The notes under the pieces are model-generated. The model was not told where the DNA came from, ran no database searches, and was given only the letters and a program-made list of their open reading frames with translations. Positions 1-64,000 of a DNA stretch of 64,000 nt are shown here, one piece after another (position 1 is the stretch's first letter; the number at the start of each line of letters is the position of its first letter). The stretch is taken from positions 248,001 through 312,000 of the forward strand of contig NC_019942.1 in NCBI RefSeq assembly GCF_000327505.1, in the 5' to 3' direction. Both the position numbers and the translations under genes were made by a program. This DNA is from Aciduliprofundum sp. MAR08-339. GTDB taxonomy: Archaea > Thermoplasmatota > Thermoplasmata > Thermoplasmatales > Aciduliprofundaceae.

Positions 1-1
1 G

Positions 2-844
2 GAGAAGAGGTACAAGATCACCCGTGTTGGAGTAAAGAACGTTGTAAAACCCATATTCGTTAGGAGAGATGATCAAACAATAACCCTGGTCACAACAATT
101 GACATATTCGTGGATTTACCTCCTTCTAAAAAGGGCTCAGATATGTCCAGAAACATAGAGGTTATTTCAGAAATCGTGGAGGAGAGCATTGCAAAGCCAT
201 GCACCGGCATAGAGAACCTGGCCAGCAGGATGGTGAAGAAGGTAAAAGAGAAGCATGAGTACTCCACATACGCCGAGGTGAATCTGCAGGCAGAGTATTT
301 CCTTGAAAGGCACACTCCCCTCGGAAGGAAGACAATTGAGAGATACAGACTCATTGGAAGGGCAACAATGGATGATGAAGGAATTAAAAAAATGATTGGG
401 GTGGAAGTTGTAGGTATGACCGCATGCCCATGCGCTATGGAAACAGTGCGTGCAATTTTAAAGGAGAAATATGGAGAAAATATCCCACAGAATATTCCCG
501 TTCCCACTCATAATCAGAGGAACATCGCCACGGTTATGCTGGAAGTTCCGGAGGGGTATGAGATTGAGGCAAACGATCTCATAGACATCATAGAAGGCTC
601 AATGTCCTCACCCACCTACGAAATTCTAAAGAGAAGAGATGAGGGGGAGGTTGTGATAAAAGCCCATGAGAACCCCCGGTTCGTGGAGGATGTGGTTCGT
701 GAAATTCTCCACAGAATTCTCAAAAGATATAGAGAACTGCCGGATGAGACCATGATAATAGTTAGAAGCGAAAGTGAGGAGAGCATACACAAACACAATG
801 CCTTCGCAGAACGCATAACCACGTTAGGGGAGTTGAGAGAATGA
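2..844 (+). CDS. mptA: GTP cyclohydrolase MptA (GTP cyclohydrolase IV), 5'-truncated by window edge
   Basis: This enzyme converts GTP to a dihydroneopterin cyclic phosphate, the first pterin step feeding tetrahydropterin cofactors or the archaeosine/preQ0 route. The frame is open from base 2, and residues before the first internal ATG at 110 (KITRVGVKNVVKP, then VTTIDIFVDLPPSKKGSDMS) belong to the conserved N-terminus, so the real start lies before the window and roughly 30-35 residues are missing. The FolE2/MptA signature GMTACPCAMETV is intact near the middle. The stop overlaps the next start as ATGA, so it is translationally coupled to a nucleoside phosphorylase. Family identity is confident; the pathway it feeds here is inferred. 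Confidence 0.9.
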   Translation, partial: EKRYKITRVGVKNVVKPIFVRRDDQTITLVTTIDIFVDLPPSKKGSDMSRNIEVISEIVEESIAKPCTGIENLASRMVKKVKEKHEYSTYAEVNLQAEYFLERHTPLGRKTIERYRLIGRATMDDEGIKKMIGVEVVGMTACPCAMETVRAILKEKYGENIPQNIPVPTHNQRNIATVMLEVPEGYEIEANDLIDIIEGSMSSPTYEILKRRDEGEVVIKAHENPRFVEDVVREILHRILKRYRELPDETMIIVRSESEESIHKHNAFAERITTLGELRE

Positions 845-1509
845 TTGGGATCATCGGGGGCAGCGGGCTATACGGGGGAATTAGTGGGCTGGAAGGAAAA
901 AAGGTGGAGGTTAACACTCCCTACGGGGATGTGAAGGTTATACTCGGAGAAAACTTCGTGTTTGTGTCCCGCCATGGAAATCCCCCAAAACCACCGCACA
1001 GGGTGAACTACCATGCAAACATAATGGCATTCAAAAAATTGAATGTGGAGAAAATTCTCGCAATAAGTTCCGTGGGATCCCTAAGAGATGATATTCCACC
1101 CGGGACCCTGATGCTACCAGATGACCTCCTGGATTTCACAGGCAGGGTTTGGACCTACCACAATGATAGCCCCGTGCACATTAATATGTACGAGCCATTT
1201 TGCCCGGAGTTGAGGAATGAAGTTTCAAAAATAGAAGGTGTGAAGATAGGAGGTACATACGCCACAATGAAGGGCCCTCAGTTTGAAACTAGAGCCGAGG
1301 AAAGAATGCTCAAGATTTTGGGTGCGGATGTGGTTGGTATGACCGTGGCTCCGGAGTCAAAACTTGCCAAGGAATTGGAAATATGCTACCAGCCTCTCTG
1401 CATTGTTGTTAATTACGTGGGAGGCGAAACCTCCCATGAGGGAACTTTAAAAAGTATGGCCATCTACGAAGCGAAAATAGAAAACATTCTCGAAAGAATT
1501 TTAAAATAA
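841..1509 (+). CDS. Purine nucleoside / methylthioinosine phosphorylase (MTAP/PNP family)
   Basis: This cytosolic enzyme splits a purine nucleoside with phosphate to base plus (methylthio)ribose-1-phosphate. Family motifs are in order: GIIGGSGLYG at the N-terminus, SRHG and HRVNYHANI, SSVGSLRDDIPPG, GPQFETRAE and GADVVGMT. At the purine-selecting position it has Asn (VVNYVGG), whereas the second family member in this window (60564-61337) has the Asp-type TDYD of adenosine-specific MTA phosphorylases. It is therefore probably a 6-oxopurine (inosine/guanosine or methylthioinosine) enzyme. At 222 residues it is shorter than usual for the family (about 250-280). It starts inside the mptA stop codon (ATGA). 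Confidence 0.82.
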   Translation: MIGIIGGSGLYGGISGLEGKKVEVNTPYGDVKVILGENFVFVSRHGNPPKPPHRVNYHANIMAFKKLNVEKILAISSVGSLRDDIPPGTLMLPDDLLDFTGRVWTYHNDSPVHINMYEPFCPELRNEVSKIEGVKIGGTYATMKGPQFETRAEERMLKILGADVVGMTVAPESKLAKELEICYQPLCIVVNYVGGETSHEGTLKSMAIYEAKIENILERILK

Positions 1510-1570
1510 CCTTTGCACAGTTACGAAAAAAATATTAATAATAATTATCATACACCCGTGGGTGCTACAT

Positions 1571-4500
1571 ATGAAAAAAGCGCTGGTAGTATTAATAATG
1601 ATAGGGATTTTATTGCTAAGCAGTGTTTCAGTGATGGCCAGTGTGACGCAGGCCCAGTCCACACATCAGAAACTCTTCAAACCCATAGATGAGCCACTTG
1701 CGTTGCAGTGGCATTATCTCAATCCTCAGGATGCCAAGAGGATGATCGAGAGAGCAAAGCAGATAGAAAACTTCGAAAGCATACAGGTGGTTGATGGACA
1801 TTTTACCGGGTTCAAACCCTCAACACCAAGAGCGATAGATTCTGCAATTGGAAAAATGCAGGTAGTCACCGCGGTGGCTGCTCCAAGAAGTTTGCCAACC
1901 CATGTTGATCTATCCAAAGATCCAAGATTTCCCGCTGTGGGTAATCAGGGTCAGCAGGGTTCCTGTGCAGCATGGGCTGTCACATACTACAATGAAGGCT
2001 GGCTTCAGGCATACGTGCATAACTGGACCGATGCCCATACGGGTTACAACAAGCATCATCTAATGAGCCCGGCATGGACCTACAACAAGGTCAATGGTGG
2101 AACCGATCAGGGTTCGGGCTTTGTAACAAATATGCTCGTTCTTTGGAAACTTGGTGGTGCATCCATGTACACCATGCCCTACAACGACCACGATTATACC
2201 TCCTGGGGAGACGAAGCGGCATGGAGGGAAGCCCCCCAGTACAGAATCGCCGATGGTTATATGATAGATGTTGAAAATGTCACAAACACCTCCGCAGGAA
2301 CACAGACACCACCCACTCCCCAGCAGGTTGAAAATCTCACAAATACAATAAAGACCCTTATCTCAGAGGGTTATCCTGTGAATTTTGCAATTGATGCTGA
2401 TGAATACACCAACATTTTCAACAACGGAGGGAATTTCATAATTTCCTACAGTGAATACGATGCCAACGGCACTCCAAACCATGCCCAGACAATAGTGGGT
2501 TATAACGATTCAATAACAGACAATGGAGATAAAGGGGCATTCAAGGTTGTGAACTCCTGGGGCACCGGTTGGGGCGCAAGTGGGTATTACTGGATAACCT
2601 ACAAGGCACTGTACAAAATACTTATGATGGGTCAGGGCTGGCCAGACTTGTACTTCATGGTTCCAAGGCATCACTATGAGCCAAAATTGCTGGCCGTATG
2701 GACCCTTGATCCAAACCACAGAGGTACGAGGATAACTCCCATAGATCTTGGAATTGGATCACCTTCCCATCCCATACAGATAGAGAATTCCGTGTTTGGA
2801 AACATAACCTCCTACAACGGAGGAGACCTGCCGTTCCCCACATTTCTGGCTGTGGATCTTACCGATTTCATGGGAAATGTGAGTATGAATTCCACCAACG
2901 AGTTCTTCCTCTACGCACACAGGTGGAGCAAGGAGATGGTCATAACATCGTTCCACATAGAATATTACAAGAACGTGTATATCCCGGGTGAGCCCTACGA
3001 AGTTTCTCCCAACTCCCCGGATGTACCTGCAACCCAGAGCAGTAGCCAAGCTGCAATAGTGAGGGCGTATCTCAGACCAATTCAATCCTTCCATGCGATA
3101 AAAATAAACTCAAATGCAGATTTCACTCCAGCAAATGGGGTTATTGGTGGAAATGGAACACAGAGTAATCCCTACGTGATAGCATGGTGGGATATAAACG
3201 CGAATGGCTCAAAATATGCCATATATATCGGAAATACAACGGCCTACTTCGTCATAGCCCATAGCTACATACACAACGCATCCAGTGCTGGCATATATCT
3301 GTACAACACAACAAACGGGTATATTATGGAGAATAAACTGTACGATAATTACTATGGCATAAAGTTCACCGAATCCTACGAAAATACCCTTGCATCAAAC
3401 CAGTTTATGAACAACACCCATCCGATGTACATATCCTACTCCTCAAATCCACAGTACTACAAACAGACCATTTATCCAAATAACACGGTTATGGGCAAAC
3501 CTATGTACTACATTACAGGTAAGGATATCACCTTAAAGAACCTGGATGTTGGATACATTGGAATCTATCAGTCAACAAACATAACCCTCACAAACATAAC
3601 CCTGAATGGAACAGACGAAATATTCATAGAGGATTCCTCCCACGTAAGTCTCCTGCACAGCCTCATAAAAAATGCCAGATGGGGTGTTTCCATAAGGTAC
3701 TCCAAGGATGTGACCATATTTGCAAATTATTTCAACTACAACGAGTATGGTGTTCAGGCCTACAAGACAAGCTACAGCACCATAAACAACAACACATTCA
3801 CAGGAAACTACTACGGAGTCAAACTGGTTTACTCTCACAACATAACTGTGTATCACAACAACTTTGTATCAAATATGCACCAGGCCTACGATAACCAGAA
3901 CAATACCTGGTCCCTTGCGCCACCCATTGGTGGTAACTTCTGGAGCGATTATAACGGAACAGATGCAGATCATAATGGATTCGGAGATACTCCTTACACA
4001 ATTCCCGGAGGAAGTGCCAAGGATTACTATCCGCTTATGAAAGCCTGGGATAACGTACCTCCAAAGGTCACAATCAGTAATCCTCCCAATGGTAAGATCT
4101 TTGGAACATCATCGGTAACCGTATACTGGAACGGCACAGATAACATAGGAATAGCGTATTATGAGGTTAGAATTGACAGCAGCCAGTGGGTCAAGGTCTC
4201 AAATACTACAACCCATTACACGTTCCAGAATCTACAGGATGGGAAGCACACGGCCTATGTTGTGGCCTATGATTTCTCAGATAACAATGCAACAGCAGAG
4301 GTGACCTTTGATGTTGATACCACTCCTCCAACGATCACCATAGTATCTCCCGCACAGAATTCATACGTGAATACGAGCAACGTTATAGTGAAATGGACCT
4401 ACAAGGATCAGAATCAGGTAGGATTCATGGTGGCCGTTGATAACAACCTGCCCCAGTCCGTGGGAAGTGCAACCCAGTTCACAGCCAATGGACTCAGGGA

Positions 4501-5578
4501 CGGCTCTCACAAGGTAACTGTTATAGGAATAGATGCTGCAGGAAATAAGAATACCGCGGTGGTAAGTTTCACAATAGACACAATCAAGCCCACAGTGATG
4601 TGGAACATGAGCATTTCAAATGGTGCCTGGATAAATCAAAAATCCCTTACACTAAGGTGGATAGCCAGCGATAATGTGGCGGTTAACTACACGGAGATCC
4701 TCGTTGACAATGGCAACTGGATAAATGTGGGAAATGTTATGTCCTACACCCTTACAAACCTGACGGATGGTTCCCACACCGTGTTGCTTAGAGTTTACGA
4801 TATGGCTGGAAATTACAACGAAACATCATTCAGTTTCAATATAGATACGATCGCACCAAATGTTACAATAATAAGCCCTGAGAGCAATGCAATTACAAAC
4901 GAAAGCACCGTGAACGTACAGTGGAAGGGTTCTGACAATATCGGAATCGCATATTACGAGATAAAAGTGGATAACGGCCAGTGGAAGAAGGTTGGCAACG
5001 TAACCTCATACACACTTAATCTGCAGGATGGACAGCACACAATATACATCAAAGCCGTGGACAAGGCGGGCAACTACAAGGTTACCGAGGTAAAGGTCAC
5101 GGTGGATACCCAACCTCCAACCGTTCAGATAACAACCCCATCAGCCAACTCCAACATAACTGCAAAGTACGTGGTAGTTTCGTGGAGTGGAAGCGACAAC
5201 ATAGGAATCGCCTATTATGAAGTGAAGATTGACAATGGCACATGGACAAAGGTTGGACTCAACACGAGTTACAATTTCACCTCCCTTAAAGAGGGGTCCC
5301 ACACTGTTTACGTGAAGGCCGTGGATAAGGCAGGCAACAGTCAGACCACTTCAGTAACGTTCAACGTCAAGCCAGCTTCCTCGGGATTAAACTTCGGTGG
5401 ACCAACAGGAGTTATCATTGGAATATCCATACTGATCATAATCATAATAATAGTGATCATAGCAATCGCAGTAACGAAGAGCAAGGCAAAATCAAAGAGA
5501 GAGCCAGCGACAAAAGAGGATAGAGAAGAAATTGAAGAAAAAACAGAAGAGAACGAAGAAGAGGTAACGGAGGAATAA
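1571..5578 (+). CDS. Secreted, membrane-anchored papain-family (C1A) protease with beta-helix and Ig-like repeats
   Basis: This very large surface protein (1335 residues) should degrade extracellular protein. A signal peptide (about 1-30) precedes a papain-like domain with the Gln-x-Gly-Ser-Cys site (GNQGQQGSCAAW, Cys132), His304 (NHAQTIVGY) and Asn328 (VVNSWGTGWG). Residues about 510-820 form NosD/pectate-lyase-like beta-helix repeats ending in NFWSDYNGTDADHNGFGD. Five Ig-like repeats of about 87 residues follow (each opening PPTVTISxP-like, with an xDNIGIAYYEVKID core), then one transmembrane helix (about 1280-1302) and an acidic cytoplasmic tail. The start is ATG 1571, preceded by a weak GGTG; an in-frame GTG at 1562 is less likely. 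Many Asn-x-Ser/Thr sites suggest N-glycosylation. It is monocistronic, followed by T-tracts. Confidence 0.9.
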   Translation: MKKALVVLIMIGILLLSSVSVMASVTQAQSTHQKLFKPIDEPLALQWHYLNPQDAKRMIERAKQIENFESIQVVDGHFTGFKPSTPRAIDSAIGKMQVVTAVAAPRSLPTHVDLSKDPRFPAVGNQGQQGSCAAWAVTYYNEGWLQAYVHNWTDAHTGYNKHHLMSPAWTYNKVNGGTDQGSGFVTNMLVLWKLGGASMYTMPYNDHDYTSWGDEAAWREAPQYRIADGYMIDVENVTNTSAGTQTPPTPQQVENLTNTIKTLISEGYPVNFAIDADEYTNIFNNGGNFIISYSEYDANGTPNHAQTIVGYNDSITDNGDKGAFKVVNSWGTGWGASGYYWITYKALYKILMMGQGWPDLYFMVPRHHYEPKLLAVWTLDPNHRGTRITPIDLGIGSPSHPIQIENSVFGNITSYNGGDLPFPTFLAVDLTDFMGNVSMNSTNEFFLYAHRWSKEMVITSFHIEYYKNVYIPGEPYEVSPNSPDVPATQSSSQAAIVRAYLRPIQSFHAIKINSNADFTPANGVIGGNGTQSNPYVIAWWDINANGSKYAIYIGNTTAYFVIAHSYIHNASSAGIYLYNTTNGYIMENKLYDNYYGIKFTESYENTLASNQFMNNTHPMYISYSSNPQYYKQTIYPNNTVMGKPMYYITGKDITLKNLDVGYIGIYQSTNITLTNITLNGTDEIFIEDSSHVSLLHSLIKNARWGVSIRYSKDVTIFANYFNYNEYGVQAYKTSYSTINNNTFTGNYYGVKLVYSHNITVYHNNFVSNMHQAYDNQNNTWSLAPPIGGNFWSDYNGTDADHNGFGDTPYTIPGGSAKDYYPLMKAWDNVPPKVTISNPPNGKIFGTSSVTVYWNGTDNIGIAYYEVRIDSSQWVKVSNTTTHYTFQNLQDGKHTAYVVAYDFSDNNATAEVTFDVDTTPPTITIVSPAQNSYVNTSNVIVKWTYKDQNQVGFMVAVDNNLPQSVGSATQFTANGLRDGSHKVTVIGIDAAGNKNTAVVSFTIDTIKPTVMWNMSISNGAWINQKSLTLRWIASDNVAVNYTEILVDNGNWINVGNVMSYTLTNLTDGSHTVLLRVYDMAGNYNETSFSFNIDTIAPNVTIISPESNAITNESTVNVQWKGSDNIGIAYYEIKVDNGQWKKVGNVTSYTLNLQDGQHTIYIKAVDKAGNYKVTEVKVTVDTQPPTVQITTPSANSNITAKYVVVSWSGSDNIGIAYYEVKIDNGTWTKVGLNTSYNFTSLKEGSHTVYVKAVDKAGNSQTTSVTFNVKPASSGLNFGGPTGVIIGISILIIIIIIVIIAIAVTKSKAKSKREPATKEDREEIEEKTEENEEEVTEE

Positions 5579-5589
5579 ACTCTCTCCAC

Positions 5590-5618
5590 TTTTTTTCTAA
5601 AACTTTATTACCTTTTTT
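5590..5618 (+). terminator. T-tract terminators after the surface protease gene
   Basis: Two uninterrupted T runs (5590-5596 and 5613-5618) lie 12-40 nt after the protease stop and before tRNA-Pro. Archaeal RNA polymerase terminates on such oligo-T tracts without a hairpin. Between them, CTTTATTA at about 5604-5610 is a reasonable TATA element for the tRNA gene. Confidence 0.5.
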
Positions 5619-5636
5619 GTAATTTCCCTTCTTGCT

Positions 5637-5756
5637 GGGGCCGTGGGGTAGCTTGGCATCCTTCCGGCTTCGGGTGTGAAGGGGCACCAAGGTTCCCCTT
5701 TCAAAACCCCTCCTCCGGAAGAGCCGGAGACTCGAGTTCAAATCTCGGCGGCCCCA
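5637..5756 (+). tRNA. tRNA-Pro (CGG) with a 47-nt intron
   Basis: The acceptor pairs GGGGCCG with CGGCCCC (A73, no encoded CCA), the D-arm is GGGT/ATCC and the T-arm TCGAG-TTCAAAT-CTCGG. The anticodon stem CCGGC/GCCGG closes a loop reading TT-CGG-G, then an insertion, then A. The intron is 5675-5721 at the canonical 37/38 site, leaving a 73-nt tRNA. The four-base variable loop AGAC is typical of archaeal tRNA-Pro. CTTCCGG near the anticodon arm can also pair with CCGGAAG at the intron end, so the exact bulge-helix-bulge should be checked by folding. Confidence 0.88.
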
Positions 5757-5800
5757 CTGAACCAACATTTTTTTATAAAATACACATTCTACCCACAACT

Positions 5801-6862
5801 ATGATAATCCTCCCCAACGGATCTGCAACGAACAAGCCAGTGGTACAGGGATGCAAACTCTGCGAAGAAGGAGCAAAGATGGTTCTTTTCGTGACAGGCA
5901 TATGCCATGCTGGCTGCTTCTACTGCCCATTGAGCACGGGAAAAATGAACAGAGATGTTATATTCGCTGACGAGATGCCAGTGCACAGCGACGAGGATGT
6001 TCTTTTAGAAGCACGCCTTATTGATGCAAAAGGCACAGGAATCACCGGCGGGGATCCCATGGAAGTGGTGGATCGCGTGGTGCATTGCATTCATCTCCTC
6101 AAGGAGAATTTCGGCAAGGAGCATCACATACATCTCTACACGGCCTCGGGGAGCAAAGAAAAGATAGAGAAACTGGCATTCGCAGGTCTGGATGAGATTC
6201 GCTTTCATCCCCCACCGCAATTATGGGACAGGTTGCAAGGTTCAATTTATGAAAAGCGTATTGATTGGGCTATAAACACAGGTATAGATGTGGGCATTGA
6301 AGTTCCCGTGCTTCCTGACATGCGCGAAGCTTTGATATCCCTTGTTAAATTTGCCAACGATAAAGGAATCTTCGTGAATCTCAACGAACTTGAGTTTTCA
6401 GAGACTAATTATCTCGAACTCAATGCCCGGGGCTATGTACCAAAAAACGATGTATCCTCAGCCGTAAAGGGGAGTGAGGAACTCGCCTATGAAATCGTGA
6501 GGATGGACTGGGACATCGTGGTGCATTACTGCTCCTCTTCATTCAAGGATGGTGTGCAGATGCGCCGCCGCCTGATGCGTAGAGCAAGAAACATAAAGAG
6601 AGATTATGAAGAATTAACAGAGGATGCCACACTTATTCTCGGCATAATTGAAGGTGAAAATCTAGAAGAGATTTACCGCTTCCTTCGGGAGAATTTTGAA
6701 GTGCCGGAAAATCTAATGGAGATCAATCAGAAAAGAAATAGATTGGAAATCTCGCCATACATCCTTGAGGAAATTGCTCCCGATATTCCCTGGGATGCCT
6801 ACGAGGTGGAGGAGTATCCCACATGGGATCGCCTGCAGGTAGAAAAAATAAAGCTGAATTGA
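5801..6862 (+). CDS. Radical SAM protein of unknown substrate
   Basis: A cytosolic [4Fe-4S] radical SAM enzyme of 353 residues. The cluster motif is CHAGCFYC (Cys35, Cys39, Cys42), preceded by an extra CxxC (GCKLCEEG, about residues 18-21), and the SAM-contacting GGDP motif follows (GITGGDPME). An N-terminal CxxC before the core resembles the PFL-activase-like archaeal radical SAM group, but I cannot name the substrate. A TATA-like TTTTTATAAAAT ends about 22 nt before ATG 5801, so the message is probably leaderless. It stands alone between tRNA-Pro and the lipid genes. Confidence 0.75.
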   Translation: MIILPNGSATNKPVVQGCKLCEEGAKMVLFVTGICHAGCFYCPLSTGKMNRDVIFADEMPVHSDEDVLLEARLIDAKGTGITGGDPMEVVDRVVHCIHLLKENFGKEHHIHLYTASGSKEKIEKLAFAGLDEIRFHPPPQLWDRLQGSIYEKRIDWAINTGIDVGIEVPVLPDMREALISLVKFANDKGIFVNLNELEFSETNYLELNARGYVPKNDVSSAVKGSEELAYEIVRMDWDIVVHYCSSSFKDGVQMRRRLMRRARNIKRDYEELTEDATLILGIIEGENLEEIYRFLRENFEVPENLMEINQKRNRLEISPYILEEIAPDIPWDAYEVEEYPTWDRLQVEKIKLN

Positions 6863-6865
6863 GAA

Positions 6866-6876
6866 AGCCTTATAAT
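6866..6876 (+). promoter_or_regulatory. TATA element for the lipid-enzyme operon
   Basis: AGCCTTATAAT is centred about 26 nt before GTG 6898, the archaeal TATA-to-start distance. It supports leaderless initiation at the GTG, which has no ribosome site. Confidence 0.55.
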
Positions 6877-6897
6877 CCATAACCCCTATTTTCCCCC

Positions 6898-7713
6898 GTG
6901 AATGCCTACATAAGATTGATGCGCCCGATCAACTGCGTCATGGCCTCCGTGGCAATAATAATGGTGGCCATAATACTGAAGGGTACCGGATTTATTAATT
7001 ACTGGCGAGAAATCGGGCTAGGCATGCTGGTGCTTTTCTTTTCAGTAGCCGGAGGGAATGCCTTGAACGATTACTATGACAGGGAGGTTGACCTGATCAA
7101 CCATCCTGAGAGGCCAATACCATCCGGTAGAATATCACCAAAGAATGCACTTTATTTCGGAACTTTTATGTTTGCCCTCGCCCTGGTTTTTTCTGCCCTT
7201 ATCAATCTCTGGACCCTGTTGATAGCAATTCTGGCCGAGATTTCCATGTATCTCTACGAATCCAAACTCAAGAACCAGGGGTTGAGCGGGAACGTGACAA
7301 TAAGCATTCTGGTTGGACTCATATTCGTATTTGGAGGGGCTATTTTCAGGGACGTTGTGAGAATCACCATATTCGCACTGATGGCATTTTCCTCCAATCT
7401 CGGAAGAGAGATAGTGAAGGATGTTGAGGATATGGAGGGAGACATAAACAGATACACGCTTCCAAAAAAGGTTGGCAGAAGAACAGCCTCTTTCATGGCT
7501 CTTGTATTCTTCGTCCTTGCAGTACTTCTCAGCCCTCTGCCATACATCTGTCTAGGCATGAGTTTGTATTACCTCATCACCGTGCTTATATCAGACGCAA
7601 TTTTCATATATGCAGCAATCATACAATTCAGGGACCCTCATAAAGGGCAGAAAAATGCCAAACTGGCAATGATAGTTGGACTGATTGCATACATGCTTGG
7701 AGGTTTGACGTAG
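6898..7713 (+). CDS. Digeranylgeranylglyceryl phosphate synthase (UbiA prenyltransferase family)
   Basis: This integral membrane prenyltransferase adds the second geranylgeranyl chain to GGGP, the second ether bond of archaeal phospholipids. The 271-residue protein has the two Asp-rich UbiA motifs, NALNDYYDREVD (first cytoplasmic loop) and GREIVKDVEDMEGD (second), and about eight to nine hydrophobic helices. The start is GTG 6898, supported by the TATA spacing. The next gene, 8 nt downstream, encodes GGGP synthase, which makes its substrate; this fixes the function within the broad UbiA family. Confidence 0.88.
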   Translation: MNAYIRLMRPINCVMASVAIIMVAIILKGTGFINYWREIGLGMLVLFFSVAGGNALNDYYDREVDLINHPERPIPSGRISPKNALYFGTFMFALALVFSALINLWTLLIAILAEISMYLYESKLKNQGLSGNVTISILVGLIFVFGGAIFRDVVRITIFALMAFSSNLGREIVKDVEDMEGDINRYTLPKKVGRRTASFMALVFFVLAVLLSPLPYICLGMSLYYLITVLISDAIFIYAAIIQFRDPHKGQKNAKLAMIVGLIAYMLGGLT

Positions 7714-7721
7714 GTGAGAAG

Positions 7722-8456
7722 ATGAATGTGCTTGATTACATAATGAACAGAATAGGCGAAAAGATGCATATGACCCTTATAGACCCGGCAGAGCAGAGCC
7801 CGGATGAGGCGGCAAGAATTGCCCACGAGGCCTACGAAGGGGGTACAGACGCAATAATGATAGGAGGATCAACACACATAAAACCCGAGGACGTGGACAA
7901 AACAGTAATAAGAATAAAGGAAAAGGTGCCTCTACCTGTGATCCTCTTCCCAGGGGGGGCGCACATGATATCCAGGTACGCCGACGCAATATACTTTATG
8001 AGCCTTCTGAATTCCACAAGCATAGAATTCCTGGTAAGGCAACAGGTACTTGGAGCACCAATAATAAAGAAACTTGGCATAGAACCAATTCCCATGGGAT
8101 ACATAATCGTGGAGCCAGGAATGACCGTTGGAAAGGTGGGAAAGGCAGAACTGATAAAAAGAGATCGCCCAGAGGATGCTGCAGCATACGCCCTCGCCGC
8201 CCAGTACTTCGGCATGAAACTCGTTTACCTGGAGGCGGGGAGTGGTGCTCCGGAACCAGTTCCTCCTTCCATGATAAGGGCTGTAAAGGAGACCATAGAC
8301 ATACCCCTCATAGTTGGGGGAGGAATAAGAAAAGAGGAGGATGCGAGAAAAATAGTCAGTGCTGGTGCTGACATAATAGTCACGGGCACCCTGGTTGAAG
8401 AGGTTGAAGATATAAAGGGGGCCATATCCAGAATAGTCAGGGCTATTAAACTCTGA
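7722..8456 (+). CDS. Geranylgeranylglyceryl phosphate synthase
   Basis: This TIM-barrel prenyltransferase joins geranylgeranyl diphosphate to glycerol-1-phosphate, the committed step that sets archaeal lipid stereochemistry. The 244-residue protein has family features in order: HMTLIDPAEQSP at strand 1, GTDAIMIGGSTHI, VILFPGGAHMIS, the YADAIYFMSLLNS stretch, and the phosphate-binding end VGGGIRKEEDA and GADIIVTGT. ATG 7722 is preceded by AGGTGAG at about 7712-7718. It follows DGGGP synthase in an operon and ends tail-to-tail with pop5, overlapping it by 11 nt. Confidence 0.93.
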   Translation: MNVLDYIMNRIGEKMHMTLIDPAEQSPDEAARIAHEAYEGGTDAIMIGGSTHIKPEDVDKTVIRIKEKVPLPVILFPGGAHMISRYADAIYFMSLLNSTSIEFLVRQQVLGAPIIKKLGIEPIPMGYIIVEPGMTVGKVGKAELIKRDRPEDAAAYALAAQYFGMKLVYLEAGSGAPEPVPPSMIRAVKETIDIPLIVGGGIRKEEDARKIVSAGADIIVTGTLVEEVEDIKGAISRIVRAIKL

Positions 8457-8709
8457 TTCTTCCCATAATTTTTTTGGTCTTCTTCACGGTGCCTGAGGTG
8501 GCATAGGTAACGAAGCCATTCTTCCATAGTAGGCGTAGGATTTCGTCCTTGTACCAGTGCCTGCACCTGAGAATCGCAAAATTCTCATCGTAATACACAA
8601 TTTTTGCCTTTTCATCTATTTTCCTTATATCGTTTATGAACCTTCTGAGCCTCGCATCATTTCTGAGCAGGATGTACCTTCTTCTCCCAACCCTATCCTT
8701 CACAACCAC
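8446..8709 (-). CDS. rnp2: RNase P protein component 2 (Pop5)
   Basis: An 87-residue protein resembling archaeal Pop5, which with Rpp30, Rpp21 and Rpp29 assists the RNase P RNA in removing tRNA 5' leaders. The recognisable core is RRRYILLRND at the N-terminus, then FAILRCRHWYKDEIL and the C-terminal TSGTVKKTKKIMG. It is shorter than typical Pop5 (about 110-130 residues), with a compressed central region, so the call is good but not certain. The start is GTG 8709, about 25 nt from a TATA box shared with the divergent tRNA-Leu gene. The 3' end overlaps GGGP synthase convergently. Confidence 0.72.
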   Translation of the reverse strand: MVVKDRVGRRRYILLRNDARLRRFINDIRKIDEKAKIVYYDENFAILRCRHWYKDEILRLLWKNGFVTYATSGTVKKTKKIMGRIRV

Positions 8710-8728
8710 GGCCCAAGTAGGAAAAGGA

Positions 8729-8738
8729 TTTATATAAT
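8729..8738. promoter_or_regulatory. Shared divergent TATA element (pop5 / tRNA-Leu)
   Basis: TTTATATAAT contains the palindrome TTATATAA. Its centre lies about 25 nt from the pop5 GTG on the minus strand and about 25 nt from the first base of tRNA-Leu on the plus strand, so one element could serve both directions. No other TATA-like sequence exists in this 49-nt gap. Confidence 0.6.
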
Positions 8739-8758
8739 TTCTTCCCTTCTCTCGCTGG

Positions 8759-8843
8759 GCGGGGGTTCTCGAGCTTGGCCAAAGGGGCCGGACTTAAGAT
8801 CCGGTGGCGCAGGCCTTCGTGGGTTCAAATCCCACCCCCCGCA
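8759..8843 (+). tRNA. tRNA-Leu (TAA)
   Basis: An 85-nt type II tRNA. The acceptor pairs GCGGGGG with CCCCCGC, with A73 and no encoded CCA. The anticodon stem CCGGA/TCCGG encloses CTTAAGA (anticodon TAA), there is a long variable arm, and the T-arm is GTGGG-TTCAAAT-CCCAC. There is no intron. The 3' end is 5 nt before the start codon of a tRNA thiolation enzyme. Confidence 0.96.
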
Positions 8844-8848
8844 TTATT

Positions 8849-9715
8849 ATGCGCTGCAAGATATGTGGAGGAGATGCGGAAGTTTATGCATTCGGCATGC
8901 CCCTGTGTCGTGAGGATTTCAACCGCCTTTTTGAGAGGAGAGTAGAGAAGGTTATGAAAAGATACAACACAGGGGGAAAGATCGCACTGGCACTGAGTGG
9001 CGGAAAGGATAGTATGGTTCTGCTGCACTATTTTGCCAAGAAGGATTATGATTTTTTCGGATACTTCATAAATCTTGGCATAGGTGAGTATTCGCAGAGA
9101 ATGGAGAAAATCGTGCGAGATGCTGCAAAAATGTATGGCGTGGACCTAATAATTACAAATTTGCAGGAGGAATACGGGTTTGGGATCTCAGATATTCGTC
9201 GCAAGCCCTGCTCCGCCTGCGGCACGGTGAAGAGGTACCTCATGAATCGGGTGCCCCGGGAGAATGGAGCAAGCGTCGTGGCCACGGGCCATAATATGGA
9301 CGATTTTCTTGATTTCTTCTTCAAGAACACCCTCTCGAAAAATTATATGTGGAATAGGAATATGGTACCCTATCTTCCAGCGGAGCATCCCAAACTTCTG
9401 CCCAAAATCAGGCCCCTTTACCTCTTGGGAGATAGGGAAATTGAAATTTATGCAAGAATGAACGATGTCCCTTACTCTCCAGAGAAGTGCCCGCTGGCAA
9501 AGTTCTCAGGCTGGAAGGATATTTTCTACGATATAGAAACGAGGAAGAAGAATTTCAGGTATCAGATGATCCTCAGTGTGTGGCGTATGGCAGAATTTTT
9601 CCCCAAGGAGGAAAGAGAACTGCAGGAGTGCAGTGTTTGTGGCGAGCCCAGCAGCGGAGAGGTGTGTGCCTTCTGCAAGTTGCGTGCAAGATATGGCAAG
9701 GATTATAAGATTTAA
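8849..9715 (+). CDS. tRNA 2-thiolation protein, TtuA/NcsA (Ncs6) family
   Basis: A PP-loop ATPase that activates a tRNA uridine (position 34 or 54 depending on subfamily) for sulfur insertion. The 288 residues contain an N-terminal zinc finger (CKIC at 3-6 plus a later Cys), the SGGKDS PP-loop (50-55), the Cys121-x-x-Cys124 pair (PCSACGTVKR) and Cys214 (KCPLAKF) expected to hold the [4Fe-4S] cluster, and a C-terminal zinc finger (CSVCGEP and CAFC). I chose ATG 8849 because the longer frame runs back into tRNA-Leu. With only 5 nt between them and no separate promoter, a joint tRNA-mRNA transcript is likely. The next gene begins one base after its stop. Confidence 0.88.
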   Translation: MRCKICGGDAEVYAFGMPLCREDFNRLFERRVEKVMKRYNTGGKIALALSGGKDSMVLLHYFAKKDYDFFGYFINLGIGEYSQRMEKIVRDAAKMYGVDLIITNLQEEYGFGISDIRRKPCSACGTVKRYLMNRVPRENGASVVATGHNMDDFLDFFFKNTLSKNYMWNRNMVPYLPAEHPKLLPKIRPLYLLGDREIEIYARMNDVPYSPEKCPLAKFSGWKDIFYDIETRKKNFRYQMILSVWRMAEFFPKEERELQECSVCGEPSSGEVCAFCKLRARYGKDYKI

Positions 9716-10969
9716 ATGCATCATACCATTATGCTTGGAGACTACATTGAGCTGTTTGGAGATGTGCTAATATTCAAGGGATTGTCCCTAGATGAAGTGG
9801 CTGAAAAAATGAAGGAGGAGAGAAAAAAAATTCTTCTGTTTGAGGATGTGAACGGCTACGATGCCGTGGCAAATCTCTGGAGTGAGAGGTGGAGATTTGA
9901 AGTAATCTTCAATATAGAACTCATACCACTAATGCTTGAAAGCATCGCGAACCCGAAGAATTATGAAATTGGGGATTTTGATATGCAAAGTGAGGATTTC
10001 TCGCTTTTGGACTTTCCATTCCCAAAATATTACCCTGGGGATGGTGGAAGGTACATAACCTCTGCCATAGTTTTTTCTGAACATAACGGCAAGAGAAACG
10101 CCTCGTTCCACAGGATGATGATTCTTGATGAAAAGCGCGTAGCCATAAGGCTTGTGGAGAGAGACCTTTACAGGATGCATAGGGATGCCGTGGAGCATGG
10201 GGAGGAATTGAAAATTGCCGTGAGCATAGGAAACGAACCGAATGTGCTTTTAGCGGCAGCCACATCCGTGGACTACGATAAAGATGAGATGGAGATAGCA
10301 TCCGCCATAAAGAGCATCGCAACGGGAAAGAGAGAGAAGATGATGCGGTTGCCTGGAGGCATACTTGTACCCCACAACTCCGAGATCGTGCTTGAAGGCA
10401 GAATAACAGATGAATATGTGAACGAGGGGCCATTCGTGGATATCACTGGCACCTACGACATGGTGCGCAAGCAGCCTGTGGTGGTGTTTGATAAATTCTA
10501 CCACCGTGGCGCTCCAATCTTCCATCTCCTTTTATCAGGGGGGTACGAGCATTATAACCTCATGGGCATACCCCGCGAGCCCACAATATACAGGGAAATA
10601 AAGAATTCAGGTGTAGATGTTTTAGATGTTTACCTCACACCCGGAGGGTGCTCATGGCTTCATGCGGTTGTGAAAATAAGGAAGAGGTGCGAGGAGGATG
10701 GAAAAAGAGCCATAGAAGCTGCTTTTAAAGGGCACAGAAGTTTAAAGCACGTGGTGATTGTAGACGAGGACATAGATATAAGAAATCCTGAGGATGTTGA
10801 ATTTGCCATAGCCACCAGGTTTCAGGGGGATAAGGATTTGCTCATATTCGAGAATGTGCGCGGAAGCTCTCTGGATCCCAGTGCATATGGAAAGAATCAT
10901 ATGACCACGAAAATTGGTGTGGATGCTACGATGCCTATAAACGGCAGGGAGAAGTTCATAAGAGTTTGA
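9716..10969 (+). CDS. UbiD-family decarboxylase, probable anhydromevalonate phosphate decarboxylase
   Basis: A prenyl-FMN-dependent decarboxylase of 417 residues. The UbiD signature region includes the catalytic-acid segment SEIVLEGRITDEYVNEGPF followed by VDITGTYD, then KFYHRGAPIFH and PREPTIYRE; Arg/Glu residues expected for catalysis are present. Archaeal UbiD homologues of about 420 residues act on trans-anhydromevalonate 5-phosphate in the modified mevalonate pathway, giving isopentenyl phosphate for isopentenyl phosphate kinase. That kinase (44534-45268) and the cofactor enzyme UbiX (63606 onward) are both in this window, which supports the assignment. ATG 9716 immediately follows the upstream stop; ATG 9731 is an alternative. 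Confidence 0.78.
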   Translation: MHHTIMLGDYIELFGDVLIFKGLSLDEVAEKMKEERKKILLFEDVNGYDAVANLWSERWRFEVIFNIELIPLMLESIANPKNYEIGDFDMQSEDFSLLDFPFPKYYPGDGGRYITSAIVFSEHNGKRNASFHRMMILDEKRVAIRLVERDLYRMHRDAVEHGEELKIAVSIGNEPNVLLAAATSVDYDKDEMEIASAIKSIATGKREKMMRLPGGILVPHNSEIVLEGRITDEYVNEGPFVDITGTYDMVRKQPVVVFDKFYHRGAPIFHLLLSGGYEHYNLMGIPREPTIYREIKNSGVDVLDVYLTPGGCSWLHAVVKIRKRCEEDGKRAIEAAFKGHRSLKHVVIVDEDIDIRNPEDVEFAIATRFQGDKDLLIFENVRGSSLDPSAYGKNHMTTKIGVDATMPINGREKFIRV

Positions 10970-11022
10970 GGAAAACTTATATATGGCATATCTTTTATAC
11001 CCAACTCAATAGGGTGATAAAG

Positions 11023-11313
11023 ATGAAGATGTCACACGGTCCAAGGGCAAGGTCGCGCAAAAAGTTGAGGAAGAAAGTTAGAGAGAGAGGTATGGCTCCA
11101 ATTCGCAGGTACCTTGCTAAATTTGAGATAGGAGAAAAGGCAGCCATAGTTATAGATCCCTCTGTGCATCATGGTTTTCCCCATCACAGGTTCCACGGTT
11201 ATACGGGAGAGATTGTAGGCCTCCAGGGCCGTGCCTACAAGGTTAGGATAAGAGATGGAGGCAAGTACAAGACGCTTATCGTGCATCCCGTGCATCTCAG
11301 GAAGGTGAAGTAA
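11023..11313 (+). CDS. rpl21e: 50S ribosomal protein L21e
   Basis: A 96-residue basic protein of the archaeal/eukaryotic large subunit. It starts MKMSHGPRARSRKKLRKK and carries the L21e core IDPSVHHGFPHHRFHGYTG followed by GRAYKVRIRDG. ATG 11023 has GGTGAT at 11013-11018 and TATA-like elements upstream (CTTATATATGG at 10976-10986 and TTTTATACC near 10993). The frame opens earlier, but residues before this Met are not conserved. It overlaps the Rpb4 gene by one base (TAATG). It is the first gene of a conserved archaeal information-processing cluster. Confidence 0.96.
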   Translation: MKMSHGPRARSRKKLRKKVRERGMAPIRRYLAKFEIGEKAAIVIDPSVHHGFPHHRFHGYTGEIVGLQGRAYKVRIRDGGKYKTLIVHPVHLRKVK

Positions 11314-11627
11314 TGGTAAAATACCTCACCCTTTCTGAGGTGAAGAAACTACTTACTGAAGAAAACGAGAAGAGGGATTTAAATTCTCTTCAAAAATCTG
11401 CTCTGGCACATGCAGAAACTTTTGCAAAGTTGAGCCCAGAGGATGCCCGAAAACTTGTGGAAGAACTCATGCAATTGGATTTTGTTGACGAAAAGCATGC
11501 TGTCAAAATAGCGGATATACTGCCCATTCATCCAGATCAGGTAAGGGTCCTTTACACAAAGGAGAAAATTGTTCTTCCTCCAGAGGATGTGAAGAAGATT
11601 CTGGATATTGTGGCCCGATACAGATAA
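11313..11627 (+). CDS. rpoF: DNA-directed RNA polymerase subunit Rpb4 (RpoF)
   Basis: A 104-residue subunit that pairs with Rpb7 (RpoE) to form the polymerase stalk. It shows the Rpb4 fold: an N-terminal LTLSEVKKLL helix, then a helical HRDC-like part ending KIADILPIHPDQVRVLYTKEK. The position between L21e and DUF655 is the standard archaeal arrangement and confirms a sequence that is weakly conserved on its own. Its start shares a base with the L21e stop, so translation is coupled. Confidence 0.92.
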   Translation: MVKYLTLSEVKKLLTEENEKRDLNSLQKSALAHAETFAKLSPEDARKLVEELMQLDFVDEKHAVKIADILPIHPDQVRVLYTKEKIVLPPEDVKKILDIVARYR

Positions 11628-11639
11628 GGGGGGTTTGAT

Positions 11640-12188
11640 TTGGAAGATTATGCATACATTCTGGATTATTTACCACAGGGTAGGCCCGAGGAAAAGAGCT
11701 TCAAGCGCACTCCTCTGGCCATAGCAGTGGGTGAGAGTGAATTCAAATTATTCGAACTCATTCCCAAGCCAAACGTTTCAATAATAATTGGGGAGAGAGT
11801 CTATATAGGTAAGGATATGACGAAGAGGGAAAAGATAGAGCATGTGAAAAGACGCATTGCCTATACCGAGTTGACCCACGCGGCAGAGAGCGAACTGCCA
11901 TACGTGCTTGAGGAAATTGTGAAAAACAGAGAGCAAGATTTCATCAAATTTTTCAACGAGGCACATCCCATAACAACACGCCTGCATATGCTCGAACTCC
12001 TCCCGGGATTGGGCAAGAAAACGATGTGGGCCATATTGGAAGAGAGAAAGAAGGGTCCATTCAAGGATTTTGAGGATCTGCGCAATCGCGTTAAATTAAC
12101 TCATCATCCTGTGAAGCTCATAGTGAATCGCATAATCTACGAGTTGCAGCACAGGCACGAGAAGTACAAGATCTTCGTGGCCAGATGA
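11640..12188 (+). CDS. DUF655 family nucleic-acid-binding protein
   Basis: A 182-residue archaeal protein with an N-terminal OB-like region (EDYAYILDYLPQG, then GERVYIGKD) and a C-terminal helix-hairpin-helix segment (LELLPGLGKKTMWAILEERKKG). The family is restricted to archaea and nearly always sits between rpoF and ksgA, suggesting a role in ribosome or RNA metabolism that has not been established. The start is TTG 11640, chosen because GGGGGG at 11628-11633 is correctly spaced and no ATG precedes the conserved domain. Confidence 0.9.
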   Translation: MEDYAYILDYLPQGRPEEKSFKRTPLAIAVGESEFKLFELIPKPNVSIIIGERVYIGKDMTKREKIEHVKRRIAYTELTHAAESELPYVLEEIVKNREQDFIKFFNEAHPITTRLHMLELLPGLGKKTMWAILEERKKGPFKDFEDLRNRVKLTHHPVKLIVNRIIYELQHRHEKYKIFVAR

Positions 12189-12269
12189 TTACAACCCAAT
12201 AAGGTATCCATGGGCGATTCTATTCTCCATTCCTTTGGGAACATCTTCATCGTTTCTTGCTTCAAACAT
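12189..12269 (-). other. Short ORF or gene remnant facing DUF655 (26 aa)
   Basis: The minus strand encodes a 26-residue frame starting at ATG 12269 (open back to about 12305) whose stop abuts the DUF655 stop. The C-terminus reads VPKGMENRIAHGYLIGL. The NRIAHGY stretch is reminiscent of the RNxxxHxY motif of HEPN/DUF86 toxins, but the piece is too short to name. The rest of 12189-12375 is A/T-rich and holds the ksgA promoter (TTTTTAATAC near 12345-12355). I treat it as a possible relic, with low confidence. Confidence 0.2.
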
Positions 12270-12375
12270 TAAATTTATTATTTTCCTGGGCTTGAGGCAA
12301 AGAGATCATACATTTAAAACACTAAAAAATGTTTTTACCGCTTCTTTTTAATACCCCAAACCCATAACGATTAAA

Positions 12376-13092
12376 ATGCCCCGCTACAGTCAGAATTTCC
12401 TCATAAACGGAAGGATTGCGGATTTCATTGTGGAACATGCAAACCTCACACCTCAAGATATAGTGCTTGAAATAGGCCCAGGCAGGGGCATTCTCACTGA
12501 GCGTTTGCTCAAAAAGAGCAGGGTTGTTGCAGTTGAAATAGATCCAGAACTCTACGATGCACTGAATCTTATATTTTCAGATGAGATAAAATCTGGAAAA
12601 TTGCAGATTATCCTAGGAGATGCTCTAAAGGTCAACTTCCCTGCATTCACAAAGGTCATAGCCAACATTCCTTACCACATCTCCTCACCTCTAATATTCA
12701 AAATATTAGAATACGAATTTGAAGAGGGAATAATAATGGTGCAGAAAGAGTTTGCAGAGCGTCTTGTTGCCAGGAAGGGAAGTAAAAAGTACGGCAGGCT
12801 GAGCGTCATGATGTACTACCACGGAAGTGCAGAGATTCTGAAGGTGGTGAAAAGGGGCAATTTCAGGCCAGTGCCCAAGGTTGATTCGGCAGTGGTGCGC
12901 ATAAAAAAGGAGAACAGGTTCTGTGCAGATCCACAAATTCTGGACTGTGTAGTTAAAAAAATATTCAGCCAGAGAAGAAAAAAGATAAAGAATATTCTGG
13001 GAGACGTGCCCTATGGAGAGATGCGAGCAGAGGAACTAAGCCCGGAGGAAATATGCGAGGTGGCAAATTATGCGCATAGGTTTTGTGATTAA
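12376..13092 (+). CDS. ksgA: 16S rRNA dimethyladenosine transferase KsgA/Dim1
   Basis: This SAM-dependent enzyme dimethylates two adjacent adenosines in the 3' hairpin of 16S rRNA during small-subunit maturation. The 238 residues include the RYSQNFL N-terminal signature, SAM motif I VLEIGPGRGILTE, the acidic VAVEIDPEL motif, and the catalytic motif NIPYHISSPL. ATG 12376 lies about 26 nt after a TATA-like TTTTTAATAC, so it may be leaderless. The 3' end overlaps the next gene by 23 nt. Confidence 0.95.
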   Translation: MPRYSQNFLINGRIADFIVEHANLTPQDIVLEIGPGRGILTERLLKKSRVVAVEIDPELYDALNLIFSDEIKSGKLQIILGDALKVNFPAFTKVIANIPYHISSPLIFKILEYEFEEGIIMVQKEFAERLVARKGSKKYGRLSVMMYYHGSAEILKVVKRGNFRPVPKVDSAVVRIKKENRFCADPQILDCVVKKIFSQRRKKIKNILGDVPYGEMRAEELSPEEICEVANYAHRFCD

Positions 13093-14149
13093 TCCCATAG
13101 CGGGAATGGGTGGCAGGGTTGCCCTCAAGGGTACGGATGGAGTGGTTGAGGAAGCAATCAGAAGAGGGGCAAAAAAAATCGCGCCAATGAAAGCGGAATT
13201 ATTTCTAAAAAATCTAAAAAGCAATCCAGAGTTTCTGGCTCCATCGAGGGAGATGGGCGAGTTTGCATTGAAAACACACAAATTCGTGTACAGGGTGATT
13301 TACAAAGCCCCAGAAAAAACCAGCGCCAAAGATACAAAAAATACCGTCAGAATTTTTCTTGAGCAAAAAGTGGATCTTATAGTTTTCGTGGGAGGAGATG
13401 GCACAGCGAGGGATGTTGCAAGCGTTGTGGATAAAAAAGTTCCAATAATTGGAGTTCCCTCAGGAGTTAAGATGTACTCTTCAGTATTCGCAGTATCACC
13501 TCGGGATGCAGCGAGATTGGTTGATCTATTTGAAGAGGGCATGACCAAATTGAAAGATGCAGAAATTCTTGACATTGATGAGCATGCGTACAGAAACAAT
13601 GTTCTATCCATAAGATTATTCGGATACGCCAAGGTACCCTATGTACCGGAACTTGTGCAGAACAGCAAAAGTGAGTACTACGGAGAAGAGGAGGACGAGG
13701 ACAAAAAAAGCATAGCAGAATTCATCATAGAGAATATGGAAAAAGATACCCTCTACCTGCTGGGTGCCGGCACTACTGTGGCAAAAATTGCAGAGGTTAT
13801 GGGACTTAAGAAAACCATTCTGGGCGTGGACGCGCTCTACAATGGGAAGATTATAGCTATGGATCTTGGCGAAATGGAGATCCTCAAACTTCTGGATAAA
13901 TATCCCAAGGCAAAAATTATAATCACTCCAATTGGCTCCCAGGGATTCATCTTCGGAAGGGGAAACCAGCAGTTCAGCGAGAGAGTCCTTGAAAGAATAG
14001 GAAAGGAGAACATAATTACCATAGCCACCCCTACGAAAATGAAGGACCTGAAGAAACTCAGGATGGATCTGGAAAACAAGTCAAAATTCACAGGCTACTA
14101 CAAAGTTCTTGTGGGCTATGGAAAATATAAATTGGTAAAGGTGGAATGA
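13070..14149 (+). CDS. ATP-NAD kinase-like protein (NAD/AcoX kinase family)
   Basis: A 359-residue member of the NAD kinase/diacylglycerol kinase superfamily, found next to KsgA or alone in many archaea. The N-terminus has FVINPIAGMGG, and the hallmark nucleotide motif is LIVFVGGDGTARDV followed by PIIGVPSGVKMYSS. A C-terminal part with GAGTTVAKIAEVM and ITPIGSQGFIFGRGNQ is typical of the AcoX-type group, where the phosphate acceptor is not certain. It starts 23 nt inside ksgA; MRIGFVINP begins exactly at the expected fold start, so this is genuine overlap. Confidence 0.82.
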   Translation: MRIGFVINPIAGMGGRVALKGTDGVVEEAIRRGAKKIAPMKAELFLKNLKSNPEFLAPSREMGEFALKTHKFVYRVIYKAPEKTSAKDTKNTVRIFLEQKVDLIVFVGGDGTARDVASVVDKKVPIIGVPSGVKMYSSVFAVSPRDAARLVDLFEEGMTKLKDAEILDIDEHAYRNNVLSIRLFGYAKVPYVPELVQNSKSEYYGEEEDEDKKSIAEFIIENMEKDTLYLLGAGTTVAKIAEVMGLKKTILGVDALYNGKIIAMDLGEMEILKLLDKYPKAKIIITPIGSQGFIFGRGNQQFSERVLERIGKENIITIATPTKMKDLKKLRMDLENKSKFTGYYKVLVGYGKYKLVKVE

Positions 14150-14521
14150 TTATCCAGTACCTCGAATCTTCTGCCTGCTTATTTTTATTCCTCCAGGGGT
14201 AATCATAAGGTAGTTCTTGCCAATGCCTGCAACGTCTCCGCCAACATCCTTGGCAATGCTCTTCAGCTCGCTTATTATGCGGCGTAGAGTTAGATCATCG
14301 TTGGCTATGGAAGCATAATCCAGAATAAGGATATCCCCATTATAAACAAAATCAGACAGATGCCTCAAATCCTCGTACCTGTAAATCTCAGCCACCCTGA
14401 CCATTGGACCGGTAGTGGATATATCGATCCCAGTATCGTACTCATTCAAATCAATATACTTTCTCGGCTCTGGAGCCCCGAATCCCTCTGGTTTTAACTT
14501 CCTCTTTAGAAAACTCGGCAT
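14150..14521 (-). CDS. sepF: Archaeal SepF-like cell division protein (DUF552)
   Basis: A 123-residue protein matching archaeal SepF, the membrane anchor for FtsZ. The N-terminus (MPSFLKRKLKPEGFG) could form an amphipathic membrane-targeting helix and is followed by a linker. The SepF core follows: VRVAEIYRYEDLRHLSDF, then GDILILDYASIANDD, and a C-terminal GDVAGIGKNYLMITPGGIK. Its stop abuts the stop of the NAD-kinase-like gene with no gap. ftsZ is not in the window. Confidence 0.88.
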   Translation of the reverse strand: MPSFLKRKLKPEGFGAPEPRKYIDLNEYDTGIDISTTGPMVRVAEIYRYEDLRHLSDFVYNGDILILDYASIANDDLTLRRIISELKSIAKDVGGDVAGIGKNYLMITPGGIKISRQKIRGTG

Positions 14522-14577
14522 TTTAAACCACCTCTATATTGGGGTAAGAATTTCAAGTAATAAAAATTTTTCCGTAA

Positions 14578-15792
14578 TTAATTTAACCTCTCGACAATTT
14601 TACCCTTCAGATGGGCCTTCTCAAAACCCGAGATTTTCAGAAGGTAGAATCCGCCAATTTCAGCATCTTTAACTACTATCGGAAGATAATTTGAACTTCG
14701 GGCAAGGAAATTGCCCCTCTTGCCCCTTGATGGTACTACCACTTCCATTTCCCTATCCACATAGGATTTCATCCTCTCCTCCATATTTCTGAGATGTAAA
14801 TCCGTTACTCTCTGGCTCCACTCCTTCACCTTGTTCGTACTCGGTCTCTTCCACCCGTACGCGGGGGTTTTTGGCCTCGGAGAGAAGCGGGTTATGTTGA
14901 GGATATCAGGCTTAAGTCTCTGGATCATATCCAGCGTGTTTGCAAACGTCTCGTCGGTCTCTCCCGGAAAGCCCACGATAACATCTGTGGATATCGTAAT
15001 ATCAGGAATTTTTTTGCGAAACTCCCCAATTATTCTTTCAAAATCCTCGGCAGTGTAACCCCGATTCATTCTCCTCAGAATTCTATCATCTCCGCTCTGC
15101 ACGGGGATGTGAAGAAATTTGTAAACCTTAGAAGATTTGTAAGATTCAATGAGTTCGTCTATAATTTCAAGGGTTTCCCTAGGTTCCATCATACCTATGC
15201 GCACATAAAATCTACCATCCAAGGAGGTTATGAGATTTACCAGTTCTGCAAGATTGGTGCCAATATCCCTCCCGTAGGCTGCGGTGTCCTGTGCGCTGAG
15301 GCGTATTTCCACCGCACCCATATTTAGGGCATCCTTAACTCTGGATATTATCCATTCCACAGGCCTGCTCTTTATGTGTCCCCGGGCAATCTTGGTTATG
15401 CAGTATGTGCATTTACCTAGGCAACCGTTGGCTATGGGTATGGTGGCCACCGCATCCCAGAGAAAAACCTGATCCATAGGAGATTTTCTCAGGTCCAGCA
15501 TCTCATGGGCACGTTCAAATTCCCAAGTGGTTATTGGGATTAAACCATCCTCCAGAAGTTCCCTGCGGGCGGAGGGAAGACATCCATAAACAACAATATC
15601 CTTCCCGTATCTTCTCAGCTCCTTTATTCTCCTCAGCATCCTGTTCTCAGTGTGCTCTATGACAACGCATGTGCCTATCACAATTTTATCCGCATCCTCG
15701 GGCCTGGATACTATCTCTCCCATGGCTTGTGCAAGCATATGGGTCTCCGCTATGTTCTGCGAACATCCGTAGGCCTCTACGTACACTTTCAC
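14578..15792 (-). CDS. tRNA-t6A37 methylthiotransferase (e-MtaB type)
   Basis: A radical SAM methylthiotransferase converting t6A37 of ANN-decoding tRNAs to ms2t6A. The 404 residues contain the N-terminal UPF0004 domain (VEAYGCSQN with cluster Cys, then VIGTCVV and VYGCLPSARRE), the radical SAM motif CLGKCTYC (after IPIANG), and a C-terminal TRAM-like region. The start is GTG 15792 (MKVYVEAYG); upstream in-frame residues are not conserved, and a TATA-like stretch (TTTTTTATC on the minus strand, 15813-15822) sits about 26 nt away. It is divergent from the Sua5 gene, whose pathway supplies its substrate. Confidence 0.92.
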   Translation of the reverse strand: MKVYVEAYGCSQNIAETHMLAQAMGEIVSRPEDADKIVIGTCVVIEHTENRMLRRIKELRRYGKDIVVYGCLPSARRELLEDGLIPITTWEFERAHEMLDLRKSPMDQVFLWDAVATIPIANGCLGKCTYCITKIARGHIKSRPVEWIISRVKDALNMGAVEIRLSAQDTAAYGRDIGTNLAELVNLITSLDGRFYVRIGMMEPRETLEIIDELIESYKSSKVYKFLHIPVQSGDDRILRRMNRGYTAEDFERIIGEFRKKIPDITISTDVIVGFPGETDETFANTLDMIQRLKPDILNITRFSPRPKTPAYGWKRPSTNKVKEWSQRVTDLHLRNMEERMKSYVDREMEVVVPSRGKRGNFLARSSNYLPIVVKDAEIGGFYLLKISGFEKAHLKGKIVERLN

Positions 15793-15812
15793 AGAGATGC
15801 AATGGAGTATGG

Positions 15813-15844
15813 GATAAAAAACTTCCGTGGTCAAGTTTTTAATA
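15813..15844. promoter_or_regulatory. Divergent promoters of e-MtaB and Sua5
   Basis: The 72-nt gap holds a minus-strand TATA-like element (15813-15822, about 26 nt from GTG 15792) and a plus-strand one (GTTTTTAATA, 15835-15844, about 26 nt from GTG 15865). Both genes appear leaderless. The elements are only about 20 nt apart, so the two transcription complexes could compete. Confidence 0.5.
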
Positions 15845-15864
15845 CTGCAATTCATTATTTCATC

Positions 15865-16446
15865 GTGATACTACCCTGCAGGAAGGAAAGTGTGGATAGA
15901 ATAGCCGAGCATGCTAGGCAGGAGCCAGTAGTTATGCCCACGGATACCCTCTATGGGCTGTGCATGAGCATATACGGAGATGTGAATAAGATTTACAGGC
16001 TCAAAGGGAGAAGTTTTAAGAAGAAGATTCCCGTGGGAGTTGCCAGAGTTGAGATGATGCGTGAGGTTGCTGAATTGACGCCACAGGCCGAGAAACTGGT
16101 GAGGGCATTCATGCCGGGACCCTTGACCCTCGTTCTCAAGAATAAGGGTATAGATTGGCTCGACGATACCGTGGCTGTGCGCATACCTGCCCATACCCTG
16201 ACAATTTACCTCATGGAGAAGATCGGCCCCATAACGCTCACAAGCGCCAATTTGAGTGGAGAGAATGCACCCGAGAGTATTGAGGATACGATGAAACTGG
16301 ATGTGCAGTACCGTGTAGATTGCGGAAAACTCATGGGTAAACCATCCACCATAGTGAGCCTTGTGGATGGGGTTAAGTTGATAAGGGAGGGTGCAATACC
16401 TTTTTCGGCAATCCTAAAAGTTCTCGGTGAGAAGTATGAACATTAA
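15865..16446 (+). CDS. L-threonylcarbamoyladenylate synthase (Sua5/YrdC)
   Basis: This enzyme makes threonylcarbamoyl-AMP from threonine, bicarbonate and ATP, the donor for tRNA t6A37. The 193-residue protein has PTDTLYGLCMSIYGD, YRLKGRSFKKKIPVG and the SxN motif LTSANLSGENAP. It lacks the extra C-terminal Sua5 domain, so it is YrdC-sized. The frame is open far upstream into e-MtaB, but GTG 15865 fits a leaderless start 26 nt after a TATA-like element and matches the fold boundary. It overlaps the MetAP gene by 11 nt. Confidence 0.9.
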   Translation: MILPCRKESVDRIAEHARQEPVVMPTDTLYGLCMSIYGDVNKIYRLKGRSFKKKIPVGVARVEMMREVAELTPQAEKLVRAFMPGPLTLVLKNKGIDWLDDTVAVRIPAHTLTIYLMEKIGPITLTSANLSGENAPESIEDTMKLDVQYRVDCGKLMGKPSTIVSLVDGVKLIREGAIPFSAILKVLGEKYEH

Positions 16447-17299
16447 AAAATATATTGAGGCGGGGAAGATAGGAAAGGAGGCACGGGAGTACGGCAAAGA
16501 GCTGATAAGGGAGGGCATTTCCTATTATGAGGTTGCAGAGAAAGTGGAGAGATACATAAGGGATGCTGGTGCAAAGCCCGCATTTCCCGTCAATTTATCC
16601 GTGAACTTCATGGCTGCCCACTACTCACCTGTGAGGGGAGATAATAAATATTTCAAAAAGGGAGATCTGGTGAAACTTGATCTGGGAGCACATATAGACG
16701 GGCACATATCCGACACTGCAGTCACCGTGGAAGTCGGTACAAATAAATGGGAAGAGCTGATAGAGGCTTCGGCCGAGGCCCTGAAAAACGCAATAAAGAG
16801 CATAAGGCCCGGGATAAGGGTATCTGAAATAGGAAGGATCATAGAGGAAACCATAAGTTTCTACGGTTACAGACCAATAAAAAACCTCACAGGCCATGGC
16901 TTGGATGTTTACGATTTACATCATGGCCTGAGCATACCCAACTACGATGATGGAAGCACTGCTACCCTGAACCCGGGGATGGCCTTTGCCATAGAACCTT
17001 TTGCCACAAATGGACGTGGATATGTGCGTAACGGGCCTGGGGGAAACATATACATATTCCAGAAAACCTCGAAATTGAAAGAGCCCTATGCGAGCATGTT
17101 TGAGGAGTTTCGTACATTGCCCTTCGCAGCAAGATGGTGCGAGAAATACGAAAATTACGAGGGCATCCTTAAAAAAGGTTCATTCCTTGGCGTACTGTAT
17201 CATTTTCCAATTCTGCAGGAGAGAAAAAAGGCGATGGTTGCCCAGACCGAGCATACAATACTCCTCACATCAGACCAGGTGATAGTAACAACGAGATGA
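16436..17299 (+). CDS. map: Methionine aminopeptidase, type II
   Basis: This dinuclear-metal enzyme removes initiator methionine from nascent proteins. The 287 residues contain the pita-bread metal ligands: Asp in KLDLGAHIDGHISDTAV (two), His in HGLSIPNYDD, Glu in MAFAIEPFATNG and Glu in AQTEHTILLT; the type II insertion is present between them. ATG 16436 is preferred over an in-frame GTG at 16427 because GGTGAGA directly precedes it. It overlaps the Sua5 gene. Confidence 0.95.
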   Translation: MNIKKYIEAGKIGKEAREYGKELIREGISYYEVAEKVERYIRDAGAKPAFPVNLSVNFMAAHYSPVRGDNKYFKKGDLVKLDLGAHIDGHISDTAVTVEVGTNKWEELIEASAEALKNAIKSIRPGIRVSEIGRIIEETISFYGYRPIKNLTGHGLDVYDLHHGLSIPNYDDGSTATLNPGMAFAIEPFATNGRGYVRNGPGGNIYIFQKTSKLKEPYASMFEEFRTLPFAARWCEKYENYEGILKKGSFLGVLYHFPILQERKKAMVAQTEHTILLTSDQVIVTTR

Positions 17300-17341
17300 T
17301 TCGGCAAAAAGGTTATAAACACCAAAGTTCATCGTTGGCAC

Positions 17342-18316
17342 ATGCTTGAAATACTCTCAAGGATTGGCATAAGAAATGAACCAGAAGATTATGGAGAGCC
17401 CGCAATAAAGGGTGCAACCCCTGTAAAATTCTCGGCCAAGAACTTTCATCCCTTAAAAGAGGTAAGGCACATAAAAATAGGATTTGTGGATGGGGGCAAC
17501 AATGCGATTTACCTCGCTCCAGGTCAGTCCATACACCTTGTCCGCCTGTACTATTCCATATTTGAAGGTGTGAAGAAAATTGAATTCGGGAGGTACACAT
17601 TCATAGTTGATGTGAATTTCATGGTTGAAGATGATAAATATGTGGTGAAGATATACAGCGTTGAATCCTCATCCCTTCTTCCCCAGGAGATCGTGCTCGG
17701 TGCAAATGAAATAGATGAGAGAGACAAGATAAAGGCAATAGGCGCATACATAAGGAGGATTGGCGAATGGATCCTGCTTGGCAGAATAATGGAGAAATGC
17801 GATATCCTCGTCAGAGACGGTTCGCTTCAAACCGGAGCCACCAGGGAGTACGAGTACGCCAACAGAGTATTTAAAGATAAAACCATCGTGGGATTCTCAA
17901 AAACCTGCTCCCTCCTCACCACCAGGGGATACTCGCTCATGGCCTCAATCCATCATCTATCAAAAAAGATGAACATTCAGGCCCCATGGTACTATCATCC
18001 CATAGCCAGGGGCATAACCACAATAAAGGGGGATATGTTCGCCGTTAAACTGCATCCCTTCAGCGATTACGTTTTCCGTGTGGAGGTTTATCCTGAGGAA
18101 GAAGCTCCATTAGCCCTGGGAGCTCTGGTACCCATGGCAAACGACCCCACATTCCTGGGATATCCCTACGGACTCATTGATGCGGATATAAACGCGAGAA
18201 TTGGAGATGATGAGGCAAAAATGTATTCACAGATCCTTTACAACTATGCGGACGAATTCACGCGTATGCAGGCAAATGCGCTCAACGCGCACGATATAAT
18301 TAGCGAGGTGAAGTAG
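17342..18316 (+). CDS. nurA: NurA-like 5'-3' nuclease
   Basis: NurA works with the HerA translocase in archaeal double-strand-break end resection. The 324-residue protein shows the RNase H-like NurA motifs: Asp in IGFVDGGNNAI near the N-terminus, LVRDGSLQTG in the middle, and GYPYGLIDADINARIGDDE toward the C-terminus. The herA gene begins directly after the stop. No mre11 or rad50 is adjacent, unlike the common herA-mre11-rad50-nurA operon. A TATA-like TTATAAAC near 17310-17320 lies about 26 nt before ATG 17342. Confidence 0.82.
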   Translation: MLEILSRIGIRNEPEDYGEPAIKGATPVKFSAKNFHPLKEVRHIKIGFVDGGNNAIYLAPGQSIHLVRLYYSIFEGVKKIEFGRYTFIVDVNFMVEDDKYVVKIYSVESSSLLPQEIVLGANEIDERDKIKAIGAYIRRIGEWILLGRIMEKCDILVRDGSLQTGATREYEYANRVFKDKTIVGFSKTCSLLTTRGYSLMASIHHLSKKMNIQAPWYYHPIARGITTIKGDMFAVKLHPFSDYVFRVEVYPEEEAPLALGALVPMANDPTFLGYPYGLIDADINARIGDDEAKMYSQILYNYADEFTRMQANALNAHDIISEVK

Positions 18317-19816
18317 ATGGTTGGACAGATCATTGGAGGAAGTTATGGAGAAATATGGATCAGACAAAAGCATGGAGAGAGGATAGAACTTGGAGATCTT
18401 CTCGTTGCTGACGATATCCTGCTTCAGGTTGTAGACCTGGAGTATGGAAGTCTGCTTGAGCACAGGGATCTGGCAAGAATGAGCGGCATGCAACTTGAGG
18501 GCTACGGCTCAACTGAAATCCACGAGAAGGAGGTGAGAAACTACATTCTCGTGAGAGCCAAGCCTGTGTTTGATTTGAAAAAGAGAAGCATACCAAAGCA
18601 CCTGCCAGAATTTTTCCACGTGCTTAGAAGGGCTTCCGAGAACGATTTTAAATTCTTAGATATGCCCAAAAATCCACTCTATTTGGGAAGGATAAGAAGT
18701 GGCTCAAAGGTGCTCAATGTACCCGTTTATGTTGACGGAAAAAGTGTGCTCACCCACCACATTCTCATCCCCGCAACCACTGGACGGGGAAAGAGCAATC
18801 TCGTGAAGGTTATCCTCTGGAATTTGGTGGGCAAGGGTTACGCCGGCATACTGGTTCTGGACGCTCACAACGAGTACTACTCCTACACGAGCGGAGGAAA
18901 GAGGTACGGACTGAGAGAGCATCCTGAAGCGAGAGAAAATGTCGTTTACTACTCAATAAATCCACCTCTGGGTGAGAGGGCCCTGAGAATCAGTATAAAG
19001 TTGGTAAAACCCTGGCACCTAAGGGAGATTGTGGAGTTTACTCCTGCACAGGAGGATGCACTCTATCTGCTTTACCAGAGGGGTGGAAGGGAGTGGGTAG
19101 AATTCCTTTTCTCTGATGAGAGAATCGAGGGTATGAGCGATACAACGAGGGCCGTTTTGCAAAGAAAGGTAAAGGTGGCCCTTGAAATAGATGTTAACGA
19201 GAATGGTGAAATGTACGAGAGGGGAAAGATATTCTCAATAAGGGAGGGAGAGAGCACTATAAAGGACATATGCGACTATCTTGAGCAAGGAAAAATAGTG
19301 ATTATTGACACATCCTCACTCTCTCAGAACCTCGAACTTCTGATCTCAGGAATGATAATGAACGAAGTGTTCACAAGGTACAAGCGCTACAAGGAGGGAG
19401 GAGAAATAGAGGATAAGCCCGTGATCTCCGTGATAATCGAGGAGGCCCCACGTGTTTTGGGTGAGGGAAAGAGCAACATATTTGGCACCATAGCAAGGGA
19501 GGGAAGGAAATTCAAGATAGGTATTGTTGCAATCACTCAGTTGTCCTCAGTAATACCACGCGAGATCTTGGCAAATATGAACACGAAGATTATTCTTGGC
19601 AATGAAATGGCTTCAGAGAGGAAGGCCATAATAGGTTCTGCAGCCCAAGATTTAAGCAAGGACGATAAGATGATAGCCTCACTGGACAAGGGTGAGGCTA
19701 TAGTGAGCAGCATATTCACAAAATTCGCAGTGCCAATAAAAATTGATAGATTCGAAGATATAGTTGACAGGGAGAGAAAGAGTAAAAACAGGAGAAACAT
19801 AGTGTTCTTCGGATAA
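18317..19816 (+). CDS. herA: HerA-type DNA helicase/translocase
   Basis: A hexameric FtsK/VirB4-superfamily ATPase that drives DNA through the NurA nuclease. The 499-residue protein has an N-terminal HAS beta-barrel ([12 protein letters not shown]), Walker A in [13 protein letters not shown], Walker B-like [11 protein letters not shown], a second acidic [16 protein letters not shown] motif with the catalytic Glu, and an arginine-finger region ([13 protein letters not shown]). It directly abuts nurA, so both are expected to be made stoichiometrically. Confidence 0.88.
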
Positions 19817-19859
19817 AGCGAAAATTTTAAAATCATGTATGATTTATGCCCCTTGCCTT

Positions 19860-19980
19860 GGGGCTGTAGCTTAGCCAGGTTAGAGCGCCCGGCTCATAAA
19901 AGCCCCTTTGAAAAGCGGCTTTACCCGTAAAGGGGCATTGAGAAACCGGGCGGTCGCAGGTTCGAATCCTGCCAGCCCCA
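19860..19980 (+). tRNA. tRNA with CAT anticodon (probably elongator Met), 46-nt intron
   Basis: The acceptor pairs GGGGCTG with CAGCCCC (A73, no CCA), the anticodon stem is CCCGG/CCGGG with loop C-T-CAT-A | intron | A, and the T-arm is GCAGG-TTCGAAT-CCTGC. The intron 19899-19944 lies at the 37/38 site and can form a hairpin from AAAGCCCCTTT and AAAGGGGC. A CAT anticodon can also belong to tRNA-Ile2 (modified C34); the intron favours elongator Met, and it is not the initiator type. The mature length is 75 nt. Confidence 0.85.
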
Positions 19981-19982
19981 CT

Positions 19983-20056
19983 GGGCCAGTAGCTTAGCTA
20001 GGTAGAGCGCGGGACTCTTAATCCCGTGGTCGGGGGTTCGAATCCCTCCTGGCCCG
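19983..20056 (+). tRNA. tRNA-Lys (CTT)
   Basis: A 74-nt cloverleaf: acceptor GGGCCAG/CTGGCCC with discriminator G73, D-arm AGCTTAGCTAGGTAGAGC, anticodon stem CGGGA/TCCCG with loop CTCTTAA (anticodon CTT), and T-arm GGGGG-TTCGAAT-CCCTC. It starts 2 nt after the CAT tRNA, so the two are probably one transcript. Its 3' half is overlapped on the opposite strand by the end of the clostripain-like gene. Confidence 0.95.
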
Positions 20057-21796
20057 CTTCTTCCAGAGTATTACCGTAATAACAGATACTATCATAATGC
20101 CTGCCCATAGTACCGTGTAGGGGAAAAAGAGGGGGGAGAATGAATTTATGGAAACGCAGAATGTATCGTTGCCCCTCAGGGATTCTGGCCTTATAAAGTA
20201 TGTATCGTGGAAGGAACCATAGGTAACCTTAAAAATCATCGGGCTCTGGAAATTTATCTCAGTGGGATAATGCAGGAAGAACACAACTCCTGTGCCATTC
20301 TGCACGGCGCTGTAACTCCTGTTGTTTATTTCAAGCACTATTTTTGCCCCATTTGCAACATAGCCATTTATGTAAAAAACCACCTTGACCTTCACAATTT
20401 TCGTGCAGTTCACGGAAAATGTCCTTACCCACGCAACGTAGCCCCCATCGTAGCCATAAAGGTAAACATGGTAGGCTCCATAGGTGAGGTTAAGCGTAAA
20501 ATTTCCGTATGGGGGGAGAATTGTATGATTGTAAACACCGCCTCCAGATACAACATATATTTCCACAAATGAAGTATTGGCCTCGTATGATATTTGCAGT
20601 TTGCTTCCGTTAAGGGAGTATCTTGCCGTGCCATTCTCTCTCCCGACCACATAGGGATTAAAGAGCAAATCCAGGAATCTGGGCCAGTAGGTATGTCTGG
20701 CAAAATCCAGACTGCGATAGGATTCCGCCACACTAAAAGTGGGAAAATATATGCCAATTCCGTGGGATTCGTTCGCCCAAATCCCATTCACAGGATGCGG
20801 GCAGTTCCATACCCTGTAATAGGAGATGTTATCAAGCCATCGCATTGTATCCTCTGCGAATTTATCAATCTTGTAATCGGGAATCTTGGCAAGATTTTTC
20901 GCAAAACTGTAAAGATCCATATCAGAGTAAAGTTCATACCTCTCGGCATTTCGGGAGGCATTAAGAATCTCGGCATAATAGTAGGGGGTTACAGAAAGCA
21001 TGCTCTTAAGATCATCATTGAATACCCCTATGAACGATTCAAATCGTGTCATATTAACAGCAACCATTGTCGTGGATAGTCCCTTCCTTGAGAAGTACTC
21101 CTCTGACCATCTGTACATCGCATCCACCACATTTCTGGCCGCTTGAGATGGTGTTTCGTTGCTCATATTCTCCAGAATCATGCCGTAGGGCCAGCCACTT
21201 GCAGGCTCATCCTTTTCCGAAGCGATAACGTAATGTGTGAGATTCCTGAGGGCGTAAAAATTCTCCATGATCCCCATTCTACAGGCATCAAAACCTATCA
21301 CATCCAGCATTCTGTTTCTTTCTCTCTCAACATAACCTATCGCATCCCTCATCTCCCCAAGAGTGAGCCAATCACCATGATCCTCACATACACCACCGTA
21401 AAAATGGCCATGATCCCAAAGATCAAGAAAATAATGCTTGGCAGGATAATGGTCCATTGTCCAGTTCAGAAAATATAGGAGTGTTTGGGGGGAACCCATA
21501 TCCACCTCCCCCAGTTTCTCCATAACCTTTATCTGCCCACGCTGAATGTAATAAATGGCCGAATCCCCGTATTTTATAGAGTCGTACATGACCACGATAT
21601 TCAGATTCGCATTTGAACCCACAGACATCATCGCTCCAAGGTTGTCCAGAGCAAATGAGTGAAGAGAGTTATCTGCATCCATATAAACCATAAAGGTCCA
21701 GTTGGGCAGGTGGTTCTCCTGGGAATGGGAGAAATTCGGAGTAAGGGATAATAGCACGAGAAGGAGTAATACCATGGCAAGGATGCGAAACTTCAT
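20018..21796 (-). CDS. Clostripain-family (C11) cysteine protease, secreted and C-terminally membrane-anchored
   Basis: An extracellular protease of 592 residues with an N-terminal signal peptide (about 1-25). The C11 catalytic dyad is visible as His in FLDLWDHGHFYGG and Cys in VIGFDACRMG. A long, Asn-glycosylation-rich C-terminal beta region leads to one transmembrane helix (YTVLWAGIMIVSVITVILW) and a short basic tail. The last residues (ARRDSNPRP) are encoded antisense to tRNA-Lys, overlapping its 3' half by 39 nt. Its role probably parallels the papain-like surface protease at 1571-5578. The start ATG 21796 fits the signal peptide. Confidence 0.87.
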   Translation of the reverse strand: MKFRILAMVLLLLVLLSLTPNFSHSQENHLPNWTFMVYMDADNSLHSFALDNLGAMMSVGSNANLNIVVMYDSIKYGDSAIYYIQRGQIKVMEKLGEVDMGSPQTLLYFLNWTMDHYPAKHYFLDLWDHGHFYGGVCEDHGDWLTLGEMRDAIGYVERERNRMLDVIGFDACRMGIMENFYALRNLTHYVIASEKDEPASGWPYGMILENMSNETPSQAARNVVDAMYRWSEEYFSRKGLSTTMVAVNMTRFESFIGVFNDDLKSMLSVTPYYYAEILNASRNAERYELYSDMDLYSFAKNLAKIPDYKIDKFAEDTMRWLDNISYYRVWNCPHPVNGIWANESHGIGIYFPTFSVAESYRSLDFARHTYWPRFLDLLFNPYVVGRENGTARYSLNGSKLQISYEANTSFVEIYVVSGGGVYNHTILPPYGNFTLNLTYGAYHVYLYGYDGGYVAWVRTFSVNCTKIVKVKVVFYINGYVANGAKIVLEINNRSYSAVQNGTGVVFFLHYPTEINFQSPMIFKVTYGSFHDTYFIRPESLRGNDTFCVSINSFSPLFFPYTVLWAGIMIVSVITVILWKKRARRDSNPRPRD

Positions 21797-21895
21797 TGAT
21801 TGACATAAGTGAAATTCTATATTTATTACTTCTCCCCAAAATTGATGAAAATCATTTTATAGGTGGAATGGCATCTACTTCACGAGGGGACAAAT

Positions 21896-22303
21896 ATGGA
21901 AGATTTTGAAAACCAAAATAAGGGTAGTGAACAGTACTATACCCAGCCATTGCCACCGGAAGCACAGAGTATAAAGGACCTTGTGAGAATAACAGGAATC
22001 ATAGCACTTATCTTCGGAATAATAAATCTCATATGGGGCATACCAGGACTCATCGTGCTAGTTGGCATTACAGGAATAATCTTTGGAATCGTGGATCTGC
22101 TGATATGGAGCAATTGCAAGAAAATAAACGAACTTGTGGATCAGCGTAAATACAGGGAGGCAAAGGATAAGACATTGATATGGATGGTGTTGGGCTTCAT
22201 ATTTGGTGGTCTGGTGCCAGGAATTCTGCTCCTCCTGGCTTACATCAAATACGACAATTTAATCCGGGTATCAGAGCAGACAATTCCGCCGCCACCACAG
22301 TAA
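21896..22303 (+). CDS. Small membrane protein of unknown function
   Basis: A 135-residue protein with a hydrophilic N-terminus (about 30 residues) and hydrophobic segments: ITGIIALIFGIINLIWGI, then IVLVGITGIIFGIVDLLIW, and WMVLGFIFGGLVPGILLLLAY near the end, with a Pro-rich tail. The repeated glycine-aliphatic pattern suggests packed helices. I do not recognise a family. ATG 21896 has GAGGGG well placed upstream; an in-frame earlier start (21863) lacks one. Confidence 0.65.
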   Translation: MEDFENQNKGSEQYYTQPLPPEAQSIKDLVRITGIIALIFGIINLIWGIPGLIVLVGITGIIFGIVDLLIWSNCKKINELVDQRKYREAKDKTLIWMVLGFIFGGLVPGILLLLAYIKYDNLIRVSEQTIPPPPQ

Positions 22304-22354
22304 TATTTCTCCTTTTACTTATTTTTGAGTTATAAACGACACATTTTTAATAAA

Positions 22355-23031
22355 ATGAGTTATGCTGTACCTGTGATAGAGAGAGCGATAAATGCACTGA
22401 AAAAGGGCGGGTTCGTTCTGATTTACGATGAGGATGGGCGTGAGGAGGAGACGGATATAGTTGTTGCGTCTCAATTCATCACTCCCGCAAAGGTGAGATT
22501 TATGCGCCGTCAGGGTGGAGGCCTTATATGCACAACCCTGCCCAGAGAATACGCGGATATTCTTGGACTCCCCTACCTGCATGAGATCTTTGAAAAAAGC
22601 GGATTTGAAATATTCAAGTATCTCACCCCCAGGGTGAAATACGATAAGATGCCTTCATTTTCCATAACAATCAACCATAGAGAGAACTTCACAGGAATTC
22701 CTGACAAGGATAGGGCTAAGACAATCAGGGAATTCGCCCTATTTCTGGAAAAACTCAAATTTATGGGCAATCCCATTGAGGAGTTTGGCAAGGAGTTCAT
22801 ATCCCCAGGACATGTGCACTTGCTCATAGCATCCAGCCTCCGGGAAAGACATGGCCACACGGAGCTATCAACCACTCTGATGCAGATTGCTGGACTCATT
22901 CCCTCAGCGACCATAGTTGAAACATTGGGAGACGATGACAACTCTCTGAGCAAGAGGGATGCAAAAAAATTTGCAGAGGAACACAATATACCTTTCATAG
23001 AGGGCAAAGATATTCTGGAGGCCTGGGAGAG

Positions 23032-23044
<13 letters not shown>
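22355..23044 (+). CDS. ribB: 3,4-dihydroxy-2-butanone 4-phosphate synthase
   Basis: This enzyme makes the four-carbon unit of riboflavin from ribulose 5-phosphate. The 229-residue protein carries the signature FVLIYDEDGREEETDIVVASQF split across the N-terminal strand, with acidic metal ligands, and later GHVHLLIASSLRERHGHTE with catalytic His. ATG 22355 is preferred to a TTG at 22325 because TTATAAAC sits about 26 nt upstream and MSYAVPVIERAI matches the fold start. It is the first gene of ribB-ribL-ribC-ribH, overlapping ribL by 13 nt. Confidence 0.93.
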
Positions 23045-23946
<902 letters not shown>

Positions 23947-23947
<1 letters not shown>

Positions 23948-23954
23948 GAGGTGA
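23947..23954 (+). promoter_or_regulatory. Strong Shine-Dalgarno site that fixes the ribH start
   Basis: GGAGGTGA matches the archaeal anti-SD and lies 5 nt before GTG 23960. An in-frame GTG at 23951 lies inside the site and cannot use it, so 23960 is the better start. Confidence 0.7.
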
Positions 23955-23959
23955 AAGAA

Positions 23960-24379
23960 GTGGAAAAAATAAATCTGGGAATTGTTGTGAGCGAGTACAA
24001 CTACGATATAACCATGATGATGCTTGAAAGGGCCAAGGAGCACGCGGAATTCTTGGGAGCGGAGGTGAAATACATCCTGAAGGCTCCCGGGACATTCGAT
24101 ATTCCTCTTCTGGTAAGAAAATTGCTTGAAAAAGAAGATGTGGATGCCGTTATCACACTTGGAGCTGTGATAGAAGGGGAAACAGAGCATGACGAGATAG
24201 TGATGCAGAACGCGGCAAGAAAAATTGAGGATCTTAGTGTGGAGTTTGGCAAGCCTGTGACCCTTGGCATATCCGGTCCGGGAGAGTCCAGACTCCAGGC
24301 AGAGGCAAGGATAGAGAAGGCAAGAGATGCCGTGGAGGCAGCTGTAAAACTCGTTAAGCGTCTCAGGGAAGTTGGATGA
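23960..24379 (+). CDS. ribH: 6,7-dimethyl-8-ribityllumazine synthase
   Basis: This enzyme condenses the pyrimidine precursor with dihydroxybutanone phosphate to lumazine, usually in a 60-mer or pentamer. The 139-residue protein shows [12 protein letters not shown] (substrate aromatic region), [26 protein letters not shown] with the catalytic His, and [12 protein letters not shown] 23960 is set by the upstream GGAGGTGA. It ends the rib operon; the pyrimidine-branch genes are not in the window. Confidence 0.93.
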
Positions 24380-24418
24380 GAAAAATTTATATTCCTTTTT
24401 TCCATATTATTCGTTGAG

Positions 24419-24679
24419 ATGAAGGTGCGGGATCTGAACTTGCTTCAGGACATTGTTCAGCATTGGGATGGTGAGATTGTAGTGGATGCCTATGATTTGC
24501 AAGGCACATCTGGAATAGCAGTGCTTTCCCTTGTAAAGGAGAACAGAATCGAGAAATCAATAAAATTTGAAGGAAATCCATCAGAACTTATCCTGCTTTT
24601 CACAGAAATTCTAAGAAAGAACATAAACAAGGTGGTGAGAGAACAAAGGGATGAAATTGTGGATTTCAAGGGCAGTTAA
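24419..24679 (+). CDS. Conserved-looking small protein of unknown function
   Basis: An 86-residue, soluble, charged protein ([20 protein letters not shown], ending [11 protein letters not shown]). It has mixed alpha/beta character, no Cys, and no motif I recognise. AATTTATATT ends about 26 nt upstream, so it is probably leaderless and separately transcribed from the rib operon. Its stop overlaps that of topo VI subunit A by 4 nt. Confidence 0.55.
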
Positions 24680-25764
24680 CTCATTACACCCAACTCGGTG
24701 AGCTTCTCAGGTAGATAGGTATCCGTAACATAGTCCAGGCCGTACTTTGCCAGGCTCTGCTGCTCGGCCTTCTTCTTTATTTTGAGCATCAATTTTATCT
24801 CCTCGGTCCAGAAGGGCGTCTGAAACCTTGGATCTTTCAACTCCGATTCCAGAGCTGCTATGTCACGGTCATTCAATTTATCCGTGGGAAGATCATAATT
24901 CAGAATGTCGCTGGCGGTTATCCCCACAAACTCCGCGGTGGGGGTGGCAAGATACTCGCTTATATGCGCCGTCTTTATCGCTCCGTAGGCAATGGAGGCG
25001 AATATCCTAAAGGACCATGGATCTCCATCTGTAAAGATCACCACGGGCAATCCAAGTTCCTCATTCATCCTCTTCAGCAATCTTCTCGTGCTCCTTGCTG
25101 GCTGGCCCTTAATGTGCACCAAAATTGCACGGGCCTTCTCATCGAAGCCGTTCTCAACAAGACGATCGAACATACCACCTGTTTCTATGCCTATGACAAA
25201 ATCGGCATCCACATCCACGAATCTTAATTTGTCATTCTCCACATTGTAGGGTATTAAATATCCGCTGTCGCCAACATCATCACGGCAATTAATTCGCATG
25301 GGCTTTCCCTTACGGTTTATCTCCTCAATCGTTATATTCCCAATTATGCTGGCACCATCCTCCTCGGGGCGAAGTTTGAAATCCTCCCGCATGAAACCCG
25401 TTATGACCTCAAGGTCCTCTGCGAGTTTGTTGCTCTCATCCTGTGAGTGGAACTTCGCCAAGCCCCATCCTTCAGATATGTAGTACATCTCCCTCAGTGT
25501 GGAGGATTTCTTATCCCTGATCATCTCCTTGATGAATTCCATAACGTAGAGGGTGCGGAGGAGCATGTAAGCACCATCCAGTTTCTTAGCGCTCCTGGTA
25601 ATTTTTGCCCCTCCATACTTCCACACCCCGTATCTTGAGTTGAAAACTATGTTATTCCTGTTCCTGGCTGCAAGTTTCATCTTTGGAATTTCTCCTCTGG
25701 CAAGATCCTCGTATATCTCCTCGGCAATGCGATAAAGCCTTTCCAGGGCCTCCTGACTACTCAT
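24676..25764 (-). CDS. top6A: DNA topoisomerase VI subunit A
   Basis: The Spo11-related cleaving subunit of type IIB topoisomerase. The 362 residues have the winged-helix active-site tyrosine in [11 protein letters not shown] (Tyr94/Tyr95) and the Toprim metal site, Glu in [13 protein letters not shown] and the DGDPW motif. It is 362 residues, the usual length. It overlaps subunit B by 4 nt (start of A within the stop of B), so both are co-translated. Confidence 0.96.
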
Positions 25765-27713
25765 TCTCTCACCTCTTCCTCAAATTCATCCTCTAGATCC
25801 TCCTCTTCAACATCATCTTCTTCAACGATTTCCTCAATCTCGCTTAACTTTATGTTCCAGTCTCCTGGCAAGGGCTCAGCACCTATCACAATATTTGGAT
25901 TTATGCCATCCACATAGTAATTTGTCTCCCCGTACCTATCGGCATCCTCCAGCACAAAGTAGAGATGTCTGTATGATACGGGTGCGATGTTCACCTCCCA
26001 TTTCACATAATCTTCCTCCGCAATTCCATCGGTATCTACAAGATTTCCCAGTGGATAGTCCCCATAAAGGGTGAAGTGCAAAGCCCTAGAAGTGTAGTTG
26101 GCCACCTTAACATTCACCCTTATCCTTGCATCCTCCTTCACAATCTCCTCGTCTATCCAGACAACATTCATTATCTTTGATATCACAGGCTCCAGTTTAG
26201 GCACGGGCTTCTCCACAATTTCCGCGCTTTTTCTGGCTATCTCAGGCAGGATCTTTGTGACGAGGAAGAACTTCTCGGTCATCTTGCTCTTGCGTTGCTT
26301 TTTCACATTGTACAGGCGAAGCTGCCTGCCGAGAGCCTTTAGGGCGAGTTCAATCTCCTCCCTTATCTCGGGTACCTCGGCTATGGCCTCCTTGGCCTCT
26401 GATGTGAATGGAACCCGCGTGGATGCCACATGCACGAGAATTATGGCAGGTCCGACGGGAATGCCCTGCCCACCCCTCTGCTCAAGTCCATATCTACGCC
26501 AGTCCACGCTGCCTATGGCCTTGGTTATCACATCGGCACCCTGCTGGTAGAGTAGGGGAACCCTGTTTGCAAATCTCAATATTCGTACGGGCTGATCTTT
26601 TGGCAACTCTCCCCCATAAACCATACCCGCCTCCACAATGAAGGGATTTCCGCTGTAAACCTTGGGTTCCCTTGTCACTGGCTGGGCGTAGAAACTCGGT
26701 CTGAGGGATCCAAGAACATTTTTAAGGCCTTTCTTTATGAGCGTCTCGCCTATGGGTGAGAGGCAATCTGTGGGCGGAGCCATGAGCTTTACCTTACGAA
26801 ATGCATCAAGAAGTCTCTTGGCTTCCTCTATGCTTAGCTCCTGGGGCCTCATCTCCCCGTAAAGATATGCCTTCTTGCATATCTCCTCCGCAACCTTTGG
26901 ACTCACCCTGCTGAATTCGGTGGTTAGAAATGATGTAAGGCGATAGGCCTTGGTGTTCCTGGCCATGTTGAGCAATTCTCCCAATTCAATACCATGGGGA
27001 TGCGGTTTTATCTCCCTTGTTGGAGGTGGCAACTTATCCGTGGCACGCTTAAAAATTGTCCTCTTTCCATCAGGCTCCACGAAAGTTATCTGGGCGTGGG
27101 GATTGACAATTGCAGTTTGCTGCAGATATTCATAAACGCTCTGCTTGCCACGAACATATCTCGCCCTTATAACAACTTCTATCCTCGTTCCATGCTCCCT
27201 ATCCCATAGGAGGGGGCTCTCCTTTATTATGCGAGGGGCATTTTTCTTGGTATCTATGGACAGGATCACCTCGTAGGCAACCTCCTCCTCCGAAATCTTG
27301 GAGACCACACGGGCTGGCTTGCCGGTTGTGAGTTGACCGTAGAGCACAACGGCGCTTATGCCTATGCCCTGCTGCCCCCTTGATTGCCTTATGGCATGAA
27401 ATCTTGAGCCGTAAAGGAGCTTGCCGAAAACGAGGGGTATGTTTCTGCGTATTATTCCGGGCCCATTATCCTCCACAACTATCCTGTATTCATCTCTTCC
27501 CATCTGATCAATTTCCACATAAATATCAGGAAGAATCTGCGCTTCCTCGCAGGCATCTAAAGCGTTATCAACAGCCTCCTTCACGCTCACAACAAGAGCC
27601 TTGGTCAAGGAGTCAAAGCCCAGAATCTGCTTGTTCTTCTCAAAAAATTCGGCTACGCTTATTTCTCTCTGCTTCCTCGCCATTTTGTGTGCAATACCCA
27701 TAGCGCATCCCAT
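25761..27713 (-). CDS. top6B: DNA topoisomerase VI subunit B
   Basis: The GHKL ATPase subunit, which clamps and passages DNA. Motifs: [13 protein letters not shown] (Bergerat motif N), VEDNGPGI (G1), the [12 protein letters not shown] lid (G2) and later a transducer domain with the switch Lys region ([13 protein letters not shown]). Length about 650 residues with an acidic C-terminal tail. Several starts are possible: ATG 27713 fits leaderless initiation from a TATA-like element near 27738, while ATG 27683 ([14 protein letters not shown]) begins at the conserved region. Topo VI here, absent in Thermoplasmatales, helps place the organism. Confidence 0.94.
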
Positions 27714-27789
27714 TGCCAATATGCATACACATTTAAATTATTTCTCCACAACAAACAGGAAAAATCTGGATATGGGGCAAAGCCTCCAG

Positions 27790-27862
27790 TGGGCCCGCCC
27801 GGGTTCGAACCGGGGACCTTCGCCTTGTAAGGGCGACGTCATAACCACTAGACCACGGGCCC
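27790..27862 (-). tRNA. tRNA-Val (TAC)
   Basis: A 73-nt cloverleaf on the minus strand: acceptor GGGCCCG/CGGGCCC with A73 and no CCA, D-arm GTC-TAGTGGTTAT-GAC, anticodon stem TCGCC/GGCGA with loop CTTACAA (anticodon TAC), T-arm CCCGG-TTCGAAC-CCGGG. There is no intron. It lies between top6B and an HTH-ATPase gene. Confidence 0.95.
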
Positions 27863-27923
27863 CTATAAGGCAATAGGAAAAGCCTTTATAATCTTTTCTG
27901 AGGGGCAATTTTAAAAAGGATGA

Positions 27924-27938
27924 GTACAATCACTGTAC
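27924..27938. promoter_or_regulatory. Inverted repeat over the HTH-ATPase start
   Basis: GTACA-ATCAC-TGTAC is a perfect 5-bp inverted repeat with a 5-bp spacer that ends one base before ATG 27940. A TATA-like ATTTTAAAAA lies at about 27909-27918. A protein bound here would cover the transcription start, so this is a candidate operator for the HTH-containing downstream product. Confidence 0.45.
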
Positions 27939-27939
27939 A

Positions 27940-29028
27940 ATGCCCTTGAAACTAACAGTACCCCAGAAAATACTGGTTCATCTTTACGCTTACGGAAAGT
28001 ACGGGGATAGGTACGAGTACCCTGTGGAGATGACCCAACAGGGAATTGCAAATGGCATTGGCATATCCGTGACCCACGTGCCCAGAAACATAAAAAAACT
28101 CATTGAAGAAGGGCTCGTTGAATCTAAGAAGGGGCATGTTAAGGGCAAGAAAAAGAGGGTCAGCATTTACTTTTTAACCTCCAGAGGAATCATAAGGGCC
28201 CAGGAGATCATAAAAAATCTGGATAAAGAGAAAATTGAGGCTCAGGGAAAATACATGAGCATAGGGGAGGTGAGGGAACTAACGGGAAAAAGCACGATGG
28301 AGATAATAAGGGCCATTGAAAGGGGAGAGAAAATAAGACTGGGGACGGATAAAAGAGTTGTATTCTTCGAGGAGGATTTTAAATACGAGAGATTTGTGGA
28401 TAGGGAAGAAGAACTCCGGATAATGAAGGAATGGTACAGCAATGGCAGGGTTCTGAGCATCGTGGGTCCTAGAGGCATAGGAAAAACAGCACTGGTTAAG
28501 GAATTCATAAATCGTGCGGATATATACATCGGGATTGTGTGGCTCAAACTCTACGACGGTAGAACCTGGAAATCCATAAGGGAGTTATTCCAGCATCTCT
28601 TTGGAAGGGACAAAGTTCTGGATTGCCTTAGGAACTCTCCCATTCTTCTAATTTTCGACAATTACCACATGGTGGACGATGATTTTGTGGAGGCCATGCG
28701 AGCACTTATAGATGAGGACATAGGTGAGAGCAGGATAATCGTAACCATGCCTTCAGCCACACCCTTCTACAACAGATTCTACTCATTGAGGGATGTTCAG
28801 GATGGAAAGGTTGTTGAGATAAACCTGGGAGCCCTTGACTATGAGGATGCGAGGAAGCTCCTTCCAGATGTAAGGGAGGATTCCTTCAAACGCATATATC
28901 AGCTGACCAACGGAAATACCAGGCTTCTGGTTATGCTTGCAAAGGGCACATTGAGAGCGGGCAGCAGCGTGCCCCTGACTGCGGAGACTATACACATGCT
29001 AAACTACCTTGCAGAGCAGAAAAATTGA
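27940..29028 (+). CDS. Winged-helix AAA/STAND-type ATPase
   Basis: A 362-residue putative regulator. Residues about 5-95 form a MarR-like winged helix (MTQQGIANGIGISVTHVPRN, then LVESKKGHVKGKKKRVSIYFLT). A second short helical region follows (SIGEVRELTGKS). A P-loop ATPase starts near 165: Walker A IVGPRGIGKTALVKEF, Walker B-like ILLIFDNYHMVDDD, and a sensor region ESRIIVTMPSATP. No C-terminal TPR array follows, unlike larger archaeal relatives. It stands alone with a possible operator at its own start. The ligand and targets are unknown. Confidence 0.75.
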   Translation: MPLKLTVPQKILVHLYAYGKYGDRYEYPVEMTQQGIANGIGISVTHVPRNIKKLIEEGLVESKKGHVKGKKKRVSIYFLTSRGIIRAQEIIKNLDKEKIEAQGKYMSIGEVRELTGKSTMEIIRAIERGEKIRLGTDKRVVFFEEDFKYERFVDREEELRIMKEWYSNGRVLSIVGPRGIGKTALVKEFINRADIYIGIVWLKLYDGRTWKSIRELFQHLFGRDKVLDCLRNSPILLIFDNYHMVDDDFVEAMRALIDEDIGESRIIVTMPSATPFYNRFYSLRDVQDGKVVEINLGALDYEDARKLLPDVREDSFKRIYQLTNGNTRLLVMLAKGTLRAGSSVPLTAETIHMLNYLAEQKN

Positions 29029-29062
29029 AAAGTTTTAAATTTGACCGTTTAGATTTCTCCAT

Positions 29063-30313
29063 GTGAAGAAGAGAGAGAACCTTGTGGAACAACTTGCAAA
29101 AAAAGGGATATGTGCAGTGTGTAAGGGCACAAAGATGCTCTGTGGCAAGAGTGAGTGCCCGCTTCTGGTAAGATACTACTCCATGCTCAAAACAAAAAAG
29201 AATCTGAAAAAGGATATCTACGGCTCTTCTCCCCCAGGAGTGTTCGTCGGAAGGTACGGGTATCCAAAGGTCAACGTTGGGCCACTTGTACCTCCCGAAA
29301 TAGGAGATACGGAATACATGGATATGCCCCAATTCTGGATAGATATGAGCGTTAAGGAATTTGCAGAGATGAGAACATCCCTAGTGAGGGGCATGAAAAA
29401 GATTAATGTGAACGAAGCAAAGGATCCATCCTATTTTCTCCTGTCTCTGCAGGAACTTAGCATGGCCGATAGGCATGTGGATTCCGAAGTTTCGTTTGAG
29501 AAGGTACCTCAGGGACGCGTGTTGGTGGGAAGCGAGGTGCAGCCCTTCGGTCCTGCGGGAAAATTGAAGAGATTGGAGCACGACAATGTGAAGGTGAACT
29601 CAAAATTGGAGAGGGTTTACTACGATGAGATTCCGGCTAAAGATGCAGTTATAGAACTCTACAAAGAGGGACTGAATGTTTCTCTGATTCAGAGAGCTTT
29701 CAGCATGGGCACAATGGGTATAGAGAGAAAAATCGTGCCCACCAGATGGAGCATAACGGCGGTGGATGATACCCTCTCAAAGGAACTCGTGAATAAGGTC
29801 AAAGGGTTCCCCATAATAGAGCAACCTCTTGCTTTCAAATCCTACAAAATGGGAAACCTATTCCTCGTTATTTTCCTGCCCCGCCCCTGGAGTTACGAAC
29901 TTGTGGAAGCGTGGTATCCAGGAACCCTTTGGAACCCCTATGGAAAAAGGACGTTCATGGTATCAAGCCACGAATTCTATGGGGGAAGAAGGAAGTATGC
30001 GGAGATTGGAGGTTGCTACTACGCCGCACGCCTTGCAGTATCCGAGAAATTGGTTGAGATGAAAAGGCAGGCCGAGGTCATAGTTCTGCGTGAGGCACAG
30101 CCGGATTACATCATGCCTGTTGGAGTGTGGCATGTGCGTGAAAATGTGAGAAATGCAATGCGCAGCGAGCCCTTAAAATTCGATACGGAGATGGAAGCGG
30201 TGAATTACGCCCTATCCCAGTTCCACATACGGAGGGATGCATGGTTTAAGGGTTCCACCCTCCTGCAGAGATTTGCATACCAGAGGAGGCTTGAGGACTT
30301 TGAAGTACATTGA
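29063..30313 (+). CDS. nreA: DNA repair protein NreA
   Basis: An archaeal Nre-family protein that acts in repair of DNA damage together with PCNA. The 416 residues have an N-terminal zinc-binding cluster (GICAVCKGTKMLCGKSECP), the conserved PPGVFVGRYGYPKVNVGP region, and a C-terminal QRRLEDF that looks like the PCNA-interacting PIP box typical of the family. The start is GTG 29063, about 26 nt after TTTTAAAT. The SPL-like radical SAM gene overlaps its 3' end, suggesting one repair operon. Confidence 0.9.
   Translation: MKKRENLVEQLAKKGICAVCKGTKMLCGKSECPLLVRYYSMLKTKKNLKKDIYGSSPPGVFVGRYGYPKVNVGPLVPPEIGDTEYMDMPQFWIDMSVKEFAEMRTSLVRGMKKINVNEAKDPSYFLLSLQELSMADRHVDSEVSFEKVPQGRVLVGSEVQPFGPAGKLKRLEHDNVKVNSKLERVYYDEIPAKDAVIELYKEGLNVSLIQRAFSMGTMGIERKIVPTRWSITAVDDTLSKELVNKVKGFPIIEQPLAFKSYKMGNLFLVIFLPRPWSYELVEAWYPGTLWNPYGKRTFMVSSHEFYGGRRKYAEIGGCYYAARLAVSEKLVEMKRQAEVIVLREAQPDYIMPVGVWHVRENVRNAMRSEPLKFDTEMEAVNYALSQFHIRRDAWFKGSTLLQRFAYQRRLEDFEVH
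30283..30289 (+). promoter_or_regulatory. Ribosome site embedded in the NreA PIP-box codons
   Basis: GAGGAGG, within the QRR codons of the nreA C-terminus, lies 10 nt before TTG 30300 of the downstream gene. It decides between TTG 30291 (too close) and TTG 30300. Confidence 0.5.
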
Positions 30314-31031
30314 GATCCATGTAAAGCATGCCCTTTCAAAATCAAAACTCAAAAACACAGATTACGCCCTCAATCCGTACAGGGGGTGTGAGCACAGGTG
30401 TGTGTACTGCTACGCCCCATACGTGCTCCACATACCCCTTGAAGAGTGGAACAGCACGGTTTACGTTAAGAGGAACCTGCCCACAGTACTGGATAAGGAA
30501 TTAAGGAGAAAAAAGGGACATGTTGAGGTGGGCACAGTCACCGATGCCTATCAACCGGCGGAGCGAAGGTACGAAATAACGAGAATGTCCCTTGAGGTTC
30601 TAAAAAAGCACAATGCCAACATATCCATACTCACAAAATCCTCGCTTATACTTAGAGATAAAGACATCCTGGAAAATATGAACGCGGAAATAGGGGTGAC
30701 CATAACAACTCCCGTTGATGCTCTGCGAAAGAAAATTGAGCCCTACGCATCGCCTGTGGACGAGAGAATGCAGGTTCTTGAGGAGTTCGCAGGGAGAAAC
30801 ATAACCTACGCCTTCATAGGGCCAATATTTCCCAGACTTCTGATTCCTTACCTCAAGGAATTACTGGCCCTTCTTAGAAAAATCGGTGTTGATTATGTTA
30901 TCTTTGACAGATTCAGGATGAAAAAGGGAATGCATGTACCGGATTTTTTAATGTACGGAGAGGATGATCTGAAAATAAAAATAAACAGGATTGCAAAAAA
31001 CTCTGGGTTGAAATACTATTTCGGGTGGTGA
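30300..31031 (+). CDS. SPL-like radical SAM protein (spore photoproduct lyase / COG1533 family)
   Basis: A 243-residue radical SAM enzyme. The cluster motif is NPYRGCEHRCVYCYAPY (three Cys), followed by VEVGTVTDAYQPAERRYEITR, typical of the SPL-like group. Bacterial spore photoproduct lyase reverses UV damage; the archaeal members have no proven substrate, but the overlap with nreA points to DNA repair. It is shorter than true SPL (about 340). The start is TTG 30300, set by GAGGAGG upstream; earlier in-frame codons are not conserved. Confidence 0.78.
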   Translation: MKYIEIHVKHALSKSKLKNTDYALNPYRGCEHRCVYCYAPYVLHIPLEEWNSTVYVKRNLPTVLDKELRRKKGHVEVGTVTDAYQPAERRYEITRMSLEVLKKHNANISILTKSSLILRDKDILENMNAEIGVTITTPVDALRKKIEPYASPVDERMQVLEEFAGRNITYAFIGPIFPRLLIPYLKELLALLRKIGVDYVIFDRFRMKKGMHVPDFLMYGEDDLKIKINRIAKNSGLKYYFGW

Positions 31032-32036
31032 TCATCGGTCGTATTGGTCCTCAACGCGCACAGTATCCTCAGGATGGGGCGTGGAATACTCGTAGAGAAG
31101 CATGTTCTCCGCTGCAACTATCCTGTGCTTCTTTCCCGGAGGTATGCGCAGAACGTCTCCTTCACGCACAACATGTTTCTCCCCCTCTATCTCTATGTAC
31201 CCGCTTCCGTACTTGATGTGCATTGTCTCATCCTTCCTTGGATGGTAATGCAGGGATGTACTGTACCCCTTGCGAAGGTAGAGTTCCTTCACCATGTACT
31301 TGTCCGTGAGAATGACAACCTTCTCGTAGCCCCAAGGCTTGTCCTCACGGTTCTTGTACTCGGCACGTACCCTTTCAAGATCCTTCAGACTATCCACACT
31401 CTGCCAGAAAACATTGTCCTCCCTGAAAACGTAGGCACGGCGCATTTCGGCAAGAAGAGGAAACACCGTACGCTCAACCGCCTTATCCGTATACTCCCTC
31501 TCAAAATAGGGATAGGCCTCCTTCTTTATGTAGTACAATCCAGCGTTTATGTAATAATCAAGAAGGGGTTTTTCCCTGAAGGATAGGATCAGATCGTCCT
31601 TGAAATCTATAACCCCATAGGGAGAGCGCATTCTCGTAACCGCTATGGTGAGCAGTGCATTTTCATTGCGCTCTGCACTCTCAATCATCTCTCTTATGTT
31701 GAAATCAGCCACCACGTCCCCGTTCCTGACCACAGAGTCATCATCCATGTTTGAAAAAGCATTTGCAAGGGCCCATAGCGTACCGCGGGGCTCATCCTCC
31801 ACAAGGTAATGAATGCGCATGCCTTTCCACTCCTCGCCATACCTCTCCCTTATTCGATCCCACAGATACCCCACAAGGAGATAAACCTCATCCACACCCG
31901 CATACTTCAAATCAAGAATCTGCTTATCCAGAATCGTGTAATTTTCCTTTATCTCTACGAGAGGTTTTGGCACGTAATCAGTTATGGGCTTCAGTCTCTT
32001 TCCGTATCCTCCGGCAAGTATCACACCTACAACCAT
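31032..32036 (-). CDS. Sugar-1-phosphate nucleotidyltransferase fused to a cupin (PMI type II-like)
   Basis: A 334-residue two-domain protein. Residues 1-225 are a nucleotidyltransferase (GVILAGGYGKRLKPITDYVPKPLVEI, then GDVVADFN). Residues about 232-320 are a cupin (PWGYEKVVIL, SLHYHPRKDETMHI, GDVLRIPPGKKHRIV) like the phosphomannose isomerase domain of ManC/AlgA-type enzymes. The order matches bifunctional PMI/GMP enzymes, but the first domain is shorter than in ManC, so the sugar is uncertain. It follows a radical SAM gene by 1 nt and probably serves surface glycan synthesis. Confidence 0.8.
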   Translation of the reverse strand: MVVGVILAGGYGKRLKPITDYVPKPLVEIKENYTILDKQILDLKYAGVDEVYLLVGYLWDRIRERYGEEWKGMRIHYLVEDEPRGTLWALANAFSNMDDDSVVRNGDVVADFNIREMIESAERNENALLTIAVTRMRSPYGVIDFKDDLILSFREKPLLDYYINAGLYYIKKEAYPYFEREYTDKAVERTVFPLLAEMRRAYVFREDNVFWQSVDSLKDLERVRAEYKNREDKPWGYEKVVILTDKYMVKELYLRKGYSTSLHYHPRKDETMHIKYGSGYIEIEGEKHVVREGDVLRIPPGKKHRIVAAENMLLYEYSTPHPEDTVRVEDQYDR

Positions 32037-32037
32037 A

Positions 32038-32976
32038 CTATCGCCTCATGTATCCCTTTATCGTGCTCCATGCATATTTTCCAAGGTTAAAAACATTGTT
32101 GAAATTTGAGGTCTCAGCATGGAGATAGAGCATGCAACTTCTTTTACACGCATACATTGTTTTCCTTGCCCTTTTAGCCTCATCTGAAAGGAGTATACTC
32201 TCCAGATCCTTCTCCAGCAAATTACCAACCTTCCAGCCAATCACGCTGCACGGATAAACTATATCCCCATTTGCCTCTATCATCACGGAAAATGACTTGC
32301 AGGTATAGGTCCTTAACAGGCTATCTATGAAAGCGTCGCTCGTTACAATCGTGCTTCCAAACTCCTTTTTCAGTTTCAGGAGTTCATCGTGTATTTCCCT
32401 CTTGTCAGGGCTCAAATTTTCGGCCCCTGGAAGGTAAACCGCTGGCATGAGAAGTATCCTTGCACCTGCCTCATGGGCCCTTTCAACCTTCCAGCGTATG
32501 GCCTTCACATCGTTCCTCGTAACCACGGTTTGCACCGTTATTTTTATGCGCGATGTATACCTAGGAAGTTCGTCAAAGAGGTACAGATTGTTGTGACCCT
32601 CATCAATGGATATGTGGAGAAAATCAAGGTACTTGGCAAACTCCTCAAGGGGCAATTTGTGAAGAAGGGTACCGTTTGTGGTCATGAACAGGTAGAATGA
32701 GCGGTCATGGGCGTACTTCACTATGTCCAGAATGTCCCTGCGCAATGTTGGCTCTCCACCCTCAAGGCTCAAAACTGTAACCGTGCTATCGGCAAGTCTG
32801 TCAATTATCCTGAAAATATCCTTCGTGGGCAAATCGGGAGTTCTATCACGCCAAACATTGCAGAATGGACACTGCATATTGCATCTGTGGGTAACCTTGA
32901 ATGATCCGTACACGGGCCTGTCGTAATCAAGATAGGATTTCAGGAACCATTTTATCGCCCTCAAATTGCGATTCAC
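32038..32976 (-). CDS. Radical SAM protein, MoaA/SPASM-like
   Basis: A 312-residue enzyme with the cluster motif HRCNMQCPFC near residue 32, the SLEGGEPTLRRDI SAM motif, and C-terminal cysteines (TYTCKSF, IVYPCSVIG and CKRSCM) consistent with an auxiliary cluster. Such proteins modify peptides, lipids or sugars; I cannot assign a substrate. It begins at GTG 32976 and is 1 nt from the nucleotidyltransferase-cupin gene, so a role in making or modifying a sugar or lipid headgroup is plausible. Confidence 0.75.
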   Translation of the reverse strand: MNRNLRAIKWFLKSYLDYDRPVYGSFKVTHRCNMQCPFCNVWRDRTPDLPTKDIFRIIDRLADSTVTVLSLEGGEPTLRRDILDIVKYAHDRSFYLFMTTNGTLLHKLPLEEFAKYLDFLHISIDEGHNNLYLFDELPRYTSRIKITVQTVVTRNDVKAIRWKVERAHEAGARILLMPAVYLPGAENLSPDKREIHDELLKLKKEFGSTIVTSDAFIDSLLRTYTCKSFSVMIEANGDIVYPCSVIGWKVGNLLEKDLESILLSDEAKRARKTMYACKRSCMLYLHAETSNFNNVFNLGKYAWSTIKGYMRR

Positions 32977-33016
32977 CTTGGGAGATAAATTTTAATGTAT
33001 AAGGTATTTTTCCTCT

Positions 33017-33679
33017 ATGCTCATTGTAAGTTTTGACTGCTACGGTACCATAATTGATTGGGAGAGGGGAATAGTTAACACCATAAGAAAGGTCTTCCCA
33101 AATTCGCATCTTAGCTATGCACAAATCCTGAATATGTACGCGGAAATAGAGTCAAAACTGGAGAAACACTACAGACCCTACAGAGAGATACTGAGGGATG
33201 TTATGATTGAATTTGCAAATTCGCTGAACAGGGAGATTTCCTCAGAAGAGGAACTTGCCCTGGTGAAAAGTTTACCCAAATGGCCTGCATTTGATGATTC
33301 AAGGAATGCGCTTAGGAGGATAAAGAACCTGGCAAAAATAGCAATAATATCCAACGTGGACAATGATCTCATCGCCAAGACCATTGAAAACCTGGGGGTG
33401 AAATTTGATTTTGTCATAACAGCAGAGATGGTGGGCGCGTACAAGCCCTCACTCAGTGTCTTTAAATATGCCCAGAGGGTCTTCAACGTTACAAGAAACG
33501 AATGGCTCCATGCGGCACAGAGCGTTTACCACGACATTGCCCCATGCAGGAAACTGGGAATAAAAACGGCACTCATAAAGCGCAGGGGTCACGGAGCCAC
33601 CCCAAAGGCAAAAGGTGATGGAGATCTCTCCTTCAACGATCTCTCGGAGTTGGCTGATTTTTTAGAGCGTCTCAAATAA
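33017..33679 (+). CDS. HAD-superfamily hydrolase (haloacid dehalogenase type II-like)
   Basis: A 220-residue phosphohydrolase-type protein. Motif I is SFDCYGTIIDWERG with the nucleophile Asp, motif II is IISNVDND, motif III Lys lies in GAYKPSLSVF, and the motif IV region is AAQSVYHDIAPCRKLGI. The DCYGT-DWERG pattern resembles L-2-haloacid dehalogenases, but many of these act on phosphates. The substrate is unknown. ATG 33017 begins the motif I strand directly. Confidence 0.82.
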   Translation: MLIVSFDCYGTIIDWERGIVNTIRKVFPNSHLSYAQILNMYAEIESKLEKHYRPYREILRDVMIEFANSLNREISSEEELALVKSLPKWPAFDDSRNALRRIKNLAKIAIISNVDNDLIAKTIENLGVKFDFVITAEMVGAYKPSLSVFKYAQRVFNVTRNEWLHAAQSVYHDIAPCRKLGIKTALIKRRGHGATPKAKGDGDLSFNDLSELADFLERLK

Positions 33680-33713
33680 GTTTATGTACGAGTAATTTTT
33701 TAGGTAGGTGGTG

Positions 33714-34580
33714 ATGGGTTTGAAAGAAAAGGTCAGGGACATTATGTCAAGAAATCCAGTATGTGTCAAGGCACCTGGAACTAAGAAGGATGTGCTTCGC
33801 ACCCTGGTGAGGTACAACATAACGGGCGTGCCCGTCGTGAATGAGGAGGGAAAACTTCTTGGTATAGTTTCCCGCAGAGACATATTTGAAAATCCGGGGG
33901 AGGAGCAGGTTGCGCTTCTTATGAGGAGGGATGTGCCCACCGTTAGTGAGGATGACACCATTGAATACGCTGCATCGGTCATGCTGAGATACGGAAGGAG
34001 GCACATAGTTGTTGTTGATGAGGAGAGAAATGTAATAGGAATACTCACACCCCAGGACTTCCTCAGTGTTGTGGAAGAGCGCAGAATATCAGAACCCGTG
34101 GAGAAATACATCACCAAGCCATGTTTCCCCCTGCACAAATGCACCCCACTGCCCGTTGTGTTCTGCGCCATGAGCCTTTCCTCACTTCCCGCTTTCCCCG
34201 TGGTGGACGACGACGGGAAACTCATAGGAATAGTCACCGACAGGGATCTGTTTGAGAAGGCCGAGGTTGATAAGAGCGTGGCAATTTCGGAACTGGGACT
34301 CGGGGACGATGAAGATTCCTGGAACTGGGAAGGATTAAGAAATGTGATCAAACTCTTCTACATGGAGGAGAAGGTCAATCTTCCAAAGATTCCGGTTGAA
34401 GAGGTCATGATCAAGAACCCCGTATCCATATTCTCAAAATCTCCCGCATGGGAGGCAGCAAGAATAATGCGCAAAAACAATTTCTCCCAGCTACCTGTGA
34501 GAAATACGCACGATGACCTGATCGCCATGATCTTCGACAGTGATCTGGTTGCATCCCTCGTGGGTGTGAATTATGAGTGA
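33714..34580 (+). CDS. Protein with four CBS domains
   Basis: A 288-residue regulatory protein composed of two CBS pairs (VRDIMSRNPVCVKA; VALLMRRDVPTVSEDD; VEKYITKPCFPLHK; VEEVMIKNPVSIFS), expected to bind adenine nucleotides or SAM. There is no catalytic domain. The start is ambiguous: GTG 33708, ATG 33714 and TTG 33720 are all in frame within a GGTGGTGATGG stretch. It overlaps glyS by 8 nt, so it may sense adenylates in coordination with translation. Confidence 0.85.
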   Translation: MGLKEKVRDIMSRNPVCVKAPGTKKDVLRTLVRYNITGVPVVNEEGKLLGIVSRRDIFENPGEEQVALLMRRDVPTVSEDDTIEYAASVMLRYGRRHIVVVDEERNVIGILTPQDFLSVVEERRISEPVEKYITKPCFPLHKCTPLPVVFCAMSLSSLPAFPVVDDDGKLIGIVTDRDLFEKAEVDKSVAISELGLGDDEDSWNWEGLRNVIKLFYMEEKVNLPKIPVEEVMIKNPVSIFSKSPAWEAARIMRKNNFSQLPVRNTHDDLIAMIFDSDLVASLVGVNYE

Positions 34581-36246
34581 TGTGCGAGTTAGCATAATGG
34601 AAATTGCCAAGCGGAGGGGTTTTTACTGGAAGGCCTACGAGATATACGGAGGACTGAGCGGCTTCTACGATTATGGACCCCTTGGAGCACTCATCAAGGA
34701 GAACCTGCTCCGCCTGTGGAGGAAGGAATTTGTCATCAAGGACGGACTACTCATGCTTGATGGGCCTAATATTGGGCCAGAACTGATGTACATTGCCTCA
34801 GGTCACGCGGAGAAGTTCACGGATTATATGGTTACTTGCAAGAAATGCGGCCATTCGTTCAGGGCGGACGAACTTTTGAAAGGAATAGTTGAAAACCCGG
34901 AAAAACTTGACGAGAAGGGGCTGAAGAGAGCGATAAAGGAGAACAACGTGCGCTGCCCCGATTGCGGTGGAGAGCTAACTGACCCTGAAAGATTTCACCT
35001 GATGTTCCCCACAAAGGTGGGACTGGATAAAAACGCCTTTTTACGCCCAGAAACCGCACAGGGGATATTTGTGAATTTCTCCATAATGTATCGTCTCAAC
35101 AGAGAAAAATTGCCATTTGGAGTTGCCCAGATCGGAAAGGGGTTTAGGAACGAAATAAGCCCGCGTCAGGGACTCTTGAGGTTGAGAGAGTTCAACATGG
35201 CCGAAATTGAACTTTTTGTTGACCCATACGAAATCACATTGCCTGGAGAAATAGATGATGTTGAGATTTCACTTCTCACCAGAGATGGAGAGAATTTAAG
35301 AGTTAAGGTTAAAGAAGCCATTGAAAAACAGATTATGAGCCCATACATTGCGTACTATATGGGGAAAATTTTGAATTTTCTCAATAAACTGGGTATAGAT
35401 CTCAAGCGTGTTAGATTCAGGCAGCATTTCAAAGAGGAACTTGCCCACTACGCCAGGGATACCTGGGATTGCGAGATTCTCCTCTCATCTGGATGGACTG
35501 AGGTAATAGGCATTGCCGATCGCGGAGATTACGATTTGCGCAGGCATATGACCTACTCAGGAAGGGATTTGACAGCCCTGCGCAGATTCAAAGAGCCAAA
35601 AAAGATAAAAATAAAAAAACTCAGGCCCAGAATGGAGATCCTGGGCCCCATGTTCAAGGGCGAGGCAAAGAAGATCGCTGAGATCATAGAGGAAATGGAG
35701 TTCACCGACGGAAACCTGGAAGTGGATCTCAACGGAAGAAGGGTAAAAATACCGCAGGATGCCTACGAGGTCGTGATCGAAGAGGAGACGATAGGTGGTG
35801 AGAGGTTCATTCCCAACGTTATTGAACCCTCATTTGGAATTGATAGGCTTATTTACTCCCTTCTTGAGCATGCCTACTACGAGCGGGAGGATTCTGGATA
35901 CAAGGTGCTGAGACTCAAACCCATAATTGCACCTCTCAAGGTCGGTGTCTTTCCCCTTATGGCAAAGGACAACCTGGACGATGTGGCAAGGGAGATACTT
36001 ACAATTTTGAGAAGTGGCGGCATAAACTCCTACTACGACGATTCGGGCTCCATAGGACGAAGATACGCCCGCGCAGACGAAATAGGGGTGCCCTTCTGCA
36101 TAACCGTGGACTATCAAACATTGAAGGACAGGACAGTGACGGTCAGAGAAAGGGATAGTGCAGAGCAGAAGAGAATCCCCATAGAAAAACTGCCAGAGAT
36201 CATAAAGCAGCTTGTTGAGGAGCAGGTGAAATTCTCGGAGATATGA
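34573..36246 (+). CDS. glyS: Glycyl-tRNA synthetase (alpha2, archaeal/eukaryal type)
   Basis: A class II aminoacyl-tRNA synthetase of 557 residues. The start IMEIAKRRGFYWKAYEIYGG and GFYDYGPLG are characteristic. A zinc-like module (CKKCGHSF and CPDCGGEL) precedes motif 2 (GFRNEISPRQGLLRLREF) and motif 3 (EPSFGIDRLIYSLL). A C-terminal anticodon-binding domain follows. It overlaps the CBS gene; glycine is also produced by the Tdh/Kbl genes a few kilobases away. Confidence 0.95.
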   Translation: MSDVRVSIMEIAKRRGFYWKAYEIYGGLSGFYDYGPLGALIKENLLRLWRKEFVIKDGLLMLDGPNIGPELMYIASGHAEKFTDYMVTCKKCGHSFRADELLKGIVENPEKLDEKGLKRAIKENNVRCPDCGGELTDPERFHLMFPTKVGLDKNAFLRPETAQGIFVNFSIMYRLNREKLPFGVAQIGKGFRNEISPRQGLLRLREFNMAEIELFVDPYEITLPGEIDDVEISLLTRDGENLRVKVKEAIEKQIMSPYIAYYMGKILNFLNKLGIDLKRVRFRQHFKEELAHYARDTWDCEILLSSGWTEVIGIADRGDYDLRRHMTYSGRDLTALRRFKEPKKIKIKKLRPRMEILGPMFKGEAKKIAEIIEEMEFTDGNLEVDLNGRRVKIPQDAYEVVIEEETIGGERFIPNVIEPSFGIDRLIYSLLEHAYYEREDSGYKVLRLKPIIAPLKVGVFPLMAKDNLDDVAREILTILRSGGINSYYDDSGSIGRRYARADEIGVPFCITVDYQTLKDRTVTVRERDSAEQKRIPIEKLPEIIKQLVEEQVKFSEI

Positions 36247-36278
36247 ATTTATAAATATCGCCTCGCCTTTTCAAATTT

Positions 36279-37019
36279 ATGGAAGATTTTGCCAGGGTTC
36301 TGGCTTCACTTCTTGGAGACGTGGAGTGCAGGGAGAATTCGGCCATAGCGTTCTCAGGTGGGTTGGACAGCGGCATACTGGCGTATATTTTAAAAGACTG
36401 CAAACCGAATCTTTACACCGTTGGAGTTGAGGGTTCCAAAGACTTTGAAAATGCAAAAACCGCTGCAAATGTCCTTAACATGCCTCTGAAATTGATTGAA
36501 ATTGATGAGTATGATCTCATTGAAGGCATATTATTTCTGAAGAGAATTGAGCCAGATATAAGTGCCGTGGAAATTTCATTCGAACTGCCACTTTACTTCG
36601 TATGCACAAATGCTGATGAGCGCATTATTTACACAGGTCAGGGAAGTGATGAGTTGTTTGGAGGTTACCACAAATACCTGGAGCATGGGGAACTGATGAA
36701 GGATGATATAAAAACTCTGCTGGAAAAAACCAGACCAAGGGAGATAAGGATGGCCACGTTGCTGAGCAAGGAACTCATAACTCCATATCTGGATTCGCGA
36801 ATCATAGAGTTCTCCGAAAACATACCCATGGATATGAAAATAAGAAACGGCACGAGAAAATGGATACTCAGAGAAGCCGCAAAAATTCTAGGTGTGCCCA
36901 AGGAGATAGTGGAGAGGGAGAAAAAGGCGGCACAGTACGGCTCAGGTATATGGAAAATGATGAAGATGATGGCAAAAAAGAGAGGTGAGAGTGTGGAGGA
37001 ATTAGTAAAATCCCTATAA
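36279..37019 (+). CDS. Asparagine synthetase-like PP-loop protein (synthetase domain only)
   Basis: A 246-residue protein with only the C-terminal AsnB-type domain: PP-loop AFSGGLDSGILAYIL, the late GQGSDELFGGYHKY motif, and TPYLDSRIIEF. The glutaminase domain is absent, so it would use ammonia or perform another amidation or adenylation. TTTATAAATA ends about 26 nt before ATG 36279, so it is leaderless. Its 3' end overlaps tdh convergently. The true product is uncertain. Confidence 0.8.
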   Translation: MEDFARVLASLLGDVECRENSAIAFSGGLDSGILAYILKDCKPNLYTVGVEGSKDFENAKTAANVLNMPLKLIEIDEYDLIEGILFLKRIEPDISAVEISFELPLYFVCTNADERIIYTGQGSDELFGGYHKYLEHGELMKDDIKTLLEKTRPREIRMATLLSKELITPYLDSRIIEFSENIPMDMKIRNGTRKWILREAAKILGVPKEIVEREKKAAQYGSGIWKMMKMMAKKRGESVEELVKSL

Positions 37020-37967
37020 TTCCACTCCCATCTTTTTGCTCAGGTTCTCAATTATATCCTTAACCATTGCCTCCATATCATAATCGGGCTTCCAGTTCCA
37101 TTCCTCCCTTGCAGTAGAATCGTCCAGACTTCTTGGCCAAGAATCTGCTATCTTCTGCCTGTAATCGGGCCTGTATTCTACCTCAAAATCAGGGACGTAC
37201 TTTCTTATCTCCTCCACTAAATCCTTGGGGGCAAAGCTCATGGCCTGCACATTGAAATCTGTGCGATGCCTTAGATTCTCACTTGGAGCGTCTGCCAGCA
37301 TGGTAATGGCCTTGATTGCATCTGGCATGTACATCATTGGAAGCACAGTATCCTCCCTAAGGAAGCATACATACTTCTCCCCCCTCAGGGCATAATGGAA
37401 AATTTCAACTGCATAATCGGTTGTGCCTCCACCGGGCATAGCGTTCCAGCTTATTATTCCTGGATAGCGCACACCGCGAACATCAAGCCCGTACTTCTCC
37501 CAGTAATAGAGACCCAGAAGTTCCCCTGTGACCTTGCTTATACCATACATTGTCCTTGGTCTGAGAACCGTGTCATTGGGTGTGTTATCCTTCGGAGTCT
37601 CGGGTCCGAAGGCAGCTATGGAGCTGGGAACCATTATGCGCTCGAGGGAATACTCTCTGCCTGCCTCAAGAATATTATACAGGCCTATTATATTGACCTT
37701 GAATGCCAGTTGCGGATTCTGCTCTCCCTTGGCAGATAGGATGGCCGCGAGGTGGTAAATCGTGTCTATATCCTCTTTCTCTATCACCCTGTCAAGCATT
37801 TTTCTATCCATTATGTCAAGTTTTACAAAGGGGCTAAGATCTTCCAGATTTTCAGGTTCCCTTATATCCGCCACAATAACATTATCTCTGCCATACTTTT
37901 TCCTGAGAAATGGAACCAGAGAGGAGCCAATTTGCCCTAAGCCACCGGTCACGAGAATCCTTCTCAT
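37014..37967 (-). CDS. tdh: L-threonine 3-dehydrogenase (short-chain, epimerase-like)
   Basis: This enzyme oxidises threonine with NAD to 2-amino-3-ketobutyrate. The 317-residue Rossmann protein has ILVTGGLGQIGSSLVPFLR, VPSSIAAFGPET and the YGISK catalytic motif. GVRYPGIISWNAMPGGGTTDYA distinguishes SDR-type threonine dehydrogenases from UDP-galactose epimerases. The acetyltransferase gene for the next step lies just upstream on the same strand, confirming the role. ATG 37967 has GGTGA nearby. Confidence 0.9.
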   Translation of the reverse strand: MRRILVTGGLGQIGSSLVPFLRKKYGRDNVIVADIREPENLEDLSPFVKLDIMDRKMLDRVIEKEDIDTIYHLAAILSAKGEQNPQLAFKVNIIGLYNILEAGREYSLERIMVPSSIAAFGPETPKDNTPNDTVLRPRTMYGISKVTGELLGLYYWEKYGLDVRGVRYPGIISWNAMPGGGTTDYAVEIFHYALRGEKYVCFLREDTVLPMMYMPDAIKAITMLADAPSENLRHRTDFNVQAMSFAPKDLVEEIRKYVPDFEVEYRPDYRQKIADSWPRSLDDSTAREEWNWKPDYDMEAMVKDIIENLSKKMGVEL

Positions 37968-38223
37968 TTTTATTCACCGATGGGGTATAGATCAATTAGA
38001 ATTAAACATTTCGTCTTTTCCACAGGGCAAGCAGGAATACTGCAAATAAGAAGATTGAGCAGGGTTCTTAAGAGGCTTGTAATCCGTATTGTTTCCATCC
38101 TGATCGAAAATCTAACTATACTGACCCATATATATCCGGCGTGGAATGTATGAGAAAATTAGCACAGAAATCAGAAGAATGGCAAATTTTTTCACATAAA
38201 AAAATGAAAAAAGGCATATTAAT
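37968..38223. other. 256-nt gap between kbl and tdh
   Basis: An A/T-rich spacer containing CATATATATCC near 38128-38138 (a plausible TATA on either strand) and long A/T tracts near 38190-38220. It also contains a 17-codon plus-strand ORF at 38148 that I do not regard as real. It probably carries the kbl terminator and the tdh promoter. No RNA gene is recognisable. Confidence 0.4.
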
Positions 38224-39402
38224 TTATATCAACCCAAGTTTCTTACCGGCACGCTCGTAGGCGTTGAGAGCGTAATCAAGATCCTCCTTCGTGTGGCCTG
38301 CACTCACCTGATTTCTTATTCTCTCCAATCCCCTTGGAACCATCGGGAACACTATGGGTAGAGCAAACACGCCATCCTCGAAGAGCATATGAGCGAGATC
38401 CTTGGCCTTCTTGGAATCGCGCACCATCACCGGTACAATGGGTGTCTGGCTCTTCCAGGTGTCAAATCCCAGACTCTCAAGTTCCTTCTTGAAGTAGTTG
38501 CGATTGTCCCACAGGCGCTGCACGCGATCCTTCTCCTGCATCACAATTTCCAGGGATTTTATGTTTGCCGCGGTAACCGCAGGTGGGTAAGCAGCACTGA
38601 GAAGCCACGTGCGTGCGGTGTTGTAAACGTATTCAATAACATATTCCTCTCCCGCCAGCATACCTCCCATGGAGCCAAGAGCCTTTGAGAATGTACCCAT
38701 CTGAAAATCAATCTTCTTCTGCACTCCGAAATGGTGTCCTATGCCACGACCCTCTCCAAGAACACCCTCGCCGTGGGAATCATCCACGTAGGTCATGGCC
38801 CCATACTCATCCGCGAGCTTCACAATCTCATCCATGGGAGCTATATCTCCATCCATGCTGAACACTCCATCTGTCACAACTAAAATGTGCTCATACTTGT
38901 CATGCACCTGCCTCAACTTATCCTCCAGGTCTCCCATGTCAAGGTGCTTGTATATCACCTTATCCGCTCTGGATAGGCGTATGCCATCAATTATGCTCCC
39001 GTGATTGAGTTCATCGCTCACAACCACATCTCCCTTACCCACAATTTTGGCAAGGGTTCCAGCATTGGTTGCAAATCCCGTCTGAAACGCCAGACCCGCA
39101 GCAGTCTCCTTGAACTCGGCGATTTTTTTGTGCAGTTTTTCCTGCAAATCGGTATAGCCGGCAATGCTCCAGTCACTTCCAGCACCCCAGCCGTACTTCT
39201 CTATGGCTTCCTTGGCAGCCTCCTTGAGCCTTGGATCATTGGCCAGATCAAGATAATTGTTTGAGGCAAGCATCACGGCCTCTTTTCCTTCAACAACCAC
39301 CCTGTGCGTGGATGGCCCAAAAAGACGCAAAAGTTCCCAGGTCTCACCACGCTCTTTCATCTCCTCCAGCATTTTTTTGAGATGCAAAGTTTTCTCACTC
39401 AT
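38224..39402 (-). CDS. kbl: Glycine C-acetyltransferase (2-amino-3-ketobutyrate CoA ligase)
   Basis: This PLP enzyme cleaves 2-amino-3-ketobutyrate with CoA to glycine and acetyl-CoA. The 392-residue alpha-oxoamine synthase has ASNNYLDLANDP, GAGSDWSIAGYTDLQEKLH, VSDELNHGSIIDG, YVDDSHGEGVLG and the PLP lysine in TFSKALGSMGG. ATG 39402 (MSEKTLHLKK) follows GGGTGAT; the longer frame has a non-conserved hydrophobic extension. With tdh it gives a two-step threonine-to-glycine and acetyl-CoA route. Confidence 0.94.
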   Translation of the reverse strand: MSEKTLHLKKMLEEMKERGETWELLRLFGPSTHRVVVEGKEAVMLASNNYLDLANDPRLKEAAKEAIEKYGWGAGSDWSIAGYTDLQEKLHKKIAEFKETAAGLAFQTGFATNAGTLAKIVGKGDVVVSDELNHGSIIDGIRLSRADKVIYKHLDMGDLEDKLRQVHDKYEHILVVTDGVFSMDGDIAPMDEIVKLADEYGAMTYVDDSHGEGVLGEGRGIGHHFGVQKKIDFQMGTFSKALGSMGGMLAGEEYVIEYVYNTARTWLLSAAYPPAVTAANIKSLEIVMQEKDRVQRLWDNRNYFKKELESLGFDTWKSQTPIVPVMVRDSKKAKDLAHMLFEDGVFALPIVFPMVPRGLERIRNQVSAGHTKEDLDYALNAYERAGKKLGLI

Positions 39403-39461
39403 AATATCACCCGTAATGAAAAAGGCAACAAGAAATAAAAACCTTCTCCCCATGCTCAAGT

Positions 39462-40103
39462 ATGCCATGCCTCATCTTTGATGTGGATGATACCCTCGTG
39501 GAATACGTGGACTTTGATATGAGAGAGTGGTACGAGTTCATAGCGAGGCCCGTGGCTGAGAGGCATGGAATTCCGTTATCCTTTGATACATGGAAGAAGA
39601 TAATTGAGGGTGAGGTGAGCAGGAGATACAGTGAAAATTACGGAGTGGAGGCATCGGTCTTCTGGAGAGAGGTGGACGAAAGGAATCTGGAGTACAGAAA
39701 AGAGATGCTTTATGAGGGAAGATTGAGAGCCTACCCAGATACGGATGTTTTGAAATCCCTGGAGGGTAAGAAGTGCGCCTGGAGCGTTTCAAGTGAGGAG
39801 TGTATAAAATTTGTGCTATCAACTTTCAACCTCCTTGATTACTTTGATTTCATCATCGGAAAGGATTACAAAAACTACGCCTACATAGACGAGTTAAAAC
39901 CCTCACCAAGATTCATAGAGATAATAAAAGAGAAACTGCACTGTGAGAGATGCATGGTCATAGGGGATGGAGAGAAAGAAATGCTTGCCGCCAGGAGGGC
40001 AGGTTGTGTGGCTGTACACATAAGCAGAAACGGAAGGAAGTGCAGGTACGCGGATTTAACCATAACCTCTATTAAAGAACTGCTGAATAAAAACTTTTTA
40101 TAG
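39462..40103 (+). CDS. HAD-superfamily hydrolase
   Basis: A 213-residue protein with motif I IFDVDDTLVEYVDFD, a helical cap, the motif III Lys in DELKPSPRF, and motif IV VIGDGEKEMLAARRAG. This is a different HAD subgroup from the protein at 33017-33679. The substrate is unknown, probably a phosphomonoester. It is divergent from kbl; ATG 39462 begins the first strand. Confidence 0.82.
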   Translation: MPCLIFDVDDTLVEYVDFDMREWYEFIARPVAERHGIPLSFDTWKKIIEGEVSRRYSENYGVEASVFWREVDERNLEYRKEMLYEGRLRAYPDTDVLKSLEGKKCAWSVSSEECIKFVLSTFNLLDYFDFIIGKDYKNYAYIDELKPSPRFIEIIKEKLHCERCMVIGDGEKEMLAARRAGCVAVHISRNGRKCRYADLTITSIKELLNKNFL

Positions 40104-40123
40104 TGCCTTATCTTCCCATTCTT

Positions 40124-40300
40124 ATGGTTCGCTGGCTATGGATCCTCAGCTGGATGCTACTGACGATTGGTGTGGTGTTCTACTTCTCATGGTCCTTCCT
40201 GTACGATGCCTGGACGGATTTGGGGGTGTATTCCCTCAGTGTATCCCTAATAGTGTTTGGGATACTGGGTACACTTCTGGCAAAGGTTGAAAATCAGTAA
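40124..40300 (+). CDS. Small two-helix membrane protein
   Basis: A 58-residue protein with two hydrophobic helices ([20 protein letters not shown] and [18 protein letters not shown]). ATG 40124 lies about 26 nt after CTTTTTATAG, supporting a leaderless message, rather than GTG 40103. Its stop overlaps the proS stop by 7 nt. Function unknown. Confidence 0.55.
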
Positions 40301-41694
40301 GGTTTGGCAATGTAGACCATTTTATCCGTTTCTCTTCCACAAACTATGCATTTTCCTGGCTCGTGATTCTCCAGAGATATGCCTATTATTTTCTTCTCAG
40401 TGTCATCCTCCATCCTGTGCCCACATTCCTCAGAACCGCACCAGTAAACCATGGATACTTCCTCATTCTCTTTTATTTCCTCAAGAGTATCCACCCTTTT
40501 TATCCTGCCCATCATCTCCTTTTCAGCCCTATCTCGCATATCCCTCTGTATGCTCTGCAGGAGTTCTGAAATTTTATCAATATATTCCTCCCTCATCACA
40601 CTCAATTTTTCCCTGGTATCTCTCCTCACAAGAACAACCTGACCCCTCTCCATATCTCTTGGACCAATTTCAAGGCGCAGAGGCACGCCTTTCAATTCCC
40701 AGTCGTAGAACTTATAGCCGGGGGTGTAATTATCCCTGTCGTCCAGATGCACACGGAAAAATCCGCGCAATTCCTCCTCTATTTTTCTGGCCTCCTCCAG
40801 CACATCCTCCTTTTTCTTTGTGACTATGGGAACGATAACTACCTGGATTGGAGCGATCTCCGGAGGCAGAACAAGGCCCCTATCATCTCCGTGGATACCC
40901 ACTATCGCTCCTATAAGCCTCTCACTCATTCCAAAGGTGGTCTGATGCACGAAATCATGGGTTCCATCCTCCTTCAGATACTCTATTCCATAGGCCCTTG
41001 AGAAGTTCTGAAAATACTGATGTATGGTTGCAATCTGCAATGTGCGGCCTGAAGGCATAATGGTCTCAGCCCCAATGGAATACGCCGCTCCTGGAAACTT
41101 GTCCCAATCGGTTTTGCGAACAAGCAAATAAGGGAGTGCAAGTTTCTCCGCTATTTTTTTCCATATCTCAATGTTGTCCCTTATCTGCTCCTCGGATTCC
41201 TCCGCAGTGGCATGGGCTGTATGGGACTCAAAGAAGTGCACCTCGCGAACGCGTATGAATGTCCTAGTTTGCTTTGTCTCATACCTGAAAACATTCACAA
41301 TTTGAAATATGCGTAGCGGTAGATCCGCATGGCTGCGAATCCACAGGGAGAACATTGGATACATGGCCGTCTCACTTGTGGGCCTCACTACGAGTTTGAC
41401 ATCCAGTGGTGTTAGGCCCCCGTGGGTAACCCAGTAAACCTCATTTTCAAAGCCCGCAATGTGCTCAGCCTCCTTCTTGAACTCCGTTTCTGGAATAAGG
41501 AGGGGAAAGTAAACCTCCTGATGCCTATGCTCTGTAAAGATCCTGCGAAAGTACTCATCTATATTTCTCATAAGTTGCCAGCCGTAGGGAAGCCAGACAT
41601 GCATGCCCTTCACGGGATACCTCTTATCCACAAGCCTCGAGGCCTCTATTACCTCGTTGTACCACTCGCTGAAATTCTCCTTTGGAAACTCCAT
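40294..41694 (-). CDS. proS: Prolyl-tRNA synthetase (archaeal/eukaryal type)
   Basis: A class II synthetase of 466 residues charging tRNA-Pro (a tRNA-Pro gene is at 5637). Motif 1 ([14 protein letters not shown]), motif 2 ([21 protein letters not shown]), the THQ-like [13 protein letters not shown], and motif 3 [13 protein letters not shown] are present. The C-terminal zinc domain ([12 protein letters not shown] and CIVCGRE) and terminal Tyr (AKPY) mark the archaeal type. It is probably leaderless from ATG 41694, with a TATA-like stretch shared with the divergent serpin. Confidence 0.96.
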
Positions 41695-41713
41695 ATGGCG
41701 AGAAAAGTATGGG

Positions 41714-41725
41714 TTTATTTAAAAA
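41714..41725. promoter_or_regulatory. TATA-like region between proS and the serpin gene
   Basis: TTTATTTAAAAA is centred about 26 nt from the proS ATG on the minus strand. On the plus strand, a start from it would give a leader of about 20 nt to ATG 41770. A second candidate, CATTAAAAAC (about 41730-41739), would serve the serpin alone. Confidence 0.45.
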
Positions 41726-41769
41726 TTCTCATTAAAAACATTCAAATAGGAGCAAGGGTAGTGTGAATC

Positions 41770-42975
41770 ATGGCCCCCGAGAAATTTGCCGCTTCACTCC
41801 TAACTCTCCTATTCCTCGCTGCGGGCATAGGGGCATCAATTTTTCGTCCAGAAAACACGCAGGAATATGGACATTCTCCCCCAAGAAATGTGGAGGTTAT
41901 TGCAAATATAAGCACAACCTTTGCCTTAAAATTATTCAACGAATTTAGTGGAGAAAACATCGTTTTCTCACCTCTAAGCATATGGATAGCCCTGGCCATG
42001 GCCTATGAAGGAGCGGGGGGCGAGACTGCCATGGATATGCAGAAGGTGCTGGGCTATCCTGAAAATAGAACGGTATTGCACGAGAGCATAGGGTACTTGC
42101 TTCACAATCTGTGCGACAATACCCAATACACCCTCAAAATTGCAAATTCAATATGGCCAAGCATCCAGTATCCCATAAACGAAAGTTACATTTCACTCAT
42201 AAAGAAGTATTACGATGCCTACGAGCAGAATTTGAATTATGAGTATGCAGAACTGGCGAGGAAAACAATAAATTCATGGGTGGAAAATTACACAGAGGGA
42301 AAGATAAAAGAGGTGATTCCCGAGGGAGGGTTGAGCCCTTTCACCATACTTGTGCTTGTAAATGCCATATACCTCAAAGCGATATGGACGCAGAAATTTG
42401 ACCCAAATAGGACATACGATGATTATTTTTACACCCCCGGTGGTAAGGTTAAGGTACCTATGATGCACACACAGGGAAATTTTGAGTATGTAGAGGATAA
42501 CAGCTTTCAGGTTCTGAAACTTCCGTACAGGGGAAACAGGCTTTCAATGCTAATCATTCTACCAAAAAGCAGGAGCACAAATATTCACTTAAGCGTGGAT
42601 AAAATAAGGGAATGGAGAGAGAAAATGAAAGTGCATAGAGTGAAGGTAATTCTACCCAGATTTAAGATCACCTCACACTTCAATTTGAAGAAAGTACTTC
42701 AAAGATTAGGGCTCAGAAACGCATTCACCAAGGATGTAAATTTTCAGGGCATAGGAAAAGGCGTTTACATAAACAATGTGTTTCACAAGGCATATATAAG
42801 AGTGGGTGAAAATGGTACGGAGGCGGCCGCTGCCACTGCGGTGGGCGTAGGCGCCACAGCGTACCTTCCCTACGAGTATGAATTCAGAGCGGATCATCCA
42901 TTTGTGTTCCTTATTCAAGACGATGTCACCGGTGCGATCCTGTTTATGGGGGAGGTCGCAGATCCTTCATCTTAA
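41770..42975 (+). CDS. Secreted serpin protease inhibitor
   Basis: A 401-residue serpin with an N-terminal signal or anchor (about 1-25) and a full serpin fold: NIVFSPLSIWIALAMAYEGAGGET, LVLVNAIYLKAIW, and LKLPYRGNRLSMLIILPK. The hinge NGTEAAAATAVGVGATAYLP has the small residues needed for inhibitory loop insertion. By counting from hinge Glu, P1-P1' falls near Thr-Ala, which suggests targets other than trypsin-like enzymes. It ends with HPFVFLIQD and ILFMGEVADP. It may restrain the surface cysteine proteases or external proteases. The 3' end overlaps the ZPR1-like gene. Confidence 0.92.
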   Translation: MAPEKFAASLLTLLFLAAGIGASIFRPENTQEYGHSPPRNVEVIANISTTFALKLFNEFSGENIVFSPLSIWIALAMAYEGAGGETAMDMQKVLGYPENRTVLHESIGYLLHNLCDNTQYTLKIANSIWPSIQYPINESYISLIKKYYDAYEQNLNYEYAELARKTINSWVENYTEGKIKEVIPEGGLSPFTILVLVNAIYLKAIWTQKFDPNRTYDDYFYTPGGKVKVPMMHTQGNFEYVEDNSFQVLKLPYRGNRLSMLIILPKSRSTNIHLSVDKIREWREKMKVHRVKVILPRFKITSHFNLKKVLQRLGLRNAFTKDVNFQGIGKGVYINNVFHKAYIRVGENGTEAAAATAVGVGATAYLPYEYEFRADHPFVFLIQDDVTGAILFMGEVADPSS

Positions 42976-43542
42976 ATCCTTTAAGTCCAATGTAAACTCT
43001 CCAAGTTTTAGATTCCTGACCTCATCCTCGCTCAGTTTTCTCTTTTCCGTTTTATCGCTTATTATTGCACTGTTGCCCAGGGGATCCTGAATGATCAGTG
43101 TGGCCTCCATTCTCCCATGCCTTATGTATCCTATCTTTCTGAGAAGAGCAAGAATGTCCCCCTTCTTTTCGGGTGTGTCGTGAAGGAGTTGCACAAGGAT
43201 ATCAACGAAGCGATTCAAAACACCTTCAACATTGGTTATGAAAGCCTCCGATAAGGGCCCGGGTTCCAGTTTTGCACCGATCTCAGGTATTATCACGGTT
43301 CCCGATGTTGAGCGTACCACCTTTATGTAAAGGTCCCCCTCCCCCTTTATTTTCACCTTGTACTCCATGGGCTCGTGAACTTCCAGCATCATCACATCCG
43401 CGTGGCGAAATCCACAACTCTTACATACTATCGTAGTTTGAAGACATTTACCAAAATGGGGTAAATCAAGTTCTTCCGCCCTGTAAAGGAGGGTTTTCTT
43501 TCCGCATATGGGGCATGGAGAATCTATAATCGTTTCAACCAT
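42967..43542 (-). CDS. ZPR1-type zinc finger protein
   Basis: A 191-residue protein with the ZPR1 C4 zinc finger (CPICGKKTLLYRAEELDLPHFGK, then TTIVCKSCGFRHADVMMLE) and the following ZPR1 beta domain (YIKVVRSTSGTVIIPEIG). Eukaryotic ZPR1 chaperones elongation factor eEF1A; an equivalent archaeal role is inferred. It is the last gene of an operon with IPK and IDI2, overlapping IDI2 by 19 nt. Confidence 0.9.
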   Translation of the reverse strand: MVETIIDSPCPICGKKTLLYRAEELDLPHFGKCLQTTIVCKSCGFRHADVMMLEVHEPMEYKVKIKGEGDLYIKVVRSTSGTVIIPEIGAKLEPGPLSEAFITNVEGVLNRFVDILVQLLHDTPEKKGDILALLRKIGYIRHGRMEATLIIQDPLGNSAIISDKTEKRKLSEDEVRNLKLGEFTLDLKDLR

Positions 43543-44537
43543 AGGGCCAGTTCACCCCTTACCACATATTCCGCATTTTTCATATCCGCTACACCTGAGA
43601 ATCCTGAGAGGAATATTGCTATGCGCATCTCTTTCACTACTCTTTTCAATACTTCAATCACATCTTTATGGGACTTCATGGCTGGCTTGAGAAGTATCCT
43701 TGCAATGCCAACCACGCTGGCACCAAGGGCTAGGGCCTTGGCAGCATCAAGTCCGTTTCTTATTCCCCCACTTCCTATCAATGGCATATCCAGATCTCTT
43801 AAAATGTGGAGAGAATAGGGTGCTGGCAGTCCCCAGTCCCAGAACAACTGGCCCTCGTCACCACCACGATAGTATTCCACGGCTGCAAAACTTGTACCAC
43901 TCACCCCGCTGACATCTATCGCCTTAAATCCAGCATTTTTGAAGAACTCACTAGCGATTCTGCTTATCCCTGCCCCGGTTTCCTTGGCTATAAGCGGATA
44001 CCTTTTCGCAAGATTTTTCAGTTTGTCCTTCAACCCAGAAACCTTCGTATCTCCCTCAGGCTGAATGGCCTCCTGAAGGTAGTTGAAATGTATGTCCATG
44101 GCATGGGCATCTATCATCTCCATGGCCCTTCTTATCTCCTCCTCACCGTAGCCAAGGGCAAATTGAGGAGCACCCAGATTCCCTATGCGAAGTGGAACCT
44201 CGTACTTGGTAATTATGGAATATGTATCCTCCAGTTCTTTATTCTCTATGGCAGCCCTCTGGGAGCCCACCGCCATACCTATGCCCAGTTCCTCAGCCGC
44301 CTTTGCAAGGTTCTCGTTTATCACCTTCGCGATTCTGTGACCTCCTGTCATAGCATCTATTATTATTGGATAATTCAGTTTCCTCCCCAGAAAATTCACA
44401 TCTAAGCGAATATCCTCAAGATCCACCCTTGGTATGGTTTCATGCTTGAGCAGTACATCGTCCCAGTAATTGTGATGGGCCACAACATCTTTATCTGCGC
44501 ATATTTTTATGTGCTCCAGTTTGCGATCCTCTATCAT
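43524..44537 (-). CDS. fni: Isopentenyl-diphosphate isomerase, type 2
   Basis: This FMN-dependent enzyme interconverts IPP and DMAPP, the starting pair for geranylgeranyl chains. The 337-residue TIM barrel has RKLEHIKIC, IIDAMTGGH, GMAVGSQRA, MDIHFNYLQEAIQPEG (Gln and Glu near the substrate) and LIGSGGIRNGLDAAKALALGA (FMN phosphate). It overlaps IPK by 4 nt and ZPR1 by 19 nt. Confidence 0.95.
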   Translation of the reverse strand: MIEDRKLEHIKICADKDVVAHHNYWDDVLLKHETIPRVDLEDIRLDVNFLGRKLNYPIIIDAMTGGHRIAKVINENLAKAAEELGIGMAVGSQRAAIENKELEDTYSIITKYEVPLRIGNLGAPQFALGYGEEEIRRAMEMIDAHAMDIHFNYLQEAIQPEGDTKVSGLKDKLKNLAKRYPLIAKETGAGISRIASEFFKNAGFKAIDVSGVSGTSFAAVEYYRGGDEGQLFWDWGLPAPYSLHILRDLDMPLIGSGGIRNGLDAAKALALGASVVGIARILLKPAMKSHKDVIEVLKRVVKEMRIAIFLSGFSGVADMKNAEYVVRGELALWLKRL

Positions 44538-45268
44538 TCCACCACCGTCCCTACAAAATCTTCATCATTTAAAACATTCTCTATCCTCTCGGGATGAAAT
44601 CCATTAAGCACATATACCCTGCTGTACCTCGCAATTTTCCTCATGATGGATATTTTGTAGGCAACCCCTCCAGTAACATCATCCACCTTTATGATCGTCT
44701 CTACCTTGCTATCCCTCCTCAGCACCTCTATGAGTTCTGCTCCCTGTTCTGAGGGATCCCTATCGTATATGCCGTCCACATCTGTGAGGAATATAACCTT
44801 CTCGGGCCTGAATTCTCTGGCAAGTTGAAGCATCAGGTAATCTCCAGAGCATATGTTTATACCCTGCGAAGAATCAAGGATTATATCCCCGTAGGTAACG
44901 GGCACCAAACCCAGAGAGAGGAATCTCTCAAATATGTGGAGATCCATTTCCTCTCCGAAAATATGGAAGGAATGGGGCGCAATGGATACGGCAGGAATGT
45001 CATTCTCTATCAAAATTTCTATGATCCTCAGATTAAGATCCTCCATATCCCTTCCTATCTCTGCAAATCCCATGGTCTTTTCCTCTGAGAATCCCTCCGT
45101 TATCCCGTATTTCTTTGCCAGAGGATGACCAAAGGAACCTCCACCATGCACAATTATCAAATCCTCCTTTGGAAGATATTTGACTATCCTCTCCATCACA
45201 TCTTCCCGGAACCTTCTGTAAACCCTCTTATCTGTTATCACGCTTCCCCCCATCTTCACCAGGAGCAT
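44534..45268 (-). CDS. Isopentenyl phosphate kinase
   Basis: This kinase phosphorylates isopentenyl phosphate to IPP in the archaeal modified mevalonate pathway. The 244-residue amino-acid-kinase-fold protein has LLVKMGGSVITDK, the catalytic His in VHGGGSFGH (His48), PVTYGDIILD and VIFLTDVDGIYDRDP. It precedes IDI2, its next step. The UbiD homologue at 9716 may supply its substrate. Confidence 0.94.
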   Translation of the reverse strand: MLLVKMGGSVITDKRVYRRFREDVMERIVKYLPKEDLIIVHGGGSFGHPLAKKYGITEGFSEEKTMGFAEIGRDMEDLNLRIIEILIENDIPAVSIAPHSFHIFGEEMDLHIFERFLSLGLVPVTYGDIILDSSQGINICSGDYLMLQLAREFRPEKVIFLTDVDGIYDRDPSEQGAELIEVLRRDSKVETIIKVDDVTGGVAYKISIMRKIARYSRVYVLNGFHPERIENVLNDEDFVGTVVE

Positions 45269-45303
45269 GGAAAGAAAAAGGCTTGGGAATAAATAATCTT
45301 TTC

Positions 45304-46269
45304 CTAAATTGTGATGGCCAGAAGCACAAGAATTGCCAGCAGAACTGTCAAGGTGAGATAAGTCCTTCTTCTCATTTTCCTTGCCCGGGCCTTTTCGTAG
45401 TATCTGCGGGGTTCTATGCGCAGGACTATGATTGCAATGAGTCCCCCAGCCACCAGGCCAACTATGTTCTCCATACTCAAAATCAATGGTCTCAGCAGAT
45501 AATCCATATACAGTGCCAGGGCTATACCGGAGACAACCATGGGAGGCAAAATGGCGGCGGCTATTGCAATACCGGCAATGCTTTCGGATAATCCCTTGGC
45601 GTAGGCGAAAACCGCGGCAAATCCAAGGAGAAGGGCCATAATGATGTATATTGGATTTGTATCGAACCTCAGAAGGATCTCCGTGGTGAGTGAGAGGTGC
45701 ATGAAGGCGGAGATTGTCAGGGTTGCTATGGAAGAGGTTATGAGCACGAGGATGAGCATTATGGTGAGATTTGCTATGCTCAAAAATGCATCCTTTTCTC
45801 TTCCCACAGAGGTATTTATGACAAAACTGTAAATTGGACCCAGGAGAGGTGATAGAAGCATGGCACCTATGATAATGGGCACATTGTTGAGGAACAGGCC
45901 TATGAGGGCTATCAGACCCGCTATTATAGTGAGCAGGGTTTTCCCAAAATCAATCTTTGCATATTTTTTGGAGGATGCCAAAAGTTCTTCCACTGTTGCT
46001 CTCTCAGAGCCTGCTTTTCTCTCCTTTCTCTTGAGGGATGAGGAGATGATGAAATCCGGTGAAGATACCTCTATCACACTATCCTTATGCCTCAAATCCA
46101 CAGAGTTCTCAAGTTTGGGAATTAACTTATCCAGCAGGGCATCATTCACGTATATGTCCACCCGGACCAGGTCATTCTCCAACAACTCAACATTGTAAAT
46201 AAAATCCCCCGCAGCATTTCTTACCCTGTCCATTTCAGATTTCTGGGCTATGACCGTTACACGCTTCAC
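45304..46269 (-). CDS. DUF389 family membrane protein
   Basis: A 321-residue protein with an N-terminal soluble domain (about 1-100) and about six to seven transmembrane helices beginning TLLTIIAGLIALIGLFL. The motif NNVPIIIGAMLLSPLLGPIYSF is the DUF389 hallmark, and AIAAAILPPMVVSGIAL follows. Function unknown. The start is GTG 46269, about 24 nt after CTTAATATT on the minus strand. Confidence 0.88.
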   Translation of the reverse strand: MKRVTVIAQKSEMDRVRNAAGDFIYNVELLENDLVRVDIYVNDALLDKLIPKLENSVDLRHKDSVIEVSSPDFIISSSLKRKERKAGSERATVEELLASSKKYAKIDFGKTLLTIIAGLIALIGLFLNNVPIIIGAMLLSPLLGPIYSFVINTSVGREKDAFLSIANLTIMLILVLITSSIATLTISAFMHLSLTTEILLRFDTNPIYIIMALLLGFAAVFAYAKGLSESIAGIAIAAAILPPMVVSGIALALYMDYLLRPLILSMENIVGLVAGGLIAIIVLRIEPRRYYEKARARKMRRRTYLTLTVLLAILVLLAITI

Positions 46270-46450
46270 CTTTGAATATGAAAGTGGTGAATATTAAGAT
46301 TTGCGTTCCAACCAATGATATTCCAGTTTTACCCACAATTCACACTCCCAACGATTCCCCAAAAATTTTTTCACCCCACCACAAATTAAAAGGTTTTCTG
46401 CGGGAAAATAATTTATAGAATTCGGGGATATCCATCAGTCAGGTGATTGG
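46270..46450. other. Divergent gap between DUF389 and tldD
   Basis: It holds a minus-strand TATA-like CTTAATATT (near 46292) for DUF389, and for tldD AATAATTTATAG (near 46408-46420) plus AGGTGAT at 46441-46447 just before ATG 46451. The central part is C/A-rich on the plus strand without evident repeats. Confidence 0.45.
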
Positions 46451-47821
46451 ATGGATTTAGAGGGCATAATGGCATGGGCCGAAAAGAATGTGAAGGCAGA
46501 ATATGTAGAAATCAGGGGTGAAGAGTTATCAAAATTGAGCATTGAACTGAAGGATGGCGTTTTCCCAACATTCACCTCATCAAAATCCTCTGGCTTTGGA
46601 GTTAGAGTTCTCGCAAACGGAGCCTGGGGGTTCTCATCCACTAATAAATTTGAGCAACTGAAGGATGCGGTTGAGGATGCATACAGGATGGCGAAGGCCT
46701 CTGCCTTTGGCAGGCACGAAAAAATCAAACTGGCCGATATTGAAATTGTACAGGATGTTGTCCGCTCAAAGATGAAAATCAAGCCAAAAGATGTGGACAT
46801 TGAGGAGAAGGTCAGAAGAATGAAAGATCTGGAAAGATGCATAAAAGAGGCTCCCGAAGTTGCATCCACCCACATTCGATACCAGGATGCTTCGGGAACA
46901 AAAATTCTCTACACCTCTGAGGGAACTAGAATTGTTTGGGATATGGACTATGTGTGGCAGTACATATGGCTCACGGGAAAAAACGAGAGGGGAATGGCAG
47001 CCGCCAGAGACGAGGTGGGCAGTATTGATAGGGGCTGGGAACTGTTTGAGGAGGAGAACAACGAGGAGATCGCAAAAAGGATACTCAAAAAATTGAGGGG
47101 ACAACTAAACGGAGTACCTGCAAAACGCGGAGAGTTTCCCGTGGTTGCGGGACCCATAATAGTGGGAATAATAGCCCACGAGGCCCTTGGACATCTTGCA
47201 GAGGCCGACCTCACAATAAACTCTCCCTTCAGGGACTTGATAGGGAAGCAGATAGCACCTGAATTTGTAAGCATGAGTGATAGAATCGTGGAAAACGGGT
47301 TTGGAAACAACCTCTACGATGATGAGGGCACGAGGGTCAGGGATGTTCACATAATAAAGAACGGAGTACTCAATGAGATCATGCTTAATCGCGAGTATGC
47401 CGCAAAATTCGGAATGAGACCAAATGGCCATGCAAGGGCTGAGAACTACACTGTACCCCCAATAATCAGGATGAGAAACACCGTATTTGAGAGGGGGGAT
47501 ATGAGTCTTGAAGAACTTTTTGAAGGCATAAAATTCGGCTATTACCTCGTGGATTTCCGGGGTGGGCAGGCTGAGATGAATTCCTCATTTCAGGTGGGTG
47601 TACAGGAGGGCTATGTGATACGCAATGGAGAGATTGCAGAGAGCATAAGGGATACCTCCATAAGCGGCATAGCCATAGAGGCATTGAGGCAGATAACCGG
47701 AGTTGGAAAGGATTTCGGGCTTGAGATGGGGCGCTGCGGAAAGGGTCAGACTGCCTATGTAAGCAGCGGAGGACCCCATATGAGATTTGATCGTGGCATA
47801 GTGGTAGGTGGTCAGCAATGA
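46451..47821 (+). CDS. tldD: TldD-family metalloprotease
   Basis: The catalytic half of the TldD/TldE peptidase, which trims partly unfolded peptides in a sealed heterodimer. The 456 residues contain the zinc motif HEALGHLAEAD (HExxxH, residues about 243-248) and later GRCGKGQ. ATG 46451 is preceded by AGGTGAT. It overlaps tldE by 4 nt (ATGA). Confidence 0.94.
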   Translation: MDLEGIMAWAEKNVKAEYVEIRGEELSKLSIELKDGVFPTFTSSKSSGFGVRVLANGAWGFSSTNKFEQLKDAVEDAYRMAKASAFGRHEKIKLADIEIVQDVVRSKMKIKPKDVDIEEKVRRMKDLERCIKEAPEVASTHIRYQDASGTKILYTSEGTRIVWDMDYVWQYIWLTGKNERGMAAARDEVGSIDRGWELFEEENNEEIAKRILKKLRGQLNGVPAKRGEFPVVAGPIIVGIIAHEALGHLAEADLTINSPFRDLIGKQIAPEFVSMSDRIVENGFGNNLYDDEGTRVRDVHIIKNGVLNEIMLNREYAAKFGMRPNGHARAENYTVPPIIRMRNTVFERGDMSLEELFEGIKFGYYLVDFRGGQAEMNSSFQVGVQEGYVIRNGEIAESIRDTSISGIAIEALRQITGVGKDFGLEMGRCGKGQTAYVSSGGPHMRFDRGIVVGGQQ

Positions 47822-49149
47822 ATCTCATAAGGTATGGTGAGAAGTTCTTTGATGAGATTGAGATTGCAACCTACAGAAAGAAGGAAACCTCCGTGGACAT
47901 TGAACTCAATCAGGTATCTTTATCATCCACAAGCGATAGAACCATAACCGTGATTAGGGGTATTAAGGATAAACGGGTGGGCATATACATAGTGGATAGC
48001 AACGATGAAAATGAGATAAAGCGGGGCATAGAGATGGCATCAAAGAGCGCCAGGATGAACGAGCCTGACGAGAGGTGGGTTAGCCTGCCCGGGGAGCAAA
48101 AATACGCCAATGTGAAAATTGAGGTCAGCGATGAACTAAAAAATCTGAGCCCAGATATTCTGGTAAATATGGCCAATGAAGCAATAAAGGAGATAAAAAC
48201 GAGGGATGAAAACGCCATGGTGGCTGGGGGTGCCGCAGGAAGTTTTTGGTCCGAAAACAGAATAATGAACTCCCGGGGAGTGGATGTGCTTCAGGAATTC
48301 GGAGGCACGTTCTTCTACCTCTACGCCATAGGCAGAAAGGATGGTGTGGTCACCCCAGGGATCATGGAGTTTGATGTTCGCAGGGATACAAATATTTCCA
48401 CTGATTCTGTGGTGAATTCCATACTTGAGAGACTTAAATACGCCTACAGGGTTGTAAAAACAGAGGATGGAACGAATGATGTTATGCTTGAGCCTCTGGC
48501 ACTTGCAGAACTGATATACTTCGCCCTTTTGCCAGCCCTAAACGGTGAAAAAAAGGTAAAGGGCACTTCCCCTCTGGCAAATATGGTTAACGAGAAGATT
48601 TTGCATGAGAAGATAAACATGGTGGATGACCCATGGCACCCCCTCAGCACATCTCCAGTCATAGCGGATGATGAGGGTGTGGCCTCAAGGAAAAATGTGA
48701 TGTTCCAGAACGGTGTTTTCAAGGGATTCCTCTGGGACAATTACTGGGGAAATGTTAGCGGTGAGGGAAGTACCGGGAATGGAATAAGAAGTCTGGTAAC
48801 CGGCGGGATAAGCATAGGTGCTCACAACCTCGTAATAGAAGCAGGAAATATATCAAGGGAGGATTTACTCAGCGATATGAAAAATGGTCTGATTGTGTCA
48901 GGGTTCCAGGGTGCGCATTCGAGCAACCCAGATACGGGGGATTTCAGCGTGGTGGCAAATCCCGCATTCAGGGTTGAATATGGAAAAATAGTGGGCTCCA
49001 CAGTGTTCATGATGTCAGGTAACATTTACAACCTTTTGAAGAACGTGAAGGATATTTCCAGCACTCAGAAAAACATAGTGATGATGGGTAATGGAACAAT
49101 GCCGGATATACTGTTTGAGAATGTGAAAATCGCACCGGTGAGCAAATGA
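47818..49149 (+). CDS. tldE: TldE/PmbA-family protein
   Basis: The non-catalytic partner of TldD: 443 residues with the same fold but no HExxxH, and signature segments FQGAHSSNPDTGDFSVVANPA and STGNGIRSLVTGGISIGAHNLVI. It is coupled to tldD and to the membrane-anchored gene downstream, overlapping each by 4 nt. Confidence 0.92.
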   Translation: MNLIRYGEKFFDEIEIATYRKKETSVDIELNQVSLSSTSDRTITVIRGIKDKRVGIYIVDSNDENEIKRGIEMASKSARMNEPDERWVSLPGEQKYANVKIEVSDELKNLSPDILVNMANEAIKEIKTRDENAMVAGGAAGSFWSENRIMNSRGVDVLQEFGGTFFYLYAIGRKDGVVTPGIMEFDVRRDTNISTDSVVNSILERLKYAYRVVKTEDGTNDVMLEPLALAELIYFALLPALNGEKKVKGTSPLANMVNEKILHEKINMVDDPWHPLSTSPVIADDEGVASRKNVMFQNGVFKGFLWDNYWGNVSGEGSTGNGIRSLVTGGISIGAHNLVIEAGNISREDLLSDMKNGLIVSGFQGAHSSNPDTGDFSVVANPAFRVEYGKIVGSTVFMMSGNIYNLLKNVKDISSTQKNIVMMGNGTMPDILFENVKIAPVSK

Positions 49150-49760
49150 TGAGAAAAATCATTCCAATAATTATGATATCCGCAATCCTTCTATCAATCT
49201 TCGCCACCATCGCCCAGGGAGAGTACCCCCATTTCAAAATAAATTCTCCAAAGATAACGGATAAGTTTGTGGACTACGATATTTCAGAGGTATACTCCAA
49301 TGTAAACGAAAAGAATGTGACCATAACGATGGTTGTGTGGGGGATGATCAATGTTGTTCCAGAAAGGGGGTATCTCAAGGAATACGATGTGAATATCACA
49401 GACAATTTTGGAAACTACGTCCACTGCTTCCTCGCCACAGAAAATGGCTCAAAGGCCATGGGTTACATAATGGTGAACAGAAAACCGCATATTGTGGATT
49501 ACACAATAAACACCTCTGCTCTGACGTGGAGTATCCCGAAGGGCTATTTCCAGAACTTGACGGGTAATATAACCGTGAATGCCTACGCGGGAATTGCAGA
49601 TCTCTCAAAGGAAAAATTCATATTTCTGGACCACGCAGAGTACCCCACACCCCCTCAAAAAGAGGAAACTGTACCCCTTGAACTCTATCTTTTGACTGGT
49701 GCTACGATATTTGCGGTGATCGTGGCCGTTGCTCTTGCAATAAAGAGATTCAGAAAATAA
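49146..49760 (+). CDS. Exported membrane-anchored protein in the tldDE operon
   Basis: A 204-residue protein with an N-terminal signal (KIIPIIMISAILLSIFATIA), an extracytoplasmic beta-rich domain of about 145 residues with several Asn-x-Thr/Ser sites, and a C-terminal transmembrane helix (LYLLTGATIFAVIVAVALAI) before a short basic tail. I recognise no family. The start overlaps the tldE stop, so it is made with TldD/TldE. Function unknown. Confidence 0.7.
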   Translation: MMRKIIPIIMISAILLSIFATIAQGEYPHFKINSPKITDKFVDYDISEVYSNVNEKNVTITMVVWGMINVVPERGYLKEYDVNITDNFGNYVHCFLATENGSKAMGYIMVNRKPHIVDYTINTSALTWSIPKGYFQNLTGNITVNAYAGIADLSKEKFIFLDHAEYPTPPQKEETVPLELYLLTGATIFAVIVAVALAIKRFRK

Positions 49761-49791
49761 AAATTTTAATCCTTCGGCGCATTCTCCAACC

Positions 49792-51291
49792 ATGCTTGAA
49801 ATAAACGGGGAGAATCTGACAGTGGAAGATGTTGTTAGGGTTGCCAGATTTGGAGAGAGAGTCAAGATTTCTGAATCTTCAATACGAAAGGTTAAGCGTT
49901 CAAGGGATGTTGTCGAGAGAATATTGAAAGAAGAGCGTGTTGTATACGGGATAAACACAGGACTTGGAGAACTCGTGAATGTGAGAATTCCCAAGAAAGA
50001 TCTGAAAAATCTGCAGATAAACCTCATAAGAAGCCATTCTTCAGGTGTTGGAGACTTCCTCTCTGAGGAAGTAGTCAGAGCTGCAATGCTTATCCGAGCC
50101 AACAGTCTTTTGAAGGGGTTCTCTGGAGTTAGACTGGAGATAATTGAAACTCTGATCTCCATGCTAAACTCTGGGGTTACCCCCCTCGTTCCAAAATTCG
50201 GAAGCGTTGGTGCAAGCGGGGATCTTGCCCCCCTGGCCCATGTGGCTCTGGTCATGATCGGTGAAGGGTACGCAAAGTTCCAGGGGGAGATTATGGATGG
50301 AAAGATGGCCATGGAGAAGGCGGGAATAAAACCCGTTGAAATTCAAGAGCGTGAGGGTCTCGCACTTCTGAACGGTACCGCGATGATGGCAGCCCACGCT
50401 GCAATTGCAGTTTACGACTCATACAATATAATGAAGAACGCCCTCATAAGCGCAGCCATGAGTTTTGAGGCACTTAAGGCCACGGATGGGGCTCTGGATG
50501 AAAGGATAATGAGAGCAAGACCACACCCCGGGCAGATCAGGATCGCCAAGATACTCCGGGAGCTACTGAAAGACAGCGAGATCGTTGAAAGGGCAAGAGC
50601 AGAAAAGGTTCAAGATGCCTATACCCTGCGCTGCACGCCCCAGGTTTATGGAGCAATTCTGGATACTCTAAACCACGTCAGGGATGTTGTGGAGAGGGAG
50701 ATAAATTCAGCAACGGACAATCCACTAATATTCGACGAGCCCATTTCCGGAGGAAATTTCCACGGCGAGCCCATTGCCCTAGCCATGGATTTTCTGGCAA
50801 TAGCGTTGACTGACATGGGCAATATGATCGAGAGACGCATCGCCAGACTTGTGGATTCCAAGTTGAGCAATCTCCCACCGTTCCTAATTGAAAACAGCGG
50901 CACAAACTCAGGGCTGATGATACCCCAGTACACTGCAGCCGCCCTATGCAATCGCAATAAAATTCTTTCGTATCCTGCAAGCGCAGATAGCATACCAACC
51001 AGCGCCAATCAGGAGGACCACGTGAGCATGGGAATGAACTCTGCCATAAAATTGAGGGAAATTGTGGATAACGTGAAGTACATAGTTGCCATTGAGTACC
51101 TTTGCGCAAATCAGGCTCTCCACATTGGAGGCTTTTCCGCTCCAGCCATCCAGAGGGCAATGAGGGCACTTGGAGTTGAGAAATTTGAAGTGGATACCGT
51201 GTATTCCCCAATCATAGAAAGAATAAAGAGAAAAATTGACAGCGAGGAAATTGTGAGGAGCGTGGAGGAAAAAATCAACTTATCTCTCTGA
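49792..51291 (+). CDS. hutH: Histidine ammonia-lyase
   Basis: This enzyme deaminates histidine to urocanate, the first step of histidine catabolism. The 499-residue protein has the MIO-forming Ala141-Ser142-Gly143 in GSVGASGDLAPLAH, the catalytic Tyr region VYGINTGLGEL, and later SADSIPTSANQEDHVSMG, which includes the substrate-contacting segment. Length matches bacterial HutH. No hutU, hutI or hutG is present next to it. The 3' end overlaps a convergent regulator gene by 17 nt. Confidence 0.94.
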   Translation: MLEINGENLTVEDVVRVARFGERVKISESSIRKVKRSRDVVERILKEERVVYGINTGLGELVNVRIPKKDLKNLQINLIRSHSSGVGDFLSEEVVRAAMLIRANSLLKGFSGVRLEIIETLISMLNSGVTPLVPKFGSVGASGDLAPLAHVALVMIGEGYAKFQGEIMDGKMAMEKAGIKPVEIQEREGLALLNGTAMMAAHAAIAVYDSYNIMKNALISAAMSFEALKATDGALDERIMRARPHPGQIRIAKILRELLKDSEIVERARAEKVQDAYTLRCTPQVYGAILDTLNHVRDVVEREINSATDNPLIFDEPISGGNFHGEPIALAMDFLAIALTDMGNMIERRIARLVDSKLSNLPPFLIENSGTNSGLMIPQYTAAALCNRNKILSYPASADSIPTSANQEDHVSMGMNSAIKLREIVDNVKYIVAIEYLCANQALHIGGFSAPAIQRAMRALGVEKFEVDTVYSPIIERIKRKIDSEEIVRSVEEKINLSL

Positions 51292-51952
51292 GCCTCTTTT
51301 CTATCTCCTTCACCTCCAGATAGGTAACCGCCAGGGGGATCTCCTCCATGGTCGCCAGTTTGACGGCGAGTTCATCCACCTTTCCAGGCCTCACGTAGAC
51401 AACAGCGCTTGGTTTTAGAGGATGAGCACGGATTGCAATCATGGGAGAGCGCCCGTAATGCACCCCTGTGAATATCAGAGCCCTATCAATGCTCCATCCG
51501 TAAACCCTGAGATAGTCAAAAGAGTTGTAATGTAGTATGGCCTTCAAACTGTCCAAGATGGTGTATCCATAAATAGGGCGTTTTGCCTCCAGTTCAGAAT
51601 TCACAACCTCAGCCTCAATCATGTTAAAAAAATCATTCACGCCTATTTCGTAGGGGAATTCGCGAATATCTATTATCGCCTCCTCTCCGTAGGTGCTTGA
51701 GAGTTCCTTTATTTTTACCCCTCCCCTTGATTCGTCAATTTCAATAAGGGCATTTACAAACTTGCGAACCATAACCACACCCGGAGACTTGCGGCGGCCA
51801 GATTCATAATCGCTTATCACAGAAGAAGATATCCCCAGATATTTCGCCAGCTCCTGCTGGGATATTCCAAACATCTCCCTCCACTTACGCATGGTTGCAC
51901 CAGGCCTGGGAGAGAGCACAATCTCTCCGGCAATTTTCTCTCGAAGGTCCAT
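51275..51952 (-). CDS. Helix-turn-helix (XRE-type) regulator
   Basis: A 225-residue regulator. An N-terminal cro/C1 helix-turn-helix (WREMFGISQQELAKYLGISSSVISDYESGRR) precedes a long C-terminal domain (IYGYTILDSLKAILHY, then AIRAHPLKPSAVVYVRPGKV) shared with archaeal proteins of the COG1709 type. ATG 51952 is about 26 nt after ATTTAAATTT on the minus strand; the longer frame back to 52051 overlaps the MFS gene and is rejected. It is divergent from the transporter, which it may control. Confidence 0.8.
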   Translation of the reverse strand: MDLREKIAGEIVLSPRPGATMRKWREMFGISQQELAKYLGISSSVISDYESGRRKSPGVVMVRKFVNALIEIDESRGGVKIKELSSTYGEEAIIDIREFPYEIGVNDFFNMIEAEVVNSELEAKRPIYGYTILDSLKAILHYNSFDYLRVYGWSIDRALIFTGVHYGRSPMIAIRAHPLKPSAVVYVRPGKVDELAVKLATMEEIPLAVTYLEVKEIEKRLREIS

Positions 51953-52007
51953 AATAATCCATGCACCTATGAAATTTAAATCTTCTTCACAGAAAGGATA
52001 AATAATG

Positions 52008-52020
52008 GCATATGCATGCA
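52008..52020. promoter_or_regulatory. Overlapping palindromes at the MFS start
   Basis: GCATATGC (52008-52015) and TGCATGCA (52013-52020) overlap and are followed by another CATGCA. They lie just downstream of a TATA-like GATAAATAAT and cover the MFS start region, a typical archaeal repressor position. They may bind the divergent XRE regulator. Confidence 0.4.
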
Positions 52021-53212
52021 CATGCAAATGAATTACCTTAAAAATCTGCACTCAGATCTACGGACGATTCTCAGGGGCAATATTGGAGTTCTGTTCACTA
52101 CATGGATCTTGCTCAACTTTGGTCACAGTCTGGTCATGAGATTCAACGGTATCTACTTCTCCGCATTGGGGGCAAGCAATGTTATCCTCGGACTGATGGG
52201 CGCTCTCACCTTCGGGATGATGGCCCTGCTCCAGATTCCGGGAGGGTATCTTGCAGATGCCTTTGGGAGGAGAAAGGTCATCGTGATATTCACGAGTATA
52301 ATGGCATTTTCAATGCTCATATTTGCACTGGCACCCTCCTGGCAATGGATTTTGGTCGGGATCATCATTTCAAATGTGGCCCTTCTTTACCAGCCGGCTC
52401 TTTTCTCTATGATGATGGATTCTCTGCCCTCACATCGCCGAGCGGAGGGTTTTGCAATCACAAATATCTCCATGATACCCGGCATATTTGGACCTATAAT
52501 TGGGGGAGCGTTGATCTACACCTACGGTACGGTACCAGGTATGAGAATTGGATACATCGTGCTATTCATCATCTCCGTAATAGCAGCCCTCCTTCGAATA
52601 AAACTGAAGGAGACAATAAAACCAAATAAAAACAGGGAGAAATTCATTGAGAGTTTCAGAATTCTTAAAAAACTGGGAAGAGGGGCAAAGGGAGTTTTGC
52701 TCATAAATATGATTACATCCGCTGCAGGTGGCATGGTCGGATACTTCGTTGTGAAATACGCCTATGGATACACCTCCTCGCTCATCTACGGAATTGCCAT
52801 GGCAATGATAACTGTTATCATTGTGCTTGTTGGCATACCGATTGGAAGGAGAGCTGATTCTCGTGGTAAAGAGAGGTTCTACATGCTGGGCGAATTAATG
52901 GCAGCAGCGGCACTTATAGTGTTCATAGTTCCCTCCACATTTGCCCTGTTCACCTACGCAATTCTCATAGGTCTATCACAAGCGTTCAGCCAGCCGGCGA
53001 GCAATGGACTAATAGCGGATTATGTGAACATAGAAAATCGGGGAAGGTACACTGGCGTTTTCCTATTCCTCTCATACATATCCGCCATGGTTTTAAGCGC
53101 CATAGGAGGATACATATACCAGATCACCCCGTGGTTGTTATTTGCATTGTCGGGGATGCTTTATCTCCTTGGAGGAATCCTGGCATTTCTTCTGCTCGTG
53201 AGAAATAGATAA
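52016..53212 (+). CDS. Major facilitator superfamily transporter
   Basis: A protein of about 398 residues with 12 hydrophobic segments and the MFS loop 2-3 motif (GGYLADAFGRRKVIV), plus a second-half counterpart (IPIGRRADSRGKERF). It resembles drug or metabolite exporters rather than a specific sugar carrier. Starts at 52016, 52022 or 52028 are all in frame. A divergent regulator gene with a palindrome between suggests ligand-induced expression. Confidence 0.85.
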   Translation: MHMQMNYLKNLHSDLRTILRGNIGVLFTTWILLNFGHSLVMRFNGIYFSALGASNVILGLMGALTFGMMALLQIPGGYLADAFGRRKVIVIFTSIMAFSMLIFALAPSWQWILVGIIISNVALLYQPALFSMMMDSLPSHRRAEGFAITNISMIPGIFGPIIGGALIYTYGTVPGMRIGYIVLFIISVIAALLRIKLKETIKPNKNREKFIESFRILKKLGRGAKGVLLINMITSAAGGMVGYFVVKYAYGYTSSLIYGIAMAMITVIIVLVGIPIGRRADSRGKERFYMLGELMAAAALIVFIVPSTFALFTYAILIGLSQAFSQPASNGLIADYVNIENRGRYTGVFLFLSYISAMVLSAIGGYIYQITPWLLFALSGMLYLLGGILAFLLLVRNR

Positions 53213-53257
53213 CCGTTTAGAAAATTAGATATAGGAATGAGAGTTTACTATTTGGTA

Positions 53258-54004
53258 ATGATAACAGGTAGGGAGAGGTGTAAGACCGGAATCGAAGGTT
53301 TAGATAACGTGCTAAACGGGGGGATTCCGAGGGGCAATACCATACTTGTAACCGGATCTTGCGGGACAGGAAAAACCACCTTGAGTTTGGAATTCCTTGT
53401 GAGGGGCGCACTTATGGGTGAACGCTCAATGTACATATCAGTCACAGAAGTACCGGAAAAACTCATTGAAAATATGCGTACATACGAATTCTTTGACATG
53501 CGTCTTATTGAGGAAAAGAAACTCATATTCGTGGACCTCCAGGAGATATACGTCAAACTTGGACTTGAAAAACTTGAGTTCACCCTTGAGGATGTGAACA
53601 TTCTCGCATCACAGATAGTGAAAATGGTAAAGGAACTCGGAATAAAGAGACTGGTGATAGATTCAATAACATCCATATGTTACCGCCTCACCTCCAAGGA
53701 GCAGATAAGAGAGTTCATACTCCAACTTGGAAAGGACCTATCCGATATGGGATGCACCACACTTCTTGTATCAGAACTTCTTCCATCCTCAGCAGGCTAT
53801 TCCCAGTACGGTGTGGAGGAGGCAATTGCGGATGGCATAATATTCATGGGCAACCTTGAGAGACGCGGAGATCTGCTTCGCACAATACAGGTAATAAAGA
53901 TGAGGGGCACAACCCATTCCCGCGCAAAATACGTGCTTGATTTAACTTCCATAGGGATACTTCTTGCTCCCCTCTTGAAGGGAGGCAGTGTGGAGGTGCG
54001 TTGA
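53258..54004 (+). CDS. KaiC/RadA-like ATPase (canonical P-loop)
   Basis: A 248-residue RecA-superfamily ATPase of the single-domain archaeal KaiC group. It starts CKTGIEGLDNVLNGGIPRGN, has Walker A TGSCGTGKTTLS (residues about 32-41), Walker B RLVIDSITSI, and KMRGTTHSRAKYVLDLTS typical of the family. ATG 53258 begins at the conserved edge and has a TATA-like TTAGATATAGG upstream; ATG 53237 would add a non-conserved MRVYYLV. The next gene follows after 1 nt. It is the first of a four-gene set. Confidence 0.85.
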   Translation: MITGRERCKTGIEGLDNVLNGGIPRGNTILVTGSCGTGKTTLSLEFLVRGALMGERSMYISVTEVPEKLIENMRTYEFFDMRLIEEKKLIFVDLQEIYVKLGLEKLEFTLEDVNILASQIVKMVKELGIKRLVIDSITSICYRLTSKEQIREFILQLGKDLSDMGCTTLLVSELLPSSAGYSQYGVEEAIADGIIFMGNLERRGDLLRTIQVIKMRGTTHSRAKYVLDLTSIGILLAPLLKGGSVEVR

Positions 54005-54005
54005 G

Positions 54006-54581
54006 ATGAGTATTACTTCAAGCATAGTTGACAAACTTGACGAACTCCCACCGGCGTCATCCCTCGCCCTTTACGTTAGCGTTAACACATATTTTGATGC
54101 CCTTCGCGCCATAGTTGATATATTTGCCACAAAGCACGATCTCTATGTGTTTTACATATCCTCCACCATGCCATCCAAGAACATAGTCGGCCTACTTGAA
54201 ATTCTTGGTGTTGATACGTCCCGCATATTCTTCGTTGATACCATATCCCACCTGATGGCCAATGCCGGTGAGATGAGCGATCGGTTCCTATACATTGAAA
54301 GCCCAACAATGCTTGAAAATGTTATGCTCAAGATAGATTACCTGCACAGAAAATACGGTGACAAGAAGGCAATTGTCGTTCTCGACTCTGTAAATTCAAT
54401 GGCAATACACAACGATTTGAAGATCCTGAGCGAGTTCTTGCACATATTTGTAACATCCCTGAGAAGTTGGGAATCCTACATGGTCATAATATCCATGAAG
54501 GAGCAGAATACCCAAGACATTGTGAGTATGATGAATCTAATATGTGATGATGCCTTTGATGCTGGAGGGGAGGGCAGATGA
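54006..54581 (+). CDS. KaiC/RecA-like protein without a P-loop
   Basis: A 191-residue protein with RecA-like strands (SLALYVSVNTYFDALRAI, DLYVFYISSTMPS, AIVVLDSVNSM) but no Walker A at all; the LDSVNSM strand resembles Walker B of its neighbours. It is probably a non-catalytic partner or ligand-sensing relative. GGAGGTG sits 6 nt before ATG 54006. It overlaps the next KaiC-like gene by 4 nt (ATGA). No precise family is recognised. Confidence 0.7.
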   Translation: MSITSSIVDKLDELPPASSLALYVSVNTYFDALRAIVDIFATKHDLYVFYISSTMPSKNIVGLLEILGVDTSRIFFVDTISHLMANAGEMSDRFLYIESPTMLENVMLKIDYLHRKYGDKKAIVVLDSVNSMAIHNDLKILSEFLHIFVTSLRSWESYMVIISMKEQNTQDIVSMMNLICDDAFDAGGEGR

Positions 54582-55321
54582 ACGGATATGAGACCACAAG
54601 CATAGGAATAAGCACTCTTGACCGGGCCCTCATGGGTGGTGTTCCCAGGGGATACACAATCCTGCTCTACGGCTCCCCCGGATCCGGTACGGAACTATTT
54701 GCCAAGCAGTTTGCAGCCTCTGGCGCTGCCAAGGAAAACGTGATTTACTTCACGACCATTGAAAGGGATGAAGACATAATTGCAACCATGAAAGAATTTG
54801 GCTGGGATACGAATATAAAGATCATAAACATTGGAGTGGAGTACTACCACAAGGTCCTGGAAAAAGAACTGATCATAAGCAAGTACCGGGAGGAGGGAAT
54901 TCCCATAAACGAGATCTTCAAGCCTGCAAGAAAGAGAGAGGAAAAGGAGGTAAACTTCCTGACCAAGGTGACCTACGAGATTTCAAAACTCAAACCTCCA
55001 TTTCGAATAGTTATAGATTCTCTGGACTTCTTCCTGAACAGGTATGATAAGACCAAGGTGATCTCCTCACTTAGAACCATAAAGGCCCATGCCCAGTACT
55101 ATGGGGGTGTGGTTCTCATAACCATGCTCACCCCTGGAAGCAAGGGTACCGTGTACGGAGGAATCGAGGAGATCGTTGACGTGATACTTGAGATGGAGAT
55201 GAAGAGAGGAGATGAAGGATTTGAAAAATACCTGCTGATAAAGAAGGTGCGCAACCATCCTGAGAAAGTGGGTATATTCAAATACGATGTGAATGAGCAG
55301 GGAATAGTGCTTCTGAAGTGA
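54578..55321 (+). CDS. KaiC-like ATPase with altered P-loop
   Basis: A 247-residue KaiC-family protein (TTSIGISTLDRALMGGVPRG). The P-loop is GSPGSGTELF, with Thr38 in place of the invariant lysine, so it may not hydrolyse ATP alone. Walker B-like FRIVIDSLDFF remains. An insertion around residues 95-125 is rich in Lys and Glu. It overlaps the upstream gene and precedes a DUF763 gene by 4 nt. Confidence 0.8.
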   Translation: MNGYETTSIGISTLDRALMGGVPRGYTILLYGSPGSGTELFAKQFAASGAAKENVIYFTTIERDEDIIATMKEFGWDTNIKIINIGVEYYHKVLEKELIISKYREEGIPINEIFKPARKREEKEVNFLTKVTYEISKLKPPFRIVIDSLDFFLNRYDKTKVISSLRTIKAHAQYYGGVVLITMLTPGSKGTVYGGIEEIVDVILEMEMKRGDEGFEKYLLIKKVRNHPEKVGIFKYDVNEQGIVLLK

Positions 55322-55325
55322 GGAA

Positions 55326-56411
55326 ATGGAGAGGAGTGGATTTGCCAACTTGCCCCTTCATCCAGGCCACGCACCCAGATGGCTTTTTGGCAGGATGGTC
55401 AATTTATCTAAAGAGATTGTGAGCATCATTGCTCTGGAGTATGGCACCGAGGAGGTACTGCGTAGATTTGCTGACCCCTACTGGTTTCAGGCATTCTCCT
55501 GCGTGATCGGATTTGACTGGCACTCTTCAGGCACAACAACAGTAACCATGGGTGCTTTGAAACAGGCGTTGAGAGTGGAGGATGGCCTCGTGGTGGTAGG
55601 TGGCAAGGGCCGGATATCAAGAAGCACGCCACTGGAAATTGAAAAATTTGGATATGAGATGGGACTTTCATCCCAGAAAATTGAAGAGATAAAGTACGCA
55701 AGCAAAATGGCGGCCAAGGTTGATAATACAGTGCTTCAGGATGGCTATCCACTTTACCATCACACGATGCTTCTGGACGAGCATGGAAACTGGGTGGTTA
55801 TACAGCAGGGCATGAATTCAAAGAAAAAGTACGCGAGGCGCTATCACTGGCTCCACGGAATAAACAGTTATGTAAACGAACCTCGTACGGGAATAATTGC
55901 AGATTCAATAGAGGCACAGGTACTTGATATGAGCGCAAGGGTGAGCGAGGAAGCCAGAAAAATATCCGTGGATGTGGTGCGGGATAACCCAAAAAAGATA
56001 AGGAACATGATAGCTGATGCAAGTACCAAGGGACAAAAAACGCTGGACGAGTTTTCAAATGTAAAGGTGCTAACAATGCCCTGGCACATAAATTGGAATA
56101 CCCTGTTCAAAGCATACGAGATTCAACCCAAAAATTACGAAGAACTCATCGGAATTAAGGGTATAGGTCCATCCACAGTTCGCGCTCTTGCTTACATAGC
56201 AGAGATCATATACGGTGCGGAAGTTTCATGGAAAGATCCTGTAAAATACTCCTTTGCCCTGGGAGGTAAGGATGGTGTACCGAAGCCCGTGGACAGAAAG
56301 ACATACGATAATAGCATAGAGATCCTGCAGATGAGCATAGAGGAGGCATCCCTGGGCAGGAAGGAGAAGTTGGAGATGCTGAGAAGGTTGAGGAGGTTTG
56401 TTCCACCTTAG
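55326..56411 (+). CDS. DUF763 family protein
   Basis: A 361-residue protein of the DUF763 family, found in archaea and some bacteria. The conserved N-terminus is RSGFANLPLHPGHAPRWLFG, with GTTTVTMGALKQAL and later HHTMLLDEHGNWVVIQQGMN. A C-terminal helix-hairpin-helix-like segment (LIGIKGIGPSTVRALAYIAE) suggests nucleic-acid contact. The biochemical role is unknown. It ends a KaiC-like operon, hinting that the ATPases act with it, perhaps in DNA repair or recombination. Confidence 0.85.
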   Translation: MERSGFANLPLHPGHAPRWLFGRMVNLSKEIVSIIALEYGTEEVLRRFADPYWFQAFSCVIGFDWHSSGTTTVTMGALKQALRVEDGLVVVGGKGRISRSTPLEIEKFGYEMGLSSQKIEEIKYASKMAAKVDNTVLQDGYPLYHHTMLLDEHGNWVVIQQGMNSKKKYARRYHWLHGINSYVNEPRTGIIADSIEAQVLDMSARVSEEARKISVDVVRDNPKKIRNMIADASTKGQKTLDEFSNVKVLTMPWHINWNTLFKAYEIQPKNYEELIGIKGIGPSTVRALAYIAEIIYGAEVSWKDPVKYSFALGGKDGVPKPVDRKTYDNSIEILQMSIEEASLGRKEKLEMLRRLRRFVPP

Positions 56412-56450
56412 GCGAAAATTATAATTAACCGAGCGGAAATACCCTAAACA

Positions 56451-57296
56451 ATGACAAAAATTTCTGATGAGGAGATAAGGAAACTCAAGTTAAAGGCAAA
56501 TGAAATTCGCACATGGAGCATAAAGATGATTTACGCCGCGCAATCGGGACATCCCGGGGGCGCGCTAAGCGCCGCGGACATTTTAGCAGTGCTGTACTTC
56601 CACGAGATGCGTGTTGATCCGAACAACCCGGAGTGGGAAGATAGGGACAGATTCGTGCTGAGCAAGGGACATGCATCCGCAGCCTATTATGCGGCCCTCG
56701 CAATGCGAGGATTCTTCCCGGAGGATGAGTTGCTAAAATTCAGGCGCGTGGATTCGTTTTTACAGGGGCATCCCTCGCTGATGGTTCCCGGAGTGGACAT
56801 GTGCACCGGCTCGCTGGGGCAGGGATTGAGCGCCGCCATTGGCATGGCCCTCGCCGCAAAGATGGATGGAAAAGATTATCGGGTTTACGCGATTTTGGGC
56901 GATGGGGAGATTGAGGAGGGCAACATCTGGGAGGCCGCGATGACTGCCGCAACACGAAAATTGGACAATCTGGTTGCAATAGTGGATCGCAATAAAATAC
57001 AGCTGGACGATTTCACAGATACAATGGTTGCCCTTGATCCGCTGGAGGAGAAGTGGCGCGGGTTCGGATGGAGAGTAATATCCATTAACGGTCATGATAT
57101 GGTGCAGATAATCCGCGCCCTGGATGAAGCGAGAGGCACGAAGGGCAGACCCACGGTGATAATTGCGCACACCGTTAAAGGCAAGGGCGTGAGCTATATG
57201 GAGAACACTGCAAAGTACCACGGCAAGCCTCCGCAGAGCGAGGAAGAGTATGAGATGGCACTTAAAGAGCTTAATGATGAGAGGCGAAGAATATGA
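56451..57296 (+). CDS. Transketolase, N-terminal subunit
   Basis: The thiamine-diphosphate-binding half of a split, archaeal-type transketolase moving two-carbon units in pentose synthesis. The 281 residues include QSGHPGGALSAADILAVLYF, SKGHASAAYYAALAM, TGSLGQGLSAAIGMA and the ThDP motif GDGEIEEGNIWEAAM. It overlaps the C-terminal subunit by 4 nt. The first third has several GC-rich, CpG-containing stretches unlike the neighbours, perhaps a sign of transfer. Confidence 0.95.
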   Translation: MTKISDEEIRKLKLKANEIRTWSIKMIYAAQSGHPGGALSAADILAVLYFHEMRVDPNNPEWEDRDRFVLSKGHASAAYYAALAMRGFFPEDELLKFRRVDSFLQGHPSLMVPGVDMCTGSLGQGLSAAIGMALAAKMDGKDYRVYAILGDGEIEEGNIWEAAMTAATRKLDNLVAIVDRNKIQLDDFTDTMVALDPLEEKWRGFGWRVISINGHDMVQIIRALDEARGTKGRPTVIIAHTVKGKGVSYMENTAKYHGKPPQSEEEYEMALKELNDERRRI

Positions 57297-58234
57297 ACTG
57301 GGAATACGAGTCTCCGAGAAAAGCTTACGGAACCACGCTGGTTGAACTTGGAAAGGAGAGAGAGGATATAGTGGTCATGGATGCTGATTTGAGCACCTCT
57401 ACCAAAACGGCGATGTTCGGCAAGGAATTTCCTGATAGATTCTTCAATGTGGGGTTGCAGGAGCAGAACATGATGGGCATAGCCGCCGGTCTGGCGAGAA
57501 GTGGAAAAACGGTATTTGCATCATCATTTGCAGTTTTTGCAACCGGTCGTGCCTATGATCAGATAAGGCAGAGCATCGCGTACCCGAAGCTGAACGTGAA
57601 GATTGTTGCGACGCATGGCGGCGTGACGGTGGGAGAGGACGGAGCATCGCATCAGATGATTGAGGATATAGGCTTGATGAGAGGTCTTCCAAACATGCGT
57701 GTCATTGTGCCTGTGGATTCGAACGAGGTGCGCAGCGTAATAAGATTCGTTGCCTCGAAGCCGGGACCATTCTATGTTCGGCTCACAAGAACAGCATTGC
57801 CCAATCTCACAGATGGAGAATTTGAGTTTGGAAGGGCTCGCGTTATGAGAGATGGGGAGGATGCAACGATAATTGCCACGGGTATTGAGGTATCCTATTC
57901 TCTTCTAGCCGCAGAAATCCTCAAAAAGAATGGTCTGGATGTACGTGTAATCAACATAAGCACCATTAAGCCAATAGATGTTGATACGATAGTGAAGGCA
58001 GCAAAAGAAACAGGAATGATAATGACCGTGGAGGATCACAATATTTACAACGGTCTTGGCTCAGCGGTTGCAGAGGTGCTCGTTGAGAATTACCCAGTGC
58101 CCATGAGAAGACACGGAATGATGGATGTGTTTGGAAGAAGCGGGAAATGGAACGCCCTCCTCGAATATTACGGAATGGATGATAGGGGAATAGCAAGGGA
58201 GATGCTCTCCTTCCTGAAGGAGGTGAAAGGATGA
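57293..58234 (+). CDS. Transketolase, C-terminal subunit
   Basis: The pyrimidine/Rossmann half of the enzyme: 313 residues with VVMDADLSTSTKT, FFNVGLQEQNMMGIAAGLA (the catalytic Glu), THGGVTVGEDGASHQ and a C-terminal domain (GLDVRVINISTIKPID). The split is normal for archaea, not a broken gene. It overlaps the transaldolase gene by 4 nt. Confidence 0.95.
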   Translation: MNWEYESPRKAYGTTLVELGKEREDIVVMDADLSTSTKTAMFGKEFPDRFFNVGLQEQNMMGIAAGLARSGKTVFASSFAVFATGRAYDQIRQSIAYPKLNVKIVATHGGVTVGEDGASHQMIEDIGLMRGLPNMRVIVPVDSNEVRSVIRFVASKPGPFYVRLTRTALPNLTDGEFEFGRARVMRDGEDATIIATGIEVSYSLLAAEILKKNGLDVRVINISTIKPIDVDTIVKAAKETGMIMTVEDHNIYNGLGSAVAEVLVENYPVPMRRHGMMDVFGRSGKWNALLEYYGMDDRGIAREMLSFLKEVKG

Positions 58235-59031
58235 AGATATTCATAGATACTGCAAGTTTGAAGGAGATAAAAGAGGCTATTTCCTGGGGTATAGTGGATG
58301 GTGTGACCACGAATCCATCGCTTATTCGCAAGGCGGTGGAAAACGAGGCAAGGGGGAAATCGCTTGATAGTTACATCGTGGAGATTCTCAAGGTTGCGGG
58401 TCCAGATCGCCCGGTTAGCCTGGAAGTAATGGGACTCACGGCTGAGGATATGATTCGTGAGGCAGAAATTCTTTACGATAAGTTCAACTCCGTTGCAGGC
58501 AATGTTGTCATCAAGGTTCCCATCAACACCTATAGCGGGCATTACGAGGGACTCAAGACGATAAAGGCACTGAGCGAGGAAGGAATTCCTGTTAATTGCA
58601 CGCTCATAATGACTCCCGAGCAGGCGCTCCTGGCAGCGAAAGCCGGAGCTAAGTATGTTAGTCCGTTTGCAGGGCGCATTGATGACTTTCTCAGGGTTAA
58701 AAAGGGCCTCAAGCCGGGTGTGGATTTCCAGAAGGGCGATTACTATCCCTGGGATGGCACTGGTGTAGACGACAATGGAATAAGGAGTGGGTCAGACCTC
58801 GTTGAAAAAGTTGTGGTTATCCTGGACCACTACAACTATGACACGGAGGTAATCGCCTCAAGCATACGCAACACCCGACAGGTTCGAGAGGTGGCGATGA
58901 TTGGTGCGCATATAGCGACCATCCCCTTCAAGGTTCTGGAATCAATGCTCTTGCATCCGAAGACTGAGGAAGGAGTGAAGAAGTTCAGTGAGGATGCGGA
59001 AAAAGCAGGTTACGAAGAGGTTTTCAAGTAA
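58231..59031 (+). CDS. tal: Transaldolase (small, TalC/MJ0960 type)
   Basis: This enzyme transfers a dihydroxyacetone unit, completing non-oxidative pentose interconversion with the split transketolase. The 266-residue TIM barrel has FIDTASLKEIKEAISWGIVDG, TTNPSLI, the Schiff-base Lys region NVVIKVPI, CTLIMTPEQALLAAKAGA and KYVSPFAGRIDD. An insertion of about 40 residues (about 160-195) makes it longer than the 215-residue members. It is convergent with the flippase gene 3 nt away. Confidence 0.93.
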   Translation: MKIFIDTASLKEIKEAISWGIVDGVTTNPSLIRKAVENEARGKSLDSYIVEILKVAGPDRPVSLEVMGLTAEDMIREAEILYDKFNSVAGNVVIKVPINTYSGHYEGLKTIKALSEEGIPVNCTLIMTPEQALLAAKAGAKYVSPFAGRIDDFLRVKKGLKPGVDFQKGDYYPWDGTGVDDNGIRSGSDLVEKVVVILDHYNYDTEVIASSIRNTRQVREVAMIGAHIATIPFKVLESMLLHPKTEEGVKKFSEDAEKAGYEEVFK

Positions 59032-59034
59032 ATT

Positions 59035-60567
59035 TTAAGTTTTATCCCTTTTTAGATCTATATTGAACATTCTGAGCACAAAATCTATTTCCTCTCTACC
59101 AAATTCTCTGAGGAGATAAAGAATTCCAACATATATCATAGCAAATAGTATGAAAGAGCCAACCACAGAGTACCACGAGAGAAGAGGCACATGAGTTTTG
59201 ATGATAAATATAACAAATGCAGCCACACCTCCAGCCAGAAGATGCATTAGAATATACTTTTCATATTTTACCCCGAGGATTTTATATGCTTTGTACCTGA
59301 GAAATACAAACCCTATTAGAAAAGAGAGAAGAGTCGCCAGAGCTGCTCCGGTGCTTCTCAATCCAAAAAGGGGAATACCCATTATGGATTTGGGGATAAA
59401 CAGGGTGTTGAGAACGACATTCACAGATGCTTGAATAATGCCAACCTTCATCACCTCATGGGGCCGGTTTGCAGAGGTGAGTAAGGATCCATACGGTCCA
59501 TTTATAACTCCAAGATATGCATATATCATCAGGATAATTAGTGGAGTGGAATATGGGATAAGAGATGAGCGAAATATATTCAAAATCTCTGGGGCCATGG
59601 CCACTGTGAACATAACAAATGGTACGGAGATCAGGGATAGATAGCGCTCTGCCTTTGAAGTGATATTGAAAAACTGATAATGATTGCTGCTCTCATAATA
59701 GGAAGATTGAGCTGGATAAAGGAAAAATGATACGGATCCTCCCAAATATGTAACAAAAAGTGCAAGTTTCTGCACGGAGAAATAGCCTCCTACCTCCGCA
59801 CTATTCCAGAAAAACTGAAGCATGGTTCTGTCTGTATAGGCCTGTATAGTGCCAACAACTCCGAGGAGGGCAAGTGGTATTGCAAAGAGAATATACTCCT
59901 TCACCAAAGAGTAATGGGGTCTTTTTACAGACATGCCGTCGCCAACGGCCCAACCAATATATATGAGAAGGTTAAAAAACACCCCCATCAAATATGCATA
60001 TGTAAATAGCACACCAATGTATCCTATTGGAATCACGGAATTAATCTTGTAATACACGGCAAATATTATTATTAAAATATCCTGCACCAGAACCTGCACG
60101 AATAAAGGCACAACGGATTTTCTTGCATCAAGTTTGGTCCGGTAAGTTGTTCTAAAAATATTGGCCAAGGAAGAAAGAAGCATACCGAGAATAGCTATAT
60201 ACACGGCCTTCTCAAGATAAGGAGACTCAAATTTATAACCGAAAAAATTACCCATAACGTAGAATCCACCGAAGGATACAACCAGGAAGATCAATCCAAG
60301 AAATCCTTTTATGAGTATATATGCCCCCATACATTCCTCTTTCTCCTTCTTCTGGGTTACCTTCTTCACATGGGCGGAATCTACTCCCAAAGATGAGATG
60401 ATACTTAATATTCCGGCTATTCCCAAGGCTGAACCATAAATACCCCAGGCATACTGGCCCACAAATCTCAGGGCAAAGAAGAGGGTGATGTAACCCAAAA
60501 CTCCACCAAAAACGTTGTAAGATAAAAGAAAAAGCGACTTCCTTGCGATTCCCGTATGCTCGCTCAT
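59035..60567 (-). CDS. Polysaccharide flippase (Wzx/MATE-like)
   Basis: A membrane protein of 510 residues with about 12-14 helices in the MOP flippase family (start [20 protein letters not shown], later [19 protein letters not shown]). It likely moves lipid-linked glycan across the membrane for surface glycosylation, fitting the glycosylation-site-rich surface proteins here. Its start overlaps the MTAP stop by 4 nt (ATGA). The exact substrate is unknown. Confidence 0.82.
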
Positions 60568-61337
60568 ATCTCCGCCCCTTTCAGGGCATCCTTACAGGGG
60601 CAGTTTCGCTCATCGGGAATTCTGGGTATGCCCTCTTCCAGTATTTTCTTCACCTTTTCCTCGTTCTCCTTCATCACATGCATCACTTCCTCCGTTGTCA
60701 CTGGCTTCTCAGCCCATACATCGTAATCAGTTATTGTAGATATGTTCACATAGCACATCTCTAACTCACGAGCAAGCTGCACCTCAGGAACAAGCGTCAT
60801 GCCAATGATATCTGCAAATTGCTTGAACATTCTGCTCTCAGCCCTGGTTGAAAATCTGGGACCCTCTATGCACACATAGGTACCCTTATCATGCACAGGA
60901 TAGCCAAGACTCCTTGCCACATCTATGAATATTTTCCGCAACTCTGGGCAGAACGGATCGGCCATACTTATGTGCACAACCTTTGGGCCATCATAGAACG
61001 TGTATTCTCGCTTCTTCGTGAAATCTATGTACTGGTCCGTTATGACTATATCCCCGGGCCTGTAATCCTCACGTAGAGAGCCCACAGCACTTATTCCTAT
61101 TACACGCTCAACACCCAAAGAATAGAGGGCATAGATATTGGCCCTGTAGTTAACCTTATGTGGTGGGATGTAATGTCCCTTTCCGTGTCTTGGCAAAAAG
61201 GCAACTTCCACACCATTTATCTCACCAATCTCAACATTCCCCGAGGATGGGCCATAGGGAGTGTGTATCTTCACGCTCTTCTTTGGAGTGAAAACACCGT
61301 ATACGCCAGAACCACCGATTATACCAATCTTCGGCAT
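60564..61337 (-). CDS. mtnP: S-methyl-5'-thioadenosine phosphorylase
   Basis: This enzyme splits methylthioadenosine (from polyamine synthesis) to adenine and methylthioribose-1-phosphate. The 257 residues have [61 protein letters not shown] and the adenine-selecting TDYDVWAE (Asp pair), contrasting with the Asn in the paralogue at 841-1509. A C-terminal CPCKDAL motif is present, possibly a disulfide for thermostability. It is upstream of the flippase on the minus strand. Confidence 0.93.
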
Positions 61338-61390
61338 GGTATCACCCAGGAGAGTATATGCTCAAAAGATAAAAAAATAATGGATTTAAA

Positions 61391-62707
61391 TCAGGATTTC
61401 TGAGGCTTTGCAGAGCCATCGCTAGCCAGAAGTTTCTTTTTGAGGAATGGAACCCACAGAGTTTCTATAATCACCGTCACAAGCACTGTTATCACCGTTG
61501 CGCTGAGAATGATCTCGCCCCAGTGAATCATCTGGGGATTGTTGTACCTCAGTCCAAGCGCCAGAGGCAAACCTGCAAGGGCTGAGGGAACCACACCTCT
61601 TGGTCCTTCAAGGGCTATGAACAATGTTTTCTTCCACTTCCACTTGGGGAGTATGAGCAGAGTGGCCACAGGCCTTGCCACAAACACTATTATGAGTGCC
61701 AGTATTGTGCCGTAAAGGAGAATGCTCGGAGTTATGACACTCAACTTCAAGCTTGCTCCGAGAAGTATGAAGATGAATATAGTACCCAGCATGGCAAGTA
61801 CATCGTTAAAATGCATGTGCCACCTTATGGCATGAGATATCTCAGGACTGGTGTCATGGAAGAAGTCATCATAATTCCCAAGCAGTATTCCAATAACGGT
61901 GGCCACAAGAAATCCGGAGGCATTCAGAGCCTCACCCAGAACAAAACCACCGAAGGCCAGGGTTATGGCCAGAATCTCAACATAGGGGGATTTTCTCAGT
62001 TTTACCTTCTTTATACCCTCATATCCAGCGTACGCAATTACAACACCCAGAAATATGGACATTCCAACTTGATAGAGGAAATAGATAATTGCGGCAGGAT
62101 AAAGAGTAACATATGTGGCAAGTTGCTCAACAATATGCGCGCTTGGAGCCTGGGGCATAACAAAAACCAGAGCCACAGAGGTCAGTACTATGCCCAGGGG
62201 ATCGTTAAATATGGATTCCGTAACTATTACCGTCTCTATATTCTTGTCAACATGATGCTGCTTGAAAAGTGGGATCAGAGTTGCCGGATCCGTTGCAGAG
62301 ATTATGGACCCGAAAAGAAAACCAACGGCAAAGGGCAGATGGAAGATCATTGAGAAGGCAAAGGCAGCAATTAAAGCGGTTATGAGAAGACCAAGAGTAT
62401 CAAGTATGGCTATTGTGGTAAAGTTCTTAACAAGAAGTGAGCGCCAGAGGTGATATCCCTCTGCAAATAAAATCATAAAGAGGCCAAAAACTCTGGCATA
62501 CTCAAACATCCCCAGAGCCAGTTTTCTGTCAATCAGACCGAACACCGGTCCGGCAAGTATACCGAAGATTATGAGAATAGGGATGTATGAAACGTGCGTT
62601 CTTCTACTTATGAGCAGAGCAACAATTCCCAGTATGAGCACAACCAACACCACATAGGCCACAACATCCACCGTGGAATGCAACACCAGTGATATATTGA
62701 AATTCAT
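61391..62707 (-). CDS. Cation/proton antiporter (CPA1/NhaP type)
   Basis: A membrane protein of 438 residues with about 12 helices. The conserved core is SIISATDPATLIPLFK followed by TESIFNDPLGIVLTSVAL, where the Asn-Asp pair (ND) marks electroneutral CPA1-type sodium/proton exchangers. ATG 62707 follows GGTGAT, and a TATA element (62741-62749) lies about 35 nt upstream. The frameshifted TrkA-C gene lies directly upstream on the same strand. Confidence 0.9.
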   Translation of the reverse strand: MNFNISLVLHSTVDVVAYVVLVVLILGIVALLISRRTHVSYIPILIIFGILAGPVFGLIDRKLALGMFEYARVFGLFMILFAEGYHLWRSLLVKNFTTIAILDTLGLLITALIAAFAFSMIFHLPFAVGFLFGSIISATDPATLIPLFKQHHVDKNIETVIVTESIFNDPLGIVLTSVALVFVMPQAPSAHIVEQLATYVTLYPAAIIYFLYQVGMSIFLGVVIAYAGYEGIKKVKLRKSPYVEILAITLAFGGFVLGEALNASGFLVATVIGILLGNYDDFFHDTSPEISHAIRWHMHFNDVLAMLGTIFIFILLGASLKLSVITPSILLYGTILALIIVFVARPVATLLILPKWKWKKTLFIALEGPRGVVPSALAGLPLALGLRYNNPQMIHWGEIILSATVITVLVTVIIETLWVPFLKKKLLASDGSAKPQKS

Positions 62708-62740
62708 CTTTCATCACCTACCTAAGGTGATGACATTCCC

Positions 62741-62749
62741 ATATATAGG
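62741..62749 (-). promoter_or_regulatory. TATA element for the antiporter gene
   Basis: CCTATATAT on the minus strand, about 38 nt before ATG 62707, leaves room for a short leader with GGTGAT. It gives the antiporter its own promoter, independent of the broken upstream gene. Confidence 0.5.
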
Positions 62750-62762
62750 TATTACTAAGGCC

Positions 62763-63524
62763 CTACGCACTCATGTGACCATTTTCTCCTCCATCTACCC
62801 CATTCACTCTCTCCACTACCTCCCTATGCTCCCTATCTCCCCTCTTTCCCTTGATTCTACGCAACAGTTCCTTTATCGTTTCCTCTGGTCTATAGCATAT
62901 GAGTTCGTCACCGGGCATGAGTTGCACCTCACCTCTTGGAGCGCCCATGTACCTCTCCCCACCCCTCACTTTCCTTATTATTCCGAGAACCAGGACACTC
63001 TCTTCGTTTAATCTCAAATCCTTCAACTTCTTATTTGCGAGCCACGAGTTTCTTCGTATCTTCGGATGGTGTAACCCTTGGACAGGCCCAGGAGGAGCTC
63101 ATAATCATAGGGGTGAATTTTTGTGAATTTTCTCAGGGTTCTTTTTATTATGTATCTCAATCCTCTGGCAATCACCTTTGATCTGGCAAAGAGAAGTAGC
63201 AAGATCAGAGCGATTGCAAGGTAAATCAAACTATCCACAATGCCCGGGTATTTTTTCCCACAAAGCTCAGGAAGAGCATGGCCATCGCAGATGTTATTCC
63301 CGCACTACCCACAAACTCAATATGAGAATTATTTTTCTCCTTACAGGATGGGACATAACATACTCAGACTCGCCGGTGGTAAACCCCACGTCCGTGTAGG
63401 CACTCTGTGCCTGAAATGTGGCTACCTCCCTGGATAATCCTGTCATCTCCAATGCAACGGCACCAAATCTAACGAAGATTATTGAGAATAGAATAACAAT
63501 GAGCAGAGATATGAGCGCTATCAA
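62763..63524 (-). pseudogene. TrkA-C (RCK) domain membrane protein gene, disrupted by three frameshifts
   Basis: Three consecutive minus-strand frames together look like one protein. First is TTG 63524 to about 63315 (a transmembrane segment, then VALEMTGLSREVATFQAQS and VGFTTGESEYV). About 63310-63245 reads VGSAGITSAMAMLFL, then 63238-63045 a helix and IHPYDYELLLGLSKGY. Last, 63040-62763 carries the TrkA-C part (YMGAPRGEVQLMPGDELICY). Each junction (near 63314, 63240 and 63046) needs one added base to restore the frame. GGGTGAT precedes TTG 63524, so the gene was once translated. It is a pseudogene unless the sequence has errors; the intact protein would be about 240 residues. Confidence 0.72.
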
Positions 63525-63605
63525 CCCAAATCACCCTACACACATAACAGTGAGGATAATTAAATTTTGCTGAAAGTTTATTAAGGTTTAAGATGATATG
63601 CCCCT

Positions 63606-64000
63606 ATGCGCGTGATTATCGGCATAACAGGGGCCTCCGGAGCCATTGTGGGGATAAAACTTCTGCAAAATCTCAATGCTGAAAAGTATCTGATAATCTC
63701 AGAGAATGCAAAAAAGATAATAGAGTACGAGACCTTCTACCCTCTGGACTATGTGAAATCTCTTGCCACAAAAATTTACGATAATTCCAGTATGAATGAG
63801 GACATAGCCTCCGGAACAACCAAATTTGACGCCCTTGTGATAGCCCCATGCTCCACCAGTACCCTCTCAAAAATTGCCTCAGGCATTGCAGATAACCTTA
63901 TAACCCGGGTTGCATCGGTTGCCCTGAAGGAGGGGAGAAAAATAGTTCTTGTTCCCAGGGAAACTCCCCTAAGTCCAATAGTTCTTGAAAATATGCTCAA
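63606..64000 (+). CDS. ubiX: Flavin prenyltransferase UbiX, 3'-truncated by window edge
   Basis: This enzyme makes prenyl-FMN from FMN and dimethylallyl phosphate, the cofactor of UbiD decarboxylases. The 131 visible residues have GITGASGAIVGIKLL (flavin phosphate loop), the middle VIAPCSTSTLSKIASGIADNL and LVPRETPLSPIVLENM near the edge. ATG 63606 lies about 26 nt after TTTATTAAGG, suggesting a leaderless message. About 50 C-terminal residues are missing. Its partner UbiD homologue is at 9716-10969. Confidence 0.93.
   Translation, partial: MRVIIGITGASGAIVGIKLLQNLNAEKYLIISENAKKIIEYETFYPLDYVKSLATKIYDNSSMNEDIASGTTKFDALVIAPCSTSTLSKIASGIADNLITRVASVALKEGRKIVLVPRETPLSPIVLENML

Follow-up and report, generated by a model that had tools for sequence, protein, structure and literature searches.

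A conserved three-gene KaiC-family cassette of Thermoplasmatota with two predicted pseudo-ATPases and a probable role in type IV filament control

We found that two genes, one for a single-domain KaiC-like ATPase (P1) and one for a protein of predicted RecA/KaiC fold (P2), are inseparable across the phylum Thermoplasmatota, and that a gene for a second KaiC-like protein with an altered P-loop (P3) usually joins them. This arrangement, with P1-P2 and mostly also P3 standing together phylum-wide, exceeds chance. Because the trio is kept together across the phylum and usually lies next to pilus-subunit genes, it is probably a switch that regulates surface filaments. Our preferred reading, to which we give a probability of about 0.55, is that the trio forms a KaiC-family signalling cassette with two pseudo-ATPases, the most likely output of which is the control of type IV filaments.

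Four adjacent genes and their products

The window, that is, the whole stretch of DNA that was analysed, is 64,000 nucleotides long and covers positions 248001-312000 of a 1.437-Mb single-contig genome. The relatives of this genome are archaea of the Aciduliprofundum/DHVE2 group. The four genes studied here (Table 1) are separated by a 1-nt gap (P1/P2), a 4-nt ATGA overlap (P2/P3) and a 4-nt gap (P3/P4), and these coordinates agree exactly with the junctions described in the original prediction, which had been made from the DNA letters and their translations.

Table 1 Positions, strand and assignment of the four genes in the window
Gene	Product	Length (aa)	Coordinates in window	Strand	Basis of assignment
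P1	Single-domain KaiC-like ATPase	248	53258..54004	+	Pfam KaiC 1.8e-58, 198 bits
P2	Predicted RecA/KaiC-fold pseudo-ATPase	191	54006..54581	+	AlphaFold2 model, PDB fold match, alignment
P3	KaiC-like predicted pseudo-ATPase	247	54578..55321	+	Pfam KaiC 6e-29, 101.5 bits
P4	DUF763 protein	361	55326..56411	+	Pfam 5.5e-129, 430 bits vs cut-off 35.5

By Pfam, both P1 and P3 are members of the group that includes the KaiC CI domain and the archaeal single-domain KaiC-like ATPases (PF06745, curated cut-off 26.6 bits; PH0186, PH0284), and the window genome as a whole gave 20 KaiC-like matches. P1 has the complete Walker A motif that had been noticed for the first gene (GSCGTGKTT), together with a Walker B motif (VIDSIT), a finger motif (KMRG..H) and a VTE that supplies one of the two KaiC catalytic Glu residues. 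In the class-wide alignment, the Walker A Lys and Thr, the Walker B Asp, the Thr-Glu pair at the position of the KaiC catalytic Glu-Glu and the KMRG..H finger motif were each kept in 99/99 sequences. When compared with the separate KaiC domains, P1 scored 124 bits with CI and 67 bits with CII; like CI, it bears KMRG..H and the CI-type YGVEE, whose two Glu residues were present in 99/99 and 98/99 sequences. Unlike KaiC, P1 is a single-domain protein with neither a CII domain nor the CII phospho-acceptor Ser/Thr pair, and thus it does not qualify as the KaiC of a KaiABC circadian oscillator. Since the Glu-Glu in YGVEE is as in CI, we do not expect this site to undergo CII-type autophosphorylation. 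A circadian autokinase was also considered and rejected, the CII phospho-site positions of P1 being occupied by CI-type Glu-Glu.

The predicted fold of P3 also matches KaiC. Its P-loop follows the pattern GxPGSGTE (GSPGSGTELF in the window), in which the Mg-binding Ser/Thr is replaced by Glu and the Lys is lost, as had been noticed for the third gene. The Mg-ligand position was Glu or Asp in 79/79 sequences of the class-wide alignment. The Lys was gone except in two class-level sequences and in one further family (f38), whose P3 keeps the Lys with the Glu still present. In some lineages (L203, L213 and L215) the loop has decayed further. The Walker B motif and the KxR region of P3 were largely kept.

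P2 had been described as RecA-like with no P-loop, and its AlphaFold2 model (mean pLDDT 89.3) agrees with that description. The best PDB matches of this model were the RecA-family ATPase PH0284 (2dr3, TM 0.74), KaiC, RecA and SSO2452, and on this basis we are confident that P2 adopts a RecA/KaiC fold as modelled. The alignment showed that P2 lacks the P-loop segment, this region being shortened, as well as the C-terminal strand that bears the finger residues in P1; its own conserved motifs are ESPTMLE and DSxNS. No Pfam family scored above its cut-off with P2, the nearest being DUF7090 (26.1 bits, cut-off 27) and KaiC (18.4 bits, cut-off 26.6), and a PDB sequence search with P2 gave no meaningful match. 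P2-like proteins showed weak matches to DUF835/DUF7504 and KaiC, and a distant one in locus L205 just reached the KaiC cut-off (26.8 bits). As narrow profile-profile comparisons did not connect P2 significantly to either P1 or P3, its relation to them is drawn from the predicted fold and these weak family matches. Judged by the Walker A Lys and Ser/Thr, P1, and neither P2 nor P3, would be a catalytically competent KaiC-like ATPase.

Conservation of P1-P2-P3 and the genes beside it

Scanning the whole collection with the P2 alignment yielded 236 loci, and the following counts come from the 80 that were listed. All 80 belonged to Thermoplasmatota or to metagenome bins labelled Euryarchaeota/Thermoplasmata. 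P1 and P2 were both present in 78 of them, always on the same strand; the two exceptions were a locus at a contig edge (L120) and one with P1 and P2 in a single ORF (L174). The P1/P2 junction was <=60 nt in 67/78 loci, longer apparent overlaps being an artefact of unrefined start codons, and P3 followed in 59/78. Of 39 further class- or phylum-level loci, 37 had both P1 and P2 (same strand in 36), and 23 had P3. The order-level sample of 101 genomes contained a close P1 (E<=1e-60) in 25, and a strong P2 was found in the same genomes and in one more whose contig starts inside P2; in all order-level regions examined, P1 and P2 were adjacent and in unchanged order. P3 followed the pair in three of the four pair-holding families of the order, and a search of the fourth at E<=1e-40 gave no P3 at all. 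Across the phylum, 123/293 sampled genomes had P2 matches at E<=1e-20. The fused ORF of L174 was not accepted as evidence of interaction, since it is a single case on a 3-kb metagenome contig, and other apparent long P2 frames that were checked lie in a frame different from that of P1.

We then turned to the genes beside the trio. In 44 of the 53 class-level loci that lie outside the DUF763 family and have enough sequence, the next same-strand gene was a type IV pilin starting <=500 nt downstream, with cassette-to-pilin gaps of 42-394 nt. A wider phylum sample showed pilin adjacency in 13/34 loci, and the pilin abutted the cassette directly in two distant loci (a 9-nt gap in L200 and an 8-nt overlap in L196). 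Two adjoining pilin genes were checked, and both matched Pfam Pilin_N above the cut-off. In 25 of these genomes, 84 Pilin_N matches were counted in about 54 Mb, so that a same-strand start within 500 nt is expected for about 4 per 10,000 loci; the resulting expectation of about 0.02 pilin-adjacent loci by chance, versus 44/53 observed, is an order of magnitude, because the loci are related and some of these same neighbours went into the pilin profile. Since its start usually lies 40-270 nt downstream, the pilin gene may be transcribed separately. Pilin-domain genes also occur in Thermoplasmatales without the cassette, indicating that pili do not as a rule depend on it. The window's own family has DUF763 next to the cassette instead of a pilin; in the window genome the cassette lies at 301-304 kb, a long way from the T4P/archaellum ATPases, which are located at 5-9 and 1140 kb, the one at 1140 kb being the likely archaellum ATPase.

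Sensor and kinase modules occasionally lie in, or are fused to, such cassettes. A KaiC-KaiC-PAS-PAS-HisKA-HATPase protein was found among the P2-like genes in L205, and two genomes (L189 and L190) encode a MetOD1/ATC-hydrolase-like protein between P2 and P3. MetOD1/ATC-hydrolase-like domains are related to the V4R and HNOB sensor domains (PMC5847659). The recurrent neighbours included no recognisable recombination gene. Taken together, the neighbours are consistent with a signalling system that is often connected with pili.

A possible alternative, which we hold only tentatively, is that the trio is a KaiC-family signalling hub with inactive partners and an output not specific to filaments (it might, for example, control transcription or metabolism), the pilin adjacency being inherited gene order in some lineages. 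This would fit the P1-P2-P3 trios that have no pilin beside them, as in the window's family and many lineages of the wider sample, and also the sensor and kinase modules of some related cassettes; KaiC hubs are known in archaea, as are KaiC-like domains that have been inactivated (iKaiC; PMC5847659). Against this alternative, pilin adjacency recurs far above chance, in distant lineages sometimes with direct abutment.

DUF763 and readings that involve DNA or tRNA

The match of the fourth protein to DUF763 is clear (Table 1), and the HhH-like motif noted earlier corresponds to a weak HhH match at residues 266-288; a PDB sequence search with this protein gave no meaningful match. The original prediction was that the products of the four genes may form a single complex in which DUF763 is a possible effector, a reading that is consistent with the 4-nt P3/DUF763 junction and with the fixed order in which DUF763 adjoins P3 in 16/16 evaluable genomes of the window's family. 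Against it, DUF763 and the cassette were on different contigs in 5/5 genomes that have both in two sister families (f4 and f5), where other genes follow P3; no DUF763 was detected in four genomes of another family (f3) that have P1-P2; and most sampled genomes of yet another (f6) have DUF763 without any P1/P2 match. DUF763 as a whole was found in 79/101 genomes of the order. The presence of DUF763 beside the cassette in one family, and its unlinked or cassette-free occurrence elsewhere, point to a lineage-specific gain, an add-on, and to a role of DUF763 that is independent of the cassette, so that it would be a family-specific extra gene of the operon. DUF763 was accordingly rejected as a core member on both phyletic and linkage patterns, and a complex of all four products is improbable. 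The conservation of all four genes together is thus partial: P1-P2, mostly with P3, hold phylum-wide, and DUF763 joins them in one family only. Of the proposed set of one active ATPase, two non-canonical relatives and an effector, the cooperation of the ATPase with its two relatives is strengthened, as the active/inactive pattern is conserved, P1-P2 are inseparable and P3 is usual; it is DUF763 as the effector that is not supported.

The proposal of a recombination mediator, that is, a RadA-paralogue complex with DUF763 and its HhH motif as the DNA-binding partner, appeared quite improbable. In its favour, the superfamily is that of RecA, and P1 is related (101 bits) to SSO2452, a RadA paralogue with reported anti-recombinase activity (PMC8708640); the weak HhH match in DUF763 also points this way. 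However, P1 matches KaiC far better (229 bits), with the CI domain as its closest relative, and stays far below the RadA/RadB equivalog cut-offs (RadB 29 bits for P1 and 17 for P3, cut-off 278). DUF763 is moreover unlinked outside one family, and what recurs beside the cassette are pilins and signalling modules. These results do not support the recombination role that had been suggested.

Eukaryotic Elongator contains Elp456, a P-loop-less RecA-fold hetero-assembly with a logic similar to that of the cassette. An archaeal counterpart of this hetero-ring, serving Elp3 in tRNA modification, is suggested by Pfam matches to PAXNEB/Elp4 (P3 8.6e-5, P1 4e-4) and Elp5/Iki1 (P2, 0.12), all of which are weak and below cut-off, and was rejected as highly improbable, because the ELP3 model finds matches in 101/101 order-level genomes (above cut-off in 92) and the cassette is present in about a quarter of them, so that the two phyletic profiles do not match.

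Proposed switch and comparison with known systems

In the preferred reading, that of a signalling cassette with output to type IV filaments, P1 would be the nucleotide-driven element, a nucleotide-binding and probably ring-forming ATPase of the CI type. P3, with its dead P-loop and largely kept finger region, and P2, a minimal RecA fold that lacks P-loop and finger strand alike, would act as pseudo-ATPase partners of P1, whose binding would follow its ATP/ADP state and relay that state. Most likely, the cassette would control how a type IV pilus or related filament is expressed, assembled or kept active, much as ArlH acts on ArlI in the archaellum. A nucleotide-dependent switch of this kind is plausible. 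A more specific form, in which P1, P2 and P3 make up one hetero-oligomeric assembly, ancestral to Thermoplasmatota, whose nucleotide-gated switching acts directly on the assembly of type IV filaments, is a tentative extension that we consider doubtful.

ArlH (FlaH) offers a model for such an output. It is an ATP-binding, KaiC-like protein that stimulates the motor ATPase ArlI and is released from ArlI on autophosphorylation (PMC8978795). Like ArlH, the cassette in the proposed model would be a KaiC-family element tied to a type IV filament system; unlike ArlH, P1 and P3 score only 44 and 51 bits with NF052589 (cut-off 215), and the cassette lies outside the archaellum operon and includes two extra genes for predicted pseudo-ATPases. 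Several T4P loci of archaea have KaiC-family ATPases associated with them (arCOG01171, 01174 and 01175), as reported in the relevant part of Makarova, Koonin and Albers 2016 (PMC4858521). These ATPases belong to the same superfamily and show the same pilus/pilin association as the cassette; the part of PMC4858521 concerned describes lone KaiC genes, or KaiC with a KaiB-like or DEATH-like partner, and there makes no mention of the P1-P2-P3 trio. The KaiC homologues CirA and CirD of Haloferax volcanii affect archaellation and cell shape and act with the regulator CsmR, no three-gene cassette being reported for them (PMC13286277); this comparison is one of descriptions only.

For the inactive partners, the iKaiC/DUF835/MEDS proteins, as treated in part of PMC5847659, offer a precedent of a dead KaiC fold in signalling, as proposed for P2. 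Unlike the iKaiC output domains of that account, which are fused to REC/PAS, P2 and P3 are encoded by stand-alone genes in a fixed cassette. In contrast to KaiC with KaiA/KaiB, P1 is encoded beside two degenerate partners.

Archaeal KaiC-like proteins are numerous and have been proposed as signalling hubs, and their partners are rarely assigned. An article by Makarova et al. in mBio in 2017 reportedly deals with such archaeal KaiC hubs. The phylum-wide cassette described here, with one live and two dead paralogues, offers named partners and residues, and in several lineages it is tied to pilin genes. It could thereby reveal by what route the nucleotide state of an archaeal KaiC reaches an output when neither KaiA nor KaiB takes part.

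Variation in cassette composition

In the loci L206, L208, L210, L211, L216, L217, L222, L223 and L225, a pilin gene directly follows P1 (the KaiC-like ATPase) and P2 (the pseudo-ATPase lacking a P-loop), and P3, the pseudo-ATPase with an altered P-loop, was not found in the region read. The P1 proteins of these lineages had lower scores and carried P-loops such as GVPGVGKT. In L189 and L190, P2 and P3 are separated by a protein of 371-374 aa. A single open frame spans P1 and P2 in L174; this could be either a fusion or an assembly fault. Upstream of the cassette, 46 class-level loci have a divergently oriented gene (L156:3833-5131, for example), whose product fuses an OMPdecase/HUMPS-family domain to an RraA-like domain.

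Related KaiC-like genes

The Aciduliprofundum genome, 1.44 Mb in size, contained 20 KaiC-profile matches. In its paralogous cassette, the gene for an intact KaiC-like ATPase precedes one whose P2-like product weakly matches DUF835/DUF7504, and most genomes sampled from the family have weak P2-like matches of this kind. The genes of a further tandem pair overlap by 4 nt. In L205, a sensor/kinase protein is flanked by four P2-like genes and one more KaiC-like gene.

Coordinates of variant cassettes and related KaiC-like genes
Feature	Location	Remark
Joint P1-P2 frame	L174:1-1275	metagenome contig, 3 kb
MetOD1/ATC-hydrolase-like-domain protein	L189:4785-5900; L190:3751-4875	
Second, paralogous two-gene cassette	G000:C1:37537-38807 (= L032:7538-8808)	minus strand
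Tandem KaiC-like pair	G000:C1:231395-232881 (= L047:6396-7882)	
KaiC-KaiC-PAS-PAS-HisKA-HATPase protein and surrounding genes	L205:3985-11872 (genome G508)
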